NCBI GenBank assembly: GCA_024280155.1
Contig: JAJRQQ010000028.1
Location: 1 to 64,000, forward strand
Length of the DNA: 64,000 nt
Direction of reading: 5' to 3'
Origin: Bacteroidota bacterium
Lineage (GTDB): Bacteria > Bacteroidota > Bacteroidia > Flavobacteriales_D > Crocinitomicaceae
Both the position numbers and the translations under genes were made by a program. The notes beneath the pieces are model-generated. The model was given only the letters and a program-made list of their open reading frames with translations. It searched no databases and was not told the origin of the DNA. Positions 1 through 64,000 of the stretch are shown in pieces; position 1 is the stretch's first letter; each line of letters starts with the position of its first letter.

Positions 1-101
<101 letters not shown>

Positions 102-105
102 TTAG

Positions 106-139
106 AAACCTTCATCATTTATTTGATGAAGGTTTTTTT
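106..139 (+). terminator. Rho-independent terminator of the rRNA operon
   Basis: A perfect 12-bp stem (106-117 with 124-135) closes a 6-nt loop and runs into a T tract. It sits a few bases after the 5S gene and ends the rRNA operon transcript. Confidence 0.9.
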
Positions 140-539
140 GTATCCACCCGTGTAACTAGGTAGTTATTTTCGAGTTAAATTTTCCAAAAAAAACCTTATC
201 TTTCACTGATCAAAACAATCTCCAACATATCATCCTCAACTGCCTCAAAATGTACAATGGTAGTCAATGGTTATCCTATTGGTATCAAGCTAGACTCAAG
301 GTAATACTAAATCTTTCTATAAGAAACTTTCAAGTGACATTGATGAAAGTAGCGAAAAAGTATTAATTTTGGTTGGTGCAGATGCAAATGAACAAGATAT
401 GACTACAGGGGTGATTGTAGAAAGATCAGTGTAGTTATATGACGCCCATCGAAAGTATTTAACCTAGAATTGAAATTATCGTCAAGATTTTTCTTCAATC
501 GAAGACGTATAATATCATTAATTAATAGCGGAATTTAAA
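140..539. other. 400-bp gap with a possible decayed reading frame
   Basis: No intact gene is visible. Two frames look like one broken peptide. ATG at 257 reads MVVNGYPIGIKLDS and stops at 304. An overlapping frame from about 294 continues with GNTKSFYKKL and stops at 434. A one-base shift near 297-300 would join them into about 58 residues. This could be the tail of a deleted gene, or chance. Confidence 0.25.
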
Positions 540-1043
540 ATGAAAAAAATTATTTTCATAATAGCATTATCAAATTCCTTTCTAACATTTAGTCAGAATG
601 GCGGAAAGAGTTTTATAAATAGTTTTGAGCAATATCAGGATCTGTTTAACAATCCAGGAGAGGTATACGATGTGTACTTTAATTTATTTCAGAAAGCGGA
701 TCAAGATTCAATAGCCAAGAATGGAGTACGGGTAGATAAATTTATAAATTTATCTACTTTTAATTTTGCTTGTCAATTTGAAGATTCTTTACTCGAAGCT
801 CAAGTGTTTTCAAAGTTGGGAGTACTTCCTAAATTGAAAAACCTATCAATTCGAACAAAATTCCAACATCAGTTTCAAGGTTTTAACCATTTAAAAAGCC
901 TTACTCTGGAAAAAGAGGTTGATTTAAATAATTCACATCTTGTTTCTTTTCAAAACATTTTAAATCTAGGAATTTCAACTAATCCAACAACTGCGGTAAC
1001 CGTTACAACGTTAGTTCCATCTGAAATCTCCATAGTAAGATGA
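540..1043 (+). CDS. Secreted leucine-rich-repeat-like protein, probably 3'-truncated
   Basis: The product is 167 residues and starts with a signal peptide (MKKIIFIIALSNSFLTFSQ). Residues about 95-145 carry spaced leucines (LPKLKNLSIR, FNHLKSLTLE, FQNILNLGIS) that resemble the first turns of a leucine-rich repeat protein. The last 25 or so residues (TNPTTAVTVTTLVPSE) look different: they are the antisense reading of the gene at 950-1156 on the other strand. I infer that the original 3' end was lost by recombination near 975 and the frame now runs into foreign sequence. Function is unknown; a surface or periplasmic interaction role would fit the family. Confidence 0.6.
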   Translation: MKKIIFIIALSNSFLTFSQNGGKSFINSFEQYQDLFNNPGEVYDVYFNLFQKADQDSIAKNGVRVDKFINLSTFNFACQFEDSLLEAQVFSKLGVLPKLKNLSIRTKFQHQFQGFNHLKSLTLEKEVDLNNSHLVSFQNILNLGISTNPTTAVTVTTLVPSEISIVR

Positions 1044-1156
1044 TCGCTACTAATCGAAAATTTACCTAAATCTTGAGTTACCTTGATTTCGATCATCTTC
1101 AGGTACTCAGACCCAAAATCACGTAATACTTCCCTTATTTTAACTATGTATTTCAT
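950..1156 (-). CDS. Small hypothetical protein, possibly 3'-truncated
   Basis: This 68-residue frame (MKYIVKIREVLRDFG...) begins 6 bp after the stop of the WG-repeat gene and probably shares its transcript. Residues 1-58 have protein-like composition with alternating hydrophobic residues suggesting beta strands. The last ten (VEIPRFKMF) lie where the opposite-strand gene at 540 reads as a leucine-rich repeat, so at most one strand is native there. I do not recognise a family. It is probably the N-terminal part of a gene cut at the same junction. Confidence 0.45.
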   Translation of the reverse strand: MKYIVKIREVLRDFGSEYLKMIEIKVTQDLGKFSISSDHLTMEISDGTNVVTVTAVVGLVEIPRFKMF

Positions 1157-1162
1157 AATGTT

Positions 1163-2977
1163 TTATTTAGCAATTTTTTTACCTTTTTTATTCAATTCGA
1201 TTATCTCACCATTGATTTGCACAATTAGCAATCCTAGACCATTTTCATTAACACGATCATACGTAACTGGAATCAGTTGATTACCTACCAAATCATAATA
1301 GCCATAATCCCGTTCTGTCCTTACTATAAATCCATTTTCGGTAATTTTAATGCCGTCATAAAAAGCCTCTATAATAACATGATCTCCATGTGTCACCCCC
1401 CACTTATTTTTTTTCCGAAAAATCTCAACTGGAAAGTATCTTGAACCGGGAATTGGTGAGTAGTCTAGCTCTCTTTGGACTGATCTATCCGACTTACTAT
1501 AAATAATATTGTTATTCCCTTCATCAATGAATTTTATAAATCGATCAAATTCATAGAAGTGCACCATTGATAAGGCATCGGTATATTGAATTGCTCGAAA
1601 CAACATTTGCTGAGAAGAAGATTTTGCTTTCGAAGAGTAGACTATACTCAAGTTATCGCCAAAGAAAAAAGTAATTTCTTTATCAAGATAAAATTTTGTG
1701 CCGACGTTATTATCATTCACAAGGTTTTTAGGAGTGCCTTCTTCGAACAAGTTCAAACCAGACTTAGACTCTACTTTGATGTAATTAACTCCAATGACAA
1801 AATTTTTATCTAATTCAACAATTTCATTAAACTCAAAGGGGACAACAACCTCTTCAGCTTCTAAATCATAAACTCCCCAATTGTTCAAGTTATCATAATA
1901 GATATACCCTGTAAGTCGCGAGTGATCAGTTAAAATTTCAACCACACTATCTGAATACATCCTAAGCGCAAGGCGGTGTTCTGAAAGCAACTTTCCATCC
2001 ATGTAGTTAAAAGGAAGAATTGTCTCTAAATCCCGATTAACAACACCATATCTACCATTTTTCGATACTAAAAAGTGGTTTGCATCAATAATATCAAGAT
2101 CATCAAATTCACATGGCAAAACGAGTTTTTCATCTAAATTTAGAACGCCCCAAAAGCCATCTTTTTTGATCATAGCCAATTCATTTTCGTAGAGTCCAGC
2201 CCGATCAAATGACTTTTTACTTTTTTGTTTTGATCTCACGTTTACATATCGAAATACAATATTTTCTTTTGATTTTTCAGCAATGAGCAACTTACCTTCA
2301 GAGCATTTGAATGCCGATGATAGTTGAAGATCTAAAATATTTTTTTTGATGAATTTTTTATTTTCTAAATGACTCAATTGTTTAGAAGAAACCCAATAGT
2401 TATCTGGAAATAAATCACTCCAATAATGATCGAATTTTGCCGTCGAGGTAGAATAAATACGCTTGTTCTCGGAGTTAATTACATGAAGTTCATCATTTTC
2501 ATCAATAACAGTAGCAAATCCATTTTGAAACTCTGATACCAAAGAAAATGATTCTTCGATAAGAACTTCACCTGACTCACTTGCTAAACCCCAAGAGCCA
2601 TTTTTAACTCTCTGAAACCATACAAAACTATTTGTAATTGGGCTAATATAGAACATTGAAGGTTCAATAAGTACTTCCCCGTCTCTAGAAACCAATCCGA
2701 ACATTCCATCTTTAGTTACAATTGCACTTTTTGAATTAAAAACACTAACCCTATCATAGATTGGTGAGAAGACTATAGCACCTGCTGTATCTATCACCCC
2801 CTGAGAACCAGCATTGGAAATCAGTGCAAATCCATCAGTCCTGAACGCGCCTATACAAAATGAAGTGTCAACTGATACAAAGGTGTTACTTGCCAAATCG
2901 TAGTTCCCTTGAATTTTCATTTGTGCATGGGATAATGGAAATGAGAAAAAGAATAATATGGATATAATAACGCGCAT
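1163..2977 (-). CDS. Secreted WG-repeat protein
   Basis: The product is 604 residues with an N-terminal signal peptide (MRVIISILFFFSFPLSHAQ). It contains many WG repeats, short beta units of the type 'KDGFWGVLNLDEKLVLPCEF', along with 'KNGRYGVVNRD', 'LNNWGVYDLEA' and 'KKNKWGVTHGD', spread from about residue 60 to the C terminus. WG-repeat proteins are common in Bacteroidota and act outside the cytoplasm, probably in surface binding; no enzymatic motif is present. It starts 3 bp after the fragment at 2981 and is followed after 6 bp by the small frame at 950, so the three form a short operon-like run. Confidence 0.85.
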   Translation of the reverse strand: MRVIISILFFFSFPLSHAQMKIQGNYDLASNTFVSVDTSFCIGAFRTDGFALISNAGSQGVIDTAGAIVFSPIYDRVSVFNSKSAIVTKDGMFGLVSRDGEVLIEPSMFYISPITNSFVWFQRVKNGSWGLASESGEVLIEESFSLVSEFQNGFATVIDENDELHVINSENKRIYSTSTAKFDHYWSDLFPDNYWVSSKQLSHLENKKFIKKNILDLQLSSAFKCSEGKLLIAEKSKENIVFRYVNVRSKQKSKKSFDRAGLYENELAMIKKDGFWGVLNLDEKLVLPCEFDDLDIIDANHFLVSKNGRYGVVNRDLETILPFNYMDGKLLSEHRLALRMYSDSVVEILTDHSRLTGYIYYDNLNNWGVYDLEAEEVVVPFEFNEIVELDKNFVIGVNYIKVESKSGLNLFEEGTPKNLVNDNNVGTKFYLDKEITFFFGDNLSIVYSSKAKSSSQQMLFRAIQYTDALSMVHFYEFDRFIKFIDEGNNNIIYSKSDRSVQRELDYSPIPGSRYFPVEIFRKKNKWGVTHGDHVIIEAFYDGIKITENGFIVRTERDYGYYDLVGNQLIPVTYDRVNENGLGLLIVQINGEIIELNKKGKKIAK

Positions 2978-2980
2978 TTA

Positions 2981-3166
2981 CTACTTTATAAATTCAATAC
3001 TATCAATAAACATTTTTCCATTACCGGAAGCAGGAAACTTTATCCTGAACCACTTCGCCTCTGCGAGATTCACCGTATTCCCGCTAAATTCACTCAATGA
3101 AACAGTAATTGTACTCGAGGCGGGACTTGAACCTTCTTCACCAAATATGCAATCTTCCATAGACAC
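2981..3166 (-). pseudogene. C-terminal fragment of a secreted jelly-roll-like protein
   Basis: The 61-residue frame has no signal peptide. It ends with 'AEAKWFRIKFPASGNGKMF' and then IDSIEF, a pattern like the last strands of carbohydrate-binding or jelly-roll domains in secreted Bacteroidota proteins. A stop lies just upstream of the only ATG, so no longer gene can be read. I infer a 5'-deleted remnant whose tail still abuts the WG-repeat gene. It could alternatively be a short functional peptide. Confidence 0.4.
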
Positions 3167-3182
3167 TCTCTTACGCGCTTAA

Positions 3183-3771
3183 TCAATCCTTTTCAAATGC
3201 GTTCCTAATAAGGAACATTATCAAATGTAGTATTATTTTCGCAAAATTTAAAATTGATCATTTTTATTTCGAGGAATAACAAAATAATTTTAACAGTTGA
3301 AGAAAGAAATAAACCATTTAAATATGTTATAGCAAGCTTGTTGGTCATCTTAATTGTTTCTATCATTTTCTTAATTGTCCTTGTTAAAAAAAGAATTGAT
3401 ATTAGGTAGTCGAAAATGAATCTAATTTAATCGCTCGAAAGAAAGGAAGTCTTATCTGATTAATTGGTAACACATTCATCTCATTTGCATCTACACTGAT
3501 ATCTTTATTCGTAAATTCCGTATTTGGTGAACATGAATACTGTACAGACAATGTAAAATACCCAGTAGAATTATTCTGCTTCTGATTCTTTCCTCCATGT
3601 TGCTCCTACATAATATTTTTTTACTCCAAGCCCGCGCGAATCGGTCTTTTGCAGTTTGGAAATTTGAGGTTTCATGATGGTAAAACAGGAAATTTTTGGG
3701 AGAGTGTAATAGCAAAGATAAATCACATATCAAATGAGATAACTTCTAATCAAGTTTTGTTTCGTGAAGAA
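3183..3771. other. 590-bp gap holding gene debris
   Basis: No intact gene is convincing here. Two open frames without a usable start look peptide-like and are listed separately (3281-3409 and 3586-3807). No terminator, promoter box or RNA gene stands out. Confidence 0.4.
3281..3409 (+). pseudogene. Possible membrane-anchor fragment
   Basis: The frame reads KIILTVEERNKPFKYVIASL and then a run of about 20 hydrophobic residues ending VLVKKRIDIR before a TAG. A single transmembrane helix followed by basic residues and a stop is a typical C-terminal anchor. There is no ATG in frame, so this would be the 3' end of a lost gene. Confidence 0.3.
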
Positions 3772-3807
3772 TCAATGCATCATAAATGCCAATGCGCAAC
3801 CTCCTAA
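3586..3807 (+). pseudogene. Possible gene remnant of unknown family
   Basis: This frame includes 'GLLQFGNLRFHDGKTGNFW' and ESVIAKINHISNEI, which has plausible protein composition but no upstream start. It runs into the 3' end of the convergent ZIP gene. It may be a decayed fragment or a chance open frame. Confidence 0.2.
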
Positions 3808-4506
3808 GATGGTCATTAACTTCAAAAAGTTAAACTTATGATTTTCACTTGTTTCAAAAATAATCGTTGTTGAGATATGAAGAAACATACCTACGACAAC
3901 CGCTAAAACAATATCAAAACTGTGACTTTCAAAATATGTAGATGTATTGTAGCCGATTAAAAGTCCCATTGATGTAGTTATGGAAAAAATTCCGAGTGCT
4001 GACCAAGCTTTTACTTTTGAAACTTTAGATGCAATAAGTAAAGTCATCAACGCAATTGCAACGGGTAAACGATGAAACAAAATTCCGAATAACAAAGAAT
4101 TGTCGTGTCCATGGTGGTGTGAAGTCGCAATTTCCATCCCTGCAAGTTGACTTCCCAATGGAATTCCTTCTAGAAATGAGTGAATACTTAATGCTAAAAC
4201 AAGTGTTATAGGAATTCTAGAAATGTGATGAACGTGAACATGACCATGTTCTATTCCGCCAGAAAAGAATTCTAGAATCAATTGAATTAGAAAACCGACA
4301 AGAATGAATACACCGATGTTATAACTGCTGGATTCATAAAGTTCTGGAATGAAATGAATAAAAGCGATGGACAATAAAAACCCTCCACTAAAGGCTAACA
4401 TTAATTTTATGATTTGCTCATTCTTCGATTTATTCAATAAAGTGACCAACAATCCTCCAATTAAGACGGAAGAAATTAATGCGATATTGACTAAAAGTAT
4501 TTTCAT
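3772..4506 (-). CDS. ZIP-family divalent metal transporter
   Basis: The 244-residue inner-membrane protein has about eight hydrophobic segments. The family motif HSFLEGIPLG is at residues 109-118 and a second metal-site segment HRLPVAIAL is near 145. Two histidine clusters (86-94 and 130-134) match the variable metal-binding loops of ZIP proteins, which import Zn2+, Fe2+ or related ions into the cytoplasm. It overlaps the upstream methyltransferase by 4 bp (ATGA), so it is the last gene of the 8813-3772 operon. Substrate cannot be told from sequence. Confidence 0.9.
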   Translation of the reverse strand: MKILLVNIALISSVLIGGLLVTLLNKSKNEQIIKLMLAFSGGFLLSIAFIHFIPELYESSSYNIGVFILVGFLIQLILEFFSGGIEHGHVHVHHISRIPITLVLALSIHSFLEGIPLGSQLAGMEIATSHHHGHDNSLLFGILFHRLPVAIALMTLLIASKVSKVKAWSALGIFSITTSMGLLIGYNTSTYFESHSFDIVLAVVVGMFLHISTTIIFETSENHKFNFLKLMTILGGCALAFMMH

Positions 4507-5236
4507 TCTGTTTTTTGAGCTATAATGATAAGTCGATCTGAATTTTCTTCATCAAAATGATTTAAATCAAAGTCCCCAAAGATACTAAGAATTTTAAAAT
4601 TATTCAGATGAAGTAATCTTTTAAAATCATTTAATAGAACAGCTTGAACACGCTCCGTATGTTGCTGAATTTGCTTGCCATCATTAAAAGAGATATTTTT
4701 GAAAATGTGTTTTCCATCGTAGGTACGTTTGATGGTGAATTGTACATTATCTACTGTTTTAATTTCATTCTCCACCAAATTGGAAATAACTTTTGATGCA
4801 TTCATGAAATCAATAATCAATAAGCCATCTTTATTCAACATAGAGTGAATGGATTCGAGCATCTTTATATTATCCGACTCATCATTGAAATAGCCAAAGC
4901 TGGTGAAAAGATTGAAAATTGCTTCGAATTTTTCGTTAGAATATACTTCACGCATATCATGAACGTCAAATGAAAGTCCATCCTGCTCAATTTTTTTGCT
5001 GCTGAAATACTGTTTGGAGATAAATCAACACCGAGTACGCGTAAGCCTTCTTGATGAAGCATTCGAGCATGTCGCCCTTTTCCACAGGCTAAATCCATTA
5101 CTTTTGCATTCTTTTTTAAATGAATGTGTTGAATTAAATTTGAAATAAACTGTTGTGCCTCCTCATCATCTCTATTTTTGTAGAGAATATGGTAAAAAGG
5201 AGAATCAAACCAAGATGCAAACCATTCTTTTTTCAT
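4503..5236 (-). pseudogene. Class I SAM-dependent methyltransferase, frameshifted
   Basis: The N-terminal part (4998-5236) has the SAM-binding motif VMDLACGKGRHARML and an acidic loop GVDLSP. The C-terminal part, in another frame down to 4503, continues with FNLFTSFGYF and LLIIDFMN. The frames join at a seven-A run on the coding strand (4991-4997); eight As would give one 244-residue protein reading AAKKIEQDGLSFDVHDMREV. This is either a one-base deletion or base-calling error in a homopolymer, or slippage that restores the frame. It lies 33 bp after the ArnT-like gene and overlaps the ZIP start. The substrate is unknown. Confidence 0.8.
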
Positions 5237-5269
5237 CTGCTAAAAGTATTATTTCTTAAGTCTTTGTTT

Positions 5270-6907
5270 TTATTTCCTTTGATAGAATCTAAATCCTCCG
5301 ACCTTTTTAATTAACTCAAAATTAGGGTGTTCATCCAACTCTGTATTGGTAGATTTTGAGACAAAATAAACCGTTTTGTCAACGTCACCATTCAGCAACC
5401 AATCTTTATTCAATCGCTTTTCTGAAAGTCCTGCTGGCTGTTGGAAATAGTAATACTGAGCGTAACTCTTATATCCGTACGATTCTACATAAGCATCTTC
5501 GCCTTGAATAGATTCGTCAAATTCAACCACTGGACCTTGCGTGAATCCTTCAATTTTAGGAAGAATGAAAAAGAGTACGAATAGTAAAGAAAAAGCAACT
5601 GTGGTAGAGATCGTTACAATTCCTTGCATGATTTTATTTCTCCGAATAAAAAGGATAGAAATAATAACTCCAACTAAGAATAGAATTCCGACTAAAAATT
5701 CAAAACCCGACCAGTGAATAGGAGTTTTCATCGATTCAACTGCAAAAGGGTCATTCATATAAGGGAAAAGCAATTCTTTATTCTTCATGATAATTGGAAG
5801 AACAGTGAAGAGGATACTCCAAATCACACCAACAAACACAAATAGAATACTTTGATACTTTTTCCATTCTTCTTTTTTCTTTATAATCTGATACAGATAG
5901 AAAGCTGCTAAAAACGACAATGGCATGTATGTCATCGAAGAATAATGGATAATTTTTGTTGTCGAAAGACTGAAAAGAATCAATACTACCCAAAATAAAG
6001 AAAGCATCCAAACTCGAAAGTCTAAAACCAATCGCTCTGACTTCCTGCGGAAAAAAGGCAAGGCAAAAATGGAAATAGGGAAGCACCCTATAAACACGAC
6101 GATGAAGTGATAATAAAATGGTTGCGCATGTCCAGCAACAGGGGAGTTGAATAGTTCAATTTGGTATTCGATGAATTGAATGATAATGTCGATTCCATTC
6201 TGTGCAACTTCCATGCTCAACCAAGCACCAATGATTAATAACAGACCTCCGAAAAAGAGAAGGATATTTTTAATGCTCGGGAAAGGTTTGAATTTTTTTA
6301 AAATCAGGTAAACCAATAAAGTCAGACCGAGTAATAAAAAACCAACGGGTCCTTTGGTGATAACGCTCAATCCACTAAATAATCCGGAATAGACAGCGAG
6401 TCGACCAATGTTTTCTTCTTCTTTCCCGATTACTCGCATCATGAAATAGATTGACATGAAGATAAAATAATTGAAAACGGGATCAATGATTCCTGATTTG
6501 AAATAGAGGTGGGGGAGAATAGTTCCGAAGAATAATAACGCCCAAATCAATCCAAATGTTGCTGAAAAATGCTTTTTCCCGATTAAATAGAAGGAAATAA
6601 GGTAAATAAAACCAAAAAGTGCATTTGGGAATCGTGCAGCAAATTCATTGATACCGAATAGTTTCATTTCACCAACTTGCAACCAGAAGAAGAAAGGCGG
6701 TTTTTCCCAAAAAGGCTGAAAATTGATTTGAACACGTAAAAAATTCTCACTTGCAATCATTTCTCTAGCCGATTCTGCAAAATTGATTTCATCCCAATCA
6801 AAGAGATGAGTGTTTCCTAATCCAAGAAAAAAGAAGAGAGAAAGTAACGTCAAAAACAAGATGCTTTTTCGCTGACTCCCGGCAATATTATCCAAAAGTT
6901 GATGCAT
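5270..6907 (-). CDS. ArnT/PMT-like membrane glycosyltransferase
   Basis: The 545-residue integral membrane protein has about twelve hydrophobic helices. The first periplasmic loop contains FDWDEINFAESAREM and EKPPFFFWLQ, the acidic motif and 'EKPP' of the dolichyl-phosphate-mannose mannosyltransferase/ArnT superfamily (GT39/GT83). These enzymes move a sugar from a polyprenyl-phosphate carrier to lipid A, proteins or glycans on the outer face of the inner membrane. The start overlaps the stop of the PHP gene by one base, and the GT2 gene upstream could make the lipid-linked donor. The acceptor is unknown. Confidence 0.85.
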   Translation of the reverse strand: MHQLLDNIAGSQRKSILFLTLLSLFFFLGLGNTHLFDWDEINFAESAREMIASENFLRVQINFQPFWEKPPFFFWLQVGEMKLFGINEFAARFPNALFGFIYLISFYLIGKKHFSATFGLIWALLFFGTILPHLYFKSGIIDPVFNYFIFMSIYFMMRVIGKEEENIGRLAVYSGLFSGLSVITKGPVGFLLLGLTLLVYLILKKFKPFPSIKNILLFFGGLLLIIGAWLSMEVAQNGIDIIIQFIEYQIELFNSPVAGHAQPFYYHFIVVFIGCFPISIFALPFFRRKSERLVLDFRVWMLSLFWVVLILFSLSTTKIIHYSSMTYMPLSFLAAFYLYQIIKKKEEWKKYQSILFVFVGVIWSILFTVLPIIMKNKELLFPYMNDPFAVESMKTPIHWSGFEFLVGILFLVGVIISILFIRRNKIMQGIVTISTTVAFSLLFVLFFILPKIEGFTQGPVVEFDESIQGEDAYVESYGYKSYAQYYYFQQPAGLSEKRLNKDWLLNGDVDKTVYFVSKSTNTELDEHPNFELIKKVGGFRFYQRK

Positions 6908-8061
6908 TAAAAACGAATTATTTTCCTGATTAATAATAATAGTAAAAGTGAAAATAATACAGCAATAATTCTAAAAACCCAAGTTTTAAAAAAACTGGAT
7001 TCAGCTTTTACGTTGACATTCAAAGGAACTGTTTTTCCATCATAACGGAGAATCGGGTTCATGTATAAATTACTGTTTGCATTGTAGGCGACCGTTCTTA
7101 CGTAAGTGTCATTCTCTTTAAAAGAATAGTTAATTGAATCAGAATTGTAAATTGTTTTCAAAACTTTTCCATTCTGCCCCGTAACTAGAATTGAATCTGC
7201 AACATTGGAGAATTGAATACTAATCATATTTGCATCATCAAGTTGACAACTGACTAAATCGTTATCACATTCTTGATTGAGACTTGCGATGCCATAGTTC
7301 AGTCCCATTTTCATTGCATTCATAATTGAATCAGGCTGACGGTAATTGGAATAAATAATGTTCCATATTCTAAAAGTAGGTTCTTTTACGATGTCGTGTG
7401 TATCGTCATCGCCCATAATCCAAGTTAAACGACCTGCAGAAAGTGCTTGGTCCCAATATTCATCAGAAATTCTGTAATGATTAAGGACTTCTGTAAATTC
7501 ATAACCAACCAAATGTCGCATATCCTCACAAGAACGACCTCCTGCAAATTTTGGATGAGCCATTGAAATCATTGCCCCGTTTGCTTTAATATTCTCAATG
7601 ATTTTCTGCTTATGAGAAGTCAGTTGGTACAAAGGATAATCAAAGTAAGATACTTCCGGAGAATTAATGGATAAATAATGAGACTTAAAAATGTTGTAAC
7701 CGTGCTCGTATGCAGGAACATATAAGTCTGTTCGCTCTTTAGCATAAGTACTTACCTTGTGATAATTCGAAATGGCTGCGATATCGTATCCACGTTCTGT
7801 GTAACCATCAAAGACATCTTTTTCCGTGTTGTGTCCATTGGTTACTGATTTCCAAGCGACAGAATGTGCATGAAAATTTGCTCGATAAGATGAGTCGGGT
7901 AAGTTCTGATAGGGATTAAATATTTCATCTCCTGAAAAAGCTCTCGGCTCTGGGAAAATATAAATGGTTGTATTGATGTAAAATATTGAAGCGATAAAAA
8001 CAACAAATACAATCAGTACAAGTATCACTTTGAGTAGGAAACGAATGATTTTTTTTAGCAC
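6907..8061 (-). CDS. Membrane-anchored PHP-type metallohydrolase
   Basis: The product is 384 residues with hydrophobic segments at both ends (about 8-28 and 360-380) and a soluble domain between. Metal ligands typical of the PHP phosphoesterase fold are visible: FHAHS, ISNYHKV, PAYEHG, SMAHPKF and GDDDTHD. Topology suggests the catalytic domain faces the periplasm. It is sandwiched between GT2 (5-bp gap) and the ArnT-like gene (1-bp overlap), so it probably acts on a phosphate ester in the same glycan or lipid-carrier pathway. The exact substrate is not deducible. Confidence 0.75.
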   Translation of the reverse strand: MLKKIIRFLLKVILVLIVFVVFIASIFYINTTIYIFPEPRAFSGDEIFNPYQNLPDSSYRANFHAHSVAWKSVTNGHNTEKDVFDGYTERGYDIAAISNYHKVSTYAKERTDLYVPAYEHGYNIFKSHYLSINSPEVSYFDYPLYQLTSHKQKIIENIKANGAMISMAHPKFAGGRSCEDMRHLVGYEFTEVLNHYRISDEYWDQALSAGRLTWIMGDDDTHDIVKEPTFRIWNIIYSNYRQPDSIMNAMKMGLNYGIASLNQECDNDLVSCQLDDANMISIQFSNVADSILVTGQNGKVLKTIYNSDSINYSFKENDTYVRTVAYNANSNLYMNPILRYDGKTVPLNVNVKAESSFFKTWVFRIIAVLFSLLLLLLIRKIIRF

Positions 8062-8066
8062 ATTTT

Positions 8067-8813
8067 TTATTTTTGGTGAAATATTTTCGATTTCACTAAA
8101 CCTAATTTATTGAAAAAATACATCCAAGAAACTTTGAGTACACCAAGTCCATAGATAGAACTTCGTTGTAAGTTGATTGAAGATGCATCATCAAAATATT
8201 TAGTTGGACATGTGATCTCTGCAATTTCATGTCCTTTGTAAAATATTTGTGCCAACATTTGATTGTCAAAGATGAAATCATCTGAGTTAATGTTGAAATT
8301 AATGTCTTCCAAAACTTCTTTTGAAAACATTCTGTATCCAGTATGGTATTCTGATAATTTTTGATTCATCAAAATATTTTGCGTCAAAGTTAAAAAACGA
8401 TTGGCAACATATTTAATCAATGGCATCCCACCTTTTCGTGCACCTTTTCCGAGGATGCGAGAACCAATCACAACTGGATAAACATCGTTTGCGATTAGAT
8501 AAGCCATACTTTCAATAAGCTTTGGAGTGTATTGGTAATCGGGGTGCAACATCACTACGATATCAGCGTTCAGTTCTAATGCTTTGTTGTAGCAAGATTT
8601 TTGATTTCCACCGTAACCTTTATTCTCCTCGTGAACAATGATATGCTTTATACCAATTTTACGACCTAATTCCGCTGTGTCATCACTACTTTTGTCATCA
8701 ACTAAAACAACATCATCGACAATATCAAATGGAATTTCATCGTAGGTTTTTTTTAATGTTTTCGCAGCGTTGTATGCGGGTAAGATAACAACTAATTTTT
8801 TTCCTCTAATCAT
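8067..8813 (-). CDS. GT2 glycosyltransferase, polyprenyl-phosphate sugar synthase type
   Basis: The 248-residue protein has the GT-A fold signature VVILPAYNAAKTLKKTYDEI, the nucleotide-sugar motif VLVDDKSSDDT, and HPDYQYTP at the DxD-like position. It resembles dolichyl-phosphate mannose/glucose synthases without C-terminal membrane helices. As first gene of the operon it would charge a polyprenyl phosphate with a hexose for the ArnT-like enzyme. That pairing is inferred from order. Confidence 0.85.
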   Translation of the reverse strand: MIRGKKLVVILPAYNAAKTLKKTYDEIPFDIVDDVVLVDDKSSDDTAELGRKIGIKHIIVHEENKGYGGNQKSCYNKALELNADIVVMLHPDYQYTPKLIESMAYLIANDVYPVVIGSRILGKGARKGGMPLIKYVANRFLTLTQNILMNQKLSEYHTGYRMFSKEVLEDINFNINSDDFIFDNQMLAQIFYKGHEIAEITCPTKYFDDASSINLQRSSIYGLGVLKVSWMYFFNKLGLVKSKIFHQK

Positions 8814-8917
8814 ATTTTTTATTCTAAAGAATTACAAACTTAATCAATGTTACGCGATAATAAAAGCAGAAAGCTTGGAGATGTATTTCTCTCTAAATTT
8901 AATACGCTCTACTGCAT

Positions 8918-9391
8918 TTACATATCTTTTCCAAAAGTGTGAATGTCATTGTGGTTGTATTCGATTTTATCTTTAATAATTTTAATAGTTTGTGCTAAAA
9001 TAAAAAGGTCTTGGGTAGAATTATGTTTTAACCATGCCCAACTTGACTGTTCATTCTCTACAGCTAAAGCAATGTGGTAAAGTGTCTCGAAATTATGTGT
9101 TAGCAACCATTTTTGTGCACTTTCAATTCCTTCAGCAGCATTAATCATTGCCATCAGATGAGGGTAACCATTTTGTTGTAACCAATCTCTAGCGTCATTT
9201 CGAAGGTATATAGCAAATGTTGCCATCGCTAATTCTTCATAACCATTTTCTTTTAACCAAGCGGTGATTTTATCGTTCCCTTCAATGGACTTTGCCCAAG
9301 CAAGTATTATTTTTGAAGGATAATTGATGGCTTTCATCGGTGTCACTTTTACCTGACGAGCATCCGGTTTCCTTTTCTTTTTTTGAACCAA
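8918..9391 (-). CDS. Hypothetical protein built of 25-residue helical repeats
   Basis: The 157-residue protein has a basic N terminus (MVQKKKRKPDARQ) and then at least four units of exactly 25 residues starting with WL: WLKENGYEEL, WLQQNGYPHL, WLLTHNFETL and WLKHNSTQDL. A fifth, partial unit (INYPSKIILAW) comes before them. Each unit looks like two short helices, suggesting a small alpha solenoid. There is no signal peptide or transmembrane segment, so it is probably cytoplasmic. It follows the SpmA/SpmB fusion by 4 bp and is likely co-transcribed. I do not recognise the family; a binding role is the natural guess. Confidence 0.8.
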   Translation of the reverse strand: MVQKKKRKPDARQVKVTPMKAINYPSKIILAWAKSIEGNDKITAWLKENGYEELAMATFAIYLRNDARDWLQQNGYPHLMAMINAAEGIESAQKWLLTHNFETLYHIALAVENEQSSWAWLKHNSTQDLFILAQTIKIIKDKIEYNHNDIHTFGKDM

Positions 9392-9395
9392 CCCA

Positions 9396-10622
9396 TTATG
9401 CGTAGAATAAATATGAGATGAATATTGCAGCAGTTATTCCAATAAAATCGGCAATTAAACCTGCTGTTACAGCATAGCGAGAATTTTTAATTTTCACAGA
9501 ACCAAAGTAAACGGCTAAAACATAGAAAGTTGTTTCAGTGCTCCCTTGAAAAGTGGCTGCAATTTTTTCTTGCAAAGAATCGATACCATAATGATCCATT
9601 ATTTCTAAATAGGCACCTCTTGCTCCACTTCCGCTGAGTGGCTTCATGAATGCAACGGGTAAGGCATCTATCCATTCGGTAACGGTTACTCCTCCGTATA
9701 TAGCAACTGCTTTTATTCCGTCTAATAAACCATCCAATGCACCGGAAGCACGGAATACAGCAATAGCAGCAAGCATAGCAATCAAATAAGGAATAATGCT
9801 AATAGCAACTTGAAAACCGTCTTTTGCTCCTTCGATGAATGATTCGTACACATTGACTTTCTTTCGGTGTGCCATTAGAATAAATGTGATGACAATGAGA
9901 AAAATAAGCAAATTCCCTCCAACCTTTGAGATTACTTCACTGTGTTCGGGGTGGGTAATTACATAGTAAAGTAACCCCGCAATGAATAAAGTTGCTGATC
10001 CAACGTAAGCTAAAATTACTTTGTTGAATAAGTTTATTTTTTGACGAATTGCAACGTAAATTAACCCACCGAGTGATGCAATGAATGTAGAAATTAGAAT
10101 GGGAAGGAAAACGGCTGTAGGTGATTCTGAACCTGCTCGATATGCAAAAATTGTGACTGGAATTATGGTTAAACCACTCGTGTTTAAAACCAAAAACATT
10201 ATTTGTGCATTGGTTGCTTTCTCTTTTTCGGGATTCAATTCTTGCAATTCTTTCATTGCTTTTAAACCAAGTGGAGTGGCTGAATTATCAAGACCAAGCA
10301 TATTTGCACTGAAATTCATCATCATTGAACCAACTGCAGGATGATCTTTCGGAACTTCTGGGAATAAACGAGAGAATAGGGGAGAAACAATTTTTGTGAG
10401 TTTTTTAACAGCTCCACCATTTTCACCGATTTTCATAATTCCCATCCACAAGCAGATTACACCGGTTAAAGAAAGTGAAATTTCAAACCCAGTAGTTGCC
10501 GAACCCATCAAAGCATCAACAATGTTCTTGAAGATTTCCACATCTTGCCAGAATATAAGTTTACTCAAAGCAACAACTGTTGCGATGATAAACATACTGA
10601 CCCAAATTTTATTTAAAATCAT
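9396..10622 (-). CDS. Fused SpmA/SpmB nucleoside-recognition-domain membrane protein
   Basis: The 408-residue integral membrane protein is a head-to-tail fusion. Residues 1-200 match SpmA (ICLWMGIMKIGENGGAV, MNFSANMLGLDNSATPLG). Residues 210-408 match SpmB (YGGVTVTEWIDALPVAFMKP, LSGSGARGAYLEIM, FQGSTETTFYVL). In Bacillus the separate proteins take part in spore maturation; in non-sporing Bacteroidota the fusion is common and its role is unknown, perhaps transport. The repeat protein at 8918 lies 4 bp downstream. Confidence 0.85.
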   Translation of the reverse strand: MILNKIWVSMFIIATVVALSKLIFWQDVEIFKNIVDALMGSATTGFEISLSLTGVICLWMGIMKIGENGGAVKKLTKIVSPLFSRLFPEVPKDHPAVGSMMMNFSANMLGLDNSATPLGLKAMKELQELNPEKEKATNAQIMFLVLNTSGLTIIPVTIFAYRAGSESPTAVFLPILISTFIASLGGLIYVAIRQKINLFNKVILAYVGSATLFIAGLLYYVITHPEHSEVISKVGGNLLIFLIVITFILMAHRKKVNVYESFIEGAKDGFQVAISIIPYLIAMLAAIAVFRASGALDGLLDGIKAVAIYGGVTVTEWIDALPVAFMKPLSGSGARGAYLEIMDHYGIDSLQEKIAATFQGSTETTFYVLAVYFGSVKIKNSRYAVTAGLIADFIGITAAIFISYLFYA

Positions 10623-10745
10623 ACTTCAAATATCTGAAAATTAATGCAATTAAATTCGTTTGATTGGAGGAAGTATCAACAATCGGGTAGTGAAAAGAGG
10701 CAAAAGTAAAGAGTTAATCAGAGTACTGAGAACTCATTCTTCATT

Positions 10746-11369
10746 TTATATTGAGCCTGGCGAAATATCATTTTTCATTTCTCTTGTACTATTCACAAAA
10801 TTCTCAATCAAAATATTCCCATGATTTCCTGACACTTCTGGATGAAATTGTACGCCATAAATAGGACGATTTTCGTGTTGCATTACTTCGTTTATACATG
10901 CGTCGGAAGAGGCAATTAATTGAAAGTTTGGTGGAATGGAAATCGATTCGCAATGATCTTCCATCATCTCAATTTCATCTGGGAGTCGGTTGAATAGAAT
11001 GCAATCTTCAAAAGCTTCTACGGTTTGCCAATCTCTATCTTCTCTCATTCTTGAAGCAGATGCACCAAACAATAATCCGATTAATTGATGACCGAAACAA
11101 ATCCCTAAAATGGGAAGCTTTGTGTCTTTTATCCATTCTACTTTTTTTAAATAAGGCGAAGGATCGATCTCTGTAACGAGGATTGGTGCACCGGAAATAA
11201 TCACTCCATTGATGTTTTTCAAATCTTCTTCGGTAAAATCGAGGAGCTTACATGTAGTAACGTCCATATATTCATCAACGATTTGAGAAATGTAGGGAGT
11301 TTTATTACTTCCGCAGTCGATAACGAGAATTTTTGGTTGCTTCATGTTTTTAATATTCAAGTTTTCCAA
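10746..11369 (-). CDS. Class I glutamine amidotransferase-like protein
   Basis: The frame has the GATase triad: ILGICFGHQ supplies the nucleophile cysteine and VQFHPEVSG the histidine and glutamate. It resembles the amidotransferase domain of GMP synthase (IDCGSNKTPYISQIVDEYMD) without a synthetase domain, so it may hydrolyse a gamma-glutamyl substrate or pair with another subunit. The frame opens at 11369, overlapping the YciO gene by 20 bp, but the ATG at 11345 (MKQPKILVIDCG) gives the usual N terminus and is the likelier start. Confidence 0.8.
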   Translation of the reverse strand: MENLNIKNMKQPKILVIDCGSNKTPYISQIVDEYMDVTTCKLLDFTEEDLKNINGVIISGAPILVTEIDPSPYLKKVEWIKDTKLPILGICFGHQLIGLLFGASASRMREDRDWQTVEAFEDCILFNRLPDEIEMMEDHCESISIPPNFQLIASSDACINEVMQHENRPIYGVQFHPEVSGNHGNILIENFVNSTREMKNDISPGSI

Positions 11370-11967
11370 TTCCTTCTCGTATAATTACAGGTTCTCCAGA
11401 AGTTAAATCAACTACGGTTGAGGTTTCTAATCTTCCTTGTCCACCATCAATTATCAGTTCCACTTTATCGTCAAAACGTTCATATATAACATAAGGGTCG
11501 ATGAAATAATCTTTAATGGAGTCTTCTTCATCGTGCAAAGACGTTGTTGCAATTGGGCTACCAAGTTCTTTGACAATTTCTTGGATAATGCTATTGTCAG
11601 GTACTCTAATTCCAATTTCTTTTCTTTTTGTGTCGAATAATCGAGGAATCTCATTTGTTGCTTGAAGAATAAAAGTGAATGCTCCTGGAAGTGACTTGTT
11701 CAATAATTTAAAAACCGGTCGGTCGATGTGTTTTACATACTCTGAAAGATGTTTTAAGTCGTGACAGATGATGGAAAATCTTGTTTTCTTGAGTTTTAAT
11801 CCTTTAAAAGATGCCAAAGCATTCATTGCTTTTTTATTTTTCAAATCGCAACCAATCGCATAAACGGTATCCGTTGGAAAAATAATTAGCCCACCTTTCT
11901 GTAAAATTTGAACCGCTTGTTGAATCAAACGAGAATCAATGTTGTTTGGATTTATTTCTACGAGCAT
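11350..11967 (-). CDS. Sua5/YciO/YrdC-family protein, probable threonylcarbamoyl-AMP synthase
   Basis: The 205-residue protein has the family core GGLIIFPTDTVYAIGCDL, the basic segment KKTRFSIICHDL, and SPIATTSLHDEE. Family members use threonine, bicarbonate and ATP to make threonylcarbamoyl-AMP for the t6A modification of tRNA. Length and the C terminus (TSTVVDLTSGEPVIIREG) match the YciO branch, whose role is less certain than that of TsaC. A TATCTTTA -7 box lies 17 bp upstream of the ATG. Confidence 0.85.
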   Translation of the reverse strand: MLVEINPNNIDSRLIQQAVQILQKGGLIIFPTDTVYAIGCDLKNKKAMNALASFKGLKLKKTRFSIICHDLKHLSEYVKHIDRPVFKLLNKSLPGAFTFILQATNEIPRLFDTKRKEIGIRVPDNSIIQEIVKELGSPIATTSLHDEEDSIKDYFIDPYVIYERFDDKVELIIDGGQGRLETSTVVDLTSGEPVIIREGIGKLEY

Positions 11968-11984
11968 TAGTTTGGTTTTAATTA

Positions 11985-11992
11985 TAAAGATA
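11985..11992 (-). promoter_or_regulatory. -7 promoter box (TATCTTTA) upstream of the YciO/Sua5 gene
   Basis: The box matches the Bacteroidota consensus TAnnTTTG at seven of eight positions and lies 17 bp before the ATG at 11967. Confidence 0.5.
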
Positions 11993-12164
11993 AGAATATA
12001 ATCTACAAATAAAAAGAGAAATGTTGGTTTAGAATATCAAGAATAAACGAATTATATAAACATACACGAATCTATGTGAAAAATTCTCTGTGTCACAAAA
12101 TAATGTCTGTTTGCAGAGTTTTCACGAGGAGAATTATCAAGCTACTCGCATTTCTTGCTCAAAA

Positions 12165-13280
12165 TTATTCTTTCACAACCTCGCACGAAATTGCATAATG
12201 ATCACTCAAGGCTGCTTCTTGAATGGAGAAATTCGTTGCTTTCAATTCTTTCGAGTGGAAAATATAATCAATTCTTCCGATGGGTATTTTACCTGCGTAT
12301 GTGCTGCCAATTCCAAAGGAAGATTCGCGAAACGCATCATTGAGTACAGCGTTAAATTGGTTGTAAACGTATGACATTGGTGTGTCATTAAAATCACCAC
12401 AAACAATAACAGGGTAAGGTGAATCTTTTATGTGATCCACGACTTTTTTTGCTTGTTTTGCACGAATTGGGTAAGAATGAAGGACTTTTCGAAGGAGACC
12501 TAAAAATTTATCTTTATTCTCTGTGTTGGTTAAATTTTCTTCACTGAATAAAGCATACTCATCTTCTCCAAAGCGAATAGATTGCAAATGGATATTGTAG
12601 ATCCTAAATGTATCTTTGTTTTTGACAATATCTGCATAAATACAGTAGTTGAAACTCTTGTCTTGTTTTTCAAAATCGATATCACCCTTGTTAATTATTG
12701 GGAATTTTGAAAAAAGTGCAACGCCAAATGATTGACGGTTTCCGAACTGTTTGGCAAATTTCTCGTGGTGGTATTTAGTTCCTAAAATTTGAATAATGGA
12801 ATCTTTAGTAATGTAATCTCTTTTCTTCTTCTTGTAAAATTCTTGAAAACAAACGACTTCGGGCTGTTCTGTTCTTAAAAAATCGAAAACAGCATTCTTT
12901 GTGTCTTGATTTCTGCTTGAAATGGTTGAGTATAAACCAAATAATTGAACATTGTAGCTCATGATTTTTAATGTTGTCCCACTCTTTTTTACAGTTTCTG
13001 AGCCAAAAGAGAATGTCCTGAAATGTAAAGTTCCACCGAGTAGAATAACGACGATAATACTCCATACCCATTTTGAATGAGCAAATATCCAGAAAATAAG
13101 AAGGAGGATTGTTCCTGTGAATATAAAAGGATAAGCCAATCCGAAAAATGGAATTATTTTTATGGTTTCTGGGTGTAAAAAAGGACTGGAATAGGAGAAG
13201 AGTAGGGCGAATAGGTTGAAAAGAGTGATTAATCCTATCCAAAGTCGCCAACTTACAAGCTTTGAGAGAAATCTTCCCAT
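12165..13280 (-). CDS. Membrane-anchored endonuclease/exonuclease/phosphatase-family protein
   Basis: The 371-residue protein has three hydrophobic helices in the first 90 residues and an EEP domain after them. Catalytic signatures are VVCFQEFY (metal-binding Glu), NIHLQS, VIVCGDFNDTP and the closing SDHYAIS. EEP proteins cleave phosphodiesters or phosphomonoesters of nucleic acids, lipids or inositol phosphates; this membrane-bound form is usual in Bacteroidota and its substrate is unknown. It is last in the mutL-rhomboid operon (2-bp gap to the preceding rhomboid). Confidence 0.85.
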   Translation of the reverse strand: MGRFLSKLVSWRLWIGLITLFNLFALLFSYSSPFLHPETIKIIPFFGLAYPFIFTGTILLLIFWIFAHSKWVWSIIVVILLGGTLHFRTFSFGSETVKKSGTTLKIMSYNVQLFGLYSTISSRNQDTKNAVFDFLRTEQPEVVCFQEFYKKKKRDYITKDSIIQILGTKYHHEKFAKQFGNRQSFGVALFSKFPIINKGDIDFEKQDKSFNYCIYADIVKNKDTFRIYNIHLQSIRFGEDEYALFSEENLTNTENKDKFLGLLRKVLHSYPIRAKQAKKVVDHIKDSPYPVIVCGDFNDTPMSYVYNQFNAVLNDAFRESSFGIGSTYAGKIPIGRIDYIFHSKELKATNFSIQEAALSDHYAISCEVVKE

Positions 13281-13282
13281 TC

Positions 13283-14194
13283 TTATTTTTTACTTTGATT
13301 AAAAAGAATGTCTTTCTCTTTTTTGCTCAATGATTCATAGCCAGATTTAGAAATTTTGTCGAGTATTTTATCAATAATTTCTTGTTTTCGTTTCTTCTCA
13401 ATATTGTAATCTTCATCGGTTTTCGTTCTTCTATTGCTAGATTTCCCTCCCTTTTTTACCCTGAATTTTGGCTTCGTCTTCTTACTGAAAATACTTTGAA
13501 TAAAATACTGAACAACATTGACAACATTGGTGGAGGAATGTAAATTCTGAATGGACCAAATTCCAAAAATAGCTCCTCCTAAATGAGCGAAATGTGCCGT
13601 ACCATCACTCGAACTTAAATTGAATAAATCAGAGAGAATAAATATTGCACCTAAAATAATTAGTCGAACAGGGAAAACGCCGAATAGATTTACTTTTAAA
13701 TTGGGGCGGAAAAAGGCAATAGCGATGAAAATTGCCATCACTGAACCTGAAGCACCAACAATTGTAGCACTCGTCATTTGCATGCTTGGGAAAATAAGGT
13801 GCGCGAGAATTTCTAAAACTCCGCCTAATAGTCCACCAAGAATATAAGTGTAGAGTAATCGTGAAGAATTGAAGAGCTGCTCGAATAATTTTCCTGCAAA
13901 ATACAACATCACCATGTTCCAGATAAGATGCCAAGCACCAAAGTGCGTGAACATGTAGGTGAAAAGTCCCCAAGGGTGCGTGATGAATTCTGTTGTATCA
14001 GTGTAAAGAACAACGATGTGAGAAGCAACTCCCCATGTGAACTCTCCAGAGGACCAACCAAATAGTTGTGAGAAAACTTCTAGAATTCTAAGTCCTAGAA
14101 AAACGACGACGTTAATGAAAATCAATTTGATGGTCATTCCACCATTTGCAAGTTGATAACGAAACGATTCTATGAAAGTTAGTTGTTTTTGCAT
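13283..14194 (-). CDS. Rhomboid-family intramembrane serine protease
   Basis: The 303-residue protein has six membrane helices. The catalytic serine is in GASGSVMAI and the histidine in HFAHLGGAIFG; the helix-2 segment HFGAWHLIWNMVMLYF is typical. A basic cytoplasmic tail of about 90 residues (KKTKPKFRVKKGGKSSNRR) follows the membrane domain. Rhomboids cut single-pass membrane proteins within the bilayer. It is directly next to a second rhomboid (1-bp gap). Confidence 0.9.
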   Translation of the reverse strand: MQKQLTFIESFRYQLANGGMTIKLIFINVVVFLGLRILEVFSQLFGWSSGEFTWGVASHIVVLYTDTTEFITHPWGLFTYMFTHFGAWHLIWNMVMLYFAGKLFEQLFNSSRLLYTYILGGLLGGVLEILAHLIFPSMQMTSATIVGASGSVMAIFIAIAFFRPNLKVNLFGVFPVRLIILGAIFILSDLFNLSSSDGTAHFAHLGGAIFGIWSIQNLHSSTNVVNVVQYFIQSIFSKKTKPKFRVKKGGKSSNRRTKTDEDYNIEKKRKQEIIDKILDKISKSGYESLSKKEKDILFNQSKK

Positions 14195-14195
14195 A

Positions 14196-14945
14196 TTAGT
14201 AAAAGTTTTGTCTGTCTTTTTTACGCCAAATTAAAACAAGGATAATTCCAACAATTGCACCGCCGACGTGTGCAAGATGAGCAATAGAATCTCCCGGTTG
14301 AGAGAAGCTGTTGTACACTTCCAACGCAATATAACCACCTATTAAATATTTTGCTTTGATTGGAATAGGAGGGAATATAAGCATTAATTCTGTGTTTGGG
14401 AATAGCACCCCAAATCCAGCAAGTAAACCAAAAACAGCTCCAGATGCACCTAACATTGTACTCTGTGTGTAATTCACATAGCTTTGTACAATTACTTGAC
14501 TGTGTGCAGAATGAAGTTGAATATTTTGTAGCATACCAGAAGTGATTTGATGGTCTAATTCGGTTAAATTATAACCATCCGCAACGAGTTGTTGTTTTAA
14601 TTCAAGAATATTTAGGAAGCCAACACCGTTGTACAAGAAGAAAGCTCCCAATCCAGATGCCATGTAGAATATAAAGTATTTTTTACCTCCCCAAAGACGT
14701 TCAAGATGTCCACCAAACATAACCATCAAAAGCATGTTAAATAATATGTGCATAAAGTTGGTTGGACTATGCATAAACATATAGGTGATAACTTGGTAAG
14801 GTTGGAAATTCGCGGTTCCCATGTAATGTGTTCCTAAAATTTCGGTTAAATCAATGCCTTTCGAACCTAATACAAGTGTTGCGATAAAGAATAAAACATT
14901 CAATATCAGTAGGTTTTTAGTAACTGGAGGTATATTGTTAAACAT
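14196..14945 (-). CDS. Rhomboid-family intramembrane serine protease
   Basis: The 249-residue protein has the rhomboid helix-2 motif NFMHILFNMLLMVMFGG, the serine motif GASGAVFGLL and the histidine motif HLAHVGGAIVG. A long loop between the second and third helices (about residues 107-150) is unusual next to the minimal fold. It lies 3 bp after mutL and is translated with the following rhomboid. Substrates are unknown. Confidence 0.9.
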   Translation of the reverse strand: MFNNIPPVTKNLLILNVLFFIATLVLGSKGIDLTEILGTHYMGTANFQPYQVITYMFMHSPTNFMHILFNMLLMVMFGGHLERLWGGKKYFIFYMASGLGAFFLYNGVGFLNILELKQQLVADGYNLTELDHQITSGMLQNIQLHSAHSQVIVQSYVNYTQSTMLGASGAVFGLLAGFGVLFPNTELMLIFPPIPIKAKYLIGGYIALEVYNSFSQPGDSIAHLAHVGGAIVGIILVLIWRKKDRQNFY

Positions 14946-14948
14946 TTC

Positions 14949-16808
14949 TTAGTTAAATTTTTGACCAATTTCATCCAGTGAAATGGTTTCGATTATTTTT
15001 TTATTTCTTGGAGAATATGTGTGGTTTTCACATTGAAAAAGTTGATCAATCAATGCTTGAATAGCTTCATTTGTATTTAAAATCAGTTTTTTCATCGATG
15101 CAGAAACAGCAATGGCTAAAATTAAAGAATGAGCAACATCTCCTTTCTCAATATCTTGATAAGCTACTGTGTTGAATATTTCATCGATGGCTTTGGATAT
15201 GGATTCATCTTGTAAAACTGAAGGTACAGCAGAAACTTTCAAGATACCTTTCTCAATTTCTCCATTAAATCCTAGTTGTTTTAATAGTGATTGATTTTCA
15301 TTCCAATATTGTGTCTCATTCTTTGAAACCTCTTTTTCAAAAGGGAAAAGTAAAGACTGTGAATCAATGGGGTTTGAAATAAATCGATTAAATGTCTCTG
15401 TATAAACAATTTGTTCGATTGCTCTGCGTGCATGGATGAGCATTAATCCTGATTTACTTGAAAATATAATGTAACTACCTTTTATAATGAAAGATTGTTC
15501 ATTCTCTTTAAAATCTTCAAATGGAATTTCTACTTTCTCTTCCTCAATGTTATTTTCTTCCTCTATGGTGTAGAAATTCTCCCAATCACTTGGTGTAGAT
15601 GTGTCTTTGCCAAATCCTTGATTTGTTATTGCTTCAGAATAATCTTTTTTTGCACCAGAATTATTTGCTCGAGTCGTAGTTGAAGAGGGAGAGAATGGAT
15701 TAAAGGTTTCATCGATAGAAATACTGGGCTCAATCGGTGTTTGCTTTCGCATCGATAAAGGGATGTTAAAACTATTTTCTTGTTCGAACTCAATTGTCGG
15801 AGCGATATTATATTTACCTAGAGCTAAACGGATGCTACTCAGGACAATGGAGTAAATGTATTTTTCTTCTTCAAATTTAATTTCAGTTTTAGTTGGATGC
15901 ACATTAACATCAATTCTCTGAGGGTCAACTTGTAAAAATAGAAAATAACCTGGGAAAGTACGGTCTTTTAATAAACCGTCAAATGCTTTTGAAACAGCAT
16001 GATTGAAATAAGAACTTTTAAAATATCGGTCATTCACAAAAAGAAATTGCCCACCTCTCGTTTTTCTTGAAAACTCAGGCTTAAGAACATATCCTTTTAG
16101 GTTAACAATGTCTGATGTTTCTTCTATCGGCACCAATCGATCGTTAAAATTAGGACCGAGCACCTGAACAATTCTTTTTCTTAAAACAGTTGGAGGGAAG
16201 ATGTATATATCGTTTTCATTGTGTTTTAAAGTCAAATGAATGCTTGGGTGAGCAAGAGCAATGCGTTCAAACTCATCCTGTATGTGTTTGAATTCAGTAG
16301 AATCTTTCTTTAAGAAATTCCTTCGAGCAGGAACGTTGTAGAACAAGTTCTTTATTTCAAAAGAAGTTCCTTTTGGGCAAACCGTATCCTCATTGGATTT
16401 GATTTGACTTCCTTCGATGACAATGCTACGACCAACTTCATCGTCTTCTTGTTTTGTTCTCATTTCTACGTGAGCAATCGCAGCAATTGAGGCCAAAGCT
16501 TCTCCACGAAATCCTTTTGTTGTTAATGCAAATAAATCATTTGCATTACGGATTTTACTTGTTGCATGACGTTGAAAACAGAGTAAGGCATCTGAAGATG
16601 ACATTCCGTTGCCATTATCAACAACTTGAATGAGGGTGTTTCCAGCATCTTTTATATTGATATCGACTTTTGTTGCACCCGCATCAATAGAATTCTCTAA
16701 TAATTCTTTTACAACAGATGCAGGTCGTTGAATTACTTCGCCGGCAGCAATTTGATTCGCAATGTGATCAGGTAGTAATTGTATTAAATCGCTCATTCTT
16801 TTTACCAA
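14949..16808 (-). CDS. mutL: DNA mismatch repair protein MutL
   Basis: The 619-residue protein has the GHKL ATPase motifs AAGEVIQRPASVVKELLENS, DNGNGM and TKGFRGEALASI in residues 10-110, and a dimerization domain at the C terminus. MutL links MutS recognition to excision. In nuclease-active MutL the C-terminal domain has DQHA(X)2E(X)4E; here the aligned stretch reads LIHARRAIEQIVY, so the Asp, Gln and His are replaced. The gene overlaps the upstream small membrane protein by 7 bp; MSDLIQ at 16796 is the likelier start. Acidic linker residues lie around 380-430. Confidence 0.95.
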   Translation of the reverse strand: MVKRMSDLIQLLPDHIANQIAAGEVIQRPASVVKELLENSIDAGATKVDINIKDAGNTLIQVVDNGNGMSSSDALLCFQRHATSKIRNANDLFALTTKGFRGEALASIAAIAHVEMRTKQEDDEVGRSIVIEGSQIKSNEDTVCPKGTSFEIKNLFYNVPARRNFLKKDSTEFKHIQDEFERIALAHPSIHLTLKHNENDIYIFPPTVLRKRIVQVLGPNFNDRLVPIEETSDIVNLKGYVLKPEFSRKTRGGQFLFVNDRYFKSSYFNHAVSKAFDGLLKDRTFPGYFLFLQVDPQRIDVNVHPTKTEIKFEEEKYIYSIVLSSIRLALGKYNIAPTIEFEQENSFNIPLSMRKQTPIEPSISIDETFNPFSPSSTTTRANNSGAKKDYSEAITNQGFGKDTSTPSDWENFYTIEEENNIEEEKVEIPFEDFKENEQSFIIKGSYIIFSSKSGLMLIHARRAIEQIVYTETFNRFISNPIDSQSLLFPFEKEVSKNETQYWNENQSLLKQLGFNGEIEKGILKVSAVPSVLQDESISKAIDEIFNTVAYQDIEKGDVAHSLILAIAVSASMKKLILNTNEAIQALIDQLFQCENHTYSPRNKKIIETISLDEIGQKFN

Positions 16809-17125
16809 AGTTTTTTTACGACAGTATCAACTTCATCTACACCATTGAAAACGAAATAGCCTAATGCGACGATGATTAGGATAAGTAGAAGTATTCTGTA
16901 ATTCGAAGTTCTTTTTGCGTCTTGACGGTATTGAGCACGACTGTATTCACCTTTGATTGAATCTCTGAAAATCTCTTTTCGTCGTACGCCACTCGTGTCT
17001 TTATCCTCTAATTCTTTGAATAATTTCTTTTTGGCCGCAAGTTCTTCTTTGCGTTCATCATAATATCGCGGATTATAATTGAATCTTTGATTCTCGATGG
17101 TTTTATTTAGAAATCGTATTTTCAT
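16802..17125 (-). CDS. Small basic membrane protein upstream of mutL
   Basis: The 107-residue protein has a charged N-terminal region (YYDERKEELAAKKKLFKELE) and one C-terminal transmembrane helix (ILLLILIIVALGYFVF, about 80-95). It is probably tail-anchored with the basic part in the cytoplasm. It opens the mutL operon and its stop overlaps the mutL frame. I do not recognise a function. Confidence 0.75.
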   Translation of the reverse strand: MKIRFLNKTIENQRFNYNPRYYDERKEELAAKKKLFKELEDKDTSGVRRKEIFRDSIKGEYSRAQYRQDAKRTSNYRILLLILIIVALGYFVFNGVDEVDTVVKKLW

Positions 17126-17132
17126 ATTGACA

Positions 17133-17140
17133 CAAAGATA
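17133..17140 (-). promoter_or_regulatory. -7 promoter box (TATCTTTG) for the mutL operon
   Basis: Exact match to TAnnTTTG, only 7 bp before the ATG at 17125. If used, the transcript would have almost no leader. Confidence 0.55.
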
Positions 17141-17255
17141 ATGATTATTACTTTGTTCCTTTTAGAATAAATGTTAAGAATGGCTGAATAACTTAAAAAA
17201 CGTTCAATTGTTGATAAAGTTTGCTAAAAATTCAATAAAAGGTCTAATTCTATCG

Positions 17256-17263
17256 TATTTTTG
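17256..17263 (+). promoter_or_regulatory. -7 promoter box (TATTTTTG) for the oxidoreductase gene
   Basis: Exact match to TAnnTTTG, 16 bp before the ATG at 17280. Its presence supports 17280, not a later codon, as the true start. Confidence 0.55.
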
Positions 17264-17279
17264 TAAAAAAGAATTTGAT

Positions 17280-18275
17280 ATGTTAAAAGTTGGAGTTTGA
17301 GGTGCAGGACATTTAGGCAAAATACACATTCGTTTGTTACTGGAATTGAAAGAGAAATTTGAATTTATTGGGTTTTATGATCCGAGTGATGAGAATGCTA
17401 AAGTTGCGATAGATACATTTGGAATTAAGCGTTTTGATTCTATTTCTTCTTTGCTGGATGAGGTAGATTGTATTGATATTGTTACTCCAACACTCTCTCA
17501 TTATGACTGTGCTTCACAAGCTTTGCGAAAAAGTAAACATGTTTTTATTGAGAAACCGGTTACAGAAACGGTTGAAGAGGCAAAAATTCTCATTAATTTA
17601 GCACATGAAGCTGGTGTAAAAGTGCAAGTAGGGCATGTTGAACGATTTAATCCTGCTTTTCAAGCGGCTGTTCCTTACATTCAAAATCCTATGTTCATTG
17701 AAACGCATCGATTGGCACAGTTCAATCCTCGTGGTTGTGATGTTCCTGTAGTTTTGGATTTAATGATTCATGATTTAGATGCTATTTTAAGTGTCGTGAA
17801 ATCGGGAGTGAAAAGGATATCTGCTTCGGGAGTTGCTGTTGTTAGTGATACCCCGGATATCGCAAATGCAAGAATTGAATTTGACAATGGTTGCGTTGCG
17901 AATTTAACAGCCTCTCGAATTTCAATGAAAAATATGCGTAAATCTCGATTCTTTCAAAAAGATGCATACATCAGTGTCGATTTCTTAGAGAAAGAATTGG
18001 AAGTTGTGAGAATGGAAAATATTGACGGTGAACCGAATCCTTTTGATGTTGTTTTTGACATGGGAGAAGGGAAGCCTGTAAAGAAAGTTCTTTTTGATAA
18101 ACCTGATATTGAAGATGTTAATGCGATTAAAGAAGAATTGTCCACCTTTGCAGATGCAATCAATAATGATACGACGCCAATTGTTTCGATTGAGGATGGC
18201 TACAATGCGTTAGACGTTGCTCAGAAAATTGTCGATAAATTAAAGTCTGCTTCTACTCAAGTTTTAAATACTTAA
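17280..18275 (+). pseudogene. Gfo/Idh/MocA-family oxidoreductase with in-frame TGA at codon 7
   Basis: From ATG at 17280 the frame reads MLKVGV, TGA (17298-17300), GAGHLGKIH. The stop falls inside the NAD(P)-binding glycine motif GVxGAGHLG, so the full 331-residue gene is interrupted by one codon. Downstream the frame is intact: KPVTETVEEA (the EKP motif lysine), the active-site region VGHVERFNPAF and LMIHDLDAI. The family reduces or oxidises sugars or related carbonyls with NAD(P). A TTA or TGG to TGA change, or a read error, would explain it; TTG at 17334 would give a protein lacking the glycine motif. It precedes the lipoprotein and sugar transferase genes. Confidence 0.8.
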
Positions 18276-18322
18276 CATAATATAGACGTAATATTTACGT
18301 TCTTGAGTTAACTACATTAATT

Positions 18323-19231
18323 ATGAATATTTTAACTAAATTCAATACAAGTAAGATTCTTCTTTTATTTGGACTTACTTTTATTTTAAGTTCTTGTGTG
18401 AAAAATAACGAGGACCCTTCTTGGATTGAGATTTCAGAATGGCAATTAATTAAAAATCCAAACGAACAATATCCTTCAGGTGTATTGACTTCTAACTTGA
18501 CTGAAGCATGGGTGTATGTCAATAGTAAAATTATTGGGGTTTTTGAATTGCCTTGTAAAATACCCGTTTTAGAAAGTGGCTTGGTTGAAGTAAGAGTTTA
18601 TCCAGCGATATTGAATAATGGTATTTCTGCAACAAAGAAAATATATCCATTTATGGAGCCGGTTATAATCAGTGCAAATTTAATTCAAAATGAAGTCTTT
18701 CACATAGATCCAGTTACGCAATATTATGAAACGACAAAGTTTACTTTTGAAAATTTTGAAGATCCTACGATAAAATTAGAAGATGGTCCAACTTCCCCAG
18801 CTAATCTGCAAGTTGTGAGCGATGCAAATATTCTTGATCCAGTAATCAATGGAACTAAATTTTGTAAAATTGTTTTAAGTTCGTCAGCCGATCGATGGAT
18901 AGCATCTACGACTTTTAACAATGGTGCTTTGAATATGCCTTTACCGAAAGGGAAAGAGGTGTATCTAGAAATTGATTATTACAATACGAATCGTTTTACA
19001 AGTGGACTGCTAGGAATTGGTGTAAATGGAATCTCGGACAACCCTAATGTACAGATGAATCCTCAAAACCCTAATTCTGTGAAGTGGAAAAAAATATACA
19101 TCGAATTAAGAGAGGTTGTGTCTGGAATGACTTCTGCTGATTACTATGAGTTTTCTTTTCAAGCACTCATTGATGATGGAGAGTCCGATGGGATTATTTG
19201 TATTGACAATATAAAAGCGGTTTATTTCTAA
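18323..19231 (+). CDS. Lipoprotein with C-terminal jelly-roll-like domain
   Basis: The 302-residue protein has a lipoprotein signal (ILLLFGLTFILSSCVKN). Residues 40-120 look like a small beta domain (AWVYVNSKIIGVFELPCKI). The C-terminal half has the strand pattern of carbohydrate-binding jelly rolls, ending GIICIDNIKAVYF. It is predicted to be anchored to the outer membrane. Its stop (TAA) abuts the ATG of the polyprenyl sugar transferase, so the two are co-translated and a role in surface polysaccharide is plausible. The family is not identified. Confidence 0.75.
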   Translation: MNILTKFNTSKILLLFGLTFILSSCVKNNEDPSWIEISEWQLIKNPNEQYPSGVLTSNLTEAWVYVNSKIIGVFELPCKIPVLESGLVEVRVYPAILNNGISATKKIYPFMEPVIISANLIQNEVFHIDPVTQYYETTKFTFENFEDPTIKLEDGPTSPANLQVVSDANILDPVINGTKFCKIVLSSSADRWIASTTFNNGALNMPLPKGKEVYLEIDYYNTNRFTSGLLGIGVNGISDNPNVQMNPQNPNSVKWKKIYIELREVVSGMTSADYYEFSFQALIDDGESDGIICIDNIKAVYF

Positions 19232-20626
19232 ATGAATTCTCGGTTTCTAACTTTCTTGATTGTTATGATGGATTGGGTTTTCTCGATTATTTCGTGGGGA
19301 ACTTTTTATTATTTCCGGAAAACAGTTATTGAAGAGGAAGCTTTTAATGTGAACGAGTCTTTTTATTATGGAATAGCAATAATTCCCATCTTCTGGCTTT
19401 TGATTTATTTACTTCAAGGAACTTATCAAGATGTACGAAGATTGCATCGAATGAAAATAATTAATCTGACTTTCGTTGGGACTGTAATTGGATCATTTTT
19501 TATATTCTTTTTGTTCTTACTGGATGACGAAATTAATGGTTATCAACAGTATTACACTTCTCTTTTGCTACTGTTTTCAATTCATTTCTTTGCCACTATT
19601 TTTCCTCGATTTATTCTAGTGTCTTATATTGTAGGTAGAATTCACAGAAGAGAGGTTGGGTTTAAGACTTTAGTGATTGGTGGGAGTGAAAAAGCGGTAG
19701 ATATTGTCAAAGAGATTAATGATTTACCCAAAGGAACTGGACATGATTTTGTTGGTTTCATTAATATTAATGGTGTCGATAAATTACTTGAAGGAGAATT
19801 GGAATACTTGGGGCATTTCGATAATATTGAGCAGATACTACGCGAATACAAAATTGAACAAGTGATTATTGCACTTGAAAGTACAGAACACGATAAAATT
19901 AAGCGAATCATAGCTCGACTCTCTGGTGGTGATTTGAGAATTAAAGTTTTGCCAGATATGTACGATATTCTTTCTGGTTCGGTAGAGTTGTCAAACATTT
20001 TTGGGACTATTCTAATCGATGTAAACTCGAAAGTAATGTCAATGTGGCAAGTTACTGTAAAACGAACAATTGATATTGTAGTTTCGATTGTTTCTTTGGT
20101 TTTACTTATCCCTGTTTTTATTGTATTGGCAATAATGGTTCGGATTTCTTCTCCCGGTCCTGTTTTCTTTCTTCAAGATAGAATTGGGAAGAATGGACGA
20201 GTGTTTAAAATAATTAAATTTAGAACAATGTTTGTTGGTTCAGAGAAAAATGGTCCACAATTATCTTCTTCCAATGATCCGAGAATTACAAAATTAGGCT
20301 TGTTCATGCGTAAAACTCGTTTGGATGAATTTCCTCAGTTTTTTAATGTGTTGAAAGGGGATATGTCACTGGTGGGACCACGACCAGAACGACAGTTTTA
20401 CATTGATAAAATTGCAGCCATAGAACCTCAGTTTTTAGAATTAACAAAAGTTCGTCCCGGAATTACTTCTTGGGGTCAGGTGAAATATGGTTATGCCGAG
20501 AATGTTGAACAGATGCTCGATAGAATGAAGTTTGATCTACTGTATTTAAAAAATAGAACACTATCGTTGGATTTTAAAATTATGCTTTATACGGTAGCAA
20601 TCATTTTTAAAGGGTCCGGAAAATAA
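19232..20626 (+). CDS. Polyprenyl-phosphate sugar-1-phosphate transferase for exopolysaccharide
   Basis: The 464-residue protein has four N-terminal membrane helices, a cytoplasmic Rossmann-like region (TLVIGGSEKAVDIV), a fifth hydrophobic segment near 280, and a C-terminal bacterial sugar transferase domain: SSPGPVFFLQDRIGKNG, FKIIKFRTM, DEFPQFFNVLKGDMSLVGPR. Enzymes of this WcaJ/WbaP type load the first sugar phosphate onto undecaprenyl phosphate to start repeat-unit assembly. It follows the lipoprotein with no gap. Confidence 0.9.
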   Translation: MNSRFLTFLIVMMDWVFSIISWGTFYYFRKTVIEEEAFNVNESFYYGIAIIPIFWLLIYLLQGTYQDVRRLHRMKIINLTFVGTVIGSFFIFFLFLLDDEINGYQQYYTSLLLLFSIHFFATIFPRFILVSYIVGRIHRREVGFKTLVIGGSEKAVDIVKEINDLPKGTGHDFVGFININGVDKLLEGELEYLGHFDNIEQILREYKIEQVIIALESTEHDKIKRIIARLSGGDLRIKVLPDMYDILSGSVELSNIFGTILIDVNSKVMSMWQVTVKRTIDIVVSIVSLVLLIPVFIVLAIMVRISSPGPVFFLQDRIGKNGRVFKIIKFRTMFVGSEKNGPQLSSSNDPRITKLGLFMRKTRLDEFPQFFNVLKGDMSLVGPRPERQFYIDKIAAIEPQFLELTKVRPGITSWGQVKYGYAENVEQMLDRMKFDLLYLKNRTLSLDFKIMLYTVAIIFKGSGK

Positions 20627-20659
20627 TCCGTTTTATTTCACAAGAAAGAGTCACTGATT

Positions 20660-21940
20660 TTATTCTACAATCAATATGTAATTGTTCTTTTTACCTTTTC
20701 CCAATAATACATATTTATCATTAATCAAAACATCTTCAGTGATGATAAATTGATCACTTACTTTTGATTTATTCACCGAAATCGCATTTCCTTTCAATTC
20801 TCTTCGTGCTTCTCCGTTCGATTTTAAAAATCCTGTTTTTGCAGAAAGAGCATCGATGATTCCCAAACCATTTTTCACATCTTCACGAGAAACAGTTGCT
20901 TGAGCCACACCGCTAAAAATAGCAAAGAAATCTTTCTCTGACAATGCTTTTAAATCATCAGCAGTAGATTTTCCAAAGAGAATTTTAGTTGCAGCAATGG
21001 CAATTTTTAAAGCGTCTTCACCGTGAGTACGTACAGTGATGTCTTCTGCAACTGCTTTTTGAAGAAGTCTTAAATGAGGTGATTCTTTGTGTTCTGAAAC
21101 AATCGCATCAATCTCTTCTTTCGATTTTAATGTAAAAATTTTGATGTAATTCTCCGCATCAGCATCACTCGCATTAAACCAATATTGATAGAATTCAAAA
21201 GGAGATGTTTTTTCTGGATCCAACCAAACACTTCCTCCAGCTGTTTTTCCAAATTTTGTTCCGTCTGCTTTTCGAATTAGAGGAGTAGTAACAGCATAAG
21301 CTTCACCGCCGCCTTTTCTACGAATTAATTCTGTACCAGTAACAATATTCCCCCATTGGTCAGAACCACCAAGTTGGAGAATACAATCTTTATTTTTGTT
21401 CAAATAATAGAAATCGTAACCTTGAACCAGTTGATATGAGAATTCAGTAAATGACATTCCTGTTTCAAGACGAGATTTTACCGAATCTTTCGCCAACATG
21501 TAGTTTACCGAAATATGCTTTCCAATGTCACGAATAAAATCTAAGAAGTTAAAATCTTTGAACCAATCATAATTATTGACCATTTCAGCCGAATTTCCAC
21601 CACAATCAAAATCCAAGAAACGTTCCAGTTGTTTTTTTACGCAAGCAACATTATGGTTCAGTGTTTCTGCGTCCAAAAGATTTCTTTCTTGCGATTTTCC
21701 AGAAGGATCACCAACCATCCCTGTAGCACCACCAATTAAAGCGAATGGTTTATGTCCAGCTCGTTGAAAATGAGTCAATGTCATAATCTGAACCAAATGT
21801 CCAATGTGTAATGAATCTGCGGTTGGGTCAAAACCGATGTATCCTGCTGAGACTTTCTTCATTAAAGCTTCTTCTGTTCCAGGCATCATATCGTGGACCA
21901 TTCCTCTCCACTGTAATTCTTTGATAAAATTTTCAGGCAT
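20660..21940 (-). CDS. tyrS: Tyrosyl-tRNA synthetase
   Basis: The 426-residue class I synthetase has the HIGH motif (DSLHIGHLVQ, about 42-51), the tyrosine pocket segment YQLVQGYDFYYL, GGSDQWGNIVTG, and the KMSKS-equivalent KFGKTAGG near 231. A C-terminal S4-like RNA-binding domain ends the protein. It charges tRNA-Tyr in the cytoplasm. The start lies 3 bp after the stop of gldA. Confidence 0.95.
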   Translation of the reverse strand: MPENFIKELQWRGMVHDMMPGTEEALMKKVSAGYIGFDPTADSLHIGHLVQIMTLTHFQRAGHKPFALIGGATGMVGDPSGKSQERNLLDAETLNHNVACVKKQLERFLDFDCGGNSAEMVNNYDWFKDFNFLDFIRDIGKHISVNYMLAKDSVKSRLETGMSFTEFSYQLVQGYDFYYLNKNKDCILQLGGSDQWGNIVTGTELIRRKGGGEAYAVTTPLIRKADGTKFGKTAGGSVWLDPEKTSPFEFYQYWFNASDADAENYIKIFTLKSKEEIDAIVSEHKESPHLRLLQKAVAEDITVRTHGEDALKIAIAATKILFGKSTADDLKALSEKDFFAIFSGVAQATVSREDVKNGLGIIDALSAKTGFLKSNGEARRELKGNAISVNKSKVSDQFIITEDVLINDKYVLLGKGKKNNYILIVE

Positions 21941-21943
21941 ATC

Positions 21944-22846
21944 TTAACTTTTCGTCAGATTTTTAAATACTTCTTCGAGAGATTTCTCTTCTTTTCTTAA
22001 TGTCAATGTCAACAAATGATTTTCTTGAGCAAATTGAGCAATTGTTTTTCTTAAATCAGTTGATTCTTTCGATTCCAATAACCAGCCCCCGTGAACTTTT
22101 TCTACTTTACTAACTGATTGGATTTTATTCAATTGATTTTTAGAGACTTCTCCTTCAAATTCAACATAAATCGTTTGAATCGTAGAATCAATTCCAATTG
22201 TACTCGCCTTATCATCAGCAACAATTTCTCCTTTGTTGATGATGACAACTCTGTCACATATCGCTTCAACTTCCTGCATAATATGTGTAGAAAGCATCAC
22301 TGTTTTTTCTTTACCAATCGTTTTGATAAGTTCACGTATTTCAACCAGTTGATTAGGGTCTAACCCAGATGTTGGCTCATCTAGAATAAGAACTTCTGGG
22401 TCATGAATAATGGCTTGTGCTAAACCAACACGTTGACGGTAACCTTTCGAAAGTGCACCAATTTTTTTATTTTGTTCAACCTCTAATCCAATGCGCTTCA
22501 CCATATCAGAAACATGGTCTTTTACATCTGCAATTTTATAGATTTTACCAACAAACTCCAAATACTCTTTCACATACATGTCTAGGTAGAGAGGGTTGTG
22601 TTCGGGTAGGTAACCGATGATTTGTCGTGTATCTAGAGAGTCTAAAGTTACGGGCATTCCACAAACAGAAACTTCTCCTGATGATGCGGAAATGTAACCC
22701 GTAATAACTTTCATTGTCGTAGATTTTCCCGCGCCGTTTGGCCCTAAAAAACCAACAATTTCACCACTATTTACTTTGAAAGAAATATCTTTCACTGCAG
22801 CTTGTTCTCCGTAATACTTAAATAGATTCTTAACCTCTATCGACAT
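21944..22846 (-). CDS. gldA: ABC transporter ATP-binding protein, gliding motility GldA type
   Basis: The 300-residue ATPase has Walker A GPNGAGKST (about 35-43), the signature LSKGYRQRVGLAQ, Walker B VLILDEPTSGLD and the switch histidine in LSTHIMQE. Its N terminus (MSIEVKNLFKYYG) and YLPEHNPLYLDMYVKEYL closely match GldA, which with GldF and GldG forms an ABC transporter needed for gliding in Flavobacterium. No gldF or gldG is next to it; tyrS follows after 3 bp. Confidence 0.85.
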   Translation of the reverse strand: MSIEVKNLFKYYGEQAAVKDISFKVNSGEIVGFLGPNGAGKSTTMKVITGYISASSGEVSVCGMPVTLDSLDTRQIIGYLPEHNPLYLDMYVKEYLEFVGKIYKIADVKDHVSDMVKRIGLEVEQNKKIGALSKGYRQRVGLAQAIIHDPEVLILDEPTSGLDPNQLVEIRELIKTIGKEKTVMLSTHIMQEVEAICDRVVIINKGEIVADDKASTIGIDSTIQTIYVEFEGEVSKNQLNKIQSVSKVEKVHGGWLLESKESTDLRKTIAQFAQENHLLTLTLRKEEKSLEEVFKNLTKS

Positions 22847-22944
22847 TTTTAAAATTTTAGGCGAATTTAATGAAAAAAGAGGAATTAAAAATGAAGAATA
22901 GATGAAAGTTCAATTCTTCTCATGAGTAATTCCCAATTTCTAAT

Positions 22945-22952
22945 TATCTTTA
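22945..22952 (+). promoter_or_regulatory. -7 promoter box (TATCTTTA) for rsgA
   Basis: It matches TAnnTTTG at seven of eight positions and ends 5 bp before the ATG at 22958, inside the longer frame opening at 22922. This favours the shorter start. Confidence 0.45.
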
Positions 22953-22957
22953 CACCA

Positions 22958-23908
22958 ATGCAAGAAAAAGGTGTCGTATTAAAATCAACAGGTAAATGGT
23001 ACATTGTTGAATTAGAAAATGGTTCAATAGTGAATTGTAGAATTCGCGGTAAAATGCGTTTAGAAGGAATAAAATCAACCAATCCAATTTCGGTAGGAGA
23101 TGTTGTTTTTCTCAATGATACTATCGACGAAGAAGGAAAGCGGACGATTGAAGATTTTGCACCTCGTCGGAATTACATTGTTCGTAAATCAACCAATTTA
23201 AGCAAGCAAAAACAAATTCTTGCTGCAAATATTGACCGAGCGTATCTTTTGGTAACCATTCATTCTCCAGTTACACACATTGCTTTTATTGATCGATTTT
23301 TAGTGTCGGCAGAATCATTTCGCATTCCAACGACGCTATTATTCAATAAAATTGACCAATATTCTCCAGAAGAGCTCGAATATGTAGATGCATTAATTGA
23401 TATGTACGAAAGAATAGGTTATCCCGGGTTTAAAATTTCAGCAACAAACAAAGAGAATATTGCATTTTTAAAAGATGAAATTAAAGGGAAACAAGTCATG
23501 ATTTCTGGACACAGTGGTGTTGGGAAAAGTACGTTGGTGAATGCTTTAGATGCAAACATGGACATTAAGACGAATGCCATCTCTGATGCCCACAGTCAAG
23601 GAAAACACACAACAACTTTTGCAGAAATGCACAAGCTACAAACAGGTGGTTACATCATTGACACACCCGGTATTCGTGCATTTGGAATTGTTGATTTAGA
23701 TAAAGCGGTTTTGTCTCATTATTTTCCCGAAATGCGTGCATTAATGAGTGAGTGTAAATTCAATAATTGTTTACACATGAACGAACCAAAATGTGCAGTG
23801 AAAGATGCGGTTGAGAATTTTATCATTGATGAGAGTCGTTATCAAACTTATATTCAACTCATGGAAGAGGATGAGAATGACATTCATCGAAAAAATGATC
23901 ACGCATGA
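22958..23908 (+). CDS. rsgA: Ribosome small subunit-dependent GTPase A
   Basis: The protein is about 316 residues from MQEKGVVLKSTGKWY. It has an N-terminal OB fold, a circularly permuted GTPase with LLFNKID (G4) before GHSGVGKST (G1), then DTPGIRAFG (G3), and a zinc finger CKFNNCLHMNEPKC. RsgA helps 30S maturation. The frame is open from ATG 22922, but family alignment and the promoter box support 22958. It overlaps dtd by 4 bp. Confidence 0.95.
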   Translation: MQEKGVVLKSTGKWYIVELENGSIVNCRIRGKMRLEGIKSTNPISVGDVVFLNDTIDEEGKRTIEDFAPRRNYIVRKSTNLSKQKQILAANIDRAYLLVTIHSPVTHIAFIDRFLVSAESFRIPTTLLFNKIDQYSPEELEYVDALIDMYERIGYPGFKISATNKENIAFLKDEIKGKQVMISGHSGVGKSTLVNALDANMDIKTNAISDAHSQGKHTTTFAEMHKLQTGGYIIDTPGIRAFGIVDLDKAVLSHYFPEMRALMSECKFNNCLHMNEPKCAVKDAVENFIIDESRYQTYIQLMEEDENDIHRKNDHA

Positions 23909-24357
23909 GAATTGTTTTGCAACGTGTGAGCGAGTCTTCAGTGAAAATTAATGATGAAGTTGTAGGCACTATCAATCAAGGTTTATTGATTTTATTGGGG
24001 ATAGAACATGAGGATAATGAATCAGATGCAAATTGGTTGGTGAAAAAAATCATTGGAATGCGAATTTTTAGCGATGAGAATGGGAAAATGAATCTTTCTA
24101 TTGAAGAGGTTAACGGAGAATTTCTAGTTGTCAGTCAATTTACACTACACGCATCTACAAAGAAAGGCAATCGACCAAGCTATATTAAAGCAGCACGACC
24201 GGAACAAGCTATCCCTTTGTATGAATATTTTCTTGAGAATTTGAAATATGAATCGAATTTAAACGTTCAATCAGGTAAGTTTGGTGCAGACATGAAAGTA
24301 ACTCTCATTAACGACGGACCTGTAACTATTCTAATCGATTCAAAAAACAGAAATTAA
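23905..24357 (+). CDS. dtd: D-aminoacyl-tRNA deacylase
   Basis: The 150-residue protein has the family motifs SQFTLHASTKKGNRPS and NDGPVTILID. It removes D-amino acids (classically D-Tyr) from tRNA in the cytoplasm. Length is standard. It starts inside the rsgA stop (ATGA overlap), and an outer-membrane protein gene begins one base after its stop. Confidence 0.95.
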   Translation: MRIVLQRVSESSVKINDEVVGTINQGLLILLGIEHEDNESDANWLVKKIIGMRIFSDENGKMNLSIEEVNGEFLVVSQFTLHASTKKGNRPSYIKAARPEQAIPLYEYFLENLKYESNLNVQSGKFGADMKVTLINDGPVTILIDSKNRN

Positions 24358-24358
24358 G

Positions 24359-25150
24359 ATGAAGAAAATAACCCTATTTTTATTATTAACAATTACTGTT
24401 CAGTTTTCATTTGCCCAAACGATTAATACAGAATCTCCATCGTTCTCGGCAGGAGGGATGACGTTGCAAAAAAACATTTTCCAAATGGAAACGAACTTTG
24501 GTGTGAATTTCTATATTCCTTTCGACGGTAGTAATCAAAGTTATCTTTTACCGACAACTTTATTGCGTTATGGTATTACAGACAGAATAGAAATTCGTGC
24601 AAATCCTACAATGATTTCTTACAATGATGTATATTCGTTAACAAGTTTTTTAGTAGGAGCAAAATTCAATTTAATCGGTCAGAAAGAAGAAAAAATACAA
24701 CTATCTGTTATTGCTAATTATGGATTTCCAATGACGAGGAGTAGTATTCATTTTGAGGCAAATACTATTCTAACGTTTAATTATGATTTTGCGAAAAAGC
24801 ATTCTTTGGGAGCCAATTTAGGATATCATTTTCAGGATTTACGTTCAGTGACAACCAAAACGTATTCCAATGATTTTTTTGCAACGCTAATTTACAACTA
24901 CCAAATTTTTGAAAATTTAAGTTGTTTTATCGAAGGGAAATGGAATGCAGACCTAAGGTATTACACTCCGAATTTCGCAAATATACCACCATCAAATAAT
25001 ACATCCCACAACTATTACTGGGACGCAGGACTTTTATTCAAAATCAATAACAAAATTCAAATTGATTATGTGTATGGGATGGATTTTGACAATTCAACGA
25101 GGTTTCATATGTTAGGACTTCATTTTATGTTAGATTTTAATAAGAAATAA
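24359..25150 (+). CDS. Outer-membrane beta-barrel protein, putative transporter
   Basis: The 263-residue protein has a signal peptide (MKKITLFLLLTITVQFSFAQ) and alternating hydrophobic strands typical of a 12-or-so-stranded barrel. The segments NTESPSFSAGGMTLQKN, YGITDRIEIRANPT and YGFPMTRSS resemble the 'transporter/phenol meta-pathway' barrel family common in Bacteroidota. The substrate is unknown. It lies between dtd and the MazG-like gene with gaps of 1 and 2 bp. Confidence 0.75.
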   Translation: MKKITLFLLLTITVQFSFAQTINTESPSFSAGGMTLQKNIFQMETNFGVNFYIPFDGSNQSYLLPTTLLRYGITDRIEIRANPTMISYNDVYSLTSFLVGAKFNLIGQKEEKIQLSVIANYGFPMTRSSIHFEANTILTFNYDFAKKHSLGANLGYHFQDLRSVTTKTYSNDFFATLIYNYQIFENLSCFIEGKWNADLRYYTPNFANIPPSNNTSHNYYWDAGLLFKINNKIQIDYVYGMDFDNSTRFHMLGLHFMLDFNKK

Positions 25151-25152
25151 TA

Positions 25153-25482
25153 ATGACTATCATAGAATTACAAAATAAAGTAGATGATTGGATCAAAGAA
25201 TACGGAGTTCGTTACTTTGATGAGATGACCAATACTGCAATGTTGATGGAAGAAGTGGGAGAAGTTGCTCGAATTATGGCGCGTCGTTATGGAGAGCAAA
25301 GTGAAAAAGAAAGTGATAAAAATAAAGACCTTGGAGAAGAATTAGCAGACGTTCTGTTTGTTCTAACATGTCTCGCCAATCAAACCGGTATTAATTTAGA
25401 AGATGCCATTGAAAAGAACTTCGCAAAGAAAACAAAACGCGATGCAACAAGACACTTAGAAAACAAAAAGCTACAAAAATAA
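25153..25482 (+). CDS. MazG-like nucleotide pyrophosphohydrolase
   Basis: The 109-residue all-helical protein has the paired metal-binding motifs EEVGEVARI and EELADVLFVL, the EExxE...ExxD arrangement of the MazG/all-alpha NTP pyrophosphatase family. These enzymes hydrolyse (d)NTPs to monophosphates and clean the nucleotide pool. It is a single-domain form and ends the rsgA operon. Confidence 0.85.
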   Translation: MTIIELQNKVDDWIKEYGVRYFDEMTNTAMLMEEVGEVARIMARRYGEQSEKESDKNKDLGEELADVLFVLTCLANQTGINLEDAIEKNFAKKTKRDATRHLENKKLQK

Positions 25483-25550
25483 TTCAATTCAATTTTCTGG
25501 CATAATAAATGAATGTTTCCTGACGTTCTAAATCTCTAATCCCCCACTCC

Positions 25551-26729
25551 ATGAAATTGTTTTCCATACTTGTTTCTTTATCTATTTCTTTGTCCTCCCA
25601 AGCACAATTCAAATCCGGATTCAATGCTACGGAAGCAAAAGATATGATTCAAATTTGCAACAGTTTTTTGTATCTTGAATTATATGGTTCTGACCGTGAA
25701 ATTCTTCCCAAAGGATATCAAAAAGTTTATACTTCCCCCGTTTTAGGAATGGATAATCGTTTTCAAATTTACACCAAAGGAAAAATTGGGGTAATTCATT
25801 TTCGAGGTTCTACCGATAAGAAACAAAGTTGGATGGAGAACATTCATTCTACTATTATTCCTGCGATTGGAAAGATAGAAATCAAAGGGAAGGATTTTAA
25901 CTATAAATTGGCAAAAGATACCATAGCGGGCGTACATGCAGGTTATTCGTTAGGAATGGCGTACCTCCACGAAGAATTATTGCATCAAATTAAGTTACTC
26001 AACCATAAAGGAATCTTTAATATTTATCTTACTGGACACAGCCAAGGTGGTTCATTAGCAATATTAACGCGAGCTTATTTAGGGTATTTACCTCATCATA
26101 AATTGAATAAAAAAAATCAATTTAAAGTTTATGTCTTTGCTCAACCTATGGTTGGGAATATAGAATTTGTGAATGAATACAATCGTTTGTATTCAGATAA
26201 AGGGATGAGTTATTCTCTGCTCAATAAAGAAGATATTGTTCCAACCATGCCTGTTTCATTTAACGATACCACTTTTTGGAAATCTCATTTAGGGAAAGTT
26301 TTATCGAAGGAAGAAAAATTAGATAAATCTGTCATGTTCAAGGAGGGAATGACCATACTTTTTCAAAAAAAACTTCAAAGAATTAATGAGAAATTTGGAA
26401 GGTCTGTCGAAAAACAAATTGAAAAAGAATTGGGGGAAATTACGATGCCTAATCCCAAAAAGGAAATCAATTATGCTCAAATTGGCAATGTGAAGTGGAT
26501 TCCTGCTCCAGAATACCCTCTTGAATTGAAAGATTCTACTATTCTGACTAATGAAGAATTTCTAGCAACGCATCCTCGTGATGAAAACGGAGTGTTTTTA
26601 GACAAACGAGTTTACAAGAAAACAACGATTGCGCAAAACCATAAATCATATAATTATTATACAGCCATACTCAAAGTTTATTTTCCTGATGAATATGAGA
26701 GGGTAGAACCGAAATTATTTGGTTTGTAA
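25551..26729 (+). CDS. Secreted class 3 lipase-like hydrolase
   Basis: The 392-residue protein has a signal peptide (MKLFSILVSLSISLSSQAQ). The nucleophile elbow GHSQGGSLA (about 165) and the preceding HFRGSTDKKQSW match the fungal lipase-like (class 3) alpha/beta hydrolase fold; the acid is probably the Asp of NKEDIVPT. The C-terminal 100 residues are charged and not part of the core fold. It would act in the periplasm or outside the cell, on an ester not identifiable here. Confidence 0.8.
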   Translation: MKLFSILVSLSISLSSQAQFKSGFNATEAKDMIQICNSFLYLELYGSDREILPKGYQKVYTSPVLGMDNRFQIYTKGKIGVIHFRGSTDKKQSWMENIHSTIIPAIGKIEIKGKDFNYKLAKDTIAGVHAGYSLGMAYLHEELLHQIKLLNHKGIFNIYLTGHSQGGSLAILTRAYLGYLPHHKLNKKNQFKVYVFAQPMVGNIEFVNEYNRLYSDKGMSYSLLNKEDIVPTMPVSFNDTTFWKSHLGKVLSKEEKLDKSVMFKEGMTILFQKKLQRINEKFGRSVEKQIEKELGEITMPNPKKEINYAQIGNVKWIPAPEYPLELKDSTILTNEEFLATHPRDENGVFLDKRVYKKTTIAQNHKSYNYYTAILKVYFPDEYERVEPKLFGL

Positions 26730-26894
26730 ATTCAAAAAAACATTGAAAATCTAGATTTATCAACTAATTAAGTTAAGTATAATGTGTTCAACAAAAGTAT
26801 TACAAAATAATGTTGAACGTATTTTTAATGATAATACTGCTCAAGGATTTGAGATCATTTCGGTTTCAATTTAAACAATTCGATAAAGTAACAT

Positions 26895-26923
26895 AAAAAA
26901 GTTCTTTATTTGAGAACTTTTTT
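26895..26923 (+). promoter_or_regulatory. Inverted repeat upstream of higBA, operator or terminator
   Basis: An 11-bp inverted repeat (26895-26905 with 26913-26923, core AAGTTCT/AGAACTT) overlaps the promoter region of the toxin-antitoxin pair. HigA-type antitoxins usually bind such a palindrome to repress their own operon. The A and T flanks also fit a bidirectional terminator. Confidence 0.5.
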
Positions 26924-26925
26924 TG

Positions 26926-26933
26926 TATCTTTG
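26926..26933 (+). promoter_or_regulatory. -7 promoter box (TATCTTTG) for higBA
   Basis: Exact TAnnTTTG match, 16 bp before the ATG at 26950 and directly after the inverted repeat. Confidence 0.6.
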
Positions 26934-26949
26934 CAATAGAAAGAAAAAT

Positions 26950-27246
26950 ATGAAGCGAGTAATAGCTAAAAGAACTTTACGAGAATTTTGGGAAAATCAT
27001 GCAGATTCGGAGCAATATCTTAAAACTTGGTATGAAACTGCTAGAAATTCAAATTGGAATTCTCCAAATGATATAAAAAAGACTTATGTCAATGCAAGTA
27101 TCCTAAAAGACAGTAGAGTTGTTTTTAACATTAAAGGAAATTCATATAGACTTATTGTTAAATTCAACTATGAAAGAAAATGGGCGTTTATTAGGTTTAT
27201 AGGAACTCATGCTGCATATGATAAAATTAACGCTGATACAATTTAA
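26950..27246 (+). CDS. higB: HigB-type mRNA interferase toxin
   Basis: The toxin is 98 residues from MKRVIAKRTLREFWENH. The HigB/RelE-superfamily core is visible in the closing strands SRVVFNIKGNSYRLIVKFNY and WAFIRFIGTHAAYDKI. Such toxins cleave mRNA on translating ribosomes. A start at TTG 26923 is possible but would overlap the promoter. The toxin gene comes before its antitoxin, the usual hig order. Confidence 0.85.
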   Translation: MKRVIAKRTLREFWENHADSEQYLKTWYETARNSNWNSPNDIKKTYVNASILKDSRVVFNIKGNSYRLIVKFNYERKWAFIRFIGTHAAYDKINADTI

Positions 27247-27259
27247 AAAAAATAGAATT

Positions 27260-27628
27260 ATGGAAATTAAACCTATTAAAACAGAAAAAGATTACGAAAT
27301 AGCTCTCGAAAGACTTGAGTTAATTTTTGATGCAAGTCCTAACTCAAAAGAAGGAGATGAAGCGGAAATTTTATCAATGTTAATTGACAATTACGAAAAC
27401 AAATATTATCCAATTGAAGCTCCTGACCCAATTGAAGCAATTAAAATTCGAATGGAGGAAATGAACTTGAAACAGAAAGATTTAGTTGGAATTATTGGTG
27501 GAAAAAGCAGAGTATCTGAAATTTTGAACCGAAAGAAAAGATTAACAGTTGAAATGATTAGGGAATTGGAAAAAATACTTCACATTTCTGCCTCTGTTCT
27601 TGTGAATAATTATCAATTATCAAGATAA
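27260..27628 (+). CDS. higA: HigA-type antitoxin, XRE-family helix-turn-helix
   Basis: The 122-residue protein (MEIKPIKTEKDYEIALERL) has an N-terminal toxin-binding helical part and a C-terminal helix-turn-helix: IKIRMEEMNLKQKDLVGIIG, then SRVSEILNRKKRLT. It neutralises HigB and represses the operon, probably through the inverted repeat at 26895. The frame extends back to 27209 inside higB, but 27260, 13 bp after the toxin stop, gives the standard N terminus. Confidence 0.9.
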   Translation: MEIKPIKTEKDYEIALERLELIFDASPNSKEGDEAEILSMLIDNYENKYYPIEAPDPIEAIKIRMEEMNLKQKDLVGIIGGKSRVSEILNRKKRLTVEMIRELEKILHISASVLVNNYQLSR

Positions 27629-27839
27629 AACAATAAAGGGTAACAATCAGTATAGTTGATGGTTGCATAGTACTAAAATTGAAGTTCAGTTCTCTTAATA
27701 AAAGTTCTGTGTTAAACTGAAAGTTTCGGCTAATTCATAAATTACACTCTTTACTTTAAATGTAATGTTTCCGTTTTTAAAATTTTCTAATTTACTCATC
27801 TTATCGTTTTTAGTGTATGCTTAAGTTATACTATCAAAA

Positions 27840-28265
27840 CTAAAACAATTGGTTGTCTATAATGTAATAACGCCAAGCTTTTTTCGAATCTTCAAAATGA
27901 AGAACTGTATATCTTATTTTGTTTTCTCTCAGTAGATTGTAATTTTCTTCTGACATATAGAGTATTTTATTTTTTCGTTTAGGCTGTTTTTTACCATTAT
28001 CAACAGCAGTGACGACATTACCGTTATTCAATAAAAATGTAATCGTACAATCTCGTTTTATTAGACTCTTTTGCCAAGGTATAGTAAGAAAAAAACAACG
28101 TTCATGATTGTCTCTGATTAAAGAATCTGGTATATCAACAACTTCTCTTAGTGAAATGAAATTGTGATTATTGCACATACCGATAAGTCCTAGTTTTGGA
28201 CTAAATTCTTGAGAAAATACGAGAAAATTTAAAGTAACTGCTGAAATAAGAAGAATTGTTTTCAT
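27840..28265 (-). CDS. Small secreted hypothetical protein
   Basis: The 141-residue protein has a signal peptide (MKTILLISAVTLNFLVFSQ). The mature part is beta-rich (CTITFLLNNGNVVTAVD, IRYTVLHFEDSKKAWRYYI) and has two cysteines. It stands alone next to the higBA pair. I do not recognise a family. Confidence 0.65.
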   Translation of the reverse strand: MKTILLISAVTLNFLVFSQEFSPKLGLIGMCNNHNFISLREVVDIPDSLIRDNHERCFFLTIPWQKSLIKRDCTITFLLNNGNVVTAVDNGKKQPKRKNKILYMSEENYNLLRENKIRYTVLHFEDSKKAWRYYIIDNQLF

Positions 28266-28488
28266 ACTGATTTTTTTAATGTTCTTTAAAATTAAAATCC
28301 AATAACGTAATCTATTTACGTTGAACTAGAAAGTAATCATCAAAAACTACAACCAATACAATGTTTTGTTAATTACAAAAATTATTGATTTTTACATCGA
28401 CTACGTTAAGCATAGATTTTTTTTTTCATCGAGGTAAAAGGAAACAACAAATTCAATTTAGTAGTACAATTCTAACTAATTATATAGA

Positions 28489-29133
28489 TTATACCAATTC
28501 TTTCTTGGCCTTCACCGTCCCTATTTCTCTCGTAATAAAATCGATATCGGCTTTTGGGGAACGTGCAGGAGAGTATTCTCTTCCATAAAAAATAATTTGT
28601 AAATGCAGTTTGTTCCAGAGGTCTTCAGGAAATAAACGTTTTGCATCTTTCTCCGTTTGTACAACATTTTTATCTGGAGTAATGCCCCAACGAACCAACA
28701 AACGTTGAATATGTGTGTCAACTGGAAAAGCTGGGACACCAAAAGCTTGCGACATAACCACAGAAGCTGTTTTGTGACCGCCTCCAGGGAATTCTTCTAG
28801 TTTTTCAAATGATTGAGGAACTTCACCATCGTATTTTTCAATCAACATTTCTGACAAAGTGTAAATGGCTTGTGATTTTCGTGGGGAAAGTCCACACGGG
28901 CGAATAATGGCTTTAATTTCTTCTACAGAAAGTTTAACCATGTCAAAAGGATTGTCTGCTAAATTAAATAAAGTTGGTGTGATGAGGTTAACTCGCTTAT
29001 CTGTACATTGCGCAGAGAGTAAAACGGCAATGAGTAATGTGTATGGGTCTTTATGATCAAGAGGAATAGGGGTTGTTGGATATAATTTCTCCAACTCATC
29101 AACGATGTATTGCGCTTTTTCTTTTTTAGTCAT
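28489..29133 (-). CDS. nth: Endonuclease III-like DNA glycosylase lacking the Fe-S cysteines
   Basis: The 214-residue protein has the HhH-GPD fold. The catalytic lysine is in FPGGGHKTASVV and the catalytic aspartate in PVDTHIQRL, so it should be a bifunctional glycosylase/AP lyase acting on oxidised pyrimidines. After IIFYGRE, where endonuclease III normally has C-X6-C-X2-C-X5-C for a [4Fe-4S] cluster, the sequence reads YSPARSPKADIDF with no cysteine; the only two cysteines (AQCTD, RPCGL) are elsewhere. The usual V-G-R of the hairpin is G-G-H. It is a single gene with no close partners. Confidence 0.9.
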   Translation of the reverse strand: MTKKEKAQYIVDELEKLYPTTPIPLDHKDPYTLLIAVLLSAQCTDKRVNLITPTLFNLADNPFDMVKLSVEEIKAIIRPCGLSPRKSQAIYTLSEMLIEKYDGEVPQSFEKLEEFPGGGHKTASVVMSQAFGVPAFPVDTHIQRLLVRWGITPDKNVVQTEKDAKRLFPEDLWNKLHLQIIFYGREYSPARSPKADIDFITREIGTVKAKKELV

Positions 29134-29175
29134 TTTATTCTATATTATTTTTTTATAACAAAACGTTGAATGTTA

Positions 29176-29236
29176 AGCACTGAGCCCTGAGCTGACTCCG
29201 TTGAGTTTATCGAAACGTGTCGAAGCGAGAAGTGAG
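29176..29236. repeat. Dispersed intergenic repeat, copy 1
   Basis: Contains CCCTGAGCTGA and 'gagtttatcgaaacgtgtcg', the same words as copies at 33505, 44931, 46173 and 52106. It lies between the TPR gene and nth. Confidence 0.6.
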
Positions 29237-29239
29237 ATT

Positions 29240-29860
29240 TTATTTAACCTTGAATTTCCTGGTTAAAAACTGCATAAATTCGTTGAATTGTTTTTTTGAA
29301 GTAAATATTTTTTTAAACTCCTCCATCTTCGATGAAATCTCTTCGTCTGTTAATCTCTCCTCTTTATTTGTTTCAATCGTATTCTTTTTGGTTTGATTTT
29401 CTTGTTGAACTTGTTCTTCCTTTTTAACTGTGGGCAAAGAATTCTCTTTCTTTTTTCTTAACTCATCAGATTTTTCAAAATGTGCATTTGCTTGAGCTTG
29501 AGCACCCATTTCTTCCAACAAAACACCTAAATTATTTTGAGAAATTTCATCACTGGGGTCTAAATCAATCGCTTTTTCATAATCTTCAATTGCACCATCA
29601 ATATCGTTAAAGTGTTTTTTAGCATAGGCACGTGAGGCATAACGAAAAGCATATTTAGGTTGTAACTCAACCGCTAAATCAAAATCTGCAATACATTTCT
29701 CTTTTTGATTGGTGTGAAGATAGGCTATGGCACGATCAGAAAGAACAATAGAGTTTTGAGGGCTTTCAATTAATGCTTTACTATATCCCAGAATAGCTTC
29801 TGAATAATCTCCTTTTTCAAACGCTTTATGCGCTTCTTCGTGTATTTTATTTGCAAACAT
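29240..29860 (-). CDS. TPR-repeat protein
   Basis: The 206-residue protein has three tetratricopeptide repeats in residues 5-110 (EAHKAFEKGDYSEAILGYSK, YAFRYASRAYAKKHFNDI, EISQNNLGVLLEEMG). A charged Glu/Lys/Gln-rich linker follows, then a C-terminal helical segment (FKKIFTSKKQFNEFMQFL). There is no signal peptide, so it is probably a cytoplasmic scaffold. It is divergent from the gene at 29879 with only 18 bp between starts. Confidence 0.8.
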   Translation of the reverse strand: MFANKIHEEAHKAFEKGDYSEAILGYSKALIESPQNSIVLSDRAIAYLHTNQKEKCIADFDLAVELQPKYAFRYASRAYAKKHFNDIDGAIEDYEKAIDLDPSDEISQNNLGVLLEEMGAQAQANAHFEKSDELRKKKENSLPTVKKEEQVQQENQTKKNTIETNKEERLTDEEISSKMEEFKKIFTSKKQFNEFMQFLTRKFKVK

Positions 29861-29878
29861 TCCGTAAATTTAACGCTT

Positions 29879-30121
29879 ATGAATAACAATACAATGATTT
29901 TTCCACAATACCGAAAAATGTCGAACAATAAAACCTTCTATAAAATTACAAGTTCCAAATCATTCGAAGAAATTCAATTGATAGGAGAAAAAGCTGTAAT
30001 TCATCGTGTTGTAGCAGAACAATACCCTGAAATGTTGCGAATTCAAGACATGTTAAGTATGGAGAACGATTGGTTTTTCCCTTCTAATGAGGATGAATAC
30101 AATGCGATTATTAATTCCTAA
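29879..30121 (+). CDS. Conserved-looking small protein of unknown function
   Basis: The 80-residue protein begins MNNNTMIFPQYRKMSNNKTF and includes KSFEEIQLIGEKAVIHRVVA and YPEMLRIQDML. It is soluble, with no signal peptide. A later start at MIFPQYRKM (29894) is equally possible. I recall similar small proteins in Flavobacteriales but cannot assign a function. Confidence 0.65.
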   Translation: MNNNTMIFPQYRKMSNNKTFYKITSSKSFEEIQLIGEKAVIHRVVAEQYPEMLRIQDMLSMENDWFFPSNEDEYNAIINS

Positions 30122-30148
30122 TTCATATTTTTTATTTAATTTCATTGC

Positions 30149-30547
30149 ATGAAAATAATAGCTATCATATCGACCCTTTTATTATTAACAGCTTGTTCTT
30201 TGAACGCAACGCAAGAAGCCTCTTTGAATAACGCTAAAACATCCTTCATCAATGCCAAGAACAATGGTTCTGTGATGAGTTATGTTGCTTTTACTTTACC
30301 AGATGCTGTGGCATATTATCAGAAACAAGGTGATTCTGTTTTTCAGAAAAGGTTTGATTTATCTGAGAATAATTACAACACATTTATTCAGGATGGAAAT
30401 ATTCGGAAAATAACCCAAAAAGATGGTGTCATTCAGGTGAAATTTGAATTCCTTGAAGTGAATATGGATGAGGTGAGTAAGGAAAATCAAATTCTTTATG
30501 CATTGTCTGATAATGATGGTGAATCTTGGTTCTTTCTAGAGGAATAA
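30149..30547 (+). CDS. Small lipoprotein
   Basis: The 132-residue protein has a lipoprotein signal (IISTLLLLTACSLN). The mature part is a small alpha/beta domain (MSYVAFTLPDAVAYYQKQGD, GESWFFLEE). The closing pattern resembles domains that monitor protein folding or envelope stress, but this is not firm. It lies 54 bp before the outer-membrane protein gene. Confidence 0.65.
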   Translation: MKIIAIISTLLLLTACSLNATQEASLNNAKTSFINAKNNGSVMSYVAFTLPDAVAYYQKQGDSVFQKRFDLSENNYNTFIQDGNIRKITQKDGVIQVKFEFLEVNMDEVSKENQILYALSDNDGESWFFLEE

Positions 30548-30600
30548 GATTATTTTAATGATGCTATTTTTTCACCAGAGAAACGACTAATTGTTCAAGA

Positions 30601-31404
30601 ATGAGATTTATAACATTACTTTTTCTTTCGATTACTACTTTTTCATTTTCGCAAGGCTACGTTCCGTCTGGAGGACGTTCAATGTCTATGGGGAATGCTT
30701 CAACAACATTTAACGATGTGTGGGCGTATCATAATAATCCGGGTGCTTTGGCTGATGTAGATAAAATCTCAGTAGGATTGTCTTACGAAAATAGATTTTT
30801 ACTCAAACAATTACAAAGTCAGGGCTTAGCGATTGCAATTCCATTAAAAGTTGGTGTGCTTTCTTTTGGAGGAAATTTTTACGGTTATTCACTCTATCGG
30901 TCAACGAAAGTTGGAATGGGATACAGTATGAAACTTTCAGAAAAATTATGTGCAGGAGTTCAGTTGAATTACCAGAATCTAACCATTCAAAATTATGATT
31001 CGAAGAATGCACTAACTGCAGAAGTAGGAATTTATGCCAAAATAACCGACAAATGGTTGTTGGGAGTCAGTGTGTTCAACCTTGGAAGAGCAAAATTGTC
31101 TGAATACCAAGACGATCGATTCTCAACTGTGTTCCGCTTGGGGAATTCTTATAAATTTTCAGATAAATTATTATTGACGGGTGAATTTGAGAAAGACCTC
31201 GATTCACCTTTGCGATTTAAAGCAGGGTTAGAATATCAAATTGTCGATCATTTTTATGTGAGAGGTGGTTTCTTAACCTCTCCAACGGAAGCAACATTTG
31301 GTTTTGGGTATAATTTTAAACAAATCCGATTGAATGTTGGTAGTGCATACGAAAGAGTAGTGGGTTGGTCTCCTCATTTTTCAATTTCTTTTGTAGGTAA
31401 ATAA
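30601..31404 (+). CDS. Outer-membrane beta-barrel protein, PorV/PorQ/FadL-like
   Basis: The 267-residue protein has a signal peptide (MRFITLLFLSITTFSFSQ) and then GGRSMSMGNASTTFNDVWAY and NNPGALA. This glycine/asparagine-rich start is shared by PorV, PorQ and FadL-type barrels. The remainder is alternating beta strands ending in an aromatic-rich C terminus. The helix-hairpin-helix barrel gene follows with no gap, so the two products probably act together in the outer membrane. Confidence 0.75.
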   Translation: MRFITLLFLSITTFSFSQGYVPSGGRSMSMGNASTTFNDVWAYHNNPGALADVDKISVGLSYENRFLLKQLQSQGLAIAIPLKVGVLSFGGNFYGYSLYRSTKVGMGYSMKLSEKLCAGVQLNYQNLTIQNYDSKNALTAEVGIYAKITDKWLLGVSVFNLGRAKLSEYQDDRFSTVFRLGNSYKFSDKLLLTGEFEKDLDSPLRFKAGLEYQIVDHFYVRGGFLTSPTEATFGFGYNFKQIRLNVGSAYERVVGWSPHFSISFVGK

Positions 31405-33498
31405 ATGTCAAATTTGGTGAAAAATAGCGTCATTATTTTTATTGTTTTGTATTCTTCATTTTCTTTTGCACAAAAAGAACATGAACGTGGAAAAGAAGTT
31501 GTTCAGCAAAGAATAGAATTTATTTCGGAGCAATTAGAGAATGAAAATATAGATTTAACAGATGTTGTTGAATATTTGTATTACCTCTACGATCATCCAT
31601 TAAACTTAAATCAAGCTGGAGCAGAAGAATTGGGGGAAATGCAGCTGCTGACTGAAGTTCAAATAAATGATTTACTACTTCACCGTAAACGTTTTGGAAA
31701 ATTGATTTCAATTTACGAATTGCAAAGTTTAAAATATTGGGATATGCAAACCATCGAAATGGTACTACCCTTTATTCGTGTTGATGACCGATTGGATAAC
31801 ATTCATGTAACATTAAAAGAAGCATTTCAGCAAGGGAAATTTGAAGCATATTTTCGTTTTCAGACCATTGCAGAAAACAAAAAAGGATACGATGACGTGT
31901 CTGATTCGATTCTAAATAATAGTAATTCGTACTATCACGGAGATCCAAATCGGTATTACACTCGACTTCGTTTCAGTTATCGAACGAACTTAAGTGTAGG
32001 GGTGACTGCTGAGAAAGATCCTGGAGAACAATTTTTTAAAGGAGCTCAGAAAAATGGGTTTGATTTTTATTCTGCACATGCATTCTACAAAGGAGGTAAA
32101 TATTTAAAATCGGTTGCTTTAGGGGATTATCAAGTGCAAATTGGACAAGGGGTTAATTTTTGGTCAGGGTACGCTTTTGGTAAAACAGCGGATGTAACTA
32201 ATGTGAAAAAATCTGCCAAATCACTAAAACCTTATACATCCGTTGATGAGACACGATTTCTACGTGGTGCTGCTGTTGAGTTAGGGTATAAAAATTTTAC
32301 TTTAACGAGTTTTGCATCCTATAAAGGTGTAGATGCATCAGTAATAACGAATGATTCTCTTGTCGAGGATCAAGAGTTTATTTCAAGCATAAACCTCACT
32401 GGATTTCACCGTACAAATTCTGAGATAGAAAAGAAAGATCAATTGAAAGAAATGATTATCGGTTCGAATTTGAGGTTTAAAATTCGAAACTTGCATCTTG
32501 GTGTTGCAGCAGTGTATCAAGGTTATGATAAACCCTACACAAAAGATACTTTTGCATACAATCAATTCGATTTTCGTGGACAAAATAACTTGAGTTTAAG
32601 TGCAGATTATAGTTATGTTCTTCGGAATTTTAATTTTTTTGGAGAAGTTTCTCGTGTTTCTTATTCTGGAGCTTTCGCTCAATTGCATGGTGTTTTATTC
32701 TCTCTTGATCGACGGGTTTCTATGAGTTTGGTGTATCGCAACTACCAGAAAGATTACCAAACATTCTATAACGCTGGTTTTGCAGAAGGTAGTAGAACGC
32801 AGAACGAAAAAGGAATCTACGCAGGATTAAAAGTGAATTGGTCACGTGTTTTCTCTACAAATGCATACGTTGATTTATTTAAGTTCCCGTGGATGCGTTA
32901 CCAAGTAGATGCTCCTTCTGTTGGACATGAGTTTATGATTCAACAATCGTACCGAGCGAGTCGTAGATTTGAAATCTATGTTCGTTTTAGAGAACAAAAT
33001 AAAGAAAGAAATAGCCGATATTCCGATGGGACAATTACTGAATTGGAGAATGTTTTACAACGAAATTATCGATTCAATTTGAGTTACAAAGTTTCAGAAA
33101 GTGTGCGTCTGAAAAGTAGAATTGAATATGTGACAATTAATAGGCCAAGTCAGGAAAAAGATGAAGGAATGATTTTAACGCAAGACGTAATTTTTAAACC
33201 AAAATCTTTCCCTTTGAGCTTTTCATTGAGATATGCTCTTTTCGATACGGACAGCTATGATTCTAGAATTTACACCTATGAAAATAATGCCCTTTATGTT
33301 TTCGCAGTTCCTTCATACTACTATCGAGGAAGTCGTGCCTATGTTTTAATTCGCTATAAATTCTGGAGAAAATTTGACCTTTGGTTTAGATACGGTATAA
33401 ATATTTATGCAAATCGAAATACACTTGGCTCTGGCCCAGAAATGATTCGTGGAAACACCAAAACAGACATCACCATTCAATTAAGAATCAAATTGTAA
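31405..33498 (+). CDS. Helix-hairpin-helix domain outer-membrane beta-barrel protein
   Basis: The 697-residue protein has a signal peptide ending SFSFAQ. Residues about 55-125 hold a ComEA-like helix-hairpin-helix pair (LNLNQAGAEELGEMQLLTEV, FGKLISIYELQSLKYW). The other 550 residues are amphipathic beta strands rich in Tyr, Arg and Phe, as in a large barrel. HhH motifs normally bind DNA backbone non-specifically, so its place on an outer-membrane protein is odd. It abuts the PorV/PorQ-like gene. A link to DNA uptake is speculative. Confidence 0.8.
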   Translation: MSNLVKNSVIIFIVLYSSFSFAQKEHERGKEVVQQRIEFISEQLENENIDLTDVVEYLYYLYDHPLNLNQAGAEELGEMQLLTEVQINDLLLHRKRFGKLISIYELQSLKYWDMQTIEMVLPFIRVDDRLDNIHVTLKEAFQQGKFEAYFRFQTIAENKKGYDDVSDSILNNSNSYYHGDPNRYYTRLRFSYRTNLSVGVTAEKDPGEQFFKGAQKNGFDFYSAHAFYKGGKYLKSVALGDYQVQIGQGVNFWSGYAFGKTADVTNVKKSAKSLKPYTSVDETRFLRGAAVELGYKNFTLTSFASYKGVDASVITNDSLVEDQEFISSINLTGFHRTNSEIEKKDQLKEMIIGSNLRFKIRNLHLGVAAVYQGYDKPYTKDTFAYNQFDFRGQNNLSLSADYSYVLRNFNFFGEVSRVSYSGAFAQLHGVLFSLDRRVSMSLVYRNYQKDYQTFYNAGFAEGSRTQNEKGIYAGLKVNWSRVFSTNAYVDLFKFPWMRYQVDAPSVGHEFMIQQSYRASRRFEIYVRFREQNKERNSRYSDGTITELENVLQRNYRFNLSYKVSESVRLKSRIEYVTINRPSQEKDEGMILTQDVIFKPKSFPLSFSLRYALFDTDSYDSRIYTYENNALYVFAVPSYYYRGSRAYVLIRYKFWRKFDLWFRYGINIYANRNTLGSGPEMIRGNTKTDITIQLRIKL

Positions 33499-33504
33499 AT
33501 AGAA

Positions 33505-33543
33505 CACTGAACACTGAGCATTGAGCCCGTCGAAGTGCGAAGT
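33505..33543. repeat. Dispersed intergenic repeat, copy 2
   Basis: Contains 'cactgagcattgagcccgtc' followed by GAAGTGCGAAGT, related to the copies at 29176, 44931, 46173 and 52106. It separates the convergent HhH barrel gene and dnaX. Confidence 0.6.
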
Positions 33544-33551
33544 CCTCCCCC

Positions 33552-35272
33552 CTAAAACTCAATATCTAAATTAAATGTATTCTTCAGTGAATGCATATTT
33601 GGATTTTTTCGAGCAAGTGCATTGTAACGATTTTTTCCTGTTTGGAATTTTATTTCATCCTCGGGAGCATCTGATTCTATGACTTTTATTTCGATATAAC
33701 TGTTCTTTAGTTTTCCACGAATAAAACCATGTAAGTCGCCCAATTCACTTGAAAAATAACCCACTTGGATATGATTATCAACGATTAACTCATAATTATG
33801 ATCTTCTTTTCTTTTTAAATCACGCTTAATCATTGAATTATAAATGGTTTCCTTCCCGTCTTCCTTTGCTTTAATTGCGTATTGCCTCCAGAACATCTTT
33901 AAATCGTCGAAAGAATAGTCATTATTTAAAGTTCCTTGTTTTGAAGACGCAGAAATATCTGCATTCTTTTTGCGTAACTCATGAAACTTTTTAATCGAGA
34001 GATTTGATGTGTTTAAGGAACCTGTTGGTGACTTTAGAGTCTTGGGTTCTTCAATAACCGGTGTTGTTTTTACGTCAGGTTTAACTTGCTTTGGTTTACT
34101 ATTCGCAATCTTTCGTAGGTTCTGTTTAGGAAATGGAATTATCTCAACGGGATCCGTCAGTCCTTTTTTTTTTGGAGCTCCTGATTAATGGAACACAATT
34201 GCATTAAAGCCATCTCAACCAATAATCGCTGATTCTTTGCAGCTTTGTAGTCAACATCTGTTTTACTTAGAACGCCTAAAGCTCTGAGGATATGTTTATC
34301 ATCGGTGTCTTTAGCTTGATCGATGAAGCGTTGTTTAATTGCATCCCCAACTTCTAAAAGATTGGCCGTTCTAACATCTTTACAAACCAATAGATTTCTG
34401 TAATGCTCAGCTAAACCAACAATAAAATTGTGTGTATCAAAACCTTTCTCTACAATGTCATTGAGCAATAAAAGTGATGCGGGAATATCTTCTTTTTTTG
34501 CATTTTCTACAAAACGGAAGAAATAATCATAATCAAGAATGTTTAAATTTTCAATGACTTTGTCATACGTAATGTTGTCTCCAGAGAATGTTACGATTCG
34601 ATCAAAAATTGACAAAGCATCTCTCAAGGCACCATCGGCTTTTTGAGCAATAACGTGTAAAGCACTTTCTTCTGCCTGAACACCTTCCCTTTCTGCAACA
34701 AATTTTAGATGAGAAGCGATATCATTTACACGAATTCTATTGAAATCAAAAATTTGACATCTCGAGAGAATCGTAGGAATAATTTTATGTTTTTCAGTCG
34801 TTGCAAGAATGAAAATTGCGTGTTTTGGCGGTTCTTCTAATGTTTTTAAGAATGCATTAAAAGCACTTGCGGATAACATGTGGACCTCATCAATGATATA
34901 TACTTTATGCGTTCCTAGCTGAGGAGCGACACGCACCTGAGCAATCAAGTCTCTGATGTCATCAACTGAATTATTGGATGCTGCATCTAGTTCAAAAACA
35001 TTTAATGATGCGCCAGAATTAAATGATTCACACGATTCACATTGATCGCACGCTTCAATTTTTTCTGTTCGATTAAAACAGTTGATTGTTTTTGCTAAAA
35101 TACGAGCCGTTGTCGTTTTTCCAACTCCACGAGAACCACAAAACAAAAAAGCTTGTGCTAAATGTTCACTTTTTATTGCATTCTTCAACGTATTCGTAAT
35201 GGACTTCTGTCCAACAACTGTATCAAAAGTTTGCGGTCTATATTTTCGTGCGGATACTACAAAATCACTCAT
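33552..35272 (-). CDS. dnaX: DNA polymerase III subunit gamma/tau, read across a frameshift site
   Basis: The zero frame (34157-35272, 371 aa) holds the clamp-loader ATPase: Walker A GSRGVGKTT near 47, a zinc module CFNRTEKIEACDQCESC, the DEVHML Walker B, and the LSRCQIF sensor. It stops at a TGA directly after ten As. A -1 shift there opens the frame down to 33552, adding 203 residues ending NPNMHSLKNTFNLDIEF, a tail typical of Bacteroidota DnaX, for 573 in all. So the short form is gamma-like and the shifted form tau-like. An AGGAG, an A AAA AAG heptamer and a hairpin surround the site. A simple base-calling error in the homopolymer is the alternative. Confidence 0.9.
34145..34182 (-). promoter_or_regulatory. 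Candidate recoding site in dnaX
   Basis: On the coding strand: AGGAG (34178-34182), four bases, ten As (34164-34173) ending in the zero-frame codons AAA AAG, TGA at 34157-34159, and a hairpin ACGG-ATC-CCGT (34147-34157) whose stem can extend by G-U pairs to 34145-34159. The heptamer A AAA AAG is the one used by Escherichia coli dnaX, which also relies on an upstream Shine-Dalgarno and a downstream hairpin. Confidence 0.6.
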
Positions 35273-35277
35273 CAGAA

Positions 35278-35285
35278 CAAATATA
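35278..35285 (-). promoter_or_regulatory. -7 promoter box (TATATTTG) for dnaX
   Basis: Exact TAnnTTTG match with only 5 bp to the ATG at 35272, implying a leaderless or nearly leaderless transcript if used. Confidence 0.5.
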
Positions 35286-35452
35286 GTTTTTTTTCAAGAA
35301 TAAATCTTCCTCTTGTTTATTTTTTAAGTGACTTATTTAAATTAAAATCTACTCTGAGTTAATAGGTCATGAACTGTTAACACATGTAGAATTTCTCACC
35401 ATTCAAAAAAAGATGGTTTTACTGATGAAATTCATAAGTTTATTTTTTTGAT

Positions 35453-35460
35453 TAAGTTTG
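35453..35460 (+). promoter_or_regulatory. -7 promoter box (TAAGTTTG) for the small lipoprotein gene
   Basis: Exact TAnnTTTG match, 31 bp before the ATG at 35492. Together with the terminator at 35824 it defines a monocistronic unit. Confidence 0.5.
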
Positions 35461-35491
35461 TAATGATTAAAAACTTAAACGAAAATATATT

Positions 35492-35803
35492 ATGAAAAAA
35501 TCAATCTTAGCAATCGGAGTTCTGGCTTTAACTTTGGCTTCATGTGGAGGACCAAGTCAAGCAGAATTTGACACAGCAGCAAAAACAGTTTGTGATTGTA
35601 TGGCAGAAAAATCAGCTGAAGAAGAAGCAAATCCTTCTGAGTTTGATATTGACATGTCTGATTTAGACTATGCTTTATGTGCATTAGATGTTGTTTTAGA
35701 TGTTGATGTAACAGATGAAAAAATGGCAACAGCTATTGAAAGTACTTGTTCAGATTTGTCTGAAATTCACGCAGAATACGTAAAAGAATTAGAAGTTCAA
35801 TAG
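35492..35803 (+). CDS. Small acidic cysteine-containing lipoprotein
   Basis: The 103-residue protein has a lipoprotein signal (LAIGVLALTLASCGG). The mature part is helical and very acidic, with four cysteines (VCDCMAEK, ALCALD, STCSDL) that could form two disulfides or bind metal. It has its own promoter box and terminator. I recognise no named family; it is presumably periplasmic or surface-exposed. Confidence 0.75.
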   Translation: MKKSILAIGVLALTLASCGGPSQAEFDTAAKTVCDCMAEKSAEEEANPSEFDIDMSDLDYALCALDVVLDVDVTDEKMATAIESTCSDLSEIHAEYVKELEVQ

Positions 35804-35823
35804 AGTCTAATTAAAAATAAATG

Positions 35824-35862
35824 AACGCTGGTTACTTTTATTAGTTAATCGGCGTTTTTTTC
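35824..35862 (+). terminator. Rho-independent terminator after the small lipoprotein gene
   Basis: An 11-bp stem with two G-U pairs (35824-35834 with 35846-35856) and a run of seven Ts follow the stop at 35803. Confidence 0.8.
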
Positions 35863-35898
35863 AGCACTCTTTACTTTATGTTCCTGACCTCTAAAGTT

Positions 35899-37374
35899 CT
35901 AACTCTCTAAATCACTCAACAAACACTCACACGCAATTTTCGCGCTATTTAATGCCAGTGGAATTCCTCCACCAGGATGCACAGATACACCAGCGAAATA
36001 GAGTCCTTTTATTTTTTTACTGAAATTAGGGTGACGATTGAATGCTGCAAAACGATTGTTGGAGGCATTGCCATATATTGAACCTTGTTCTGCTAAATAT
36101 TTATTCTCAACTTTTGACGGATCTAAAAAGTCTTCTGTGACAATTAAATCTTCAATATTCTCTCCCAAGAGACGACTCATTTTTGAAATGACATATTTTC
36201 TTTTCTCTTCTACAATTCTCGCCCATTCTTGACCTGTGTTAATAGGAGCATTCATTAAAATAAACCAATTTTCCATACCTTCAGGAGCGTCTTTTGGATT
36301 TGCTTTTGAAGAAATGTATAAATACAAAGATGGGGTAGAGTGAATGTTTTTTTCCTTGAAAACAATGTCGAACTCTGCTTTGTCATTATCAGAGAATAAC
36401 ATATTGTGCGTGTGTAATTCTGGGAAATTCTTCTTGATGCCAAAATAAAACACAATGGCTGAACTAGATTTTTCTTGATTTAACGTTTTTAGAGGATGTT
36501 TTTCATTCTTTAACAAGTTTTTATATGTTAGCGAAACATCCATGTTAGTGATAACAAAATCACTTTGATATTCGTTTTTGTTTGTAACGACACCTGTTAC
36601 TCGCTTGTTTTTTACAACAATCTTTTCCACTTTCTCTTTAAAATGAAATTGAACGCCTTGTTCTTTCGCTAAGTCAAAAAGAGAATCGCTTATTTGAACC
36701 ATACCATTTTTAGGTAAAACAGGTCGTTCATTAATTTCCAAGTGCGAAATCATATTGAGCATCGCAGGAGCAAGGTAAGGATGACTTCCGTTGTATTGTG
36801 CGAAGCGATTAAAAATTTGCTGTGTACGAGGATTTTTGAAGAATTGCTTATTCTCTTCGTGCATTGTGCTGAATAATTTATAACTCGGAAGATGCGCTAA
36901 TGCCTTCACTAATTGTTTGCCAAATAACGTCCACCAACGGTGCAAAGATTTTTCAATAAACAAAGGAGCGATGAGCTTGTAATTTTTCTCCGCTTTGTCT
37001 AAATATTTTTCTACTTGAATTTTATCTTCTCCCAACTTCTCCGAAAGTTCTTGAATAACCCTCTCTTTTTCTTTGAAAAGTTCAATTCGAGTACCATCTT
37101 CGTAGAAATAGTTGAAAGATTCAGTATAAGGAATGGTCTCAAAAGTCGAAAAGTCTTTTCCACAGAGCGTGTAAAGATCTTCTAAATATTCTGGACAAGT
37201 AAAAAGTGATGGACCTTGGTCAAAACGGAATCCTTCTTGAATTTTACTGTTAATTTTCCCTCCGGGAAAGGCATTGTTCTCGAAAACATGCACCTCAATT
37301 CCACGATGTGCAAGTCGGATGGCAGAAGCAAGTCCTGCCAATCCGGCTCCAATCATAATCGCTTTTTTTTGCAT
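35899..37374 (-). CDS. Carotenoid desaturase, CrtI/CrtD family
   Basis: The 491-residue flavoprotein begins with the FAD motif MIGAGLAGLASAIRLAHRG and has the phytoene-desaturase features FPGGKINS, FRFDQGPSLFT and the C-terminal GVSVHPGGGIPLALNSAKI. It differs from the CrtI at 48207, and the DQGPSLFT variant suits the CrtD-like branch (3,4-desaturation of carotenoid ends), but the exact reaction is inferred. It lies 2 bp after a cyclophilin gene and 10.8 kb from the crtI-crtB cluster. Confidence 0.8.
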   Translation of the reverse strand: MQKKAIMIGAGLAGLASAIRLAHRGIEVHVFENNAFPGGKINSKIQEGFRFDQGPSLFTCPEYLEDLYTLCGKDFSTFETIPYTESFNYFYEDGTRIELFKEKERVIQELSEKLGEDKIQVEKYLDKAEKNYKLIAPLFIEKSLHRWWTLFGKQLVKALAHLPSYKLFSTMHEENKQFFKNPRTQQIFNRFAQYNGSHPYLAPAMLNMISHLEINERPVLPKNGMVQISDSLFDLAKEQGVQFHFKEKVEKIVVKNKRVTGVVTNKNEYQSDFVITNMDVSLTYKNLLKNEKHPLKTLNQEKSSSAIVFYFGIKKNFPELHTHNMLFSDNDKAEFDIVFKEKNIHSTPSLYLYISSKANPKDAPEGMENWFILMNAPINTGQEWARIVEEKRKYVISKMSRLLGENIEDLIVTEDFLDPSKVENKYLAEQGSIYGNASNNRFAAFNRHPNFSKKIKGLYFAGVSVHPGGGIPLALNSAKIACECLLSDLES

Positions 37375-37376
37375 GA

Positions 37377-37829
37377 TTAATCAATAATCACGATATCATC
37401 AATACTATCTCCTTCTGAAATAGCATCAATTACCTCTAATCCTTCTGTTACTTTCGCAAAACAAGTGTGTGCACCATCTAAATGAGCAGTGTTTGTTCTT
37501 GAATGACAAACGAAAAATTGAGATCCACCGGTGTTTTTTCCAGCATGTGCCATTGAAAGAACACCTCTCTCGTGATGCTGTTTTCCACCATCCAATTCAC
37601 AATCGATTTGGTACCCTGGCCCACCAGTACCTGCCATTCCTGAAGCGCCGTCTTTCGAATTTGGGCAACCGCCTTGAATTACGAAATCAGGAAGAACTCT
37701 GTGCCATTTTAAACCTTTGTACAAACCATCTTTGGCTAATTTAACAAAGTTTGCTACTGTGTTAGGAGCTTCGTCAACGTATAAGTCAACTTTCATTTCT
37801 CCTTTATTTGTTTTAATGATTGCTTTCAT
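37377..37829 (-). CDS. Cyclophilin-type peptidyl-prolyl isomerase
   Basis: The 150-residue protein has the cyclophilin core [25 protein letters not shown] and [12 protein letters not shown]. No signal peptide is present, so it acts in the cytoplasm on proline bonds during folding. Several residues differ from classic cyclophilins (WHRV for FHRV, HTCF for HTVF). The desaturase gene starts 2 bp after its stop. Confidence 0.9.
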
Positions 37830-37846
37830 ATTTTTTGAATTTTTAT

Positions 37847-37854
37847 CAAAGATA
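37847..37854 (-). promoter_or_regulatory. -7 promoter box (TATCTTTG) for the cyclophilin-desaturase operon
   Basis: Exact TAnnTTTG match, 17 bp before the ATG at 37829. It is back to back with the bshC promoter box at 37871. Confidence 0.6.
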
Positions 37855-37870
37855 CATCCTGTGTTTTTAT

Positions 37871-37878
37871 TATCTTTA
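37871..37878 (+). promoter_or_regulatory. -7 promoter box (TATCTTTA) for bshC
   Basis: It matches TAnnTTTG at seven of eight positions, 42 bp before the ATG at 37921. Confidence 0.45.
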
Positions 37879-37920
37879 CATTATAGCATTTTTTTTACCG
37901 ATTTAATACAAAAACGAATT

Positions 37921-39518
37921 ATGCAAGTCTTTCATTTTCATCGCGAGCATCTTCCTCAAGTTAATACACAACATTTGAATTTAGTGTATAACCAGGAAGT
38001 TTATTTGCCTTACATTGAGCAAACATTCTCTATGGACAATTTCGATAAACAAATTGATTTGAAAGAGAATAATTATCCTCAAGAAAATAGAAAATATTTA
38101 GTGAATGCTTTATTGCATCAATATGAGAATGTTACGGAGAATGAAAGGATTATCGAACGAATTAAATCATTGAAGGATGAAAATACATTTACGGTAACCA
38201 CAGGACATCAATTATCTCTATTCACAGGTCCGATGTATTTTGTTGTGAAAATTCTTCATGTTATTAAATTGAGTGAAAAGTTAAAAAAACGATATCCAGA
38301 ATATAATTTTCTTCCTGTTTATTGGATGGCATCCGAAGATCATGATTTTGAAGAAATCCAATCCATGAACTTGTTTAATCGAAAATTTACATGGGAAAGT
38401 GAAGAAAAAGGACCTGTAGGAAGATTTAACTTGGATGGATTTGAAGAAGTGAAAAACGAAATCAAAGAAATGTTTAAAAATCATCCAAAAGCTGAAATTC
38501 ATACTCTACTTGAAGCTTATGATGGAGGTGATTTAACAGATGCTACCAGAAATTTAGTTCATTTTCTCTTCAAGAAATTTGGATTAATTATTATTGATGG
38601 AGATGATGCTCAATTGAAAAGATGGTTCATTCCTATTGTTAAGAAAGAATGGGAAACGAGTTTTTCATTCCATGAAGTTTCTAAAACCAATCGGGAACTA
38701 GAAAAGATGGAGCGAAAATTCAAGTTCATGCTCGAGAAATTAATCTGTTCTATTTAAAAAATGGATTACGGAATCGAATTGTCAAAGAAGGGGGTCAGTT
38801 TTTAATTGAAGGTGTTCAATCTTTCTCTTTGGATGAAATTCTCGCTGAACTGGAACAATATCCTGAACGTTTTTCACCAAATGTCATTCTTCGGCCATTG
38901 TATCAAGAGTTAATCCTCCCTAATTTAACATACATCGGTGGAGTTGGTGAGATTTCTTATTGGTTGCAATTAAAAGGTGTGTTTGATGCTGCGAAATGTA
39001 CGTACCCAATGATTGGTGTTCGGAATTCTGTAGTGGGGATTGATGCTATGACTCAAAAGAAAATGAATAGAATCGGTTTGAAACTAGAAGATATTTTCAA
39101 AACCAAAGATGTTTTAAAGAAAGAATATGTCCTACATCACGAGAAAGAAGCTTTGAATTTTGATTTGTTCGACAAGAAATTACAAAAATTAAAGAATGAA
39201 TTGAGTGATTTAGTAATCGGTGTTGATGATACTAAAACAGGCTTTATTTCGGTAGAAAATGCTCGATTAGATAAGCAAATGGACAATTATAAGTCTAAAT
39301 TGATTAAAATGTCGAAAGGAAAACACGATACAGCCCTGAAACAAATCGACCAGATCATTGATAAACTTTTTCCGAATTCTTCGTTACAAGAAAGAGTGAA
39401 TAATTTCTTTACCTTTTCTCCAGATGGTGATTATTCTTCACGCATCGATAAAATGTATTCAAAATTAGATCCTGTGCAGAATGATTTGTTGATTTTACGC
39501 GAAATTGATTTCAGGTAA
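37921..39518 (+). pseudogene. bshC: Bacillithiol biosynthesis cysteine-adding enzyme BshC, frameshifted
   Basis: From ATG 37921 (MQVFHFHREHLPQVN) the frame follows BshC through TTGHQLSLFTGPMYF and LPVYWMASEDHDFEEI to NRELEKM, then shifts. The second frame continues GAKIQVHAREINLFYLKNGL and ILRPLYQELILPNLTYIGG to the stop at 39518. Restoring one base near 38707-38709 gives a 532-residue protein, the usual length. BshC joins cysteine to glucosaminyl-malate in bacillithiol synthesis. The lesion is not in a homopolymer, so a true deletion is possible; a read error is the alternative. No bshA or bshB is in the window. Confidence 0.85.
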
Positions 39519-39629
39519 TATAGTGGATGAAATTGATTAATGCTTAGCTATTTTATGAGAATTTAATTACTCAATAATTGATATTTTTCTTTTCTTAAAA
39601 TATTCCTTCTTTTTTAGCGTTCGATAAGC

Positions 39630-39637
39630 TACTTTTG
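39630..39637 (+). promoter_or_regulatory. -7-like box (TACTTTTG) at the TonB-dependent receptor start
   Basis: Exact TAnnTTTG match ending 1 bp before the first ATG (39639) and 4 bp before the second (39642). If it is a promoter, the transcript would begin at about the second ATG. Confidence 0.35.
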
Positions 39638-39638
39638 T

Positions 39639-42278
39639 ATGATGCGTAAATTACAATTACTTCTTCTTTTTATTTCCGTGAATGCAATCTTGTTGGCTCA
39701 AGATTATAGTGTTGAAGGAAGGTGTACTGACCGAAGGGGAGTGTCATTAGATAATGTCAAGGTATTTTCAGAAAAAGCCTCACCTTCTTCAACATTTACC
39801 AATTCTGATGGACAATTTCAATTGTTTTTTAAAGAGAAAGACACCGTTGAAATCATTTTTAGAACTGCAGAATACGAAGAAATCCGTACTGTTATTCTAA
39901 CGAAAGACCTCACAAAGATTAGCAAAATAAAATTCTCGTTCCAACAAGAGAGACAAGTGACTGTTGTTCAAAATGTAGATAAACCTTTTGAGGTAGATAT
40001 GTTACCACCAGTTGATTGGCAAAATATTGCACTGGGTGGAATTGAGAAAGGATTGATTTATACGACAGTTGCAACCTCGAACAATGAGTTAACCTCTAAT
40101 TACAACGTTCGTGGTGGCTCTTATGATGAAAACCTTGTTTATGTGAACGGTTTTTTAATCAATCGACCGTTTTTAACACGTTCTGGTCAGCAAGAAGGAA
40201 TGAGTTTTCTGCACACAGCTTTGGTGCAAGGAATTCAATTCTCAGGGGGTGGTTTTGATGCGAGATATGGCGATAAATTGTCTTCCGTTTTAGACATCAC
40301 TTACAAAACACCTACAGAATTTCACGGTTCCGTTATGGCTTCTTTGCTCGGTGTTGAAGCGCATGTTGAAGCTACTCCAACGGCTCGATTTAATTATTTA
40401 GTCGGAGCAAGATATCGTTCAAATGGTTATTTATTGAATGCACTTCCAACGAAAGGAGCGTATAACCCAGTTTTTTATGATGCTCAAATTCTAACAAATT
40501 ATTCTATTACGGAGAATTTAACCTGGTCTGTTATCGGACATTTTTCTTCCAATAATTATCGATTTAAACCGCAGTCGTCTAAAACCGATTTTGGAACAGC
40601 AAATGAAGCGTATTCTTTCAATGTATACTTCGAAGGACAAGAACAAACAAAGTTTCAAACCATGACAGGTGGTACTTCATTGAAATGGCAAGCAACACCA
40701 AAAACCAATCTCGATTTATTTTTTACCGTTTTTAATTCTGTGGAAAGAGAAAATTTTGATGTTTTGGCAGAATATTACATCAATGAATTGGAAACCGACC
40801 CATCGAAAGAGGAATTTGGGGATTCTATTGCAGTTTTGGGAGTTGGTTCTTATTTGAATCATGCAAGAAATCGATTGGATGCAACAATCATAAACATTTA
40901 CCATGATGGAGGGCATCAATTTTTCAAAGGATTTAGAAATGAAGACTCCACACGCTATGCAAATCATAAATTGCATTGGGGAGTAAATTATCAAATGGAT
41001 TATTTTACGGATAAGTTGAGTGAATGGAAAATGGTTGACTCTGCAGGATTCTCATTACCGCAAAGTAATAGTGGTAATTTAGAATTAAAAGAATCATTGA
41101 AAAGTGATTTGTCTTTGCAAGCACAACGATATACTGGGTATGTTCAACTCAATTCGATTTGGGCAAAGAATAAGAAAAATGTAATTGTTACGGTTAAGAA
41201 AAAATATAAGCTAAAGAATAAAACAAAAGAAGTTAGAACATACACAGATACCATTTATTCTTCTCCGAGGAAATGGACACTTTCTCTCGGAACAAGAACA
41301 GGTTACACGACGGCAAATAATGAATTCTTTTTAACGCCGAGAGCAACAGTGAAATTTTTTCCACGTGCCTATATGGTAAGAAAAGGAAAGATTATCCGTA
41401 GAAGTATCAATTATCATTTCTCAACAGGAATGTATTATCAACCGCCATTCTACAGAGAATTTAGAACTTTTGGTGGGGACTTAAACTTAGATGTTAAAGC
41501 ACAAAAATCGGCTCATTTCGTTTTAGGAACGGATGTGTATTTCAATATGTGGAATCGAGATGTTCCTTTCAAATTTACTGCAGAAGCTTATTACAAGTAC
41601 ATGTGGGATGTCAATCCGTACGAGATTGATAATGTTCGAACAAGATATTATGCAAATAATGATGCCGTGGCTTATGCTTACGGTGTTGATTTTAATATTC
41701 ATGGGCAATTCGTAGAAGGTATTGAGTCTTTCTTTAAATTGAGTTTCCTTTCTACGAAAGAAGATATTTTAAATGATTTCTATTACGATTATTACAATGC
41801 TGCAGGTGAACAAATTATTTTTGGAATATCTCAAGATCAAAATATTGTAGACAGTGTGCGTGTAGAACCAGGGTTTATTCCTCGACCAACGGACCAACTC
41901 GTTACTTTTGCTGCACTTATTCAGGATAGAATGCCAAATCACGAAAGTTTTAGTGTGCAAATGGGATTAGTTTTCGGTTCAAGATTGCCTTATGGTCCAC
42001 CGGATAATGACAGATATAAAGATACTCTGAGAATGAAATCGTATTTTAGAGTGGATTTAGGAATGTCTTATGATTTTCTCTATAAAAAGAAAGACAAACA
42101 GAACTTTTTCAGAAAAACATTCACCGATGCAATCATTTCTTTTGAGGTGTTTAACCTCTTAGGAATAAACAATGTTTTGTCAAAACAATGGATTCAGGAC
42201 ACGTCAGGTAAATTCTATGCAATTCCGAATTATTTAACTCAAAGAAGATTTAATTTGAAATTAATTCTGAGGTTTTAA
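39639..42278 (+). CDS. TonB-dependent receptor with carboxypeptidase-like N-terminal domain
   Basis: The 879-residue outer-membrane protein has a signal peptide (LQLLLLFISVNAILLAQ), a carboxypeptidase D regulatory-like domain (residues 22-100, DRRGVSLDNVKVFSE), a plug domain (SNYNVRGGSYDENLVYVNGF, GFDARYGDKLSSVLDI) and a C-terminal barrel ending KLILRF. Such receptors import ligands with TonB energy. No SusD-like partner is adjacent, so a glycan is less likely than a small ligand or peptide. The stop overlaps the convergent thiN stop by 4 bp. Confidence 0.9.
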   Translation: MMRKLQLLLLFISVNAILLAQDYSVEGRCTDRRGVSLDNVKVFSEKASPSSTFTNSDGQFQLFFKEKDTVEIIFRTAEYEEIRTVILTKDLTKISKIKFSFQQERQVTVVQNVDKPFEVDMLPPVDWQNIALGGIEKGLIYTTVATSNNELTSNYNVRGGSYDENLVYVNGFLINRPFLTRSGQQEGMSFLHTALVQGIQFSGGGFDARYGDKLSSVLDITYKTPTEFHGSVMASLLGVEAHVEATPTARFNYLVGARYRSNGYLLNALPTKGAYNPVFYDAQILTNYSITENLTWSVIGHFSSNNYRFKPQSSKTDFGTANEAYSFNVYFEGQEQTKFQTMTGGTSLKWQATPKTNLDLFFTVFNSVERENFDVLAEYYINELETDPSKEEFGDSIAVLGVGSYLNHARNRLDATIINIYHDGGHQFFKGFRNEDSTRYANHKLHWGVNYQMDYFTDKLSEWKMVDSAGFSLPQSNSGNLELKESLKSDLSLQAQRYTGYVQLNSIWAKNKKNVIVTVKKKYKLKNKTKEVRTYTDTIYSSPRKWTLSLGTRTGYTTANNEFFLTPRATVKFFPRAYMVRKGKIIRRSINYHFSTGMYYQPPFYREFRTFGGDLNLDVKAQKSAHFVLGTDVYFNMWNRDVPFKFTAEAYYKYMWDVNPYEIDNVRTRYYANNDAVAYAYGVDFNIHGQFVEGIESFFKLSFLSTKEDILNDFYYDYYNAAGEQIIFGISQDQNIVDSVRVEPGFIPRPTDQLVTFAALIQDRMPNHESFSVQMGLVFGSRLPYGPPDNDRYKDTLRMKSYFRVDLGMSYDFLYKKKDKQNFFRKTFTDAIISFEVFNLLGINNVLSKQWIQDTSGKFYAIPNYLTQRRFNLKLILRF

Positions 42279-42880
42279 TCATTAATAAAAAGAACTAAAT
42301 CCCCTTCTTTAAACTGAATACTAATCTCATCCTCAATCGCTTTATTTCGTGTACCAATTCTTTCGTGAAAAGACAAATCTTCATTTTTTAAAGGATATTG
42401 CAGTCCTTTTGTTGTAATTCCTTTACAAGTAGGGAAAGGGAAAAGTGAAACTGTTTTATCTAAAACATTTTTTTGCGTGAAATTATTCGGACAGAAAAAA
42501 TAAGTCCCATGATTATCAAAGAAAGTGATTTTTAAATCATTTTTCCACTTCAAAGCAGTGTGTAGGTTGCCAAGAAAATGATCCTGCTCTTTTCCACTAG
42601 CCCCGAAAACATCAATCTTAGTATAACCTCTGTCGAAAAGAATGCGAAGCATTTTGTCAAAATCAGTAAAGTTTTGGTCAGGTGTGTGAATGATTTCTGC
42701 ATCATCGGAATGCTCACTCGAAGAATCAAAGTCGCCCGTAATTAAATCTGCTTTTATTCTATTTTGTTCGAGAAAAGAACTTGCACCATCTGTAGCACAA
42801 ATCAAATCATACGTTGAAAAATTCGGTAGTACATTGGGCTCTTCTCCATTTAATAGTAAAAAAATAGTTTTATGATTCAT
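42275..42880 (-). CDS. thiN: Thiamine pyrophosphokinase
   Basis: The 201-residue protein has the family motifs FLLLNGEEPN, ICATDGASSFL, LITGDFDS and FGASGKEQDHFLGNL. The enzyme transfers pyrophosphate from ATP to thiamine to give TPP, the cofactor also used by the E1 enzyme at the window end. It is convergent with the TonB receptor and stands alone. Confidence 0.85.
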   Translation of the reverse strand: MNHKTIFLLLNGEEPNVLPNFSTYDLICATDGASSFLEQNRIKADLITGDFDSSSEHSDDAEIIHTPDQNFTDFDKMLRILFDRGYTKIDVFGASGKEQDHFLGNLHTALKWKNDLKITFFDNHGTYFFCPNNFTQKNVLDKTVSLFPFPTCKGITTKGLQYPLKNEDLSFHERIGTRNKAIEDEISIQFKEGDLVLFIND

Positions 42881-42884
42881 GGGG

Positions 42885-42892
42885 TAAAAATA
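42885..42892 (-). promoter_or_regulatory. -7-like box (TATTTTTA) for thiN
   Basis: Seven of eight matches to TAnnTTTG with only 4 bp to the ATG at 42880; another case of a box abutting a start. Confidence 0.35.
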
Positions 42893-42914
42893 ATGAATTG
42901 TTCTTCGTTTATTC

Positions 42915-42922
42915 TATTTTTG
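42915..42922 (+). promoter_or_regulatory. -7 promoter box (TATTTTTG) for the secreted protein gene
   Basis: Exact TAnnTTTG match, 26 bp before the ATG at 42949, with a TTG 14 bp upstream. Confidence 0.55.
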
Positions 42923-42948
42923 TATTCAACAATTTAAAATTTTACAAA

Positions 42949-43632
42949 ATGAAACATTTATTAGTTGCAATTACCGTTTTGCTTACAGGAATATCTTTTG
43001 CTCAGAAAGATGTTGTAATGGAGAAGTTAAAAGAATACAATTTTTCTGAAGAATTATTAACAGAAAATGTAAAGGATGCTGATGCTGCCTATGCTTTTAC
43101 ACAAAAGATGACCACCATTAATTCGAATGGTACAACTGAAGAAATCTCAACTTTTGATCCAACTAAAAAAATAGGAGAGAAATGGAAATTGGTTTCTGTA
43201 GATGGAAATAAACCAACTAAAAAAGAGCAAAAGAAATTTGATAAAAATCATAATTCGCAAGATGAAATCAATGGTAAATTGGATAACGAATCTTGGAAGA
43301 TAGTGAGAGATGATACAGATTATTTGATAATTTCTTTTCGCTACGATAAAGCGACTTTACCGAAAAAATATCAATTTTTAGGAGATTGTATCGGGTATGC
43401 TTACTTTAATAAATCTACCAAGGAATTAGAAAAAGCAGAATTTAAAAACGAAGGTCCGTTGAAAATCAAAATGTTCAATGTTCAGCAATTAGATATGATT
43501 GTGAACTATCAAAAAATGGATAATGTTTATTTGATTAAAACAATGGATATGGAATTCGAGGTTCTATTATTAGGACAAGTTGTTACAGTAAAAGAAATCA
43601 CAGAGCACACCGATTATAAGAAAGTGAAATAA
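42949..43632 (+). CDS. Secreted hypothetical protein
   Basis: The 227-residue protein has a signal peptide (MKHLLVAITVLLTGISFAQ) followed by a mostly hydrophilic alpha/beta mature part with lysine-rich stretches (KPTKKEQKKFDKNH) and beta segments near the end (MVNYQKMDNVYLIKTMDM-like). The frame opens earlier at 42898, but 42949 follows the promoter box and gives a clean signal peptide. The family is not recognised. A strong terminator follows. Confidence 0.7.
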   Translation: MKHLLVAITVLLTGISFAQKDVVMEKLKEYNFSEELLTENVKDADAAYAFTQKMTTINSNGTTEEISTFDPTKKIGEKWKLVSVDGNKPTKKEQKKFDKNHNSQDEINGKLDNESWKIVRDDTDYLIISFRYDKATLPKKYQFLGDCIGYAYFNKSTKELEKAEFKNEGPLKIKMFNVQQLDMIVNYQKMDNVYLIKTMDMEFEVLLLGQVVTVKEITEHTDYKKVK

Positions 43633-43650
43633 TAATTATTTCTGATATGA

Positions 43651-43687
43651 AAAATGCCGAGTGATGATATCATTCGGCATTTTTTTT
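43651..43687 (+). terminator. Bidirectional terminator between convergent genes
   Basis: A 13-bp stem with one G-U pair (43653-43665 with 43669-43681), a 3-nt loop, and A and T flanks lie between stops at 43632 (+) and 43686 (-). It can serve both strands. Confidence 0.85.
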
Positions 43688-44120
43688 ATGGCATTGCTAC
43701 CGTTTTTGATTCATCAAATTTTTCGAGTTGAATTTTTAAATCTTTTTTTAAAATGAATAACGCATTTGGGTAAAAATCATCGTGAGGTTCTAAGAAACAA
43801 TTTTCAGTGATGTCAATTCCGTTTAAAATAATTTTAATGTTATTAGTTCCTTGAGAACGGTTCGACCAATAAGTGATTTTGAGTATGTTCTCCCCTTTCT
43901 TTAAAAGGAGCTTCTCTCTACTGTAAATATGATCATATTGAAAGAAAACATCTTGAATCTCTGACTTTTTACTTGTATTTATTTTAAAAGTATAGCGTTT
44001 AACAGTTGTGCCATCTTCTATTCCTGGATAGGTAACGTAAGCCGTTGAATAAATGTTTATTTCTTGCGCAGAGAGAGTGTGAGATAGAATCAGTAATAAA
44101 AGGAAAGTAAATGTTTTCAT
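43686..44120 (-). CDS. Small secreted hypothetical protein
   Basis: The 144-residue protein starts at MKTFTFLLLLILSHTLSAQ (signal peptide); the longer frame from 44159 adds an improbable leader. The mature domain is beta-rich (KRYTFKINTSKKSEIQD, ENILKITYWSNRSQG), possibly a small jelly roll. It lies 42 bp downstream of cmk. The function is unknown. Confidence 0.65.
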   Translation of the reverse strand: MKTFTFLLLLILSHTLSAQEINIYSTAYVTYPGIEDGTTVKRYTFKINTSKKSEIQDVFFQYDHIYSREKLLLKKGENILKITYWSNRSQGTNNIKIILNGIDITENCFLEPHDDFYPNALFILKKDLKIQLEKFDESKTVAMP

Positions 44121-44162
44121 CGGTTTAATTTTTACTTCGAAAACCAAAAATGAAGCCAAAGA

Positions 44163-44846
44163 TTACGTTCTTTCTTTCACTAAAGTTAGAGCCAATTCCA
44201 ATTGCTCTTTTCGATTTAGATTTGTATTATCTAAAACTATTGCATCTTCGGTTTGTATCAAAGGACTCTCTTCTCGAGTACTGTCAAGATGGTCTCGTTC
44301 GATGAGGTTTTTTTCTACTTCTTGTCTTGTTACTTCTTCGCCTTTTGCAATCATTTCGGCATAACGTCGTTCTACGCGAGTTGCAATTTCAGCAGTAACA
44401 AAAAGTTTTAATTCTGCATGAGGGAACACAACAGAACCGATGTCTCGACCGTCCATTATAATTCCACCATTTTCACCCATTTTACGTTGTTCTTCAACCA
44501 GTTTTTCTCGAACTTCTTTTATAGCTGCAACTTTAGAAACCAAAGATGAAACAAATGGAGTGCGAATTTCTTTTTCAATATTTTCGCCATTCAAATAGAT
44601 TTCAGGCGTTTTAGTTTCTTCGTTCAGTTGAAATGAAAGGTTGACCTCATGAAGAATGTCGATGATTGCTTTTTTGTCGATAGAGTTTGATGTAACTAGA
44701 TTTTTTTGAGCAACAAAGAAAGTAACTGCTCTGTACATTGCCCCATAATCAACAAAAATGTAATTCAATTCTTTCGCAAGTTCTTTTGCAAGCGTACTTT
44801 TACCACAAGAAGAATAGCCGTCAATCGCAATGGTGATTTTTTTCAT
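44163..44846 (-). CDS. cmk: Cytidylate kinase
   Basis: The 227-residue P-loop kinase has IDGYSSCGKSTLAKELA at the N terminus, VDYGAMYRAVT, the CMP-binding insertion, and MDGRDIGSVVFPHAELKLF. It phosphorylates CMP and dCMP. A GYSSCGKST P-loop in place of GPAGSGKST is a Bacteroidota trait as far as I recall. It follows porQ on the same strand. Confidence 0.92.
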   Translation of the reverse strand: MKKITIAIDGYSSCGKSTLAKELAKELNYIFVDYGAMYRAVTFFVAQKNLVTSNSIDKKAIIDILHEVNLSFQLNEETKTPEIYLNGENIEKEIRTPFVSSLVSKVAAIKEVREKLVEEQRKMGENGGIIMDGRDIGSVVFPHAELKLFVTAEIATRVERRYAEMIAKGEEVTRQEVEKNLIERDHLDSTREESPLIQTEDAIVLDNTNLNRKEQLELALTLVKERT

Positions 44847-44930
44847 AATACAAATAAAGGGAATTCTATGTTAATTAAGAATGAAGAATGGAAAATTAAT
44901 TAAGAATTAACCTCTCTAAACCCTAGTTTG

Positions 44931-44974
44931 GCTCTGTTGAGTTTATCGAAATGTGTCGAAGTACGAAGTACTCA
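44931..44974. repeat. Dispersed intergenic repeat, copy 3
   Basis: Contains 'gttgagtttatcgaaatgtg' and TCGAAGTACGAAGTACTC, clearly related to the copy at 29176. It lies between porQ and cmk. Confidence 0.6.
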
Positions 44975-44983
44975 ATCCACCTT

Positions 44984-46027
44984 TTACTTCTTCCACTTTC
45001 CTAAATCTGTAGAAAGTGTAATCATATTATTAAATCCAGCTCTAGAATAAACCGTAAATCCATAATCCAAACTGAACTTATTAAAATGCAATCCTAATCC
45101 AAAAGCAAAACCAGCAAGTCCTGGTCGTTGCTCTAAAGCCAATTCTTTTCTTCGGTGATAATCAAAACCTACGCGTAAATCAATATTTTTTGAAACCAAA
45201 ACCTCCAATTGATACGTTAAATGTTGTGCAAATTTCTCGAAAAAACTCGCAGACTTCACAGGAACTAATTCTCCTGTTAAAGGGTCTTTTGTTGGTTTAT
45301 CATTTGGGTTTGAATAAGTAATGTCCCAAGTGGTTAAATGGTGTGCTAAAAGTGTGAAACGGAAAGGTGCATGTTTTAACTTGTATGAAGTTGCCGCTTG
45401 AACTTCAACAGGTAAAAGCGCTCGTTTATTATTGTTGTATGATTTGAATTGATAACCAATATTCTTTGCTAAAACTGTGACCAAGAAATTTTCTTCTTCA
45501 TTGTAAAATGTTCCGGCAAAATCTACCGATGCACCAATGGAAGAATACGTTTCTAATTGAGAATAAAGAACGTTCAAGTTGGCTCCGATAGAAATACGCT
45601 TGTTCATTTGTTTACCAATCGAACCACCAACAATCATTTCGATAGGGGAGAAAGTTCCTTCTGCAATCCCTGCCTCATTGGTTCTGGTCATTTTTCCATA
45701 ACTCACGTATTTGATGTATCCAGCAATGGTTCCTAAATTCTTTGTTCCAAAACCGTAGGCGAGTGTTCCGTAATTAATTCCACCAGCTAAAAAAGAAGTA
45801 CTGAAGCTAATGTCTTTTTGCATTTTTGCATTCAACAATGAAGGGTTTGCAATTCCCATGTTGATGTCATTGTCCATGACAGATATAAAATCACCTGCTA
45901 AACCAACAGAACGTGCACTGTATGATAAATCAAGCAACCCAAAACTATTGAAACCTCCAGTTTGACCGAAAGAAAAACCGCCAAATAAAAGGATTAAAAA
46001 AAGTAGAAAAGTTTTCATCTGCATCAT
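44984..46027 (-). CDS. porQ: Type IX secretion system protein PorQ
   Basis: The 347-residue outer-membrane barrel has a signal peptide (FLLFLILLFGGFSFGQ) and then GLLDLSYSARSVGLAGDFIS and IANPSLLNA, the PorQ start. PorQ works with PorU, PorV and PorZ in the attachment complex that processes and anchors T9SS cargo on the cell surface. Starts at MMQMKTF or MKTF are both possible. The neighbouring cmk gene is a frequent companion of porQ in Flavobacteriales. Confidence 0.85.
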   Translation of the reverse strand: MMQMKTFLLFLILLFGGFSFGQTGGFNSFGLLDLSYSARSVGLAGDFISVMDNDINMGIANPSLLNAKMQKDISFSTSFLAGGINYGTLAYGFGTKNLGTIAGYIKYVSYGKMTRTNEAGIAEGTFSPIEMIVGGSIGKQMNKRISIGANLNVLYSQLETYSSIGASVDFAGTFYNEEENFLVTVLAKNIGYQFKSYNNNKRALLPVEVQAATSYKLKHAPFRFTLLAHHLTTWDITYSNPNDKPTKDPLTGELVPVKSASFFEKFAQHLTYQLEVLVSKNIDLRVGFDYHRRKELALEQRPGLAGFAFGLGLHFNKFSLDYGFTVYSRAGFNNMITLSTDLGKWKK

Positions 46028-46172
46028 TAACGCAAAGTAAGTTGAAAAATTATAATTAACATAGAAAAATAAAGACTAATCTGTGAAACAATCTGGATTT
46101 TTTATATTAACCAATCCATTATTGAGATTTCAATACTTCAGTATTTCAGTGTCAAACTTTGAGAGGTGTAGA

Positions 46173-46193
46173 GGGCTGAGCTTGTCGAAGCCC
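46173..46193. repeat. Dispersed intergenic repeat, copy 4
   Basis: A 21-bp copy, GGGCTGAGCTTG then TCGAAGCCC, that can fold with a GGGCT/AGCCC stem. It lies just after the phosphodiesterase stop and may also help end transcription. Confidence 0.6.
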
Positions 46194-46199
46194 GATTTC

Positions 46200-46697
46200 T
46201 TATGCCCGAACACCCAATTCAATAACCTCCAAATCATGAATTTTATCTCCTGTAATAGAAAAGCGTATAATTGTTTTTACTTGATGAAAACCTTTGTAGC
46301 CACACGCACCCGGATTCATCCATAACATTTTGTAACGAGGATCCATTTTGACCAAACAAATATGAGAATGACCACAAATGAATAATTTTGGACGATATTT
46401 CTCTATTGCTTCGTGTGCTTTTTGGTAATATTTGCCCGGTTTTCCAGCAATATGTGTGATTAAAACATTCACATCTTCGCATTGAAAAGCGTCGAATTCC
46501 TTCCATTCAGAACGTATTTCTGTTCCATCAATATTTCCATAAACTCCGCGAGTAGGTTTAAATTTATTTAATTCATCAATGACTTCTATTGTGCCGACAT
46601 CGCCTGCATGCCATATTTCATCAACATCTTTGAAGTATTCATAAATTTTAGGATCTACATCTCCATGCGTGTCTGACATCAGTCCAATGCGTTTCAT
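46200..46697 (-). CDS. Calcineurin-like metallophosphoesterase, YfcE family
   Basis: The protein is about 165 residues from MKRIGLMSDTHGD. Metal-binding motifs are in order: SDTHGD, HAGDVG, GNID (GNxD/H), ITHIAG and CGHSHI. YfcE-type enzymes hydrolyse phosphodiesters in the cytoplasm. The start at 46697 overlaps the cyclase stop by 4 bp (ATGA), so it is the last gene of the carotenoid operon, with no evident biochemical link. Confidence 0.88.
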   Translation of the reverse strand: MKRIGLMSDTHGDVDPKIYEYFKDVDEIWHAGDVGTIEVIDELNKFKPTRGVYGNIDGTEIRSEWKEFDAFQCEDVNVLITHIAGKPGKYYQKAHEAIEKYRPKLFICGHSHICLVKMDPRYKMLWMNPGACGYKGFHQVKTIIRFSITGDKIHDLEVIELGVRA

Positions 46698-47374
46698 CCT
46701 TTCGATTTTTTTTGCAACCATTCAAAAAGTAGCATGTTGGGAATAAGTAAAGAGAAATTATACAGAACGTCTTCAAAAGGAATCGTAAAAATACGCCCAG
46801 CAATTTTTTGTTCTTCGCTGTACCAAACAATCGGTTCGTTTGTGATTGCACCGGTTAAAATTCCGTTCATGATAAAGAATGGTAAAAAACAAATGAGAAA
46901 TGCGAGGATGATTTTATCGTATTCTTGATGCTTCATTAATAAGATAAGCGCAATGGTCGAACTAAGAATTACACTCAATGTGTACCAACCAGATTCTCCG
47001 AAAATTGTTAATAATACCGCGTAAAATGGGATGATGAAATAGAAAACTTTACTTAGTGTTGCTAAATTGTAATTGCGGAAATAATATTTGACAACTTCGT
47101 AGATAAACGTACAAGCAAATGGAATAATGATGAAAAATAAAATTTCCTCCAATGGTAAATTGAAGATTTTAATTCCGATGAGATGCTCATCATTGAATCC
47201 CCAATAACCGAGTTTTGTAAATAAAACATCCCAAAGAATGAAAGGTATCGCAATAATAACGGCTGCTAAAAAAGAATTCTTCCAAGAAGAAATGTAGTGA
47301 ACTTTTGATTCAAAGCTCAAAACCACAGGGAAGAATAATGTGGCGATTATGACAAATAAATACGTCCACTGCAT
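46694..47374 (-). CDS. Lycopene cyclase, CrtYcd-like membrane type
   Basis: The 226-residue integral membrane protein has about seven helices and looks like a fused CrtYc/CrtYd heterodimer. The paired motif segments are IPFILWDVLFTKLGYWGFN with LPLEEILFFIIIPF, and a second set at EEQKIAGRIF with IPFEDVLYNFSLLI. These enzymes cyclise lycopene to beta-carotene. It overlaps crtB by one base and the phosphodiesterase by four. Confidence 0.85.
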   Translation of the reverse strand: MQWTYLFVIIATLFFPVVLSFESKVHYISSWKNSFLAAVIIAIPFILWDVLFTKLGYWGFNDEHLIGIKIFNLPLEEILFFIIIPFACTFIYEVVKYYFRNYNLATLSKVFYFIIPFYAVLLTIFGESGWYTLSVILSSTIALILLMKHQEYDKIILAFLICFLPFFIMNGILTGAITNEPIVWYSEEQKIAGRIFTIPFEDVLYNFSLLIPNMLLFEWLQKKSKG

Positions 47375-48210
47375 CAGATAAGATTCAATTGGTTTTTGAT
47401 ATATGCTTTGATTGTGAGGAAAAATTTATGGAAATCCGAAATGCGAATTCTTGCTTGCATCAATTCATCTGTCGATTTAGTTTTAATCTTTTGAAGTAGG
47501 CAAGTATAATACGTATAACTCAAATAAACACCAAACCGTGCCGATTTAGGTAAATCTTTAATGCCAATTAATGCCTCGTCAAATTCTCCCTTGATTTCTT
47601 TTTCAATGAATAATTTATCATTTTCGGTTATTTTTCCATTTTCTAAATTAGGGAAGTAAACCCGCCCTAATGTATCCATATCGCTTTTCAAATCACGCAA
47701 AAAGTTTATTTTTTGAAATGCAGAACCTAATTTCATTGCCGAAGGTTTCAAGCGTTGGTATTCTGCTTCATTTCCGTAAACGAAAACTTTTAAACACATT
47801 AAACCAACCACTCGTGCAGAACCGAGAATGTATTCTTCGTATTTGTCATTGCAATATTCCACAGGTTTTAAATCCATTTCCATACTGATGAAAAATTGCT
47901 CAATCAACTGATGGTCGATTTCATATTTATTCACGGTTGCTTGAAAAGAATTTAAAATAGGGTTCAAAGAAATTTTCCGTTCAATGGCTGTAAAAGTTGC
48001 TTCCTTGAATTCTTTGAGTAAGATTTCTTTGTCAAAATCATGAAAAGAATCGACAATTTCATCAGCAAAACGGACTAAACCGTAGATTGCGTGAATATCT
48101 GGTTGTATTTTTTTATCTAAACTTTTAACACCAGCAAAGAATGAAGTGCTGTATGACTTAGTCACAAGCTTCGATGCTTCAAAACAATATGTGTCAAAAA
48201 TAGATTTCAT
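47374..48210 (-). CDS. crtB: Phytoene synthase
   Basis: The 278-residue prenyltransferase has the first aspartate motif in RFADEIVDSF and the second in LRDLKSDMDTLGRVYFP, plus KLGSAFQKINF. It condenses two geranylgeranyl diphosphates to phytoene, the first committed carotenoid step. It overlaps crtI by 4 bp and is followed by the cyclase. Confidence 0.92.
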   Translation of the reverse strand: MKSIFDTYCFEASKLVTKSYSTSFFAGVKSLDKKIQPDIHAIYGLVRFADEIVDSFHDFDKEILLKEFKEATFTAIERKISLNPILNSFQATVNKYEIDHQLIEQFFISMEMDLKPVEYCNDKYEEYILGSARVVGLMCLKVFVYGNEAEYQRLKPSAMKLGSAFQKINFLRDLKSDMDTLGRVYFPNLENGKITENDKLFIEKEIKGEFDEALIGIKDLPKSARFGVYLSYTYYTCLLQKIKTKSTDELMQARIRISDFHKFFLTIKAYIKNQLNLI

Positions 48211-49664
48211 TTCATCAGTTGGTTAGCAGCTATTTTTCCCGAAATCAATGCTGGTGGAATTCCAGGTCCAGGAACGGTTAACTGACCACAAAAATACAGA
48301 TTTTTTAGCTTTGATTTTATTTTGGGTTTTAAATTTGCCGTTTGCATCAATGTATTTGCCAGTCCGTATGCGTTTCCTTTAAAAGAATGATATGCATTTT
48401 TAAAATCGACAGCACAAAAGGAGTTTTTATAGACGATATTCTCACGTAAATTTTCTCCGCAATGTTTTTCCAAACGATTAAGGATGATTTCAAAATACTG
48501 TTCTCGAATTTCAGGTGTATCTTCTAGTTCCGTCGCAATCGGAATAAGAATCATTAAATTTTCATGACCTTCGGGGGCTACATTTTTATCCGTTTTGGAA
48601 GGAGTACAAACATAAAACAAAGGTTTTGTCGGCCATTTTGGGTCGTCGTATATTTCTTTGCCATGATCTTCCAATAATTCATCGAAGAATAAATTATGGT
48701 GTGTTAATTTTTCAATTCTTTTGTTTAGACCAACGTAGAAAATGAGTGAACTCGGAGCCATTCTTCGCTTGTCCCAATATTTCTCAGAATATTTACGAAA
48801 TTCTTTGGGCAGTAATTTTTGCTCTACATGATGGTAATCTGCTCCGGCTATGATTGCATCAAAGTCAATTTGTTTTCCGTTGATTTTAAGTCCTGCAACT
48901 TTTCCATTCTTCGCGACAATTTCTTCGACCTCTGTTTTGTAATGAAATTTTGCTCCGAATTTTATCGCGACTTGTTCTAATCCTTTTGCTAATGCATTCA
49001 TTCCTCCTTCTGGATACCAAGTGCCCAATTCTAAATCGGCGTAATTCATTAAGGTATACATTGATGGGATTTTATTCGGACGTTCGCCTAAAAATAATAC
49101 AGGGAAGTTAAGAATGTCTCTTGCTTTCTGAGAAGTGAAACGTTGTGCAATATCTTTTTCGACCGATTTAAAAATATCGAGTTTCAGTGCGTTGGTCAGA
49201 ATGTCTTTCTGGAAGAATTCAGTTATACTTAGCCCGGGATTCTCGATAAAGGACCCCATGGAAACATCGTATTTAATTTTTGCATCTGCTAAGAATTTTG
49301 CTAATTTCTCACCACCTTTATCTTCAAATGAATCGAACAATTGAATCAATTCTTCTTTCTTCTCAGGAATCAGCGTTGAAGTGAAATCACTCCAGAAAAC
49401 TTGATAGGCAGGATCAAGACGAGTGAGTTTGAAATAATCACTCCGTTTCTCACCTAAATCAGCGAATAGTTGATCAACAACATCAGGCATCCAGTACCAA
49501 GACGGTCCCATGTCAAAAGTAAAACCTTTTTCTGAAAAGTATTGAGAACGACCACCAGGCATGGAGTTTTTATCGTAAACGTCAACCGAAAAACCTGCTT
49601 TGGCTAAAAAACAAGCCGCAGAAAGACTCGATAACCCAGCTCCGATGATTGCAATTTTCTTCAT
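48207..49664 (-). CDS. crtI: Phytoene desaturase
   Basis: The 485-residue flavoprotein begins with the FAD-binding motif AIIGAGLSSLSAACFLAKAG and has MPGGRSQYFSEKGFTFDMG, PSWYWMPDV and the C-terminal GQLTVPGPGIPPALISGKI. The bacterial-type CrtI carries out several desaturations from phytoene to lycopene. It opens the crtI-crtB-cyclase operon. A -7 box lies 5 bp before the ATG. Confidence 0.92.
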   Translation of the reverse strand: MKKIAIIGAGLSSLSAACFLAKAGFSVDVYDKNSMPGGRSQYFSEKGFTFDMGPSWYWMPDVVDQLFADLGEKRSDYFKLTRLDPAYQVFWSDFTSTLIPEKKEELIQLFDSFEDKGGEKLAKFLADAKIKYDVSMGSFIENPGLSITEFFQKDILTNALKLDIFKSVEKDIAQRFTSQKARDILNFPVLFLGERPNKIPSMYTLMNYADLELGTWYPEGGMNALAKGLEQVAIKFGAKFHYKTEVEEIVAKNGKVAGLKINGKQIDFDAIIAGADYHHVEQKLLPKEFRKYSEKYWDKRRMAPSSLIFYVGLNKRIEKLTHHNLFFDELLEDHGKEIYDDPKWPTKPLFYVCTPSKTDKNVAPEGHENLMILIPIATELEDTPEIREQYFEIILNRLEKHCGENLRENIVYKNSFCAVDFKNAYHSFKGNAYGLANTLMQTANLKPKIKSKLKNLYFCGQLTVPGPGIPPALISGKIAANQLMK

Positions 49665-49669
49665 TATAA

Positions 49670-49677
49670 TAAAGATA
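49670..49677 (-). promoter_or_regulatory. -7-like box (TATCTTTA) for the carotenoid operon
   Basis: Seven of eight matches to TAnnTTTG, 5 bp before the crtI ATG at 49664. Confidence 0.45.
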
Positions 49678-49762
49678 GTTAGTTTTTGTTAATTTTTTGA
49701 TTTTAATAGCATGAAATATTCTTTTTTTCGTGTATATTTATTTTTATTCTCAAAATAAAAAT

Positions 49763-50791
49763 ATGATTCAACGAATACTAATATTAATAGCGGTAGTTTT
49801 TTCATTTACAATATATGGTCAAACTAATATTAAAGGAACTTCTTATGCTCATTTTCAAATCAAACTTAAGAAAGATACAATTGATTTTGTTATTGCAGAT
49901 ACTAATCTTAATGTAAGTAAACCTCTTTTACTCTTTTGTCAAGGGTCACAACCAGTACCTTTGTTTATAAAGACAGATGACTATGGTGTATTTCCTGTTT
50001 CACTAAGTAATTTTGATGTAAAAGAACTAAATAAAAATTATCACGTATGTGTTATTTCTATGCCGAAAACTCCCATTCTTGTTCATGAGAAAAATTTAGA
50101 TGACCAATATTGTTACGTAACCGATACATTAAAAAGATATAGTTATTCTCGTGAATATCTTCGCGCAAATTATCAAGAAAATTACGTGCAAAGAGCCAAC
50201 AAGGTTTTAAAATTTCTAAAAAAACAAAGTTGGGTTACTTCAGGAAAACTCATTGTTGCTGGTCATTCACAAGGTGCAAGAATTGCAGTTGGTCTGGCTT
50301 CTTCAAATAAAAGCATCACTCATGTTGGTCTTTTTGGCTATAATCCTTATGGAAGAATTGAACAAGTAATTAGGCAAATAAGAAAAGATGCTGAAAAGGG
50401 AAAAATTTCATGGGCAAAAGCTGATTCACTTCAAAAGGAGCAATATGATTTTTATGAACTCCTCCAAATTTCAGATTCTATTCATCCCTATTCAATTTTA
50501 GTTTCTTGGGAGTCTTTTTCTAAGCCTACAGTGACTGAGTTGTTAAAACTAAAAATACCCGTTTATATTGCTTATGGTAGCGAAGATGTAATCGCTGATC
50601 CTTGTGATTTATTACCTTTATTGTTCATTGAAAATTCTAAGAGTAATTATTTAATAAAAAGATATCCTAACTTAAATCATAATTTTTTTCCAATTTTAGA
50701 AAATGGTAGGGCTAACCATAAGGATGGTAAATGGAAAGTGGTCTTTAGTGATTTTATATCCTGGTGTAATACTGATGATGTTACTCTTTGA
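49763..50791 (+). CDS. Secreted alpha/beta-hydrolase-like protein
   Basis: The protein is about 342 residues from MIQRILILIAVVFSFTIYGQ (signal peptide). The nucleophile elbow AGHSQGARIA, the acid in YGSEDVIA and the histidine in NLNHNFFPI make a complete catalytic triad. PLLLFCQGSQPVPL probably forms the oxyanion region. It would act in the periplasm as an esterase or peptidase; the substrate is unknown. The frame opens at 49730, but 49763 gives the clean signal peptide. Confidence 0.75.
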   Translation: MIQRILILIAVVFSFTIYGQTNIKGTSYAHFQIKLKKDTIDFVIADTNLNVSKPLLLFCQGSQPVPLFIKTDDYGVFPVSLSNFDVKELNKNYHVCVISMPKTPILVHEKNLDDQYCYVTDTLKRYSYSREYLRANYQENYVQRANKVLKFLKKQSWVTSGKLIVAGHSQGARIAVGLASSNKSITHVGLFGYNPYGRIEQVIRQIRKDAEKGKISWAKADSLQKEQYDFYELLQISDSIHPYSILVSWESFSKPTVTELLKLKIPVYIAYGSEDVIADPCDLLPLLFIENSKSNYLIKRYPNLNHNFFPILENGRANHKDGKWKVVFSDFISWCNTDDVTL

Positions 50792-50852
50792 ATTGTCTTA
50801 ATTTGATATTTCTTAACTGTTTTTACGTATTTTTACGTAATCATTCACAACA

Positions 50853-51893
50853 ATGAAAAATAAGAACTTCGAAAATTGGGTAAAAAAACGAAAAGCGCAT
50901 TTGAAAAAGATGTCGCCAGAGGAAATTTTTGACCAACTCAAGAAGGGAGATCGTGTAGCGTTAAGTTCTGGGATTACATTAATTGAAAGTCAGAATGAAT
51001 CACATAGAATGGATGCAAATGTATTGATTCAGAAATGTCTGCCTTTAAGTGGTCATTCTATCCGAATCGGAATTACAGGTGTTCCTGGAGTTGGGAAAAG
51101 TACGTTTATTGAATCTTTCGGAAAAATTCTAACCGACAATGGTCATAAAGTGGCTGTTCTTGCGGTTGACCCAACCAGTTCCATTTCTGGAGGTAGTATT
51201 CTTGGAGATAAAACGAGGATGCATGAATTGTCTGTCAATGAGAACGTCTTTATTCGACCTTCACCTGCAGGAGATAATTTAGGAGGCGTTGCACGTAAAA
51301 CCAGAGAAAGTATTCTGTTGTGTGAGGCCGCTGGATTTGATGTTATTCTTATTGAAACGGTTGGTGTTGGACAATCTGAAACGGTTGTGAAATCAATGGT
51401 GGATTTTTTCTTGCTACTAATGCTTTCAGGAGCAGGAGACGAATTGCAAGGAATTAAAAAAGGAATCATGGAAATGGCAGATGCTTTGGTAATTACTAAA
51501 GCAGATGGAGATAATATTCAGAAATCGAAATTAGCCGCAAGAGAATATAAGAATGCAATGCATCTTTTTCCACCAAATAAAAACAATTGGACACCAAAGG
51601 TGTTGACATGCAGTTCTTTGAAGGGTGATGGAGTAGAGGATGTGCTAAATGTTATTCTTGAATTTAAAGCACAACTACAAAATAACGGACATTTCAACGA
51701 GCAACGAAAAGAGCAAGATAAAATGTGGATGCTTGAAACATTGAAAGAATTAATCCTCAACGATTTCTTTACGGATGATAAAATGATTCTTGAATTGAAA
51801 AATATTCAAAAAGAGGTGGTGAACGAAAAAATTTCTTCTTTCCAAGCTGCAGAAAATATGTACAAAATTTATAAAGATGAAAGAAGAGTTTAA
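50853..51893 (+). CDS. meaB: Methylmalonyl-CoA mutase-associated GTPase MeaB
   Basis: The 346-residue G3E-type GTPase has the P-loop GITGVPGVGKSTFIE near 70, LAVDPTSSISGGSILGDKTR, RPSPAGDNLGGVARKTRE, and ETVGVGQSE. MeaB protects and reloads adenosylcobalamin on methylmalonyl-CoA mutase. Since IcmF nearby has its own built-in G domain, MeaB probably serves a separate mutase encoded elsewhere. It overlaps the S4 gene by 17 bp. Confidence 0.92.
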   Translation: MKNKNFENWVKKRKAHLKKMSPEEIFDQLKKGDRVALSSGITLIESQNESHRMDANVLIQKCLPLSGHSIRIGITGVPGVGKSTFIESFGKILTDNGHKVAVLAVDPTSSISGGSILGDKTRMHELSVNENVFIRPSPAGDNLGGVARKTRESILLCEAAGFDVILIETVGVGQSETVVKSMVDFFLLLMLSGAGDELQGIKKGIMEMADALVITKADGDNIQKSKLAAREYKNAMHLFPPNKNNWTPKVLTCSSLKGDGVEDVLNVILEFKAQLQNNGHFNEQRKEQDKMWMLETLKELILNDFFTDDKMILELKNIQKEVVNEKISSFQAAENMYKIYKDERRV

Positions 51894-52086
51894 AATTAAC
51901 GGAGAATATATCGAATTGATTCAATTGCTCAAAGCAATAGGACTTGCCCAAACAGGCGGGCACGCTAAAATGATTGTGGACGATGAACTTGTTTTTCGAA
52001 ATGGAGAGTTAGAAACGAGAAAAAGAGCAAAACTTCGAGCAGGAGATGTCATAGAAATAGAAGATACTCGAATTACGTTGATGTAA
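51877..52086 (+). CDS. S4-domain RNA-binding protein
   Basis: The 69-residue protein is a bare S4 domain: YIELIQLLKAIGLAQTGGHA, VFRNGELETRKRAKLRAGDV. YbcJ-type single-domain proteins bind structured RNA, probably ribosomal. It starts inside meaB, so translation is coupled, though no functional link is known. Confidence 0.85.
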   Translation: MKEEFKINGEYIELIQLLKAIGLAQTGGHAKMIVDDELVFRNGELETRKRAKLRAGDVIEIEDTRITLM

Positions 52087-52105
52087 TCATTAGATTCTGA
52101 ACCAT

Positions 52106-52179
52106 AACCCTGAGCTTGTCGAAGGGTGAAGGGTGAAGGGTGAAGGGTGAAGGGTGAAGGGTGAAGGGCGAAGAACGAA
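52106..52179. repeat. Dispersed intergenic repeat copy 5 with 7-bp tandem array
   Basis: CCCTGAGCTTGTCGAAGGG (52108-52126) is a hairpin-forming copy of the repeat family. Its right arm has expanded into seven tandem units of GAAGGGT (52121-52169; the last ends in C). The array lies between the convergent S4 and 52189 genes. Confidence 0.85.
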
Positions 52180-52188
52180 GACAAATAA

Positions 52189-52710
52189 TTAAAACAACCG
52201 TTGAATTTCTTCTTTCAGAATTTTCACAGCAATCTCAGAAGGTAACTCTCCAACTTCCGCAGTGATTTCAAAAATTTTGGCATTCAAATCCATTGCCATT
52301 GATGTAGCATCCATTTGTTGACCAGCCATGTTGATGACTTTAATTGTCTCTTCTTTTGCTTTTTTAACCAATTCCCAAGATTGAGGTGAAATATACATCT
52401 GCTGTGCAATATTGTGTTCGTATTCTTCACGAATAGCTTCTAGCAATTTTACTTGCATTGCAGCCGCAGGCATACCTGGATTGTTCATTCTCATAACTAA
52501 ACTGTTCGGATGAACTCTTTCCATCAATAAAATAGCTCTTTGGTAGGCATCAACTCTTAAGGGTAAGAAAAAAGTTTGGCGTTCTTTTTTCATTTCCATA
52601 TTTGTTGTGAGAATGTCACGCTCAACCGATTTGCGAAGAAAAAGTATCGCTGTCAATAAAACAGCTCCTGCAGGAAGAATAATTAATGCAATTTGAAATA
52701 AAATGTCCAT
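52189..52710 (-). CDS. Hypothetical protein with N-terminal membrane helix
   Basis: The 173-residue protein has one N-terminal transmembrane segment (LFQIALIILPAGAVLLTAIL) and a helical cytoplasmic domain (RVDAYQRAILLMERVHPNSL, SWELVKKAKEETIKVINMAG). It is probably conserved in Bacteroidota, but I know no function. It is divergent from icmF across about 120 bp, and each has its own promoter box. Confidence 0.75.
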   Translation of the reverse strand: MDILFQIALIILPAGAVLLTAILFLRKSVERDILTTNMEMKKERQTFFLPLRVDAYQRAILLMERVHPNSLVMRMNNPGMPAAAMQVKLLEAIREEYEHNIAQQMYISPQSWELVKKAKEETIKVINMAGQQMDATSMAMDLNAKIFEITAEVGELPSEIAVKILKEEIQRLF

Positions 52711-52728
52711 TTTTGATTTGTTTGTTTA

Positions 52729-52736
52729 CAAATATA
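52729..52736 (-). promoter_or_regulatory. -7 promoter box (TATATTTG) for the gene at 52189
   Basis: Exact TAnnTTTG match, 18 bp before the ATG at 52710. Confidence 0.5.
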
Positions 52737-52830
52737 GAATTCTAATGGTTAAAAAAGTAACAAAACAGCTTTCTTCTTTCTTTTTTATCGCAAATTCCTT
52801 AACTTCGCGACGCAATAAATCGCAACAATT

Positions 52831-55800
52831 ATGATGGAAAGAATTGAAGCTTATCAGCCAAAGAATAAAGTAAGAATAGTTACTGCAGCATCCCTTTTTG
52901 ATGGACATGATGCGGCAATCAATATTATGCGTAGAATTATTCAAAGTACAGGTTGCGAAGTAATTCATCTAGGGCATGATCGCTCTGTGGAAGAAGTGGT
53001 TAATTGTGCTATTCAGGAAGATGCTCAAGCCATCGCAATGACATCTTATCAAGGTGGGCATAATGAATATTGTAAATACATGCACGATTTATTGCAAGAA
53101 AAAGGTGCTCCTCACATCAAGATTTTTGGTGGAGGTGGAGGAACCATTCTTCCTTCTGAAATAGCAGAACTTGAAGCATACGGAATAGAGCGTATTTATC
53201 ATCCGGACGATGGTCGGTCAATGGGACTTCAAGGAATGATTAATGACCTGATTGAACGTTGTGATTTTCCTGTAGGAGATAAACTCAATGGTTCTGTCGA
53301 AGATATGAAACAAAAGAATGCACCAGCAATTGCACGAATTATTTCTGCTGCTGAGAATTTTGCCGAAGAATCAAAAGATATTCTCAACGAAGTACATCAA
53401 CTTGCAGAGAAAGTATCTGTGCCAGTTCTAGGAATTACAGGAACAGGTGGAGCAGGTAAATCTTCATTAGTTGATGAGTTAGTTCGTCGTTGTTTGGTTG
53501 ATTTCCCTAAAAAAACAATCGCAGTTGTTTCTGTTGATCCTTCTAAAAGAAAGACAGGTGGTGCATTGTTAGGGGATAGAATTAGAATGAATTCAATTAA
53601 CAATGATCGTGTTTATATGCGTTCCTTGGCGACAAGACAATCAAACCTTGCCTTGTCAAAACATGTTTCTGAAGCATTAACGATTCTTAAAGCCGCAGAA
53701 TACGATTTAATTATTCTTGAAACTTCTGGAATCGGTCAATCTGATACAGAAATTCTTGACCATGCTGATATGTCACTTTATGTGATGACTCCTGAATATG
53801 GAGCAGCGACACAGTTGGAAAAAATTGACATGTTGGATTTTGCTGATGTTATCGCGTTGAATAAATTTGATAAACGTGGAGCGTTGGATGCGTTAAGAGA
53901 TGTTCGTAAGCAATACCAAAGAAATCACAATCTTTGGGATGAACCAACGGATTCTATGCCCGTTCACGGAACGATTGCTTCTCAATTCAATGATCCTGGA
54001 ATGAATACTTTGTATAAAGTAATCATGGACTTATTGGTGAAAAAAGCTGGTGCAGATTTGAACTCAACTTTTGAGATTACGCAAGAAATGTCAGAAAAAA
54101 TATTTGTTATTCCACCAGAAAGAACACGTTACCTTTCTGAAATTTCAGAAAATAATAGAGCTTATGATAAATGGGTGAGTGAACAAGTAAAGGTTGCCAA
54201 TAAATTGTGGGGGTACCATTCTTCAATGGAAGCATTAAAAAATTCTGAAATTGAAGATAAAGACCGATTGATTAAAGGAATTCAAGAAGCTTTTGAGTTA
54301 GAGAAATTGAATTTTGATCCAAAAAACTGGATTCTCATTGAAAATTGGGAGGCAAAAAAACAAAAGTACATTGATCCTGTTTTTAAATTTAAAGTTAGAA
54401 ACAGAGAATTGTCTATTGAGACACATACAGAATCACTTTCACATACTCAGATTCCAAAAATTTCCATGCCGAAATATACTGGTTGGGGAGATATTTTAAA
54501 ATGGTCTTTGCAAGAAAATGTACCGGGAGAATTTCCCTACACAGCTGGATTGTTTCCTTTCAAAAGAGAAGGGGAAGATCCTACGAGAATGTTTGCTGGA
54601 GAAGGTGGACCGGAAAGAACCAACCGCCGTTTTCACTATGTGAGTAAAGGAATGCCCGCAAAACGATTATCAACGGCATTTGATTCTGTGACACTTTATG
54701 GGAACAATCCAGATGAACGTCCTGATATTTACGGTAAAATAGGTAATTCAGGTGTTTCTATTTGTTGTTTAGATGATGCAAAGAAATTGTATTCTGGATT
54801 CGATTTATCGGCACCGTTGACTTCTGTTTCAATGACAATTAATGGTCCTGCACCAATGATGTTAGGTTTCTTTATGAATGCAGCAATTGATCAAAATTGT
54901 GAGAAATACATCAAAGAAAATGGTTTAGAGAAAGAAGTTGAAGCTAAAATTGCAAAAATATACAAAGACAAAGGAACGAAACGACCTTCTTATCAAGGTG
55001 ATTTACCAGAAGGAAATGATGGTTTAGGTTTGATGTTACTTGGAGTTACGGGAGACATGGTTCTTCCTGCAGACGTTTATGCTGAGATTAAAGCAAAAAC
55101 ATTAACCCAAGTAAGAGGAACGGTTCAAGCGGATATTTTAAAAGAAGATCAAGCACAGAATACGTGTATTTTTTCAACTGAATTCGCACTGCGTTTGATG
55201 GGGGACGTACAAGAGTATTTTATTACAAACGGTGTACGAAATTTTTATTCTGTTTCAATTTCAGGTTATCATATTGCAGAAGCAGGTGCAAATCCAATTA
55301 CACAATTGGCATTCACGTTAGCAAATGGATTTACTTACGTAGAATATTACCTCAGTCGTGGAATGGATATCAATGATTTCGGTCCAAATTTATCGTTTTT
55401 CTTCTCGAATGGAGTCGATCCAGAGTATGCCGTAATAGGTCGTGTTGCTCGTAGATTATGGGCAAAAGCTTTGGGTAAAAAATACGGAGCGAACCCTAGA
55501 GCGCAGATGTTGAAGTACCATATTCAAACTTCAGGTCGTTCGTTGCATGCACAGGAAATTGATTTTAATGATATTCGTACAACTCTTCAAGCATTGTATG
55601 CAATTAATGACAATTGTAATTCTTTACATACCAATGCGTATGACGAGGCAATTACAACTCCAACGGAGGAATCAGTTCGTAGAGCAATGGCAATCCAGTT
55701 GATTATCAATAAAGAATTAGGGTTGTCTAAGAATGAGAATCCAATTCAAGGTGCGTTTATCATAGAAGAATTAACAGACTTAGTTGAAGAGGCTGTACTT

Positions 55801-56214
55801 AGAGAATTTGATAGAATTACAGAGCGTGGAGGAGTGTTAGGTGCAATGGAAACAATGTATCAACGTTCTCAAATTCAAGAAGAATCATTGTATTATGAAA
55901 CTTTGAAACATAACGGAGAATTTCCAATTATCGGTGTGAATACTTTCTTGAGCAAAAATGGTTCTCCAACAGTATTACCGAAAGAAGTCGTTCGCGCAAC
56001 CGAAGAAGAAAAAGCATATCAAATTAAGATGTTGAAAGAATTGAAAGCGACATATTCTTCAGAATCAGAAGAATGGATTGCTAAAATTCAAGAAGTTGCT
56101 ATTCAAAATGGAAATATTTTTGAACTTTTAATCGAAACATGTAAGTATGCATCAATTGGTGAAATTACAAAATCGTTGTTTCAAGTTGGTGGTCAATATA
56201 GAAGGAATATGTAA
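52831..56214 (+). CDS. icmF: Fused acyl-CoA mutase IcmF
   Basis: The 1127-residue protein has three parts: an N-terminal B12-binding domain (residues 10-140, [11 protein letters not shown] with His26 as the likely cobalt ligand), a MeaI-like G domain (P-loop GTGGAGKSS at 204-212) and a C-terminal mutase barrel (from about 560). The substrate region [13 protein letters not shown] is the IcmF version, not the methylmalonyl-CoA mutase one, so it should interconvert isobutyryl- and butyryl-CoA or related acyl-CoAs. A TAACTTCG box ends 23 bp before the ATG. A 66-bp palindrome follows the stop. Confidence 0.93.
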
Positions 56215-56237
56215 TAGTTTGTTTTCGTTTTTTTCGT

Positions 56238-56303
56238 CGCAGTAGGGGTTAGGTTAGTAGGGTTAAGTCGCGACTTAACCCTACTAACCTAACCCCTACT
56301 GCG
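56238..56303. repeat. Perfect 66-bp palindrome between convergent genes
   Basis: Left arm 56238-56270 and right arm 56271-56303 are exact reverse complements with no spacer, centred on GTCGCGAC. The arms contain GGGTTAGG/GTAGGG words. T and A flanks on the two sides resemble a bidirectional terminator. The right arm includes the stop codon of the gene ending at 56296. Confidence 0.95.
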
Positions 56304-56964
56304 AAAAATTTCCATTTTCACCATGTAGATCTCTATAAGCATTGCTGTAAAATTCAAAACGGCTTTGGATAGATTCTCTAATAAGGTTATGAATTACTTG
56401 TTGATTATCTGTCACAAGCAGCGAATTAATCATTGAAATGATTTCTTCATAATGTATTAACTTCACAATTCCATCTGGATTTTTAATTGTCGCGCCTTTT
56501 TTGAAAAAATTCCCTGGTTGTCGATTGTCACCAACTAACCCTCCGCATCTTAATATGTATATATTTTTTGAAGTAAGATAAACTTTTTCTATTTCTACGA
56601 GTGGTGAATCAATGAGTGGTGAATCAATTGAAATGGCATTCTTTGTTTTCTTATAAACGGATGTCGAACTAATAAAAAAAACTTTCTTGATTTGACTTTT
56701 AGTAATAACTTCAAGAAGTCTTTGGTGAGCTGAAACATTCTTATTCGTTGTTGCAATGATTAAATAGTCAGCAGCAAAAAAATCTTGATGAAGAGTTGTT
56801 GAATCTTCAATGTCAAGTTGAAAAGATTGAAAACCAATTTTTGAAATTTCTTTTAATCGATTTTCATTTCTAGATGATGCATTCACTACCCAACTTTTTT
56901 TTAAGAAAGATATTCCGATTCTTTCACCGAGCCATCCACAACCAAGAATTGAAATAGATTGCAT
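56296..56964 (-). CDS. NAD(P)-binding epimerase/dehydratase-like protein
   Basis: The 222-residue Rossmann protein begins SISILGCGWLGERIGISFLK (GxGxxG variant) and has FFISSTSVYKK (catalytic Ser region) and ILRCGGLVGDNRQPGNFF, like YeeD/SDR-type nucleoside-diphosphate-sugar epimerases. It is shorter than typical epimerases. It overlaps the nucleoside phosphorylase stop by one base. The last codons and the stop lie inside the 66-bp palindrome, so the C terminus (GNFSQ) is partly set by the repeat. Confidence 0.8.
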   Translation of the reverse strand: MQSISILGCGWLGERIGISFLKKSWVVNASSRNENRLKEISKIGFQSFQLDIEDSTTLHQDFFAADYLIIATTNKNVSAHQRLLEVITKSQIKKVFFISSTSVYKKTKNAISIDSPLIDSPLVEIEKVYLTSKNIYILRCGGLVGDNRQPGNFFKKGATIKNPDGIVKLIHYEEIISMINSLLVTDNQQVIHNLIRESIQSRFEFYSNAYRDLHGENGNFSQ

Positions 56965-57827
56965 TAAATCTTATCTAAAACATATTCAATCAATCCGAGC
57001 ATTGAAGGATTGTAGTCTTTCGAGAAATCTTTCGTTGGACGATTGGCTATTCCTAAACAAATGGTTGCACAATTATGCCCCATTGCTTTTCCTAAAGAGA
57101 AAAGAGCAGAACTTTCCATTTCAAAGTTGGTGATTCGATGTTCTCCATCTGAAAATGTAGTTAAACGTTCTCCGAGCGCATCATTCTTTGTGTTTAATCT
57201 TAGTTTCCTGCCTTGTGGGCCGTAAAAACCACTGCTTGTGATTGTGATTCCTTCCACTGTTTTTTCAGAAGAAAGTTTAGAGAATAATTTATCAGAAGCT
57301 TTTGTTGTGTATGTAATTATTTCTTTTGGAAGTTGAATGTAATCGTTAATTTTTTTGTTTAATTCTATATCGTTAATATCATGCTTGATATTGTAAAAAT
57401 GCGCAACATTATCTAGTCCGAATGCATGTGTTGTTAGAATGTATGAGTGAATAGGGACTTCTGGTTGTAAAATTCCACAAGTGCCAATACGAATAAGGTC
57501 TAAAGAAGTTAATGCGTCCTTATTCTCTCTTTTTTCTAAGTCAATATTAACCAAAGCATCCAACTCATTGATTGTAATATCAATGTTATCTGTTCCAATA
57601 CCCGTTGATACAACTGAGATTCTTTTCCCTTTGTAAACACCCGTTGAGCAAGCGAATTCACGGTGTTGAGAAGAGTGCTCAACGGAATCGAAGAAGGAGG
57701 ATATTAGTTTTACACGATCTTGGTCTCCTACGAGAATTATTTTTGTAGAAATATTTTCAGGAGATAATCCTAGGTGATACACTTGACCTTTATCGTTTAA
57801 TACAAGTTCAGAAGGAGGATATTGCAT
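56964..57827 (-). CDS. Nucleoside phosphorylase, uridine-phosphorylase-like
   Basis: The 287-residue protein has LVGDQDRVKLIS, STGIGTDNIDITINELDAL, RIGTCGILQPEVP and the base-binding NFEMESSALFSLG, all typical of the PNP/UDP family. It phosphorolyses a nucleoside to base plus ribose-1-phosphate for salvage. The motif set suggests uridine or a broad range. It is co-transcribed with the epimerase-like gene. Confidence 0.88.
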   Translation of the reverse strand: MQYPPSELVLNDKGQVYHLGLSPENISTKIILVGDQDRVKLISSFFDSVEHSSQHREFACSTGVYKGKRISVVSTGIGTDNIDITINELDALVNIDLEKRENKDALTSLDLIRIGTCGILQPEVPIHSYILTTHAFGLDNVAHFYNIKHDINDIELNKKINDYIQLPKEIITYTTKASDKLFSKLSSEKTVEGITITSSGFYGPQGRKLRLNTKNDALGERLTTFSDGEHRITNFEMESSALFSLGKAMGHNCATICLGIANRPTKDFSKDYNPSMLGLIEYVLDKI

Positions 57828-57860
57828 TCGTTTTATTTTTTTGTGGATAGTAAATATACG

Positions 57861-57895
57861 AAAAAAAGCACTCTCATTAATGAGAATGCCTTTTT
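57861..57895 (-). terminator. Terminator after the DUF4197 gene
   Basis: The perfect palindrome TCTCATTAATGAGA (57872-57885) extends through one mismatch to GCA/TGC, with a seven-T run on the minus strand. It follows the stop at 57913. Confidence 0.75.
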
Positions 57896-57912
57896 AAATA
57901 AGCTTAATCGAT

Positions 57913-58647
57913 TTACTGACCGATGCTTCCGAATACTTTTTGTAGAATAGCTGAAACTCGTGCAGCAGGGTCTTTTCTAATTTTATTTTCTTCGACTTCT
58001 ACCATTTTGAATAATCCATCTATGGCTAAATTATTAACGTAGTCATTTAAATCAGGGTTCATTTTTTCCCCTCCTGTAAATGTCATTGCTGTGTTGTATT
58101 TATTAATAATTGGATTCCAGTAATTAGTCAGTTGAACTTCAGAAATTGCTGCATCAATTTTGGGTTGAAAAGCAGTTTTAAGCCCCGATGTAGTGTTTTG
58201 CTTCAAGAAATGTGTTGCAGCACCGTCGCCTCCATTCAAAATGGCAAACCCATCAGAAATACTCATTCCCATGATTGCATTTTTAAAAATAGGGAGCGCT
58301 TCTTTGGTTGCTTCTTCAGCAGCGTGGTTCATCGTTGCTTCAAATTTTGTAACCTGTTGATTGAGTCCTAGATCTTCAGCGTAATTTTTTACTTTAATCG
58401 CTTCTTGAGGGAAAGGAATTCGAATATCAGAATTGTCCCAAAAGCCATTTGTAACTGAGGTCAAATCAACTGAATTGGTAATACCAACAGTTAACGCTTC
58501 TTTTAAGCCAGAACTGACATCTGCATTTGTAAGTCCAGGAGCTGCAGAGGTTGAACCTTCAGTTAAAACGGATCCTGCGACTTCATTTAAAACATCACAA
58601 GATGTAAATGATAAAGCAATTGCTGATGCTAATAATATTTTTTTCAT
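57913..58647 (-). CDS. DUF4197-domain lipoprotein
   Basis: The protein is about 244 residues from MKKILLASAIALSFTSCDVL (lipoprotein signal). The mature part is a helical domain that matches DUF4197: GLKEALTVGITNSVDLTS, RIPFPQEAIKVKNYAEDLGL, LNDYVNNLAIDGLFKMV and the C-terminal VSAILQKVFG. DUF4197 proteins are periplasmic or outer-membrane lipoproteins of unknown function. The longer frame from 58695 is unlikely. Confidence 0.88.
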   Translation of the reverse strand: MKKILLASAIALSFTSCDVLNEVAGSVLTEGSTSAAPGLTNADVSSGLKEALTVGITNSVDLTSVTNGFWDNSDIRIPFPQEAIKVKNYAEDLGLNQQVTKFEATMNHAAEEATKEALPIFKNAIMGMSISDGFAILNGGDGAATHFLKQNTTSGLKTAFQPKIDAAISEVQLTNYWNPIINKYNTAMTFTGGEKMNPDLNDYVNNLAIDGLFKMVEVEENKIRKDPAARVSAILQKVFGSIGQ

Positions 58648-58707
58648 GAATTTCTTTTTTTGTAAAAGTAAGAACAATAATGTAAACTGTATCAATGATT
58701 ATTCCAT

Positions 58708-58738
58708 AAAAAAAGAGAACCAAAGCTCTCTTTTTTTT
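58708..58738 (-). terminator. Terminator after the sorting-domain protein gene
   Basis: An 11-bp stem (AAAAAAAGAGA with TCTCTTTTTTT) closes an 8-nt loop right after the stop at 58756, with T runs on both strands. Confidence 0.8.
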
Positions 58739-58755
58739 GTCATTCGATTTTTAGG

Positions 58756-61497
58756 TTAGTTTTTTCCTCGAAGAATAGCAACGGATCCATTAAAAACTTT
58801 ACGATCATCTGTATGTGGAGTCTTAACAATCGCTTTCCAAATATAAGTATCGTTTGCAAGTTCTCTCCCTTTGTAGGTGCCATCCCAACCAACATTCGGA
58901 TCGTGACTTTCCCATATTACTTGTCCCCAACGATTGAAAATAATCATTTCATAATCATAAATGTCAATACCAGAAATAATAGGTTTCCATGTTTGGTTAA
59001 ACTCGTTTCCATCAGGAGTAAAAGCGTTTGGAGCATAAAATAATATATCTTCAATAACGCTTAGCATATAAGTAACTGTATCTACACAGCCTCTTGCAGT
59101 TTCAACCGCTAAAGTGATTGGATATAGACCAACTTCTCCATCAGGAAACATAAATGTTGGATTTGTTTCTGTGCTTGTAGAAGGAACAGAATGAGGACTA
59201 TCCCAATTCCAACTTACTACATCATAAGATGATTTGTCTTGCATTTTAATTGCAGTTTCAAAAATTGTTGTTGGGTTTTTAGAGAAGTTGTAATCTGCAA
59301 TAGGAGAAGGCAAAACTTCTATTAAATTTTTCATCGTGTCGGTATAAACACAACCGTAGATTGAAGTGGTTGTTAAAATAATATCAAAGAATCCTGTAGC
59401 ATCATAATAATGTTGAACAGGATTTGTTCCAGTTGCAATTTCATTATGCGTAATGTTGTCACCAAATTCCCAGAATGTAGTTTCAATTTCGGTTGGGTTT
59501 GATGATGTGTTTGTAAAATAGAATGTATCCGGAACACATTTCTCCATCATATCAGGAACTGCAGAAGGAATAATTGGTGTTGGAAAATAAATTTTTACAG
59601 TATCATATGCTTCAGGAGAACCACATTGTTCTGAAAGAATAACTGTATAATAAGTATCTGTGTTTACAGGGTCAACTAAAATACTTGTTCCAGTACCTAT
59701 ATTTTGACCATTCTCACTCCATGTAAAAGTATAAGGAGAAGAACCTCCGCTACCAGTAACATTTAATGTAATATCATCTTCAGGACAGATTTGAGTATCT
59801 GGAGTTAAGTTTGTAATGGTTAACGCAGTTGGTTGACCTAAGTTTCCGTTCACAGTTATAACACAACCTAAATCATCTGTAATTGTTATCGTATGTGCGC
59901 CAACCATTAAATCGTTAGCAATGTTTGTTGTAGAAGTTGAATTGTCCCAAGAATATATGTAAGGAAAAGATCCGTCAACTACATTTAATTCAATCATACC
60001 GTCGTTCCCGCTATTACAAGTAACATCTGTTTGATTAACGATATTAGCTTGCATTCCCGGTATTTCTGTCACAATGACAGTAACAGTGTTAGAGCAACCG
60101 ATGTCAGATGTAATGATGCAATTATAAGTTCCTGCCGTTAAATTGACAGCTGTTTGAGTTGTTTGAGCAGCTGGATCATCCCATTGATACGTTAAGTTAC
60201 CCAAAACAGGAATCATTTCAGCAAAAGCTGTACCGTCATTTCCTACTGGACATGATACTAATGTCGAACTGCTGTTGTAGTTTGCTGGTGTGTCACCAAC
60301 TGTAACATTTGTACCAGATTGACAGCCCATTCCATCTGTCATAATAACTTGGTATGTCCCAGCTGAAACATTATTCACTGTTTGAGTTGTAGCATTTCCT
60401 AAAGTCGGCCAGTCAAATGTGTAAGGTGGTTGGCCACTTGTTGGTGTAGCTGTAACAGACCCAATTCCTGCAGAACAGATATCGTTAACTGCTGTAGCTA
60501 TTACAGAAGAAGAAACGCCTGTAATAAAAGTTGTATCTGAATTACCTCCAACTGGGCCGCAGCCTGTAGCTTGAACTGTTAAATAATATCCAGTAACACC
60601 AGGAAGGACAGGGTTTACAATAAGAAATCCGTTGTTGTAAGGTTGTGTGTTTGTATTTGCAGTATTCGCCCAAGTATAGGTAGAATTTGGACTTGTGATT
60701 GTCATGTAAGGAATACTAGATATCGTATAATTTGAAGTGTTTGTTGGAGAAGTTGGTGTCCATATTTTTGCTTCTTGAAAAGCAGTCCATTGAGTGTTGT
60801 TTCTACCTGGAGTCATGTGAGCAACAGTTCCCGTAGAGTTTTCAACTCCTTGAAAAGCCAAACCGCTATTCCATGTTGGGGTTAAGGGTTTATTTCCTAG
60901 ATGAAATTCTATGGTATTTGAAGTTTCGTTTAGTATAACACCTAAATAAGAACATTCACCAGACTGAGCTCCAAAGGATATAACATCCTTATAGAGTATG
61001 ATGAATCGTCTGTTAGGAGCAGTTCCGATTGTTTCGCTTAGAATTTCTGCATTTGGGGAGTTCGTTGATGAAGGGTCCATGTCTTGATATGCAGGCATCA
61101 ATGAATTAAAACCGTCAGCAAATCCAGTGCTTGGAAGAGGGCCTATTCCGCCTAAAGCCCAAGGGCAAAAACCACCTGCGTTCCCTAAATTGAAAGATAT
61201 AATGCCATTTGATCCAATTATACACTGATTAAAGGTGTTACCATAAAAGTCGAATGAGAAACCAATGTTTACAATACCTGTGTATTCATCATCATTTAAA
61301 GAATATGATTGAGCAGCAGGAGATAATGAGATAACGTTCGCACCACCGCCACCACCACCTGGGTTGCAATCTTCAATGGTTATAGGAGTCCCCACACAAA
61401 CAGTAGCATCTGTACCTAAACAAATGTTTTGTCCATAGGTAGTAAATGTAGCAAAACTTAATAGTGTGAGTATTAATTTTCTTATTTTCATAATCAT
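58756..61497 (-). CDS. Secreted T9SS type B sorting-domain protein with SprB-like and PKD repeats
   Basis: The 913-residue protein has a signal peptide (LILTLLSFATFTTYGQ) and an N-terminal lectin-like segment (FYGNTFNQCIIGSNGIISF). From about 330 to 560 come SprB-like repeats (CSAGIGSVTATPTSGQPPYTFDW, CNSGNDGMIELNVV), then a PKD-like region (FGDNITHNEIATGTNPVQHYY). It closes with the gliding-motility C-terminal domain (FYAPNAFTPDGNEFNQTW, YEMIIFNRWGQVIWES, GWDGTYKGRELANDTYIW). This is exported cargo of the T9SS, retained on the surface or released. A glycine-rich GGGGGG run sits near 35. Confidence 0.9.
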   Translation of the reverse strand: MIMKIRKLILTLLSFATFTTYGQNICLGTDATVCVGTPITIEDCNPGGGGGGANVISLSPAAQSYSLNDDEYTGIVNIGFSFDFYGNTFNQCIIGSNGIISFNLGNAGGFCPWALGGIGPLPSTGFADGFNSLMPAYQDMDPSSTNSPNAEILSETIGTAPNRRFIILYKDVISFGAQSGECSYLGVILNETSNTIEFHLGNKPLTPTWNSGLAFQGVENSTGTVAHMTPGRNNTQWTAFQEAKIWTPTSPTNTSNYTISSIPYMTITSPNSTYTWANTANTNTQPYNNGFLIVNPVLPGVTGYYLTVQATGCGPVGGNSDTTFITGVSSSVIATAVNDICSAGIGSVTATPTSGQPPYTFDWPTLGNATTQTVNNVSAGTYQVIMTDGMGCQSGTNVTVGDTPANYNSSSTLVSCPVGNDGTAFAEMIPVLGNLTYQWDDPAAQTTQTAVNLTAGTYNCIITSDIGCSNTVTVIVTEIPGMQANIVNQTDVTCNSGNDGMIELNVVDGSFPYIYSWDNSTSTTNIANDLMVGAHTITITDDLGCVITVNGNLGQPTALTITNLTPDTQICPEDDITLNVTGSGGSSPYTFTWSENGQNIGTGTSILVDPVNTDTYYTVILSEQCGSPEAYDTVKIYFPTPIIPSAVPDMMEKCVPDTFYFTNTSSNPTEIETTFWEFGDNITHNEIATGTNPVQHYYDATGFFDIILTTTSIYGCVYTDTMKNLIEVLPSPIADYNFSKNPTTIFETAIKMQDKSSYDVVSWNWDSPHSVPSTSTETNPTFMFPDGEVGLYPITLAVETARGCVDTVTYMLSVIEDILFYAPNAFTPDGNEFNQTWKPIISGIDIYDYEMIIFNRWGQVIWESHDPNVGWDGTYKGRELANDTYIWKAIVKTPHTDDRKVFNGSVAILRGKN

Positions 61498-61641
61498 ATT
61501 ATTCTTAATGGGTAGTATATAATTTATACAAACATAACGAGATTGGTTTTATTAAGTTGCTTATGTTTTGTTTTTTTTTAACCAATATTTTAGAAATCCA
61601 AACATAAGGTATTTTTTTGTGTTTTAAACTTAAAAATTATT

Positions 61642-61649
61642 TACTTTTG
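61642..61649 (+). promoter_or_regulatory. -7 promoter box (TACTTTTG) for gdhA, with TTTG at -33
   Basis: Exact TAnnTTTG match, 26 bp before the ATG at 61676. A TTTG at 61616-61619 sits 22 bp upstream, a fair -33 spacing. Confidence 0.6.
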
Positions 61650-61663
61650 TTCTCGTAAAATAA

Positions 61664-63028
<1,365 letters not shown>

Positions 63029-63049
63029 GAACCTAAAATATAATTTTTT

Positions 63050-63088
63050 AAAAAGGTTAGCATTCTAAGAATGTTAACCTTTTTTTTC
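63050..63088 (+). terminator. Rho-independent terminator after gdhA
   Basis: A long stem (AAAAAGGTTAGCATTC against GAATGTTAACCTTTTT) with one G-U pair and a 3-nt loop ends in a T run. Confidence 0.85.
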
Positions 63089-63149
63089 TGGTAAATATTC
63101 TTCTTCAAAGAATTCTATTTGTTAGCTTTGTTGTTATACTAAATGAGTT

Positions 63150-64000
63150 ATGGCTAAAACCGATAAAAGAACAATCAACTATAATCGTCAAGGGTTTGAT
63201 GATAAGGAATTACTATCTATCTATGTTCAATTACTTAAACCTAGATTGATTGAACAAAAAATGATGATTCTTCTTCGTCAAGGGAAAATATCTAAATGGT
63301 TTTCAGGTTGGGGGCAGGAAGCAATTTCTGTTGGAACAACAATCGCAATGGATAAAGAAGAGTATATCTTCCCAATGCACCGTAATTTGGGAGTTTTTAC
63401 AACGAGAGGAATTCCGTTAAATAGATTATTCGCACAGTTTCAAGGGAAAATGTCTGGTTTTACAAAAGGAAGAGATCGTTCTTTTCATTTTGGAACACAA
63501 GAATACAAGATTGTAGGAATGATTTCTCATTTAGGACCTCAATTGGCTTTGGCTGATGGAGTGGCGCTTGCATCAAAAGTACGTGACCAAAAAAAAGCGA
63601 CACTTGTGTTTACCGGAGATGGTGGAGCAAGCGAAGGTGATTTTCATGAAGCCTTAAATGTTGCATCTGTTTGGGATTTACCGGTGATATTTGCGATAGA
63701 AAATAATCGTTGGGGCTTGTCAACACCTTCAGAAGAGCAATATAACTGTGAGCAATTCATCGATAAAGGGATTGGATATGGAATGAAGGCTGTTCAGGTG
63801 AATGGAAATAATATTCTTGAAGTTATTTCAACTGTTCGTCAATTGGCGGAAGAAATGAGAAAAGATCCTAAACCAGTTCTTCTTGAGTTGATGACTTTTA
63901 GAATGAGAGGGCACGAAGAGGCTTCTGGAACAAAATATTATCCAGATGGAATTCAAGATGAATGGGAGGAATTTGATCCTTTGTCAAATTATACAGCATT
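63150..64000 (+). CDS. Thiamine-dependent 2-oxoacid dehydrogenase E1 component, 5' part
   Basis: The frame opens at MAKTDKRTINYNRQGFDD and runs off the window after about 283 residues. It has the E1-alpha features WFSGWGQEAISVGTTIAM, HRNLGVFTTRGIPL, and the TPP motif GDGGASEGDFHEALN with ENNRWGLSTP. RGHEEASGTKYY replaces the usual phosphorylation-loop region. In Bacteroidota such genes often encode an alpha-beta fusion of branched-chain 2-oxoacid dehydrogenase, which I expect here but cannot see. The start 62 bp after the gdhA terminator suggests a separate unit. Confidence 0.88.
   Translation, partial: MAKTDKRTINYNRQGFDDKELLSIYVQLLKPRLIEQKMMILLRQGKISKWFSGWGQEAISVGTTIAMDKEEYIFPMHRNLGVFTTRGIPLNRLFAQFQGKMSGFTKGRDRSFHFGTQEYKIVGMISHLGPQLALADGVALASKVRDQKKATLVFTGDGGASEGDFHEALNVASVWDLPVIFAIENNRWGLSTPSEEQYNCEQFIDKGIGYGMKAVQVNGNNILEVISTVRQLAEEMRKDPKPVLLELMTFRMRGHEEASGTKYYPDGIQDEWEEFDPLSNYTA

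Follow-up and report, generated by a model that had tools for sequence, protein, structure and literature searches.

How this bacterium makes the tau subunit of its clamp loader is the question raised by its dnaX gene, in which the reading frame stops shortly after a run of ten As while the remainder of the protein lies in a different frame. The gene was analyzed in a window of 64,000 nt (positions 1 to 64,000 of contig JAJRQQ010000028.1, assembly GCA_024280155.1, Crocinitomicaceae).

The dnaX locus

The features of the locus are listed below with the evidence for each.

34157 to 35272, minus strand: zero frame of dnaX, gamma-like product of 371 aa with domains I-III (open reading frame list; NF011531 residues 1-369; TIGR02397 dnaX_nterm; Pfam DNA_pol3_gamma3)
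34178 to 34182, minus strand: AGGAG, whose GAG codon (34178-34180) is conserved at the third base (codon comparison with relatives)
34164 to 34173, minus strand: A10 run, candidate slippage site (sequence; conservation in genus and family)
34157 to 34159, minus strand: zero-frame stop TGA, ending gamma when the run is read as ten As (open reading frame list, sequence)
34145 to 34159, minus strand: short potential stem TGACGG-ATC-CCGTTG (sequence, folding)
34144 to 34146, minus strand: TGA closing the third frame, the one entered with one A fewer or two more (third-frame distance of 6 codons)
33552 to 34163, minus strand: tau-specific tail in the -1 frame, 203 aa and a stop (frame translation, NF011531, structure model)

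The coding strand around the run reads CAG GAG CTC CAA AAA AAA AAG GAC TGA (minus strand). The first-pass annotation had placed the TGA three bases after the ten As; the stop is present, but four bases (GGAC) separate it from the run. The AGGAG does lie four bases before the As (34182-34178); eight bases separate it from the last heptamer, A_AAA_AAG, whose phase is correct, as described. The -1 frame is open to a TAG at 33552-33554 and codes for 206 aa, including three Lys of the run, so that a -1 shift gives the predicted DnaX of 573 residues (370 + 203). The zero frame and the tail matched one and the same NCBIfam gamma/tau model (NF011531, 614 residues) at residues 1-369 and 432-613, respectively (tail, E = 2.5e-20); thus, the tail, which had looked native in the first-pass annotation, is that of a DnaX protein.

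The tail of the window also matched 63 of 90 tails from relatives that encode tau in the zero frame (BLASTP, E = 1e-3). Its structure model (mean pLDDT 81, pTM 0.52) contained one confident domain, for which the best fold match was DnaA domain I (4tps; E = 0.024; TM 0.67-0.69 by target and 0.32-0.33 by query). The folded domain of the modeled tau tail thus weakly resembles DnaA domain I, a likeness that presumably fits tau domain V. The fold search yielded nothing with an E value of 0.001 or less, the PDB sequence-profile search with the tail gave nothing under E = 0.26, and Pfam returned a single weak, unrelated match to the tail.

Conservation of the run in the genus and the family

Runs of ten As are avoided in this genome. 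The window contains 2, compared with a mean of 9.5 in dinucleotide shuffles, and the whole genome (2.86 Mb) contains 18 overlapping matches, corresponding to 16 places. The only other A10 of the window (28417-28426, minus strand) is located between two open reading frames of at least 80 aa and inside neither.

Within the genus, a dnaX match was found in 34 of 34 genomes, and the site was examined in 32 of these (it was cut off in G010 and G029). All 32 loci carried A10 or A11, with the tau frame reached by one additional A (+1A) in 31 and by the zero frame in 1. In the family, at least 226 of 240 genomes had a dnaX match. After duplicates and loci with less than 60 nt past residue 362 were dropped, 149 distinct loci were kept from 176; 7 of them are named loci, and L035 was assigned by similarity. 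A run of at least nine As was present in 133 of these 149 loci and in none of the other 16. Among the 133, the tau frame was +1A in 129, zero in 3, and +2A in 1. Most +1A loci had A10 (113), followed by A11 (14), A12 (one), and A13 (one). The tail frame ended early in 3 of the 129: it was broken off after 71, 16, and 90 codons in L007, L255, and L258, where either assembly error or decay may be responsible. These three loci were retained in the family counts, L255 without a frame label in the 309-locus tree set described below.

The first-pass annotation had named a one-base homopolymer read error as the main alternative, and such an error in the assembly, or a decaying dnaX, would be conceivable in a source that is a single draft genome (88.8% complete, 114 contigs); it is barely credible, since 129 of 133 run-bearing family loci, including the single-contig genomes G081, G083, and G094, share the offset and the tail is conserved. 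Read error and pseudogene were therefore rejected on the conservation of both offset and run in genus and family. Relatives with an uninterrupted dnaX frame and no A run, the state that would have spoken against recoding, were looked for across the relatives, and this was not the state found. Judged from these comparisons, the A run, kept in more than 200 related genomes, is a real signal and not a sequencing error, and the proposed reversal of roles, with gamma in the zero frame and tau in the shifted frame, belongs to a genuine recoding site.

Run length, codon phase, and frame beyond the family

A wider set of 309 distinct loci was assembled from the best matches to the window protein and from regions picked to cover genera, and is thus a non-random sample. 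A run with a frame label was present in 254 loci (+1A, 162; zero, 89; +2A, 3), an unlabeled run in 1, and no run in 54. The most frequent run length among the 254 labeled rows was again A10 (203), followed by A11 (27), A9 (18), and longer runs (6). Runs of 9-13 As were found again outside the family, where they occupied all three codon phases (58, 37, and 26 of 121). Reversed sites, those with tau outside the zero frame, also occurred in other groups, including f2, f3, f5, f6, f7, and f8, and in the isolate Halpernia humi DSM 21580 (A11). In other classes of the phylum, a run of at least nine As near the site was found in 3 of the 20 loci taken.

When the frame relation was mapped by parsimony on a FastTree tree, 20 changes were needed, a count to be read with 98 of the 305 inner branches weakly supported and with single-base run errors in draft genomes as a possible source of false switches. 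With only the strongly supported branches considered, 8 changes were still forced among the +1A rows from outside the family. Three rows (L100, L271, and L167) need two additional As or one A fewer to reach tau; L167, with A9 where its relatives have A10, may represent a run-length error.

Four run-less loci, L079 and L101 (Bacteroidales), L185, and L195, carry a GGGGCGTAGCYC-like stretch near the usual place of the run, after DnaX domain III. The stretch is varied in L185 and L195, and could be another recoding or structural element.

Stops in the alternative frames

Stops were present near the run in both frames that do not lead to tau, one of the marks of slippage-type dnaX genes of the kind in Antonov 2013. 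Both alternative frames ran into a stop within 9 codons in 128 of 129 family loci, in 32 of 33 other reversed loci, and in 75 of 86 loci with zero-frame tau, compared with 22-25% when codons were shuffled (23% for the family).

Third-frame stops in the family were of two kinds, early (ACT GA) and late (TTRA), and the late kind was kept at 64 of 69 sites lacking the early one and at 22 of 60 sites having it (Fisher test uncorrected for kinship, P = 5.8e-12). A Pagel-type test on 128 rows favored the dependent model (LR = 27.3, P = 1.7e-5), with loss rates of 0.75 and 13.1. Against simulated independent traits, this third-frame test gave P values of only 0.049 and 0.0135, and a test by independent pairs was nonsignificant (10 pairs; on average, 1.1 in the same direction, 3.2 in the opposite direction, and 5.8 without difference).

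Elements of an E. coli-type frameshift

The first-pass annotation had likened the site, as a candidate, to the programmed -1 ribosomal frameshift of Escherichia coli dnaX with roles reversed, a reading in which shifting ribosomes would make tau. In the window, the Shine-Dalgarno-like (SD-like) sequence, the heptamer, and the stem are all present in the right phase, and nearly every reversed row in the wider set is of the -1 type. In addition, Chlorobium phaeobacteroides is named, in the part of Atkins 2016 available, as a reversed candidate with E. coli-like stimulators. Comparison of the relatives separated the elements: the A run and the frame offset were conserved, whereas AGGAG, A_AAA_AAG, and the stem occurred together in only 5 of 32 own-genus loci, window included.

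The heptamer was not conserved as A_AAA_AAG. The A-site codon of the last heptamer varied among the 129 family sites (AAG, 48; AAT, 43; AAC, 23; AAA, 14; ATC, 1) and was AAG in 6 of the 32 own-genus loci.

The upstream element was better preserved. Of the 32 own-genus loci, 28 had GGAG. Two codons ahead of the run codon, Glu was encoded by GAG in 118 of 126 Glu-bearing family sites (129 sites in all), compared with 26% GAG among the Glu codons of the same genes. Other families likewise showed an excess of GAG before the run (21 of 36 and 15 of 20). An SD-like 4-mer within the 12 nt before the run was found in 27 of 29 own-genus sites, 21 of 99 other family sites, 19 of 35 other reversed sites, and 41 of 86 sites with zero-frame tau, compared with 7-10% of random 12-mers from the same genes (9-10% for the last two groups). 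Codon comparison indicates that the GAG before the run is under synonymous constraint. Ribosomes of this class (Bacteroidia) sequester the anti-Shine-Dalgarno sequence, according to the portion of PMC9976891 available, which weakens a ribosomal reading. The third base of the GAG is kept family-wide although the ribosomes of the class reportedly do without Shine-Dalgarno pairing. A further point against ribosomal shifting is the inefficient shifting at prfB in F. johnsoniae, as given in the accessible part of PMC12421855.

The hairpin said to follow the heptamer exists (TGACGG/CCGTTG, 34159-34145), but its stability was unexceptional compared with shuffled sequences. The 40 nt after the run of the window folded at -6.0 kcal/mol (z = -0.19) and the isolated 21 nt at -4.2 kcal/mol (z = -1.30); mean z-scores were -0.78 in the own genus and -0.45 in both family classes. 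Across 29 own-genus sites, of which 25 formed at least five pairs, the 6-bp register averaged 5.17 pairs; the mean was 4.4-4.6 for the two family classes, compared with 0.9-3.4 in slid registers (1.8-3.1 for those of the own genus), which would favor a stem. The outer pairs, however, consist of the two stop codons (TRA...TTRA), and we read stem positions 0-3 as set by these two stops and a Val codon. Position 4, the freest pair, was formed in 38% of own-genus sites. Most likely, the stem arises incidentally from the two stop codons together with conserved codons, and the hairpin was rejected as a selected element on its shuffle-like stability and on position 4; a weak stem effect may exist in the own genus. 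A search of Rfam with positions 33900-34400 gave no DnaX frameshift element, even at E = 10 (the Rfam family for DnaX frameshifting is RF00382).

An E. coli-type shift was therefore rejected as the main mechanism, with the heptamer, the stem, and the Rfam search failing and the SD-like GAG alone surviving. Such a shift also has no need of a closed third frame. A -1 ribosomal shift never enters that frame, so its closure speaks for polymerase slippage, and rows L100, L271, and L167 count against the ribosomal shift because the direction that they need cannot be obtained by it. On this balance, we consider ribosomal shifting an unlikely source of tau.

Transcriptional slippage as the probable source of tau

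The reading that we prefer, mentioned in the first-pass annotation as an alternative, is that tau is made by RNA polymerase slippage on the ten-A run of dnaX, which is probable on the comparative evidence. RNA polymerase would slip on the run during transcription. Transcripts with ten As would meet the stop just after the run and give gamma (371 aa); those with one A more, or two fewer, would bring the downstream frame into register and give tau (573 aa); those with one A fewer, or two more, would be read as far as the second stop, a few codons farther downstream, and likewise yield a gamma-like protein. With slipped and unslipped transcripts at about equal frequency, it would be immaterial in which frame the tail is encoded, and relatives would be expected to switch between zero-frame and +1A tau repeatedly while keeping the run. 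The C-terminal domain of E. coli tau binds the polymerase, and by analogy the same is expected of the C-terminal domain of tau here.

Slippage is favored because about ten As are conserved where a ribosomal heptamer would take up only seven, because the run occupies all phases outside the family, because the third frame is closed, and because some rows need the opposite direction. It also has precedents in the Thermus A9 gene and in nine A10 dnaX genes of Antonov 2013. The observations are the sequence and how far it is conserved, a tail that is native, frames that are closed, and switches on the tree; slippage, its level, and both proteins are inferred from them. On the other side, reversed rows are nearly all +1A (162 versus 3), as a -1 ribosomal shift also predicts, and an A10 run includes a ribosomal heptamer whatever its phase.

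The conserved GAG and the SD-like 4-mers before the run are left unaccounted for by slippage alone. These, together with the heptamers in every phase of A10, would be accommodated if both levels contributed, polymerase slippage setting the ratio while ribosomes also slide on the run and the SD-like GAG tunes one of the two; ribosomal constraint was seen in no other element, and we regard this combination as quite unlikely.

Relatives without the run

The 16 family genomes without a run belong to the genera g7, g9, g12, g13, and g19, and their tail is still in the -1 frame.

L209-L211, L223-L225, L236-L238, and L319-L325: run-less loci

An A6 or A7 remains at the place of the run in L209, L210, L223, and L224. 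In 10 of the 16 genomes, no more than 10-19 nt lie between the opening of the -1 frame and the zero-frame stop; judged by eye, eight of these overlaps contained neither a run of more than three As nor a slippery heptamer. A_AAA_AAG is kept in the overlap of L210, L223, and L224, so a ribosomal shift is possible in these three. At the gamma stop, the overlap took the form ATGA, GTGA, TAATG, or a conserved ATC over the stop (mostly ATC-TTA-A), with a tail-frame ATC in 13 of 16, ATG in 2, and GTG in 1 overlapping or abutting the stop; elsewhere in the run-less genes, ATC represented 109 of 539 Ile codons. The run-less state required two changes on the tree, one of them on strongly supported branches, a count that agrees with a single origin as well as with more than one.

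The best, though tentative, interpretation of these overlaps, which we put at somewhat short of an even chance, is that tau has split in this group into two polypeptides, gamma and a polymerase-binding tail with a start of its own. The tail would be translated by coupled reinitiation, in most cases from a conserved AUC, and the poly-A stage of the family would have been the enabling step. These genomes provide a natural setting in which to ask whether tau has to be a single chain.

Implications and comparison with known systems

The frame switches indicate that a clamp-loader gene can repeatedly transfer its tau tail from one frame to another and still retain the ten-A run. Whether the third frame is closed serves as a comparative test that, from sequence data, helps to separate polymerase slippage from ribosomal shifting. 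In such genomes, automated annotation probably reports gamma alone.

The architecture itself is already published, as far as the available parts of Antonov 2013 and Atkins 2016 describe it. Beyond these two papers, titles and abstract openings (mostly without subscription papers) on dnaX in Bacteroidota, Flavobacterium, or Fluviicola and on reinitiation contained nothing on such a site or on a split tau.

E. coli dnaX shares with this one genome an in-phase A_AAA_AAG, an upstream SD-like sequence, and a small downstream stem; it differs in that here the roles are reversed, the set of elements is not conserved among relatives, and Rfam gives no match. Thermus thermophilus dnaX, for which transcriptional slippage on A9 is described in the consulted part of Baranov 2005 (PMC1088944), resembles the present gene in its A run, in the stops in both other frames, and in giving gamma and tau from one gene; there, however, the run has nine As and tau is the zero frame, whereas here it has ten and gamma is the zero frame. 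Closest are the two-ORF dnaX genes of Antonov 2013 (PMC3711429), given in the accessible text as 17 genes in 12 genera; slippage was suggested for the nine of them that carry ten As. They share the two frames, the -1 offset in the DNA, the ten As (nine genes), and tau by recoding. Unlike in the accessible text of that report, the site is traced here across one family and into other groups, and frame switches, a closed third frame, and a run-less group are described.
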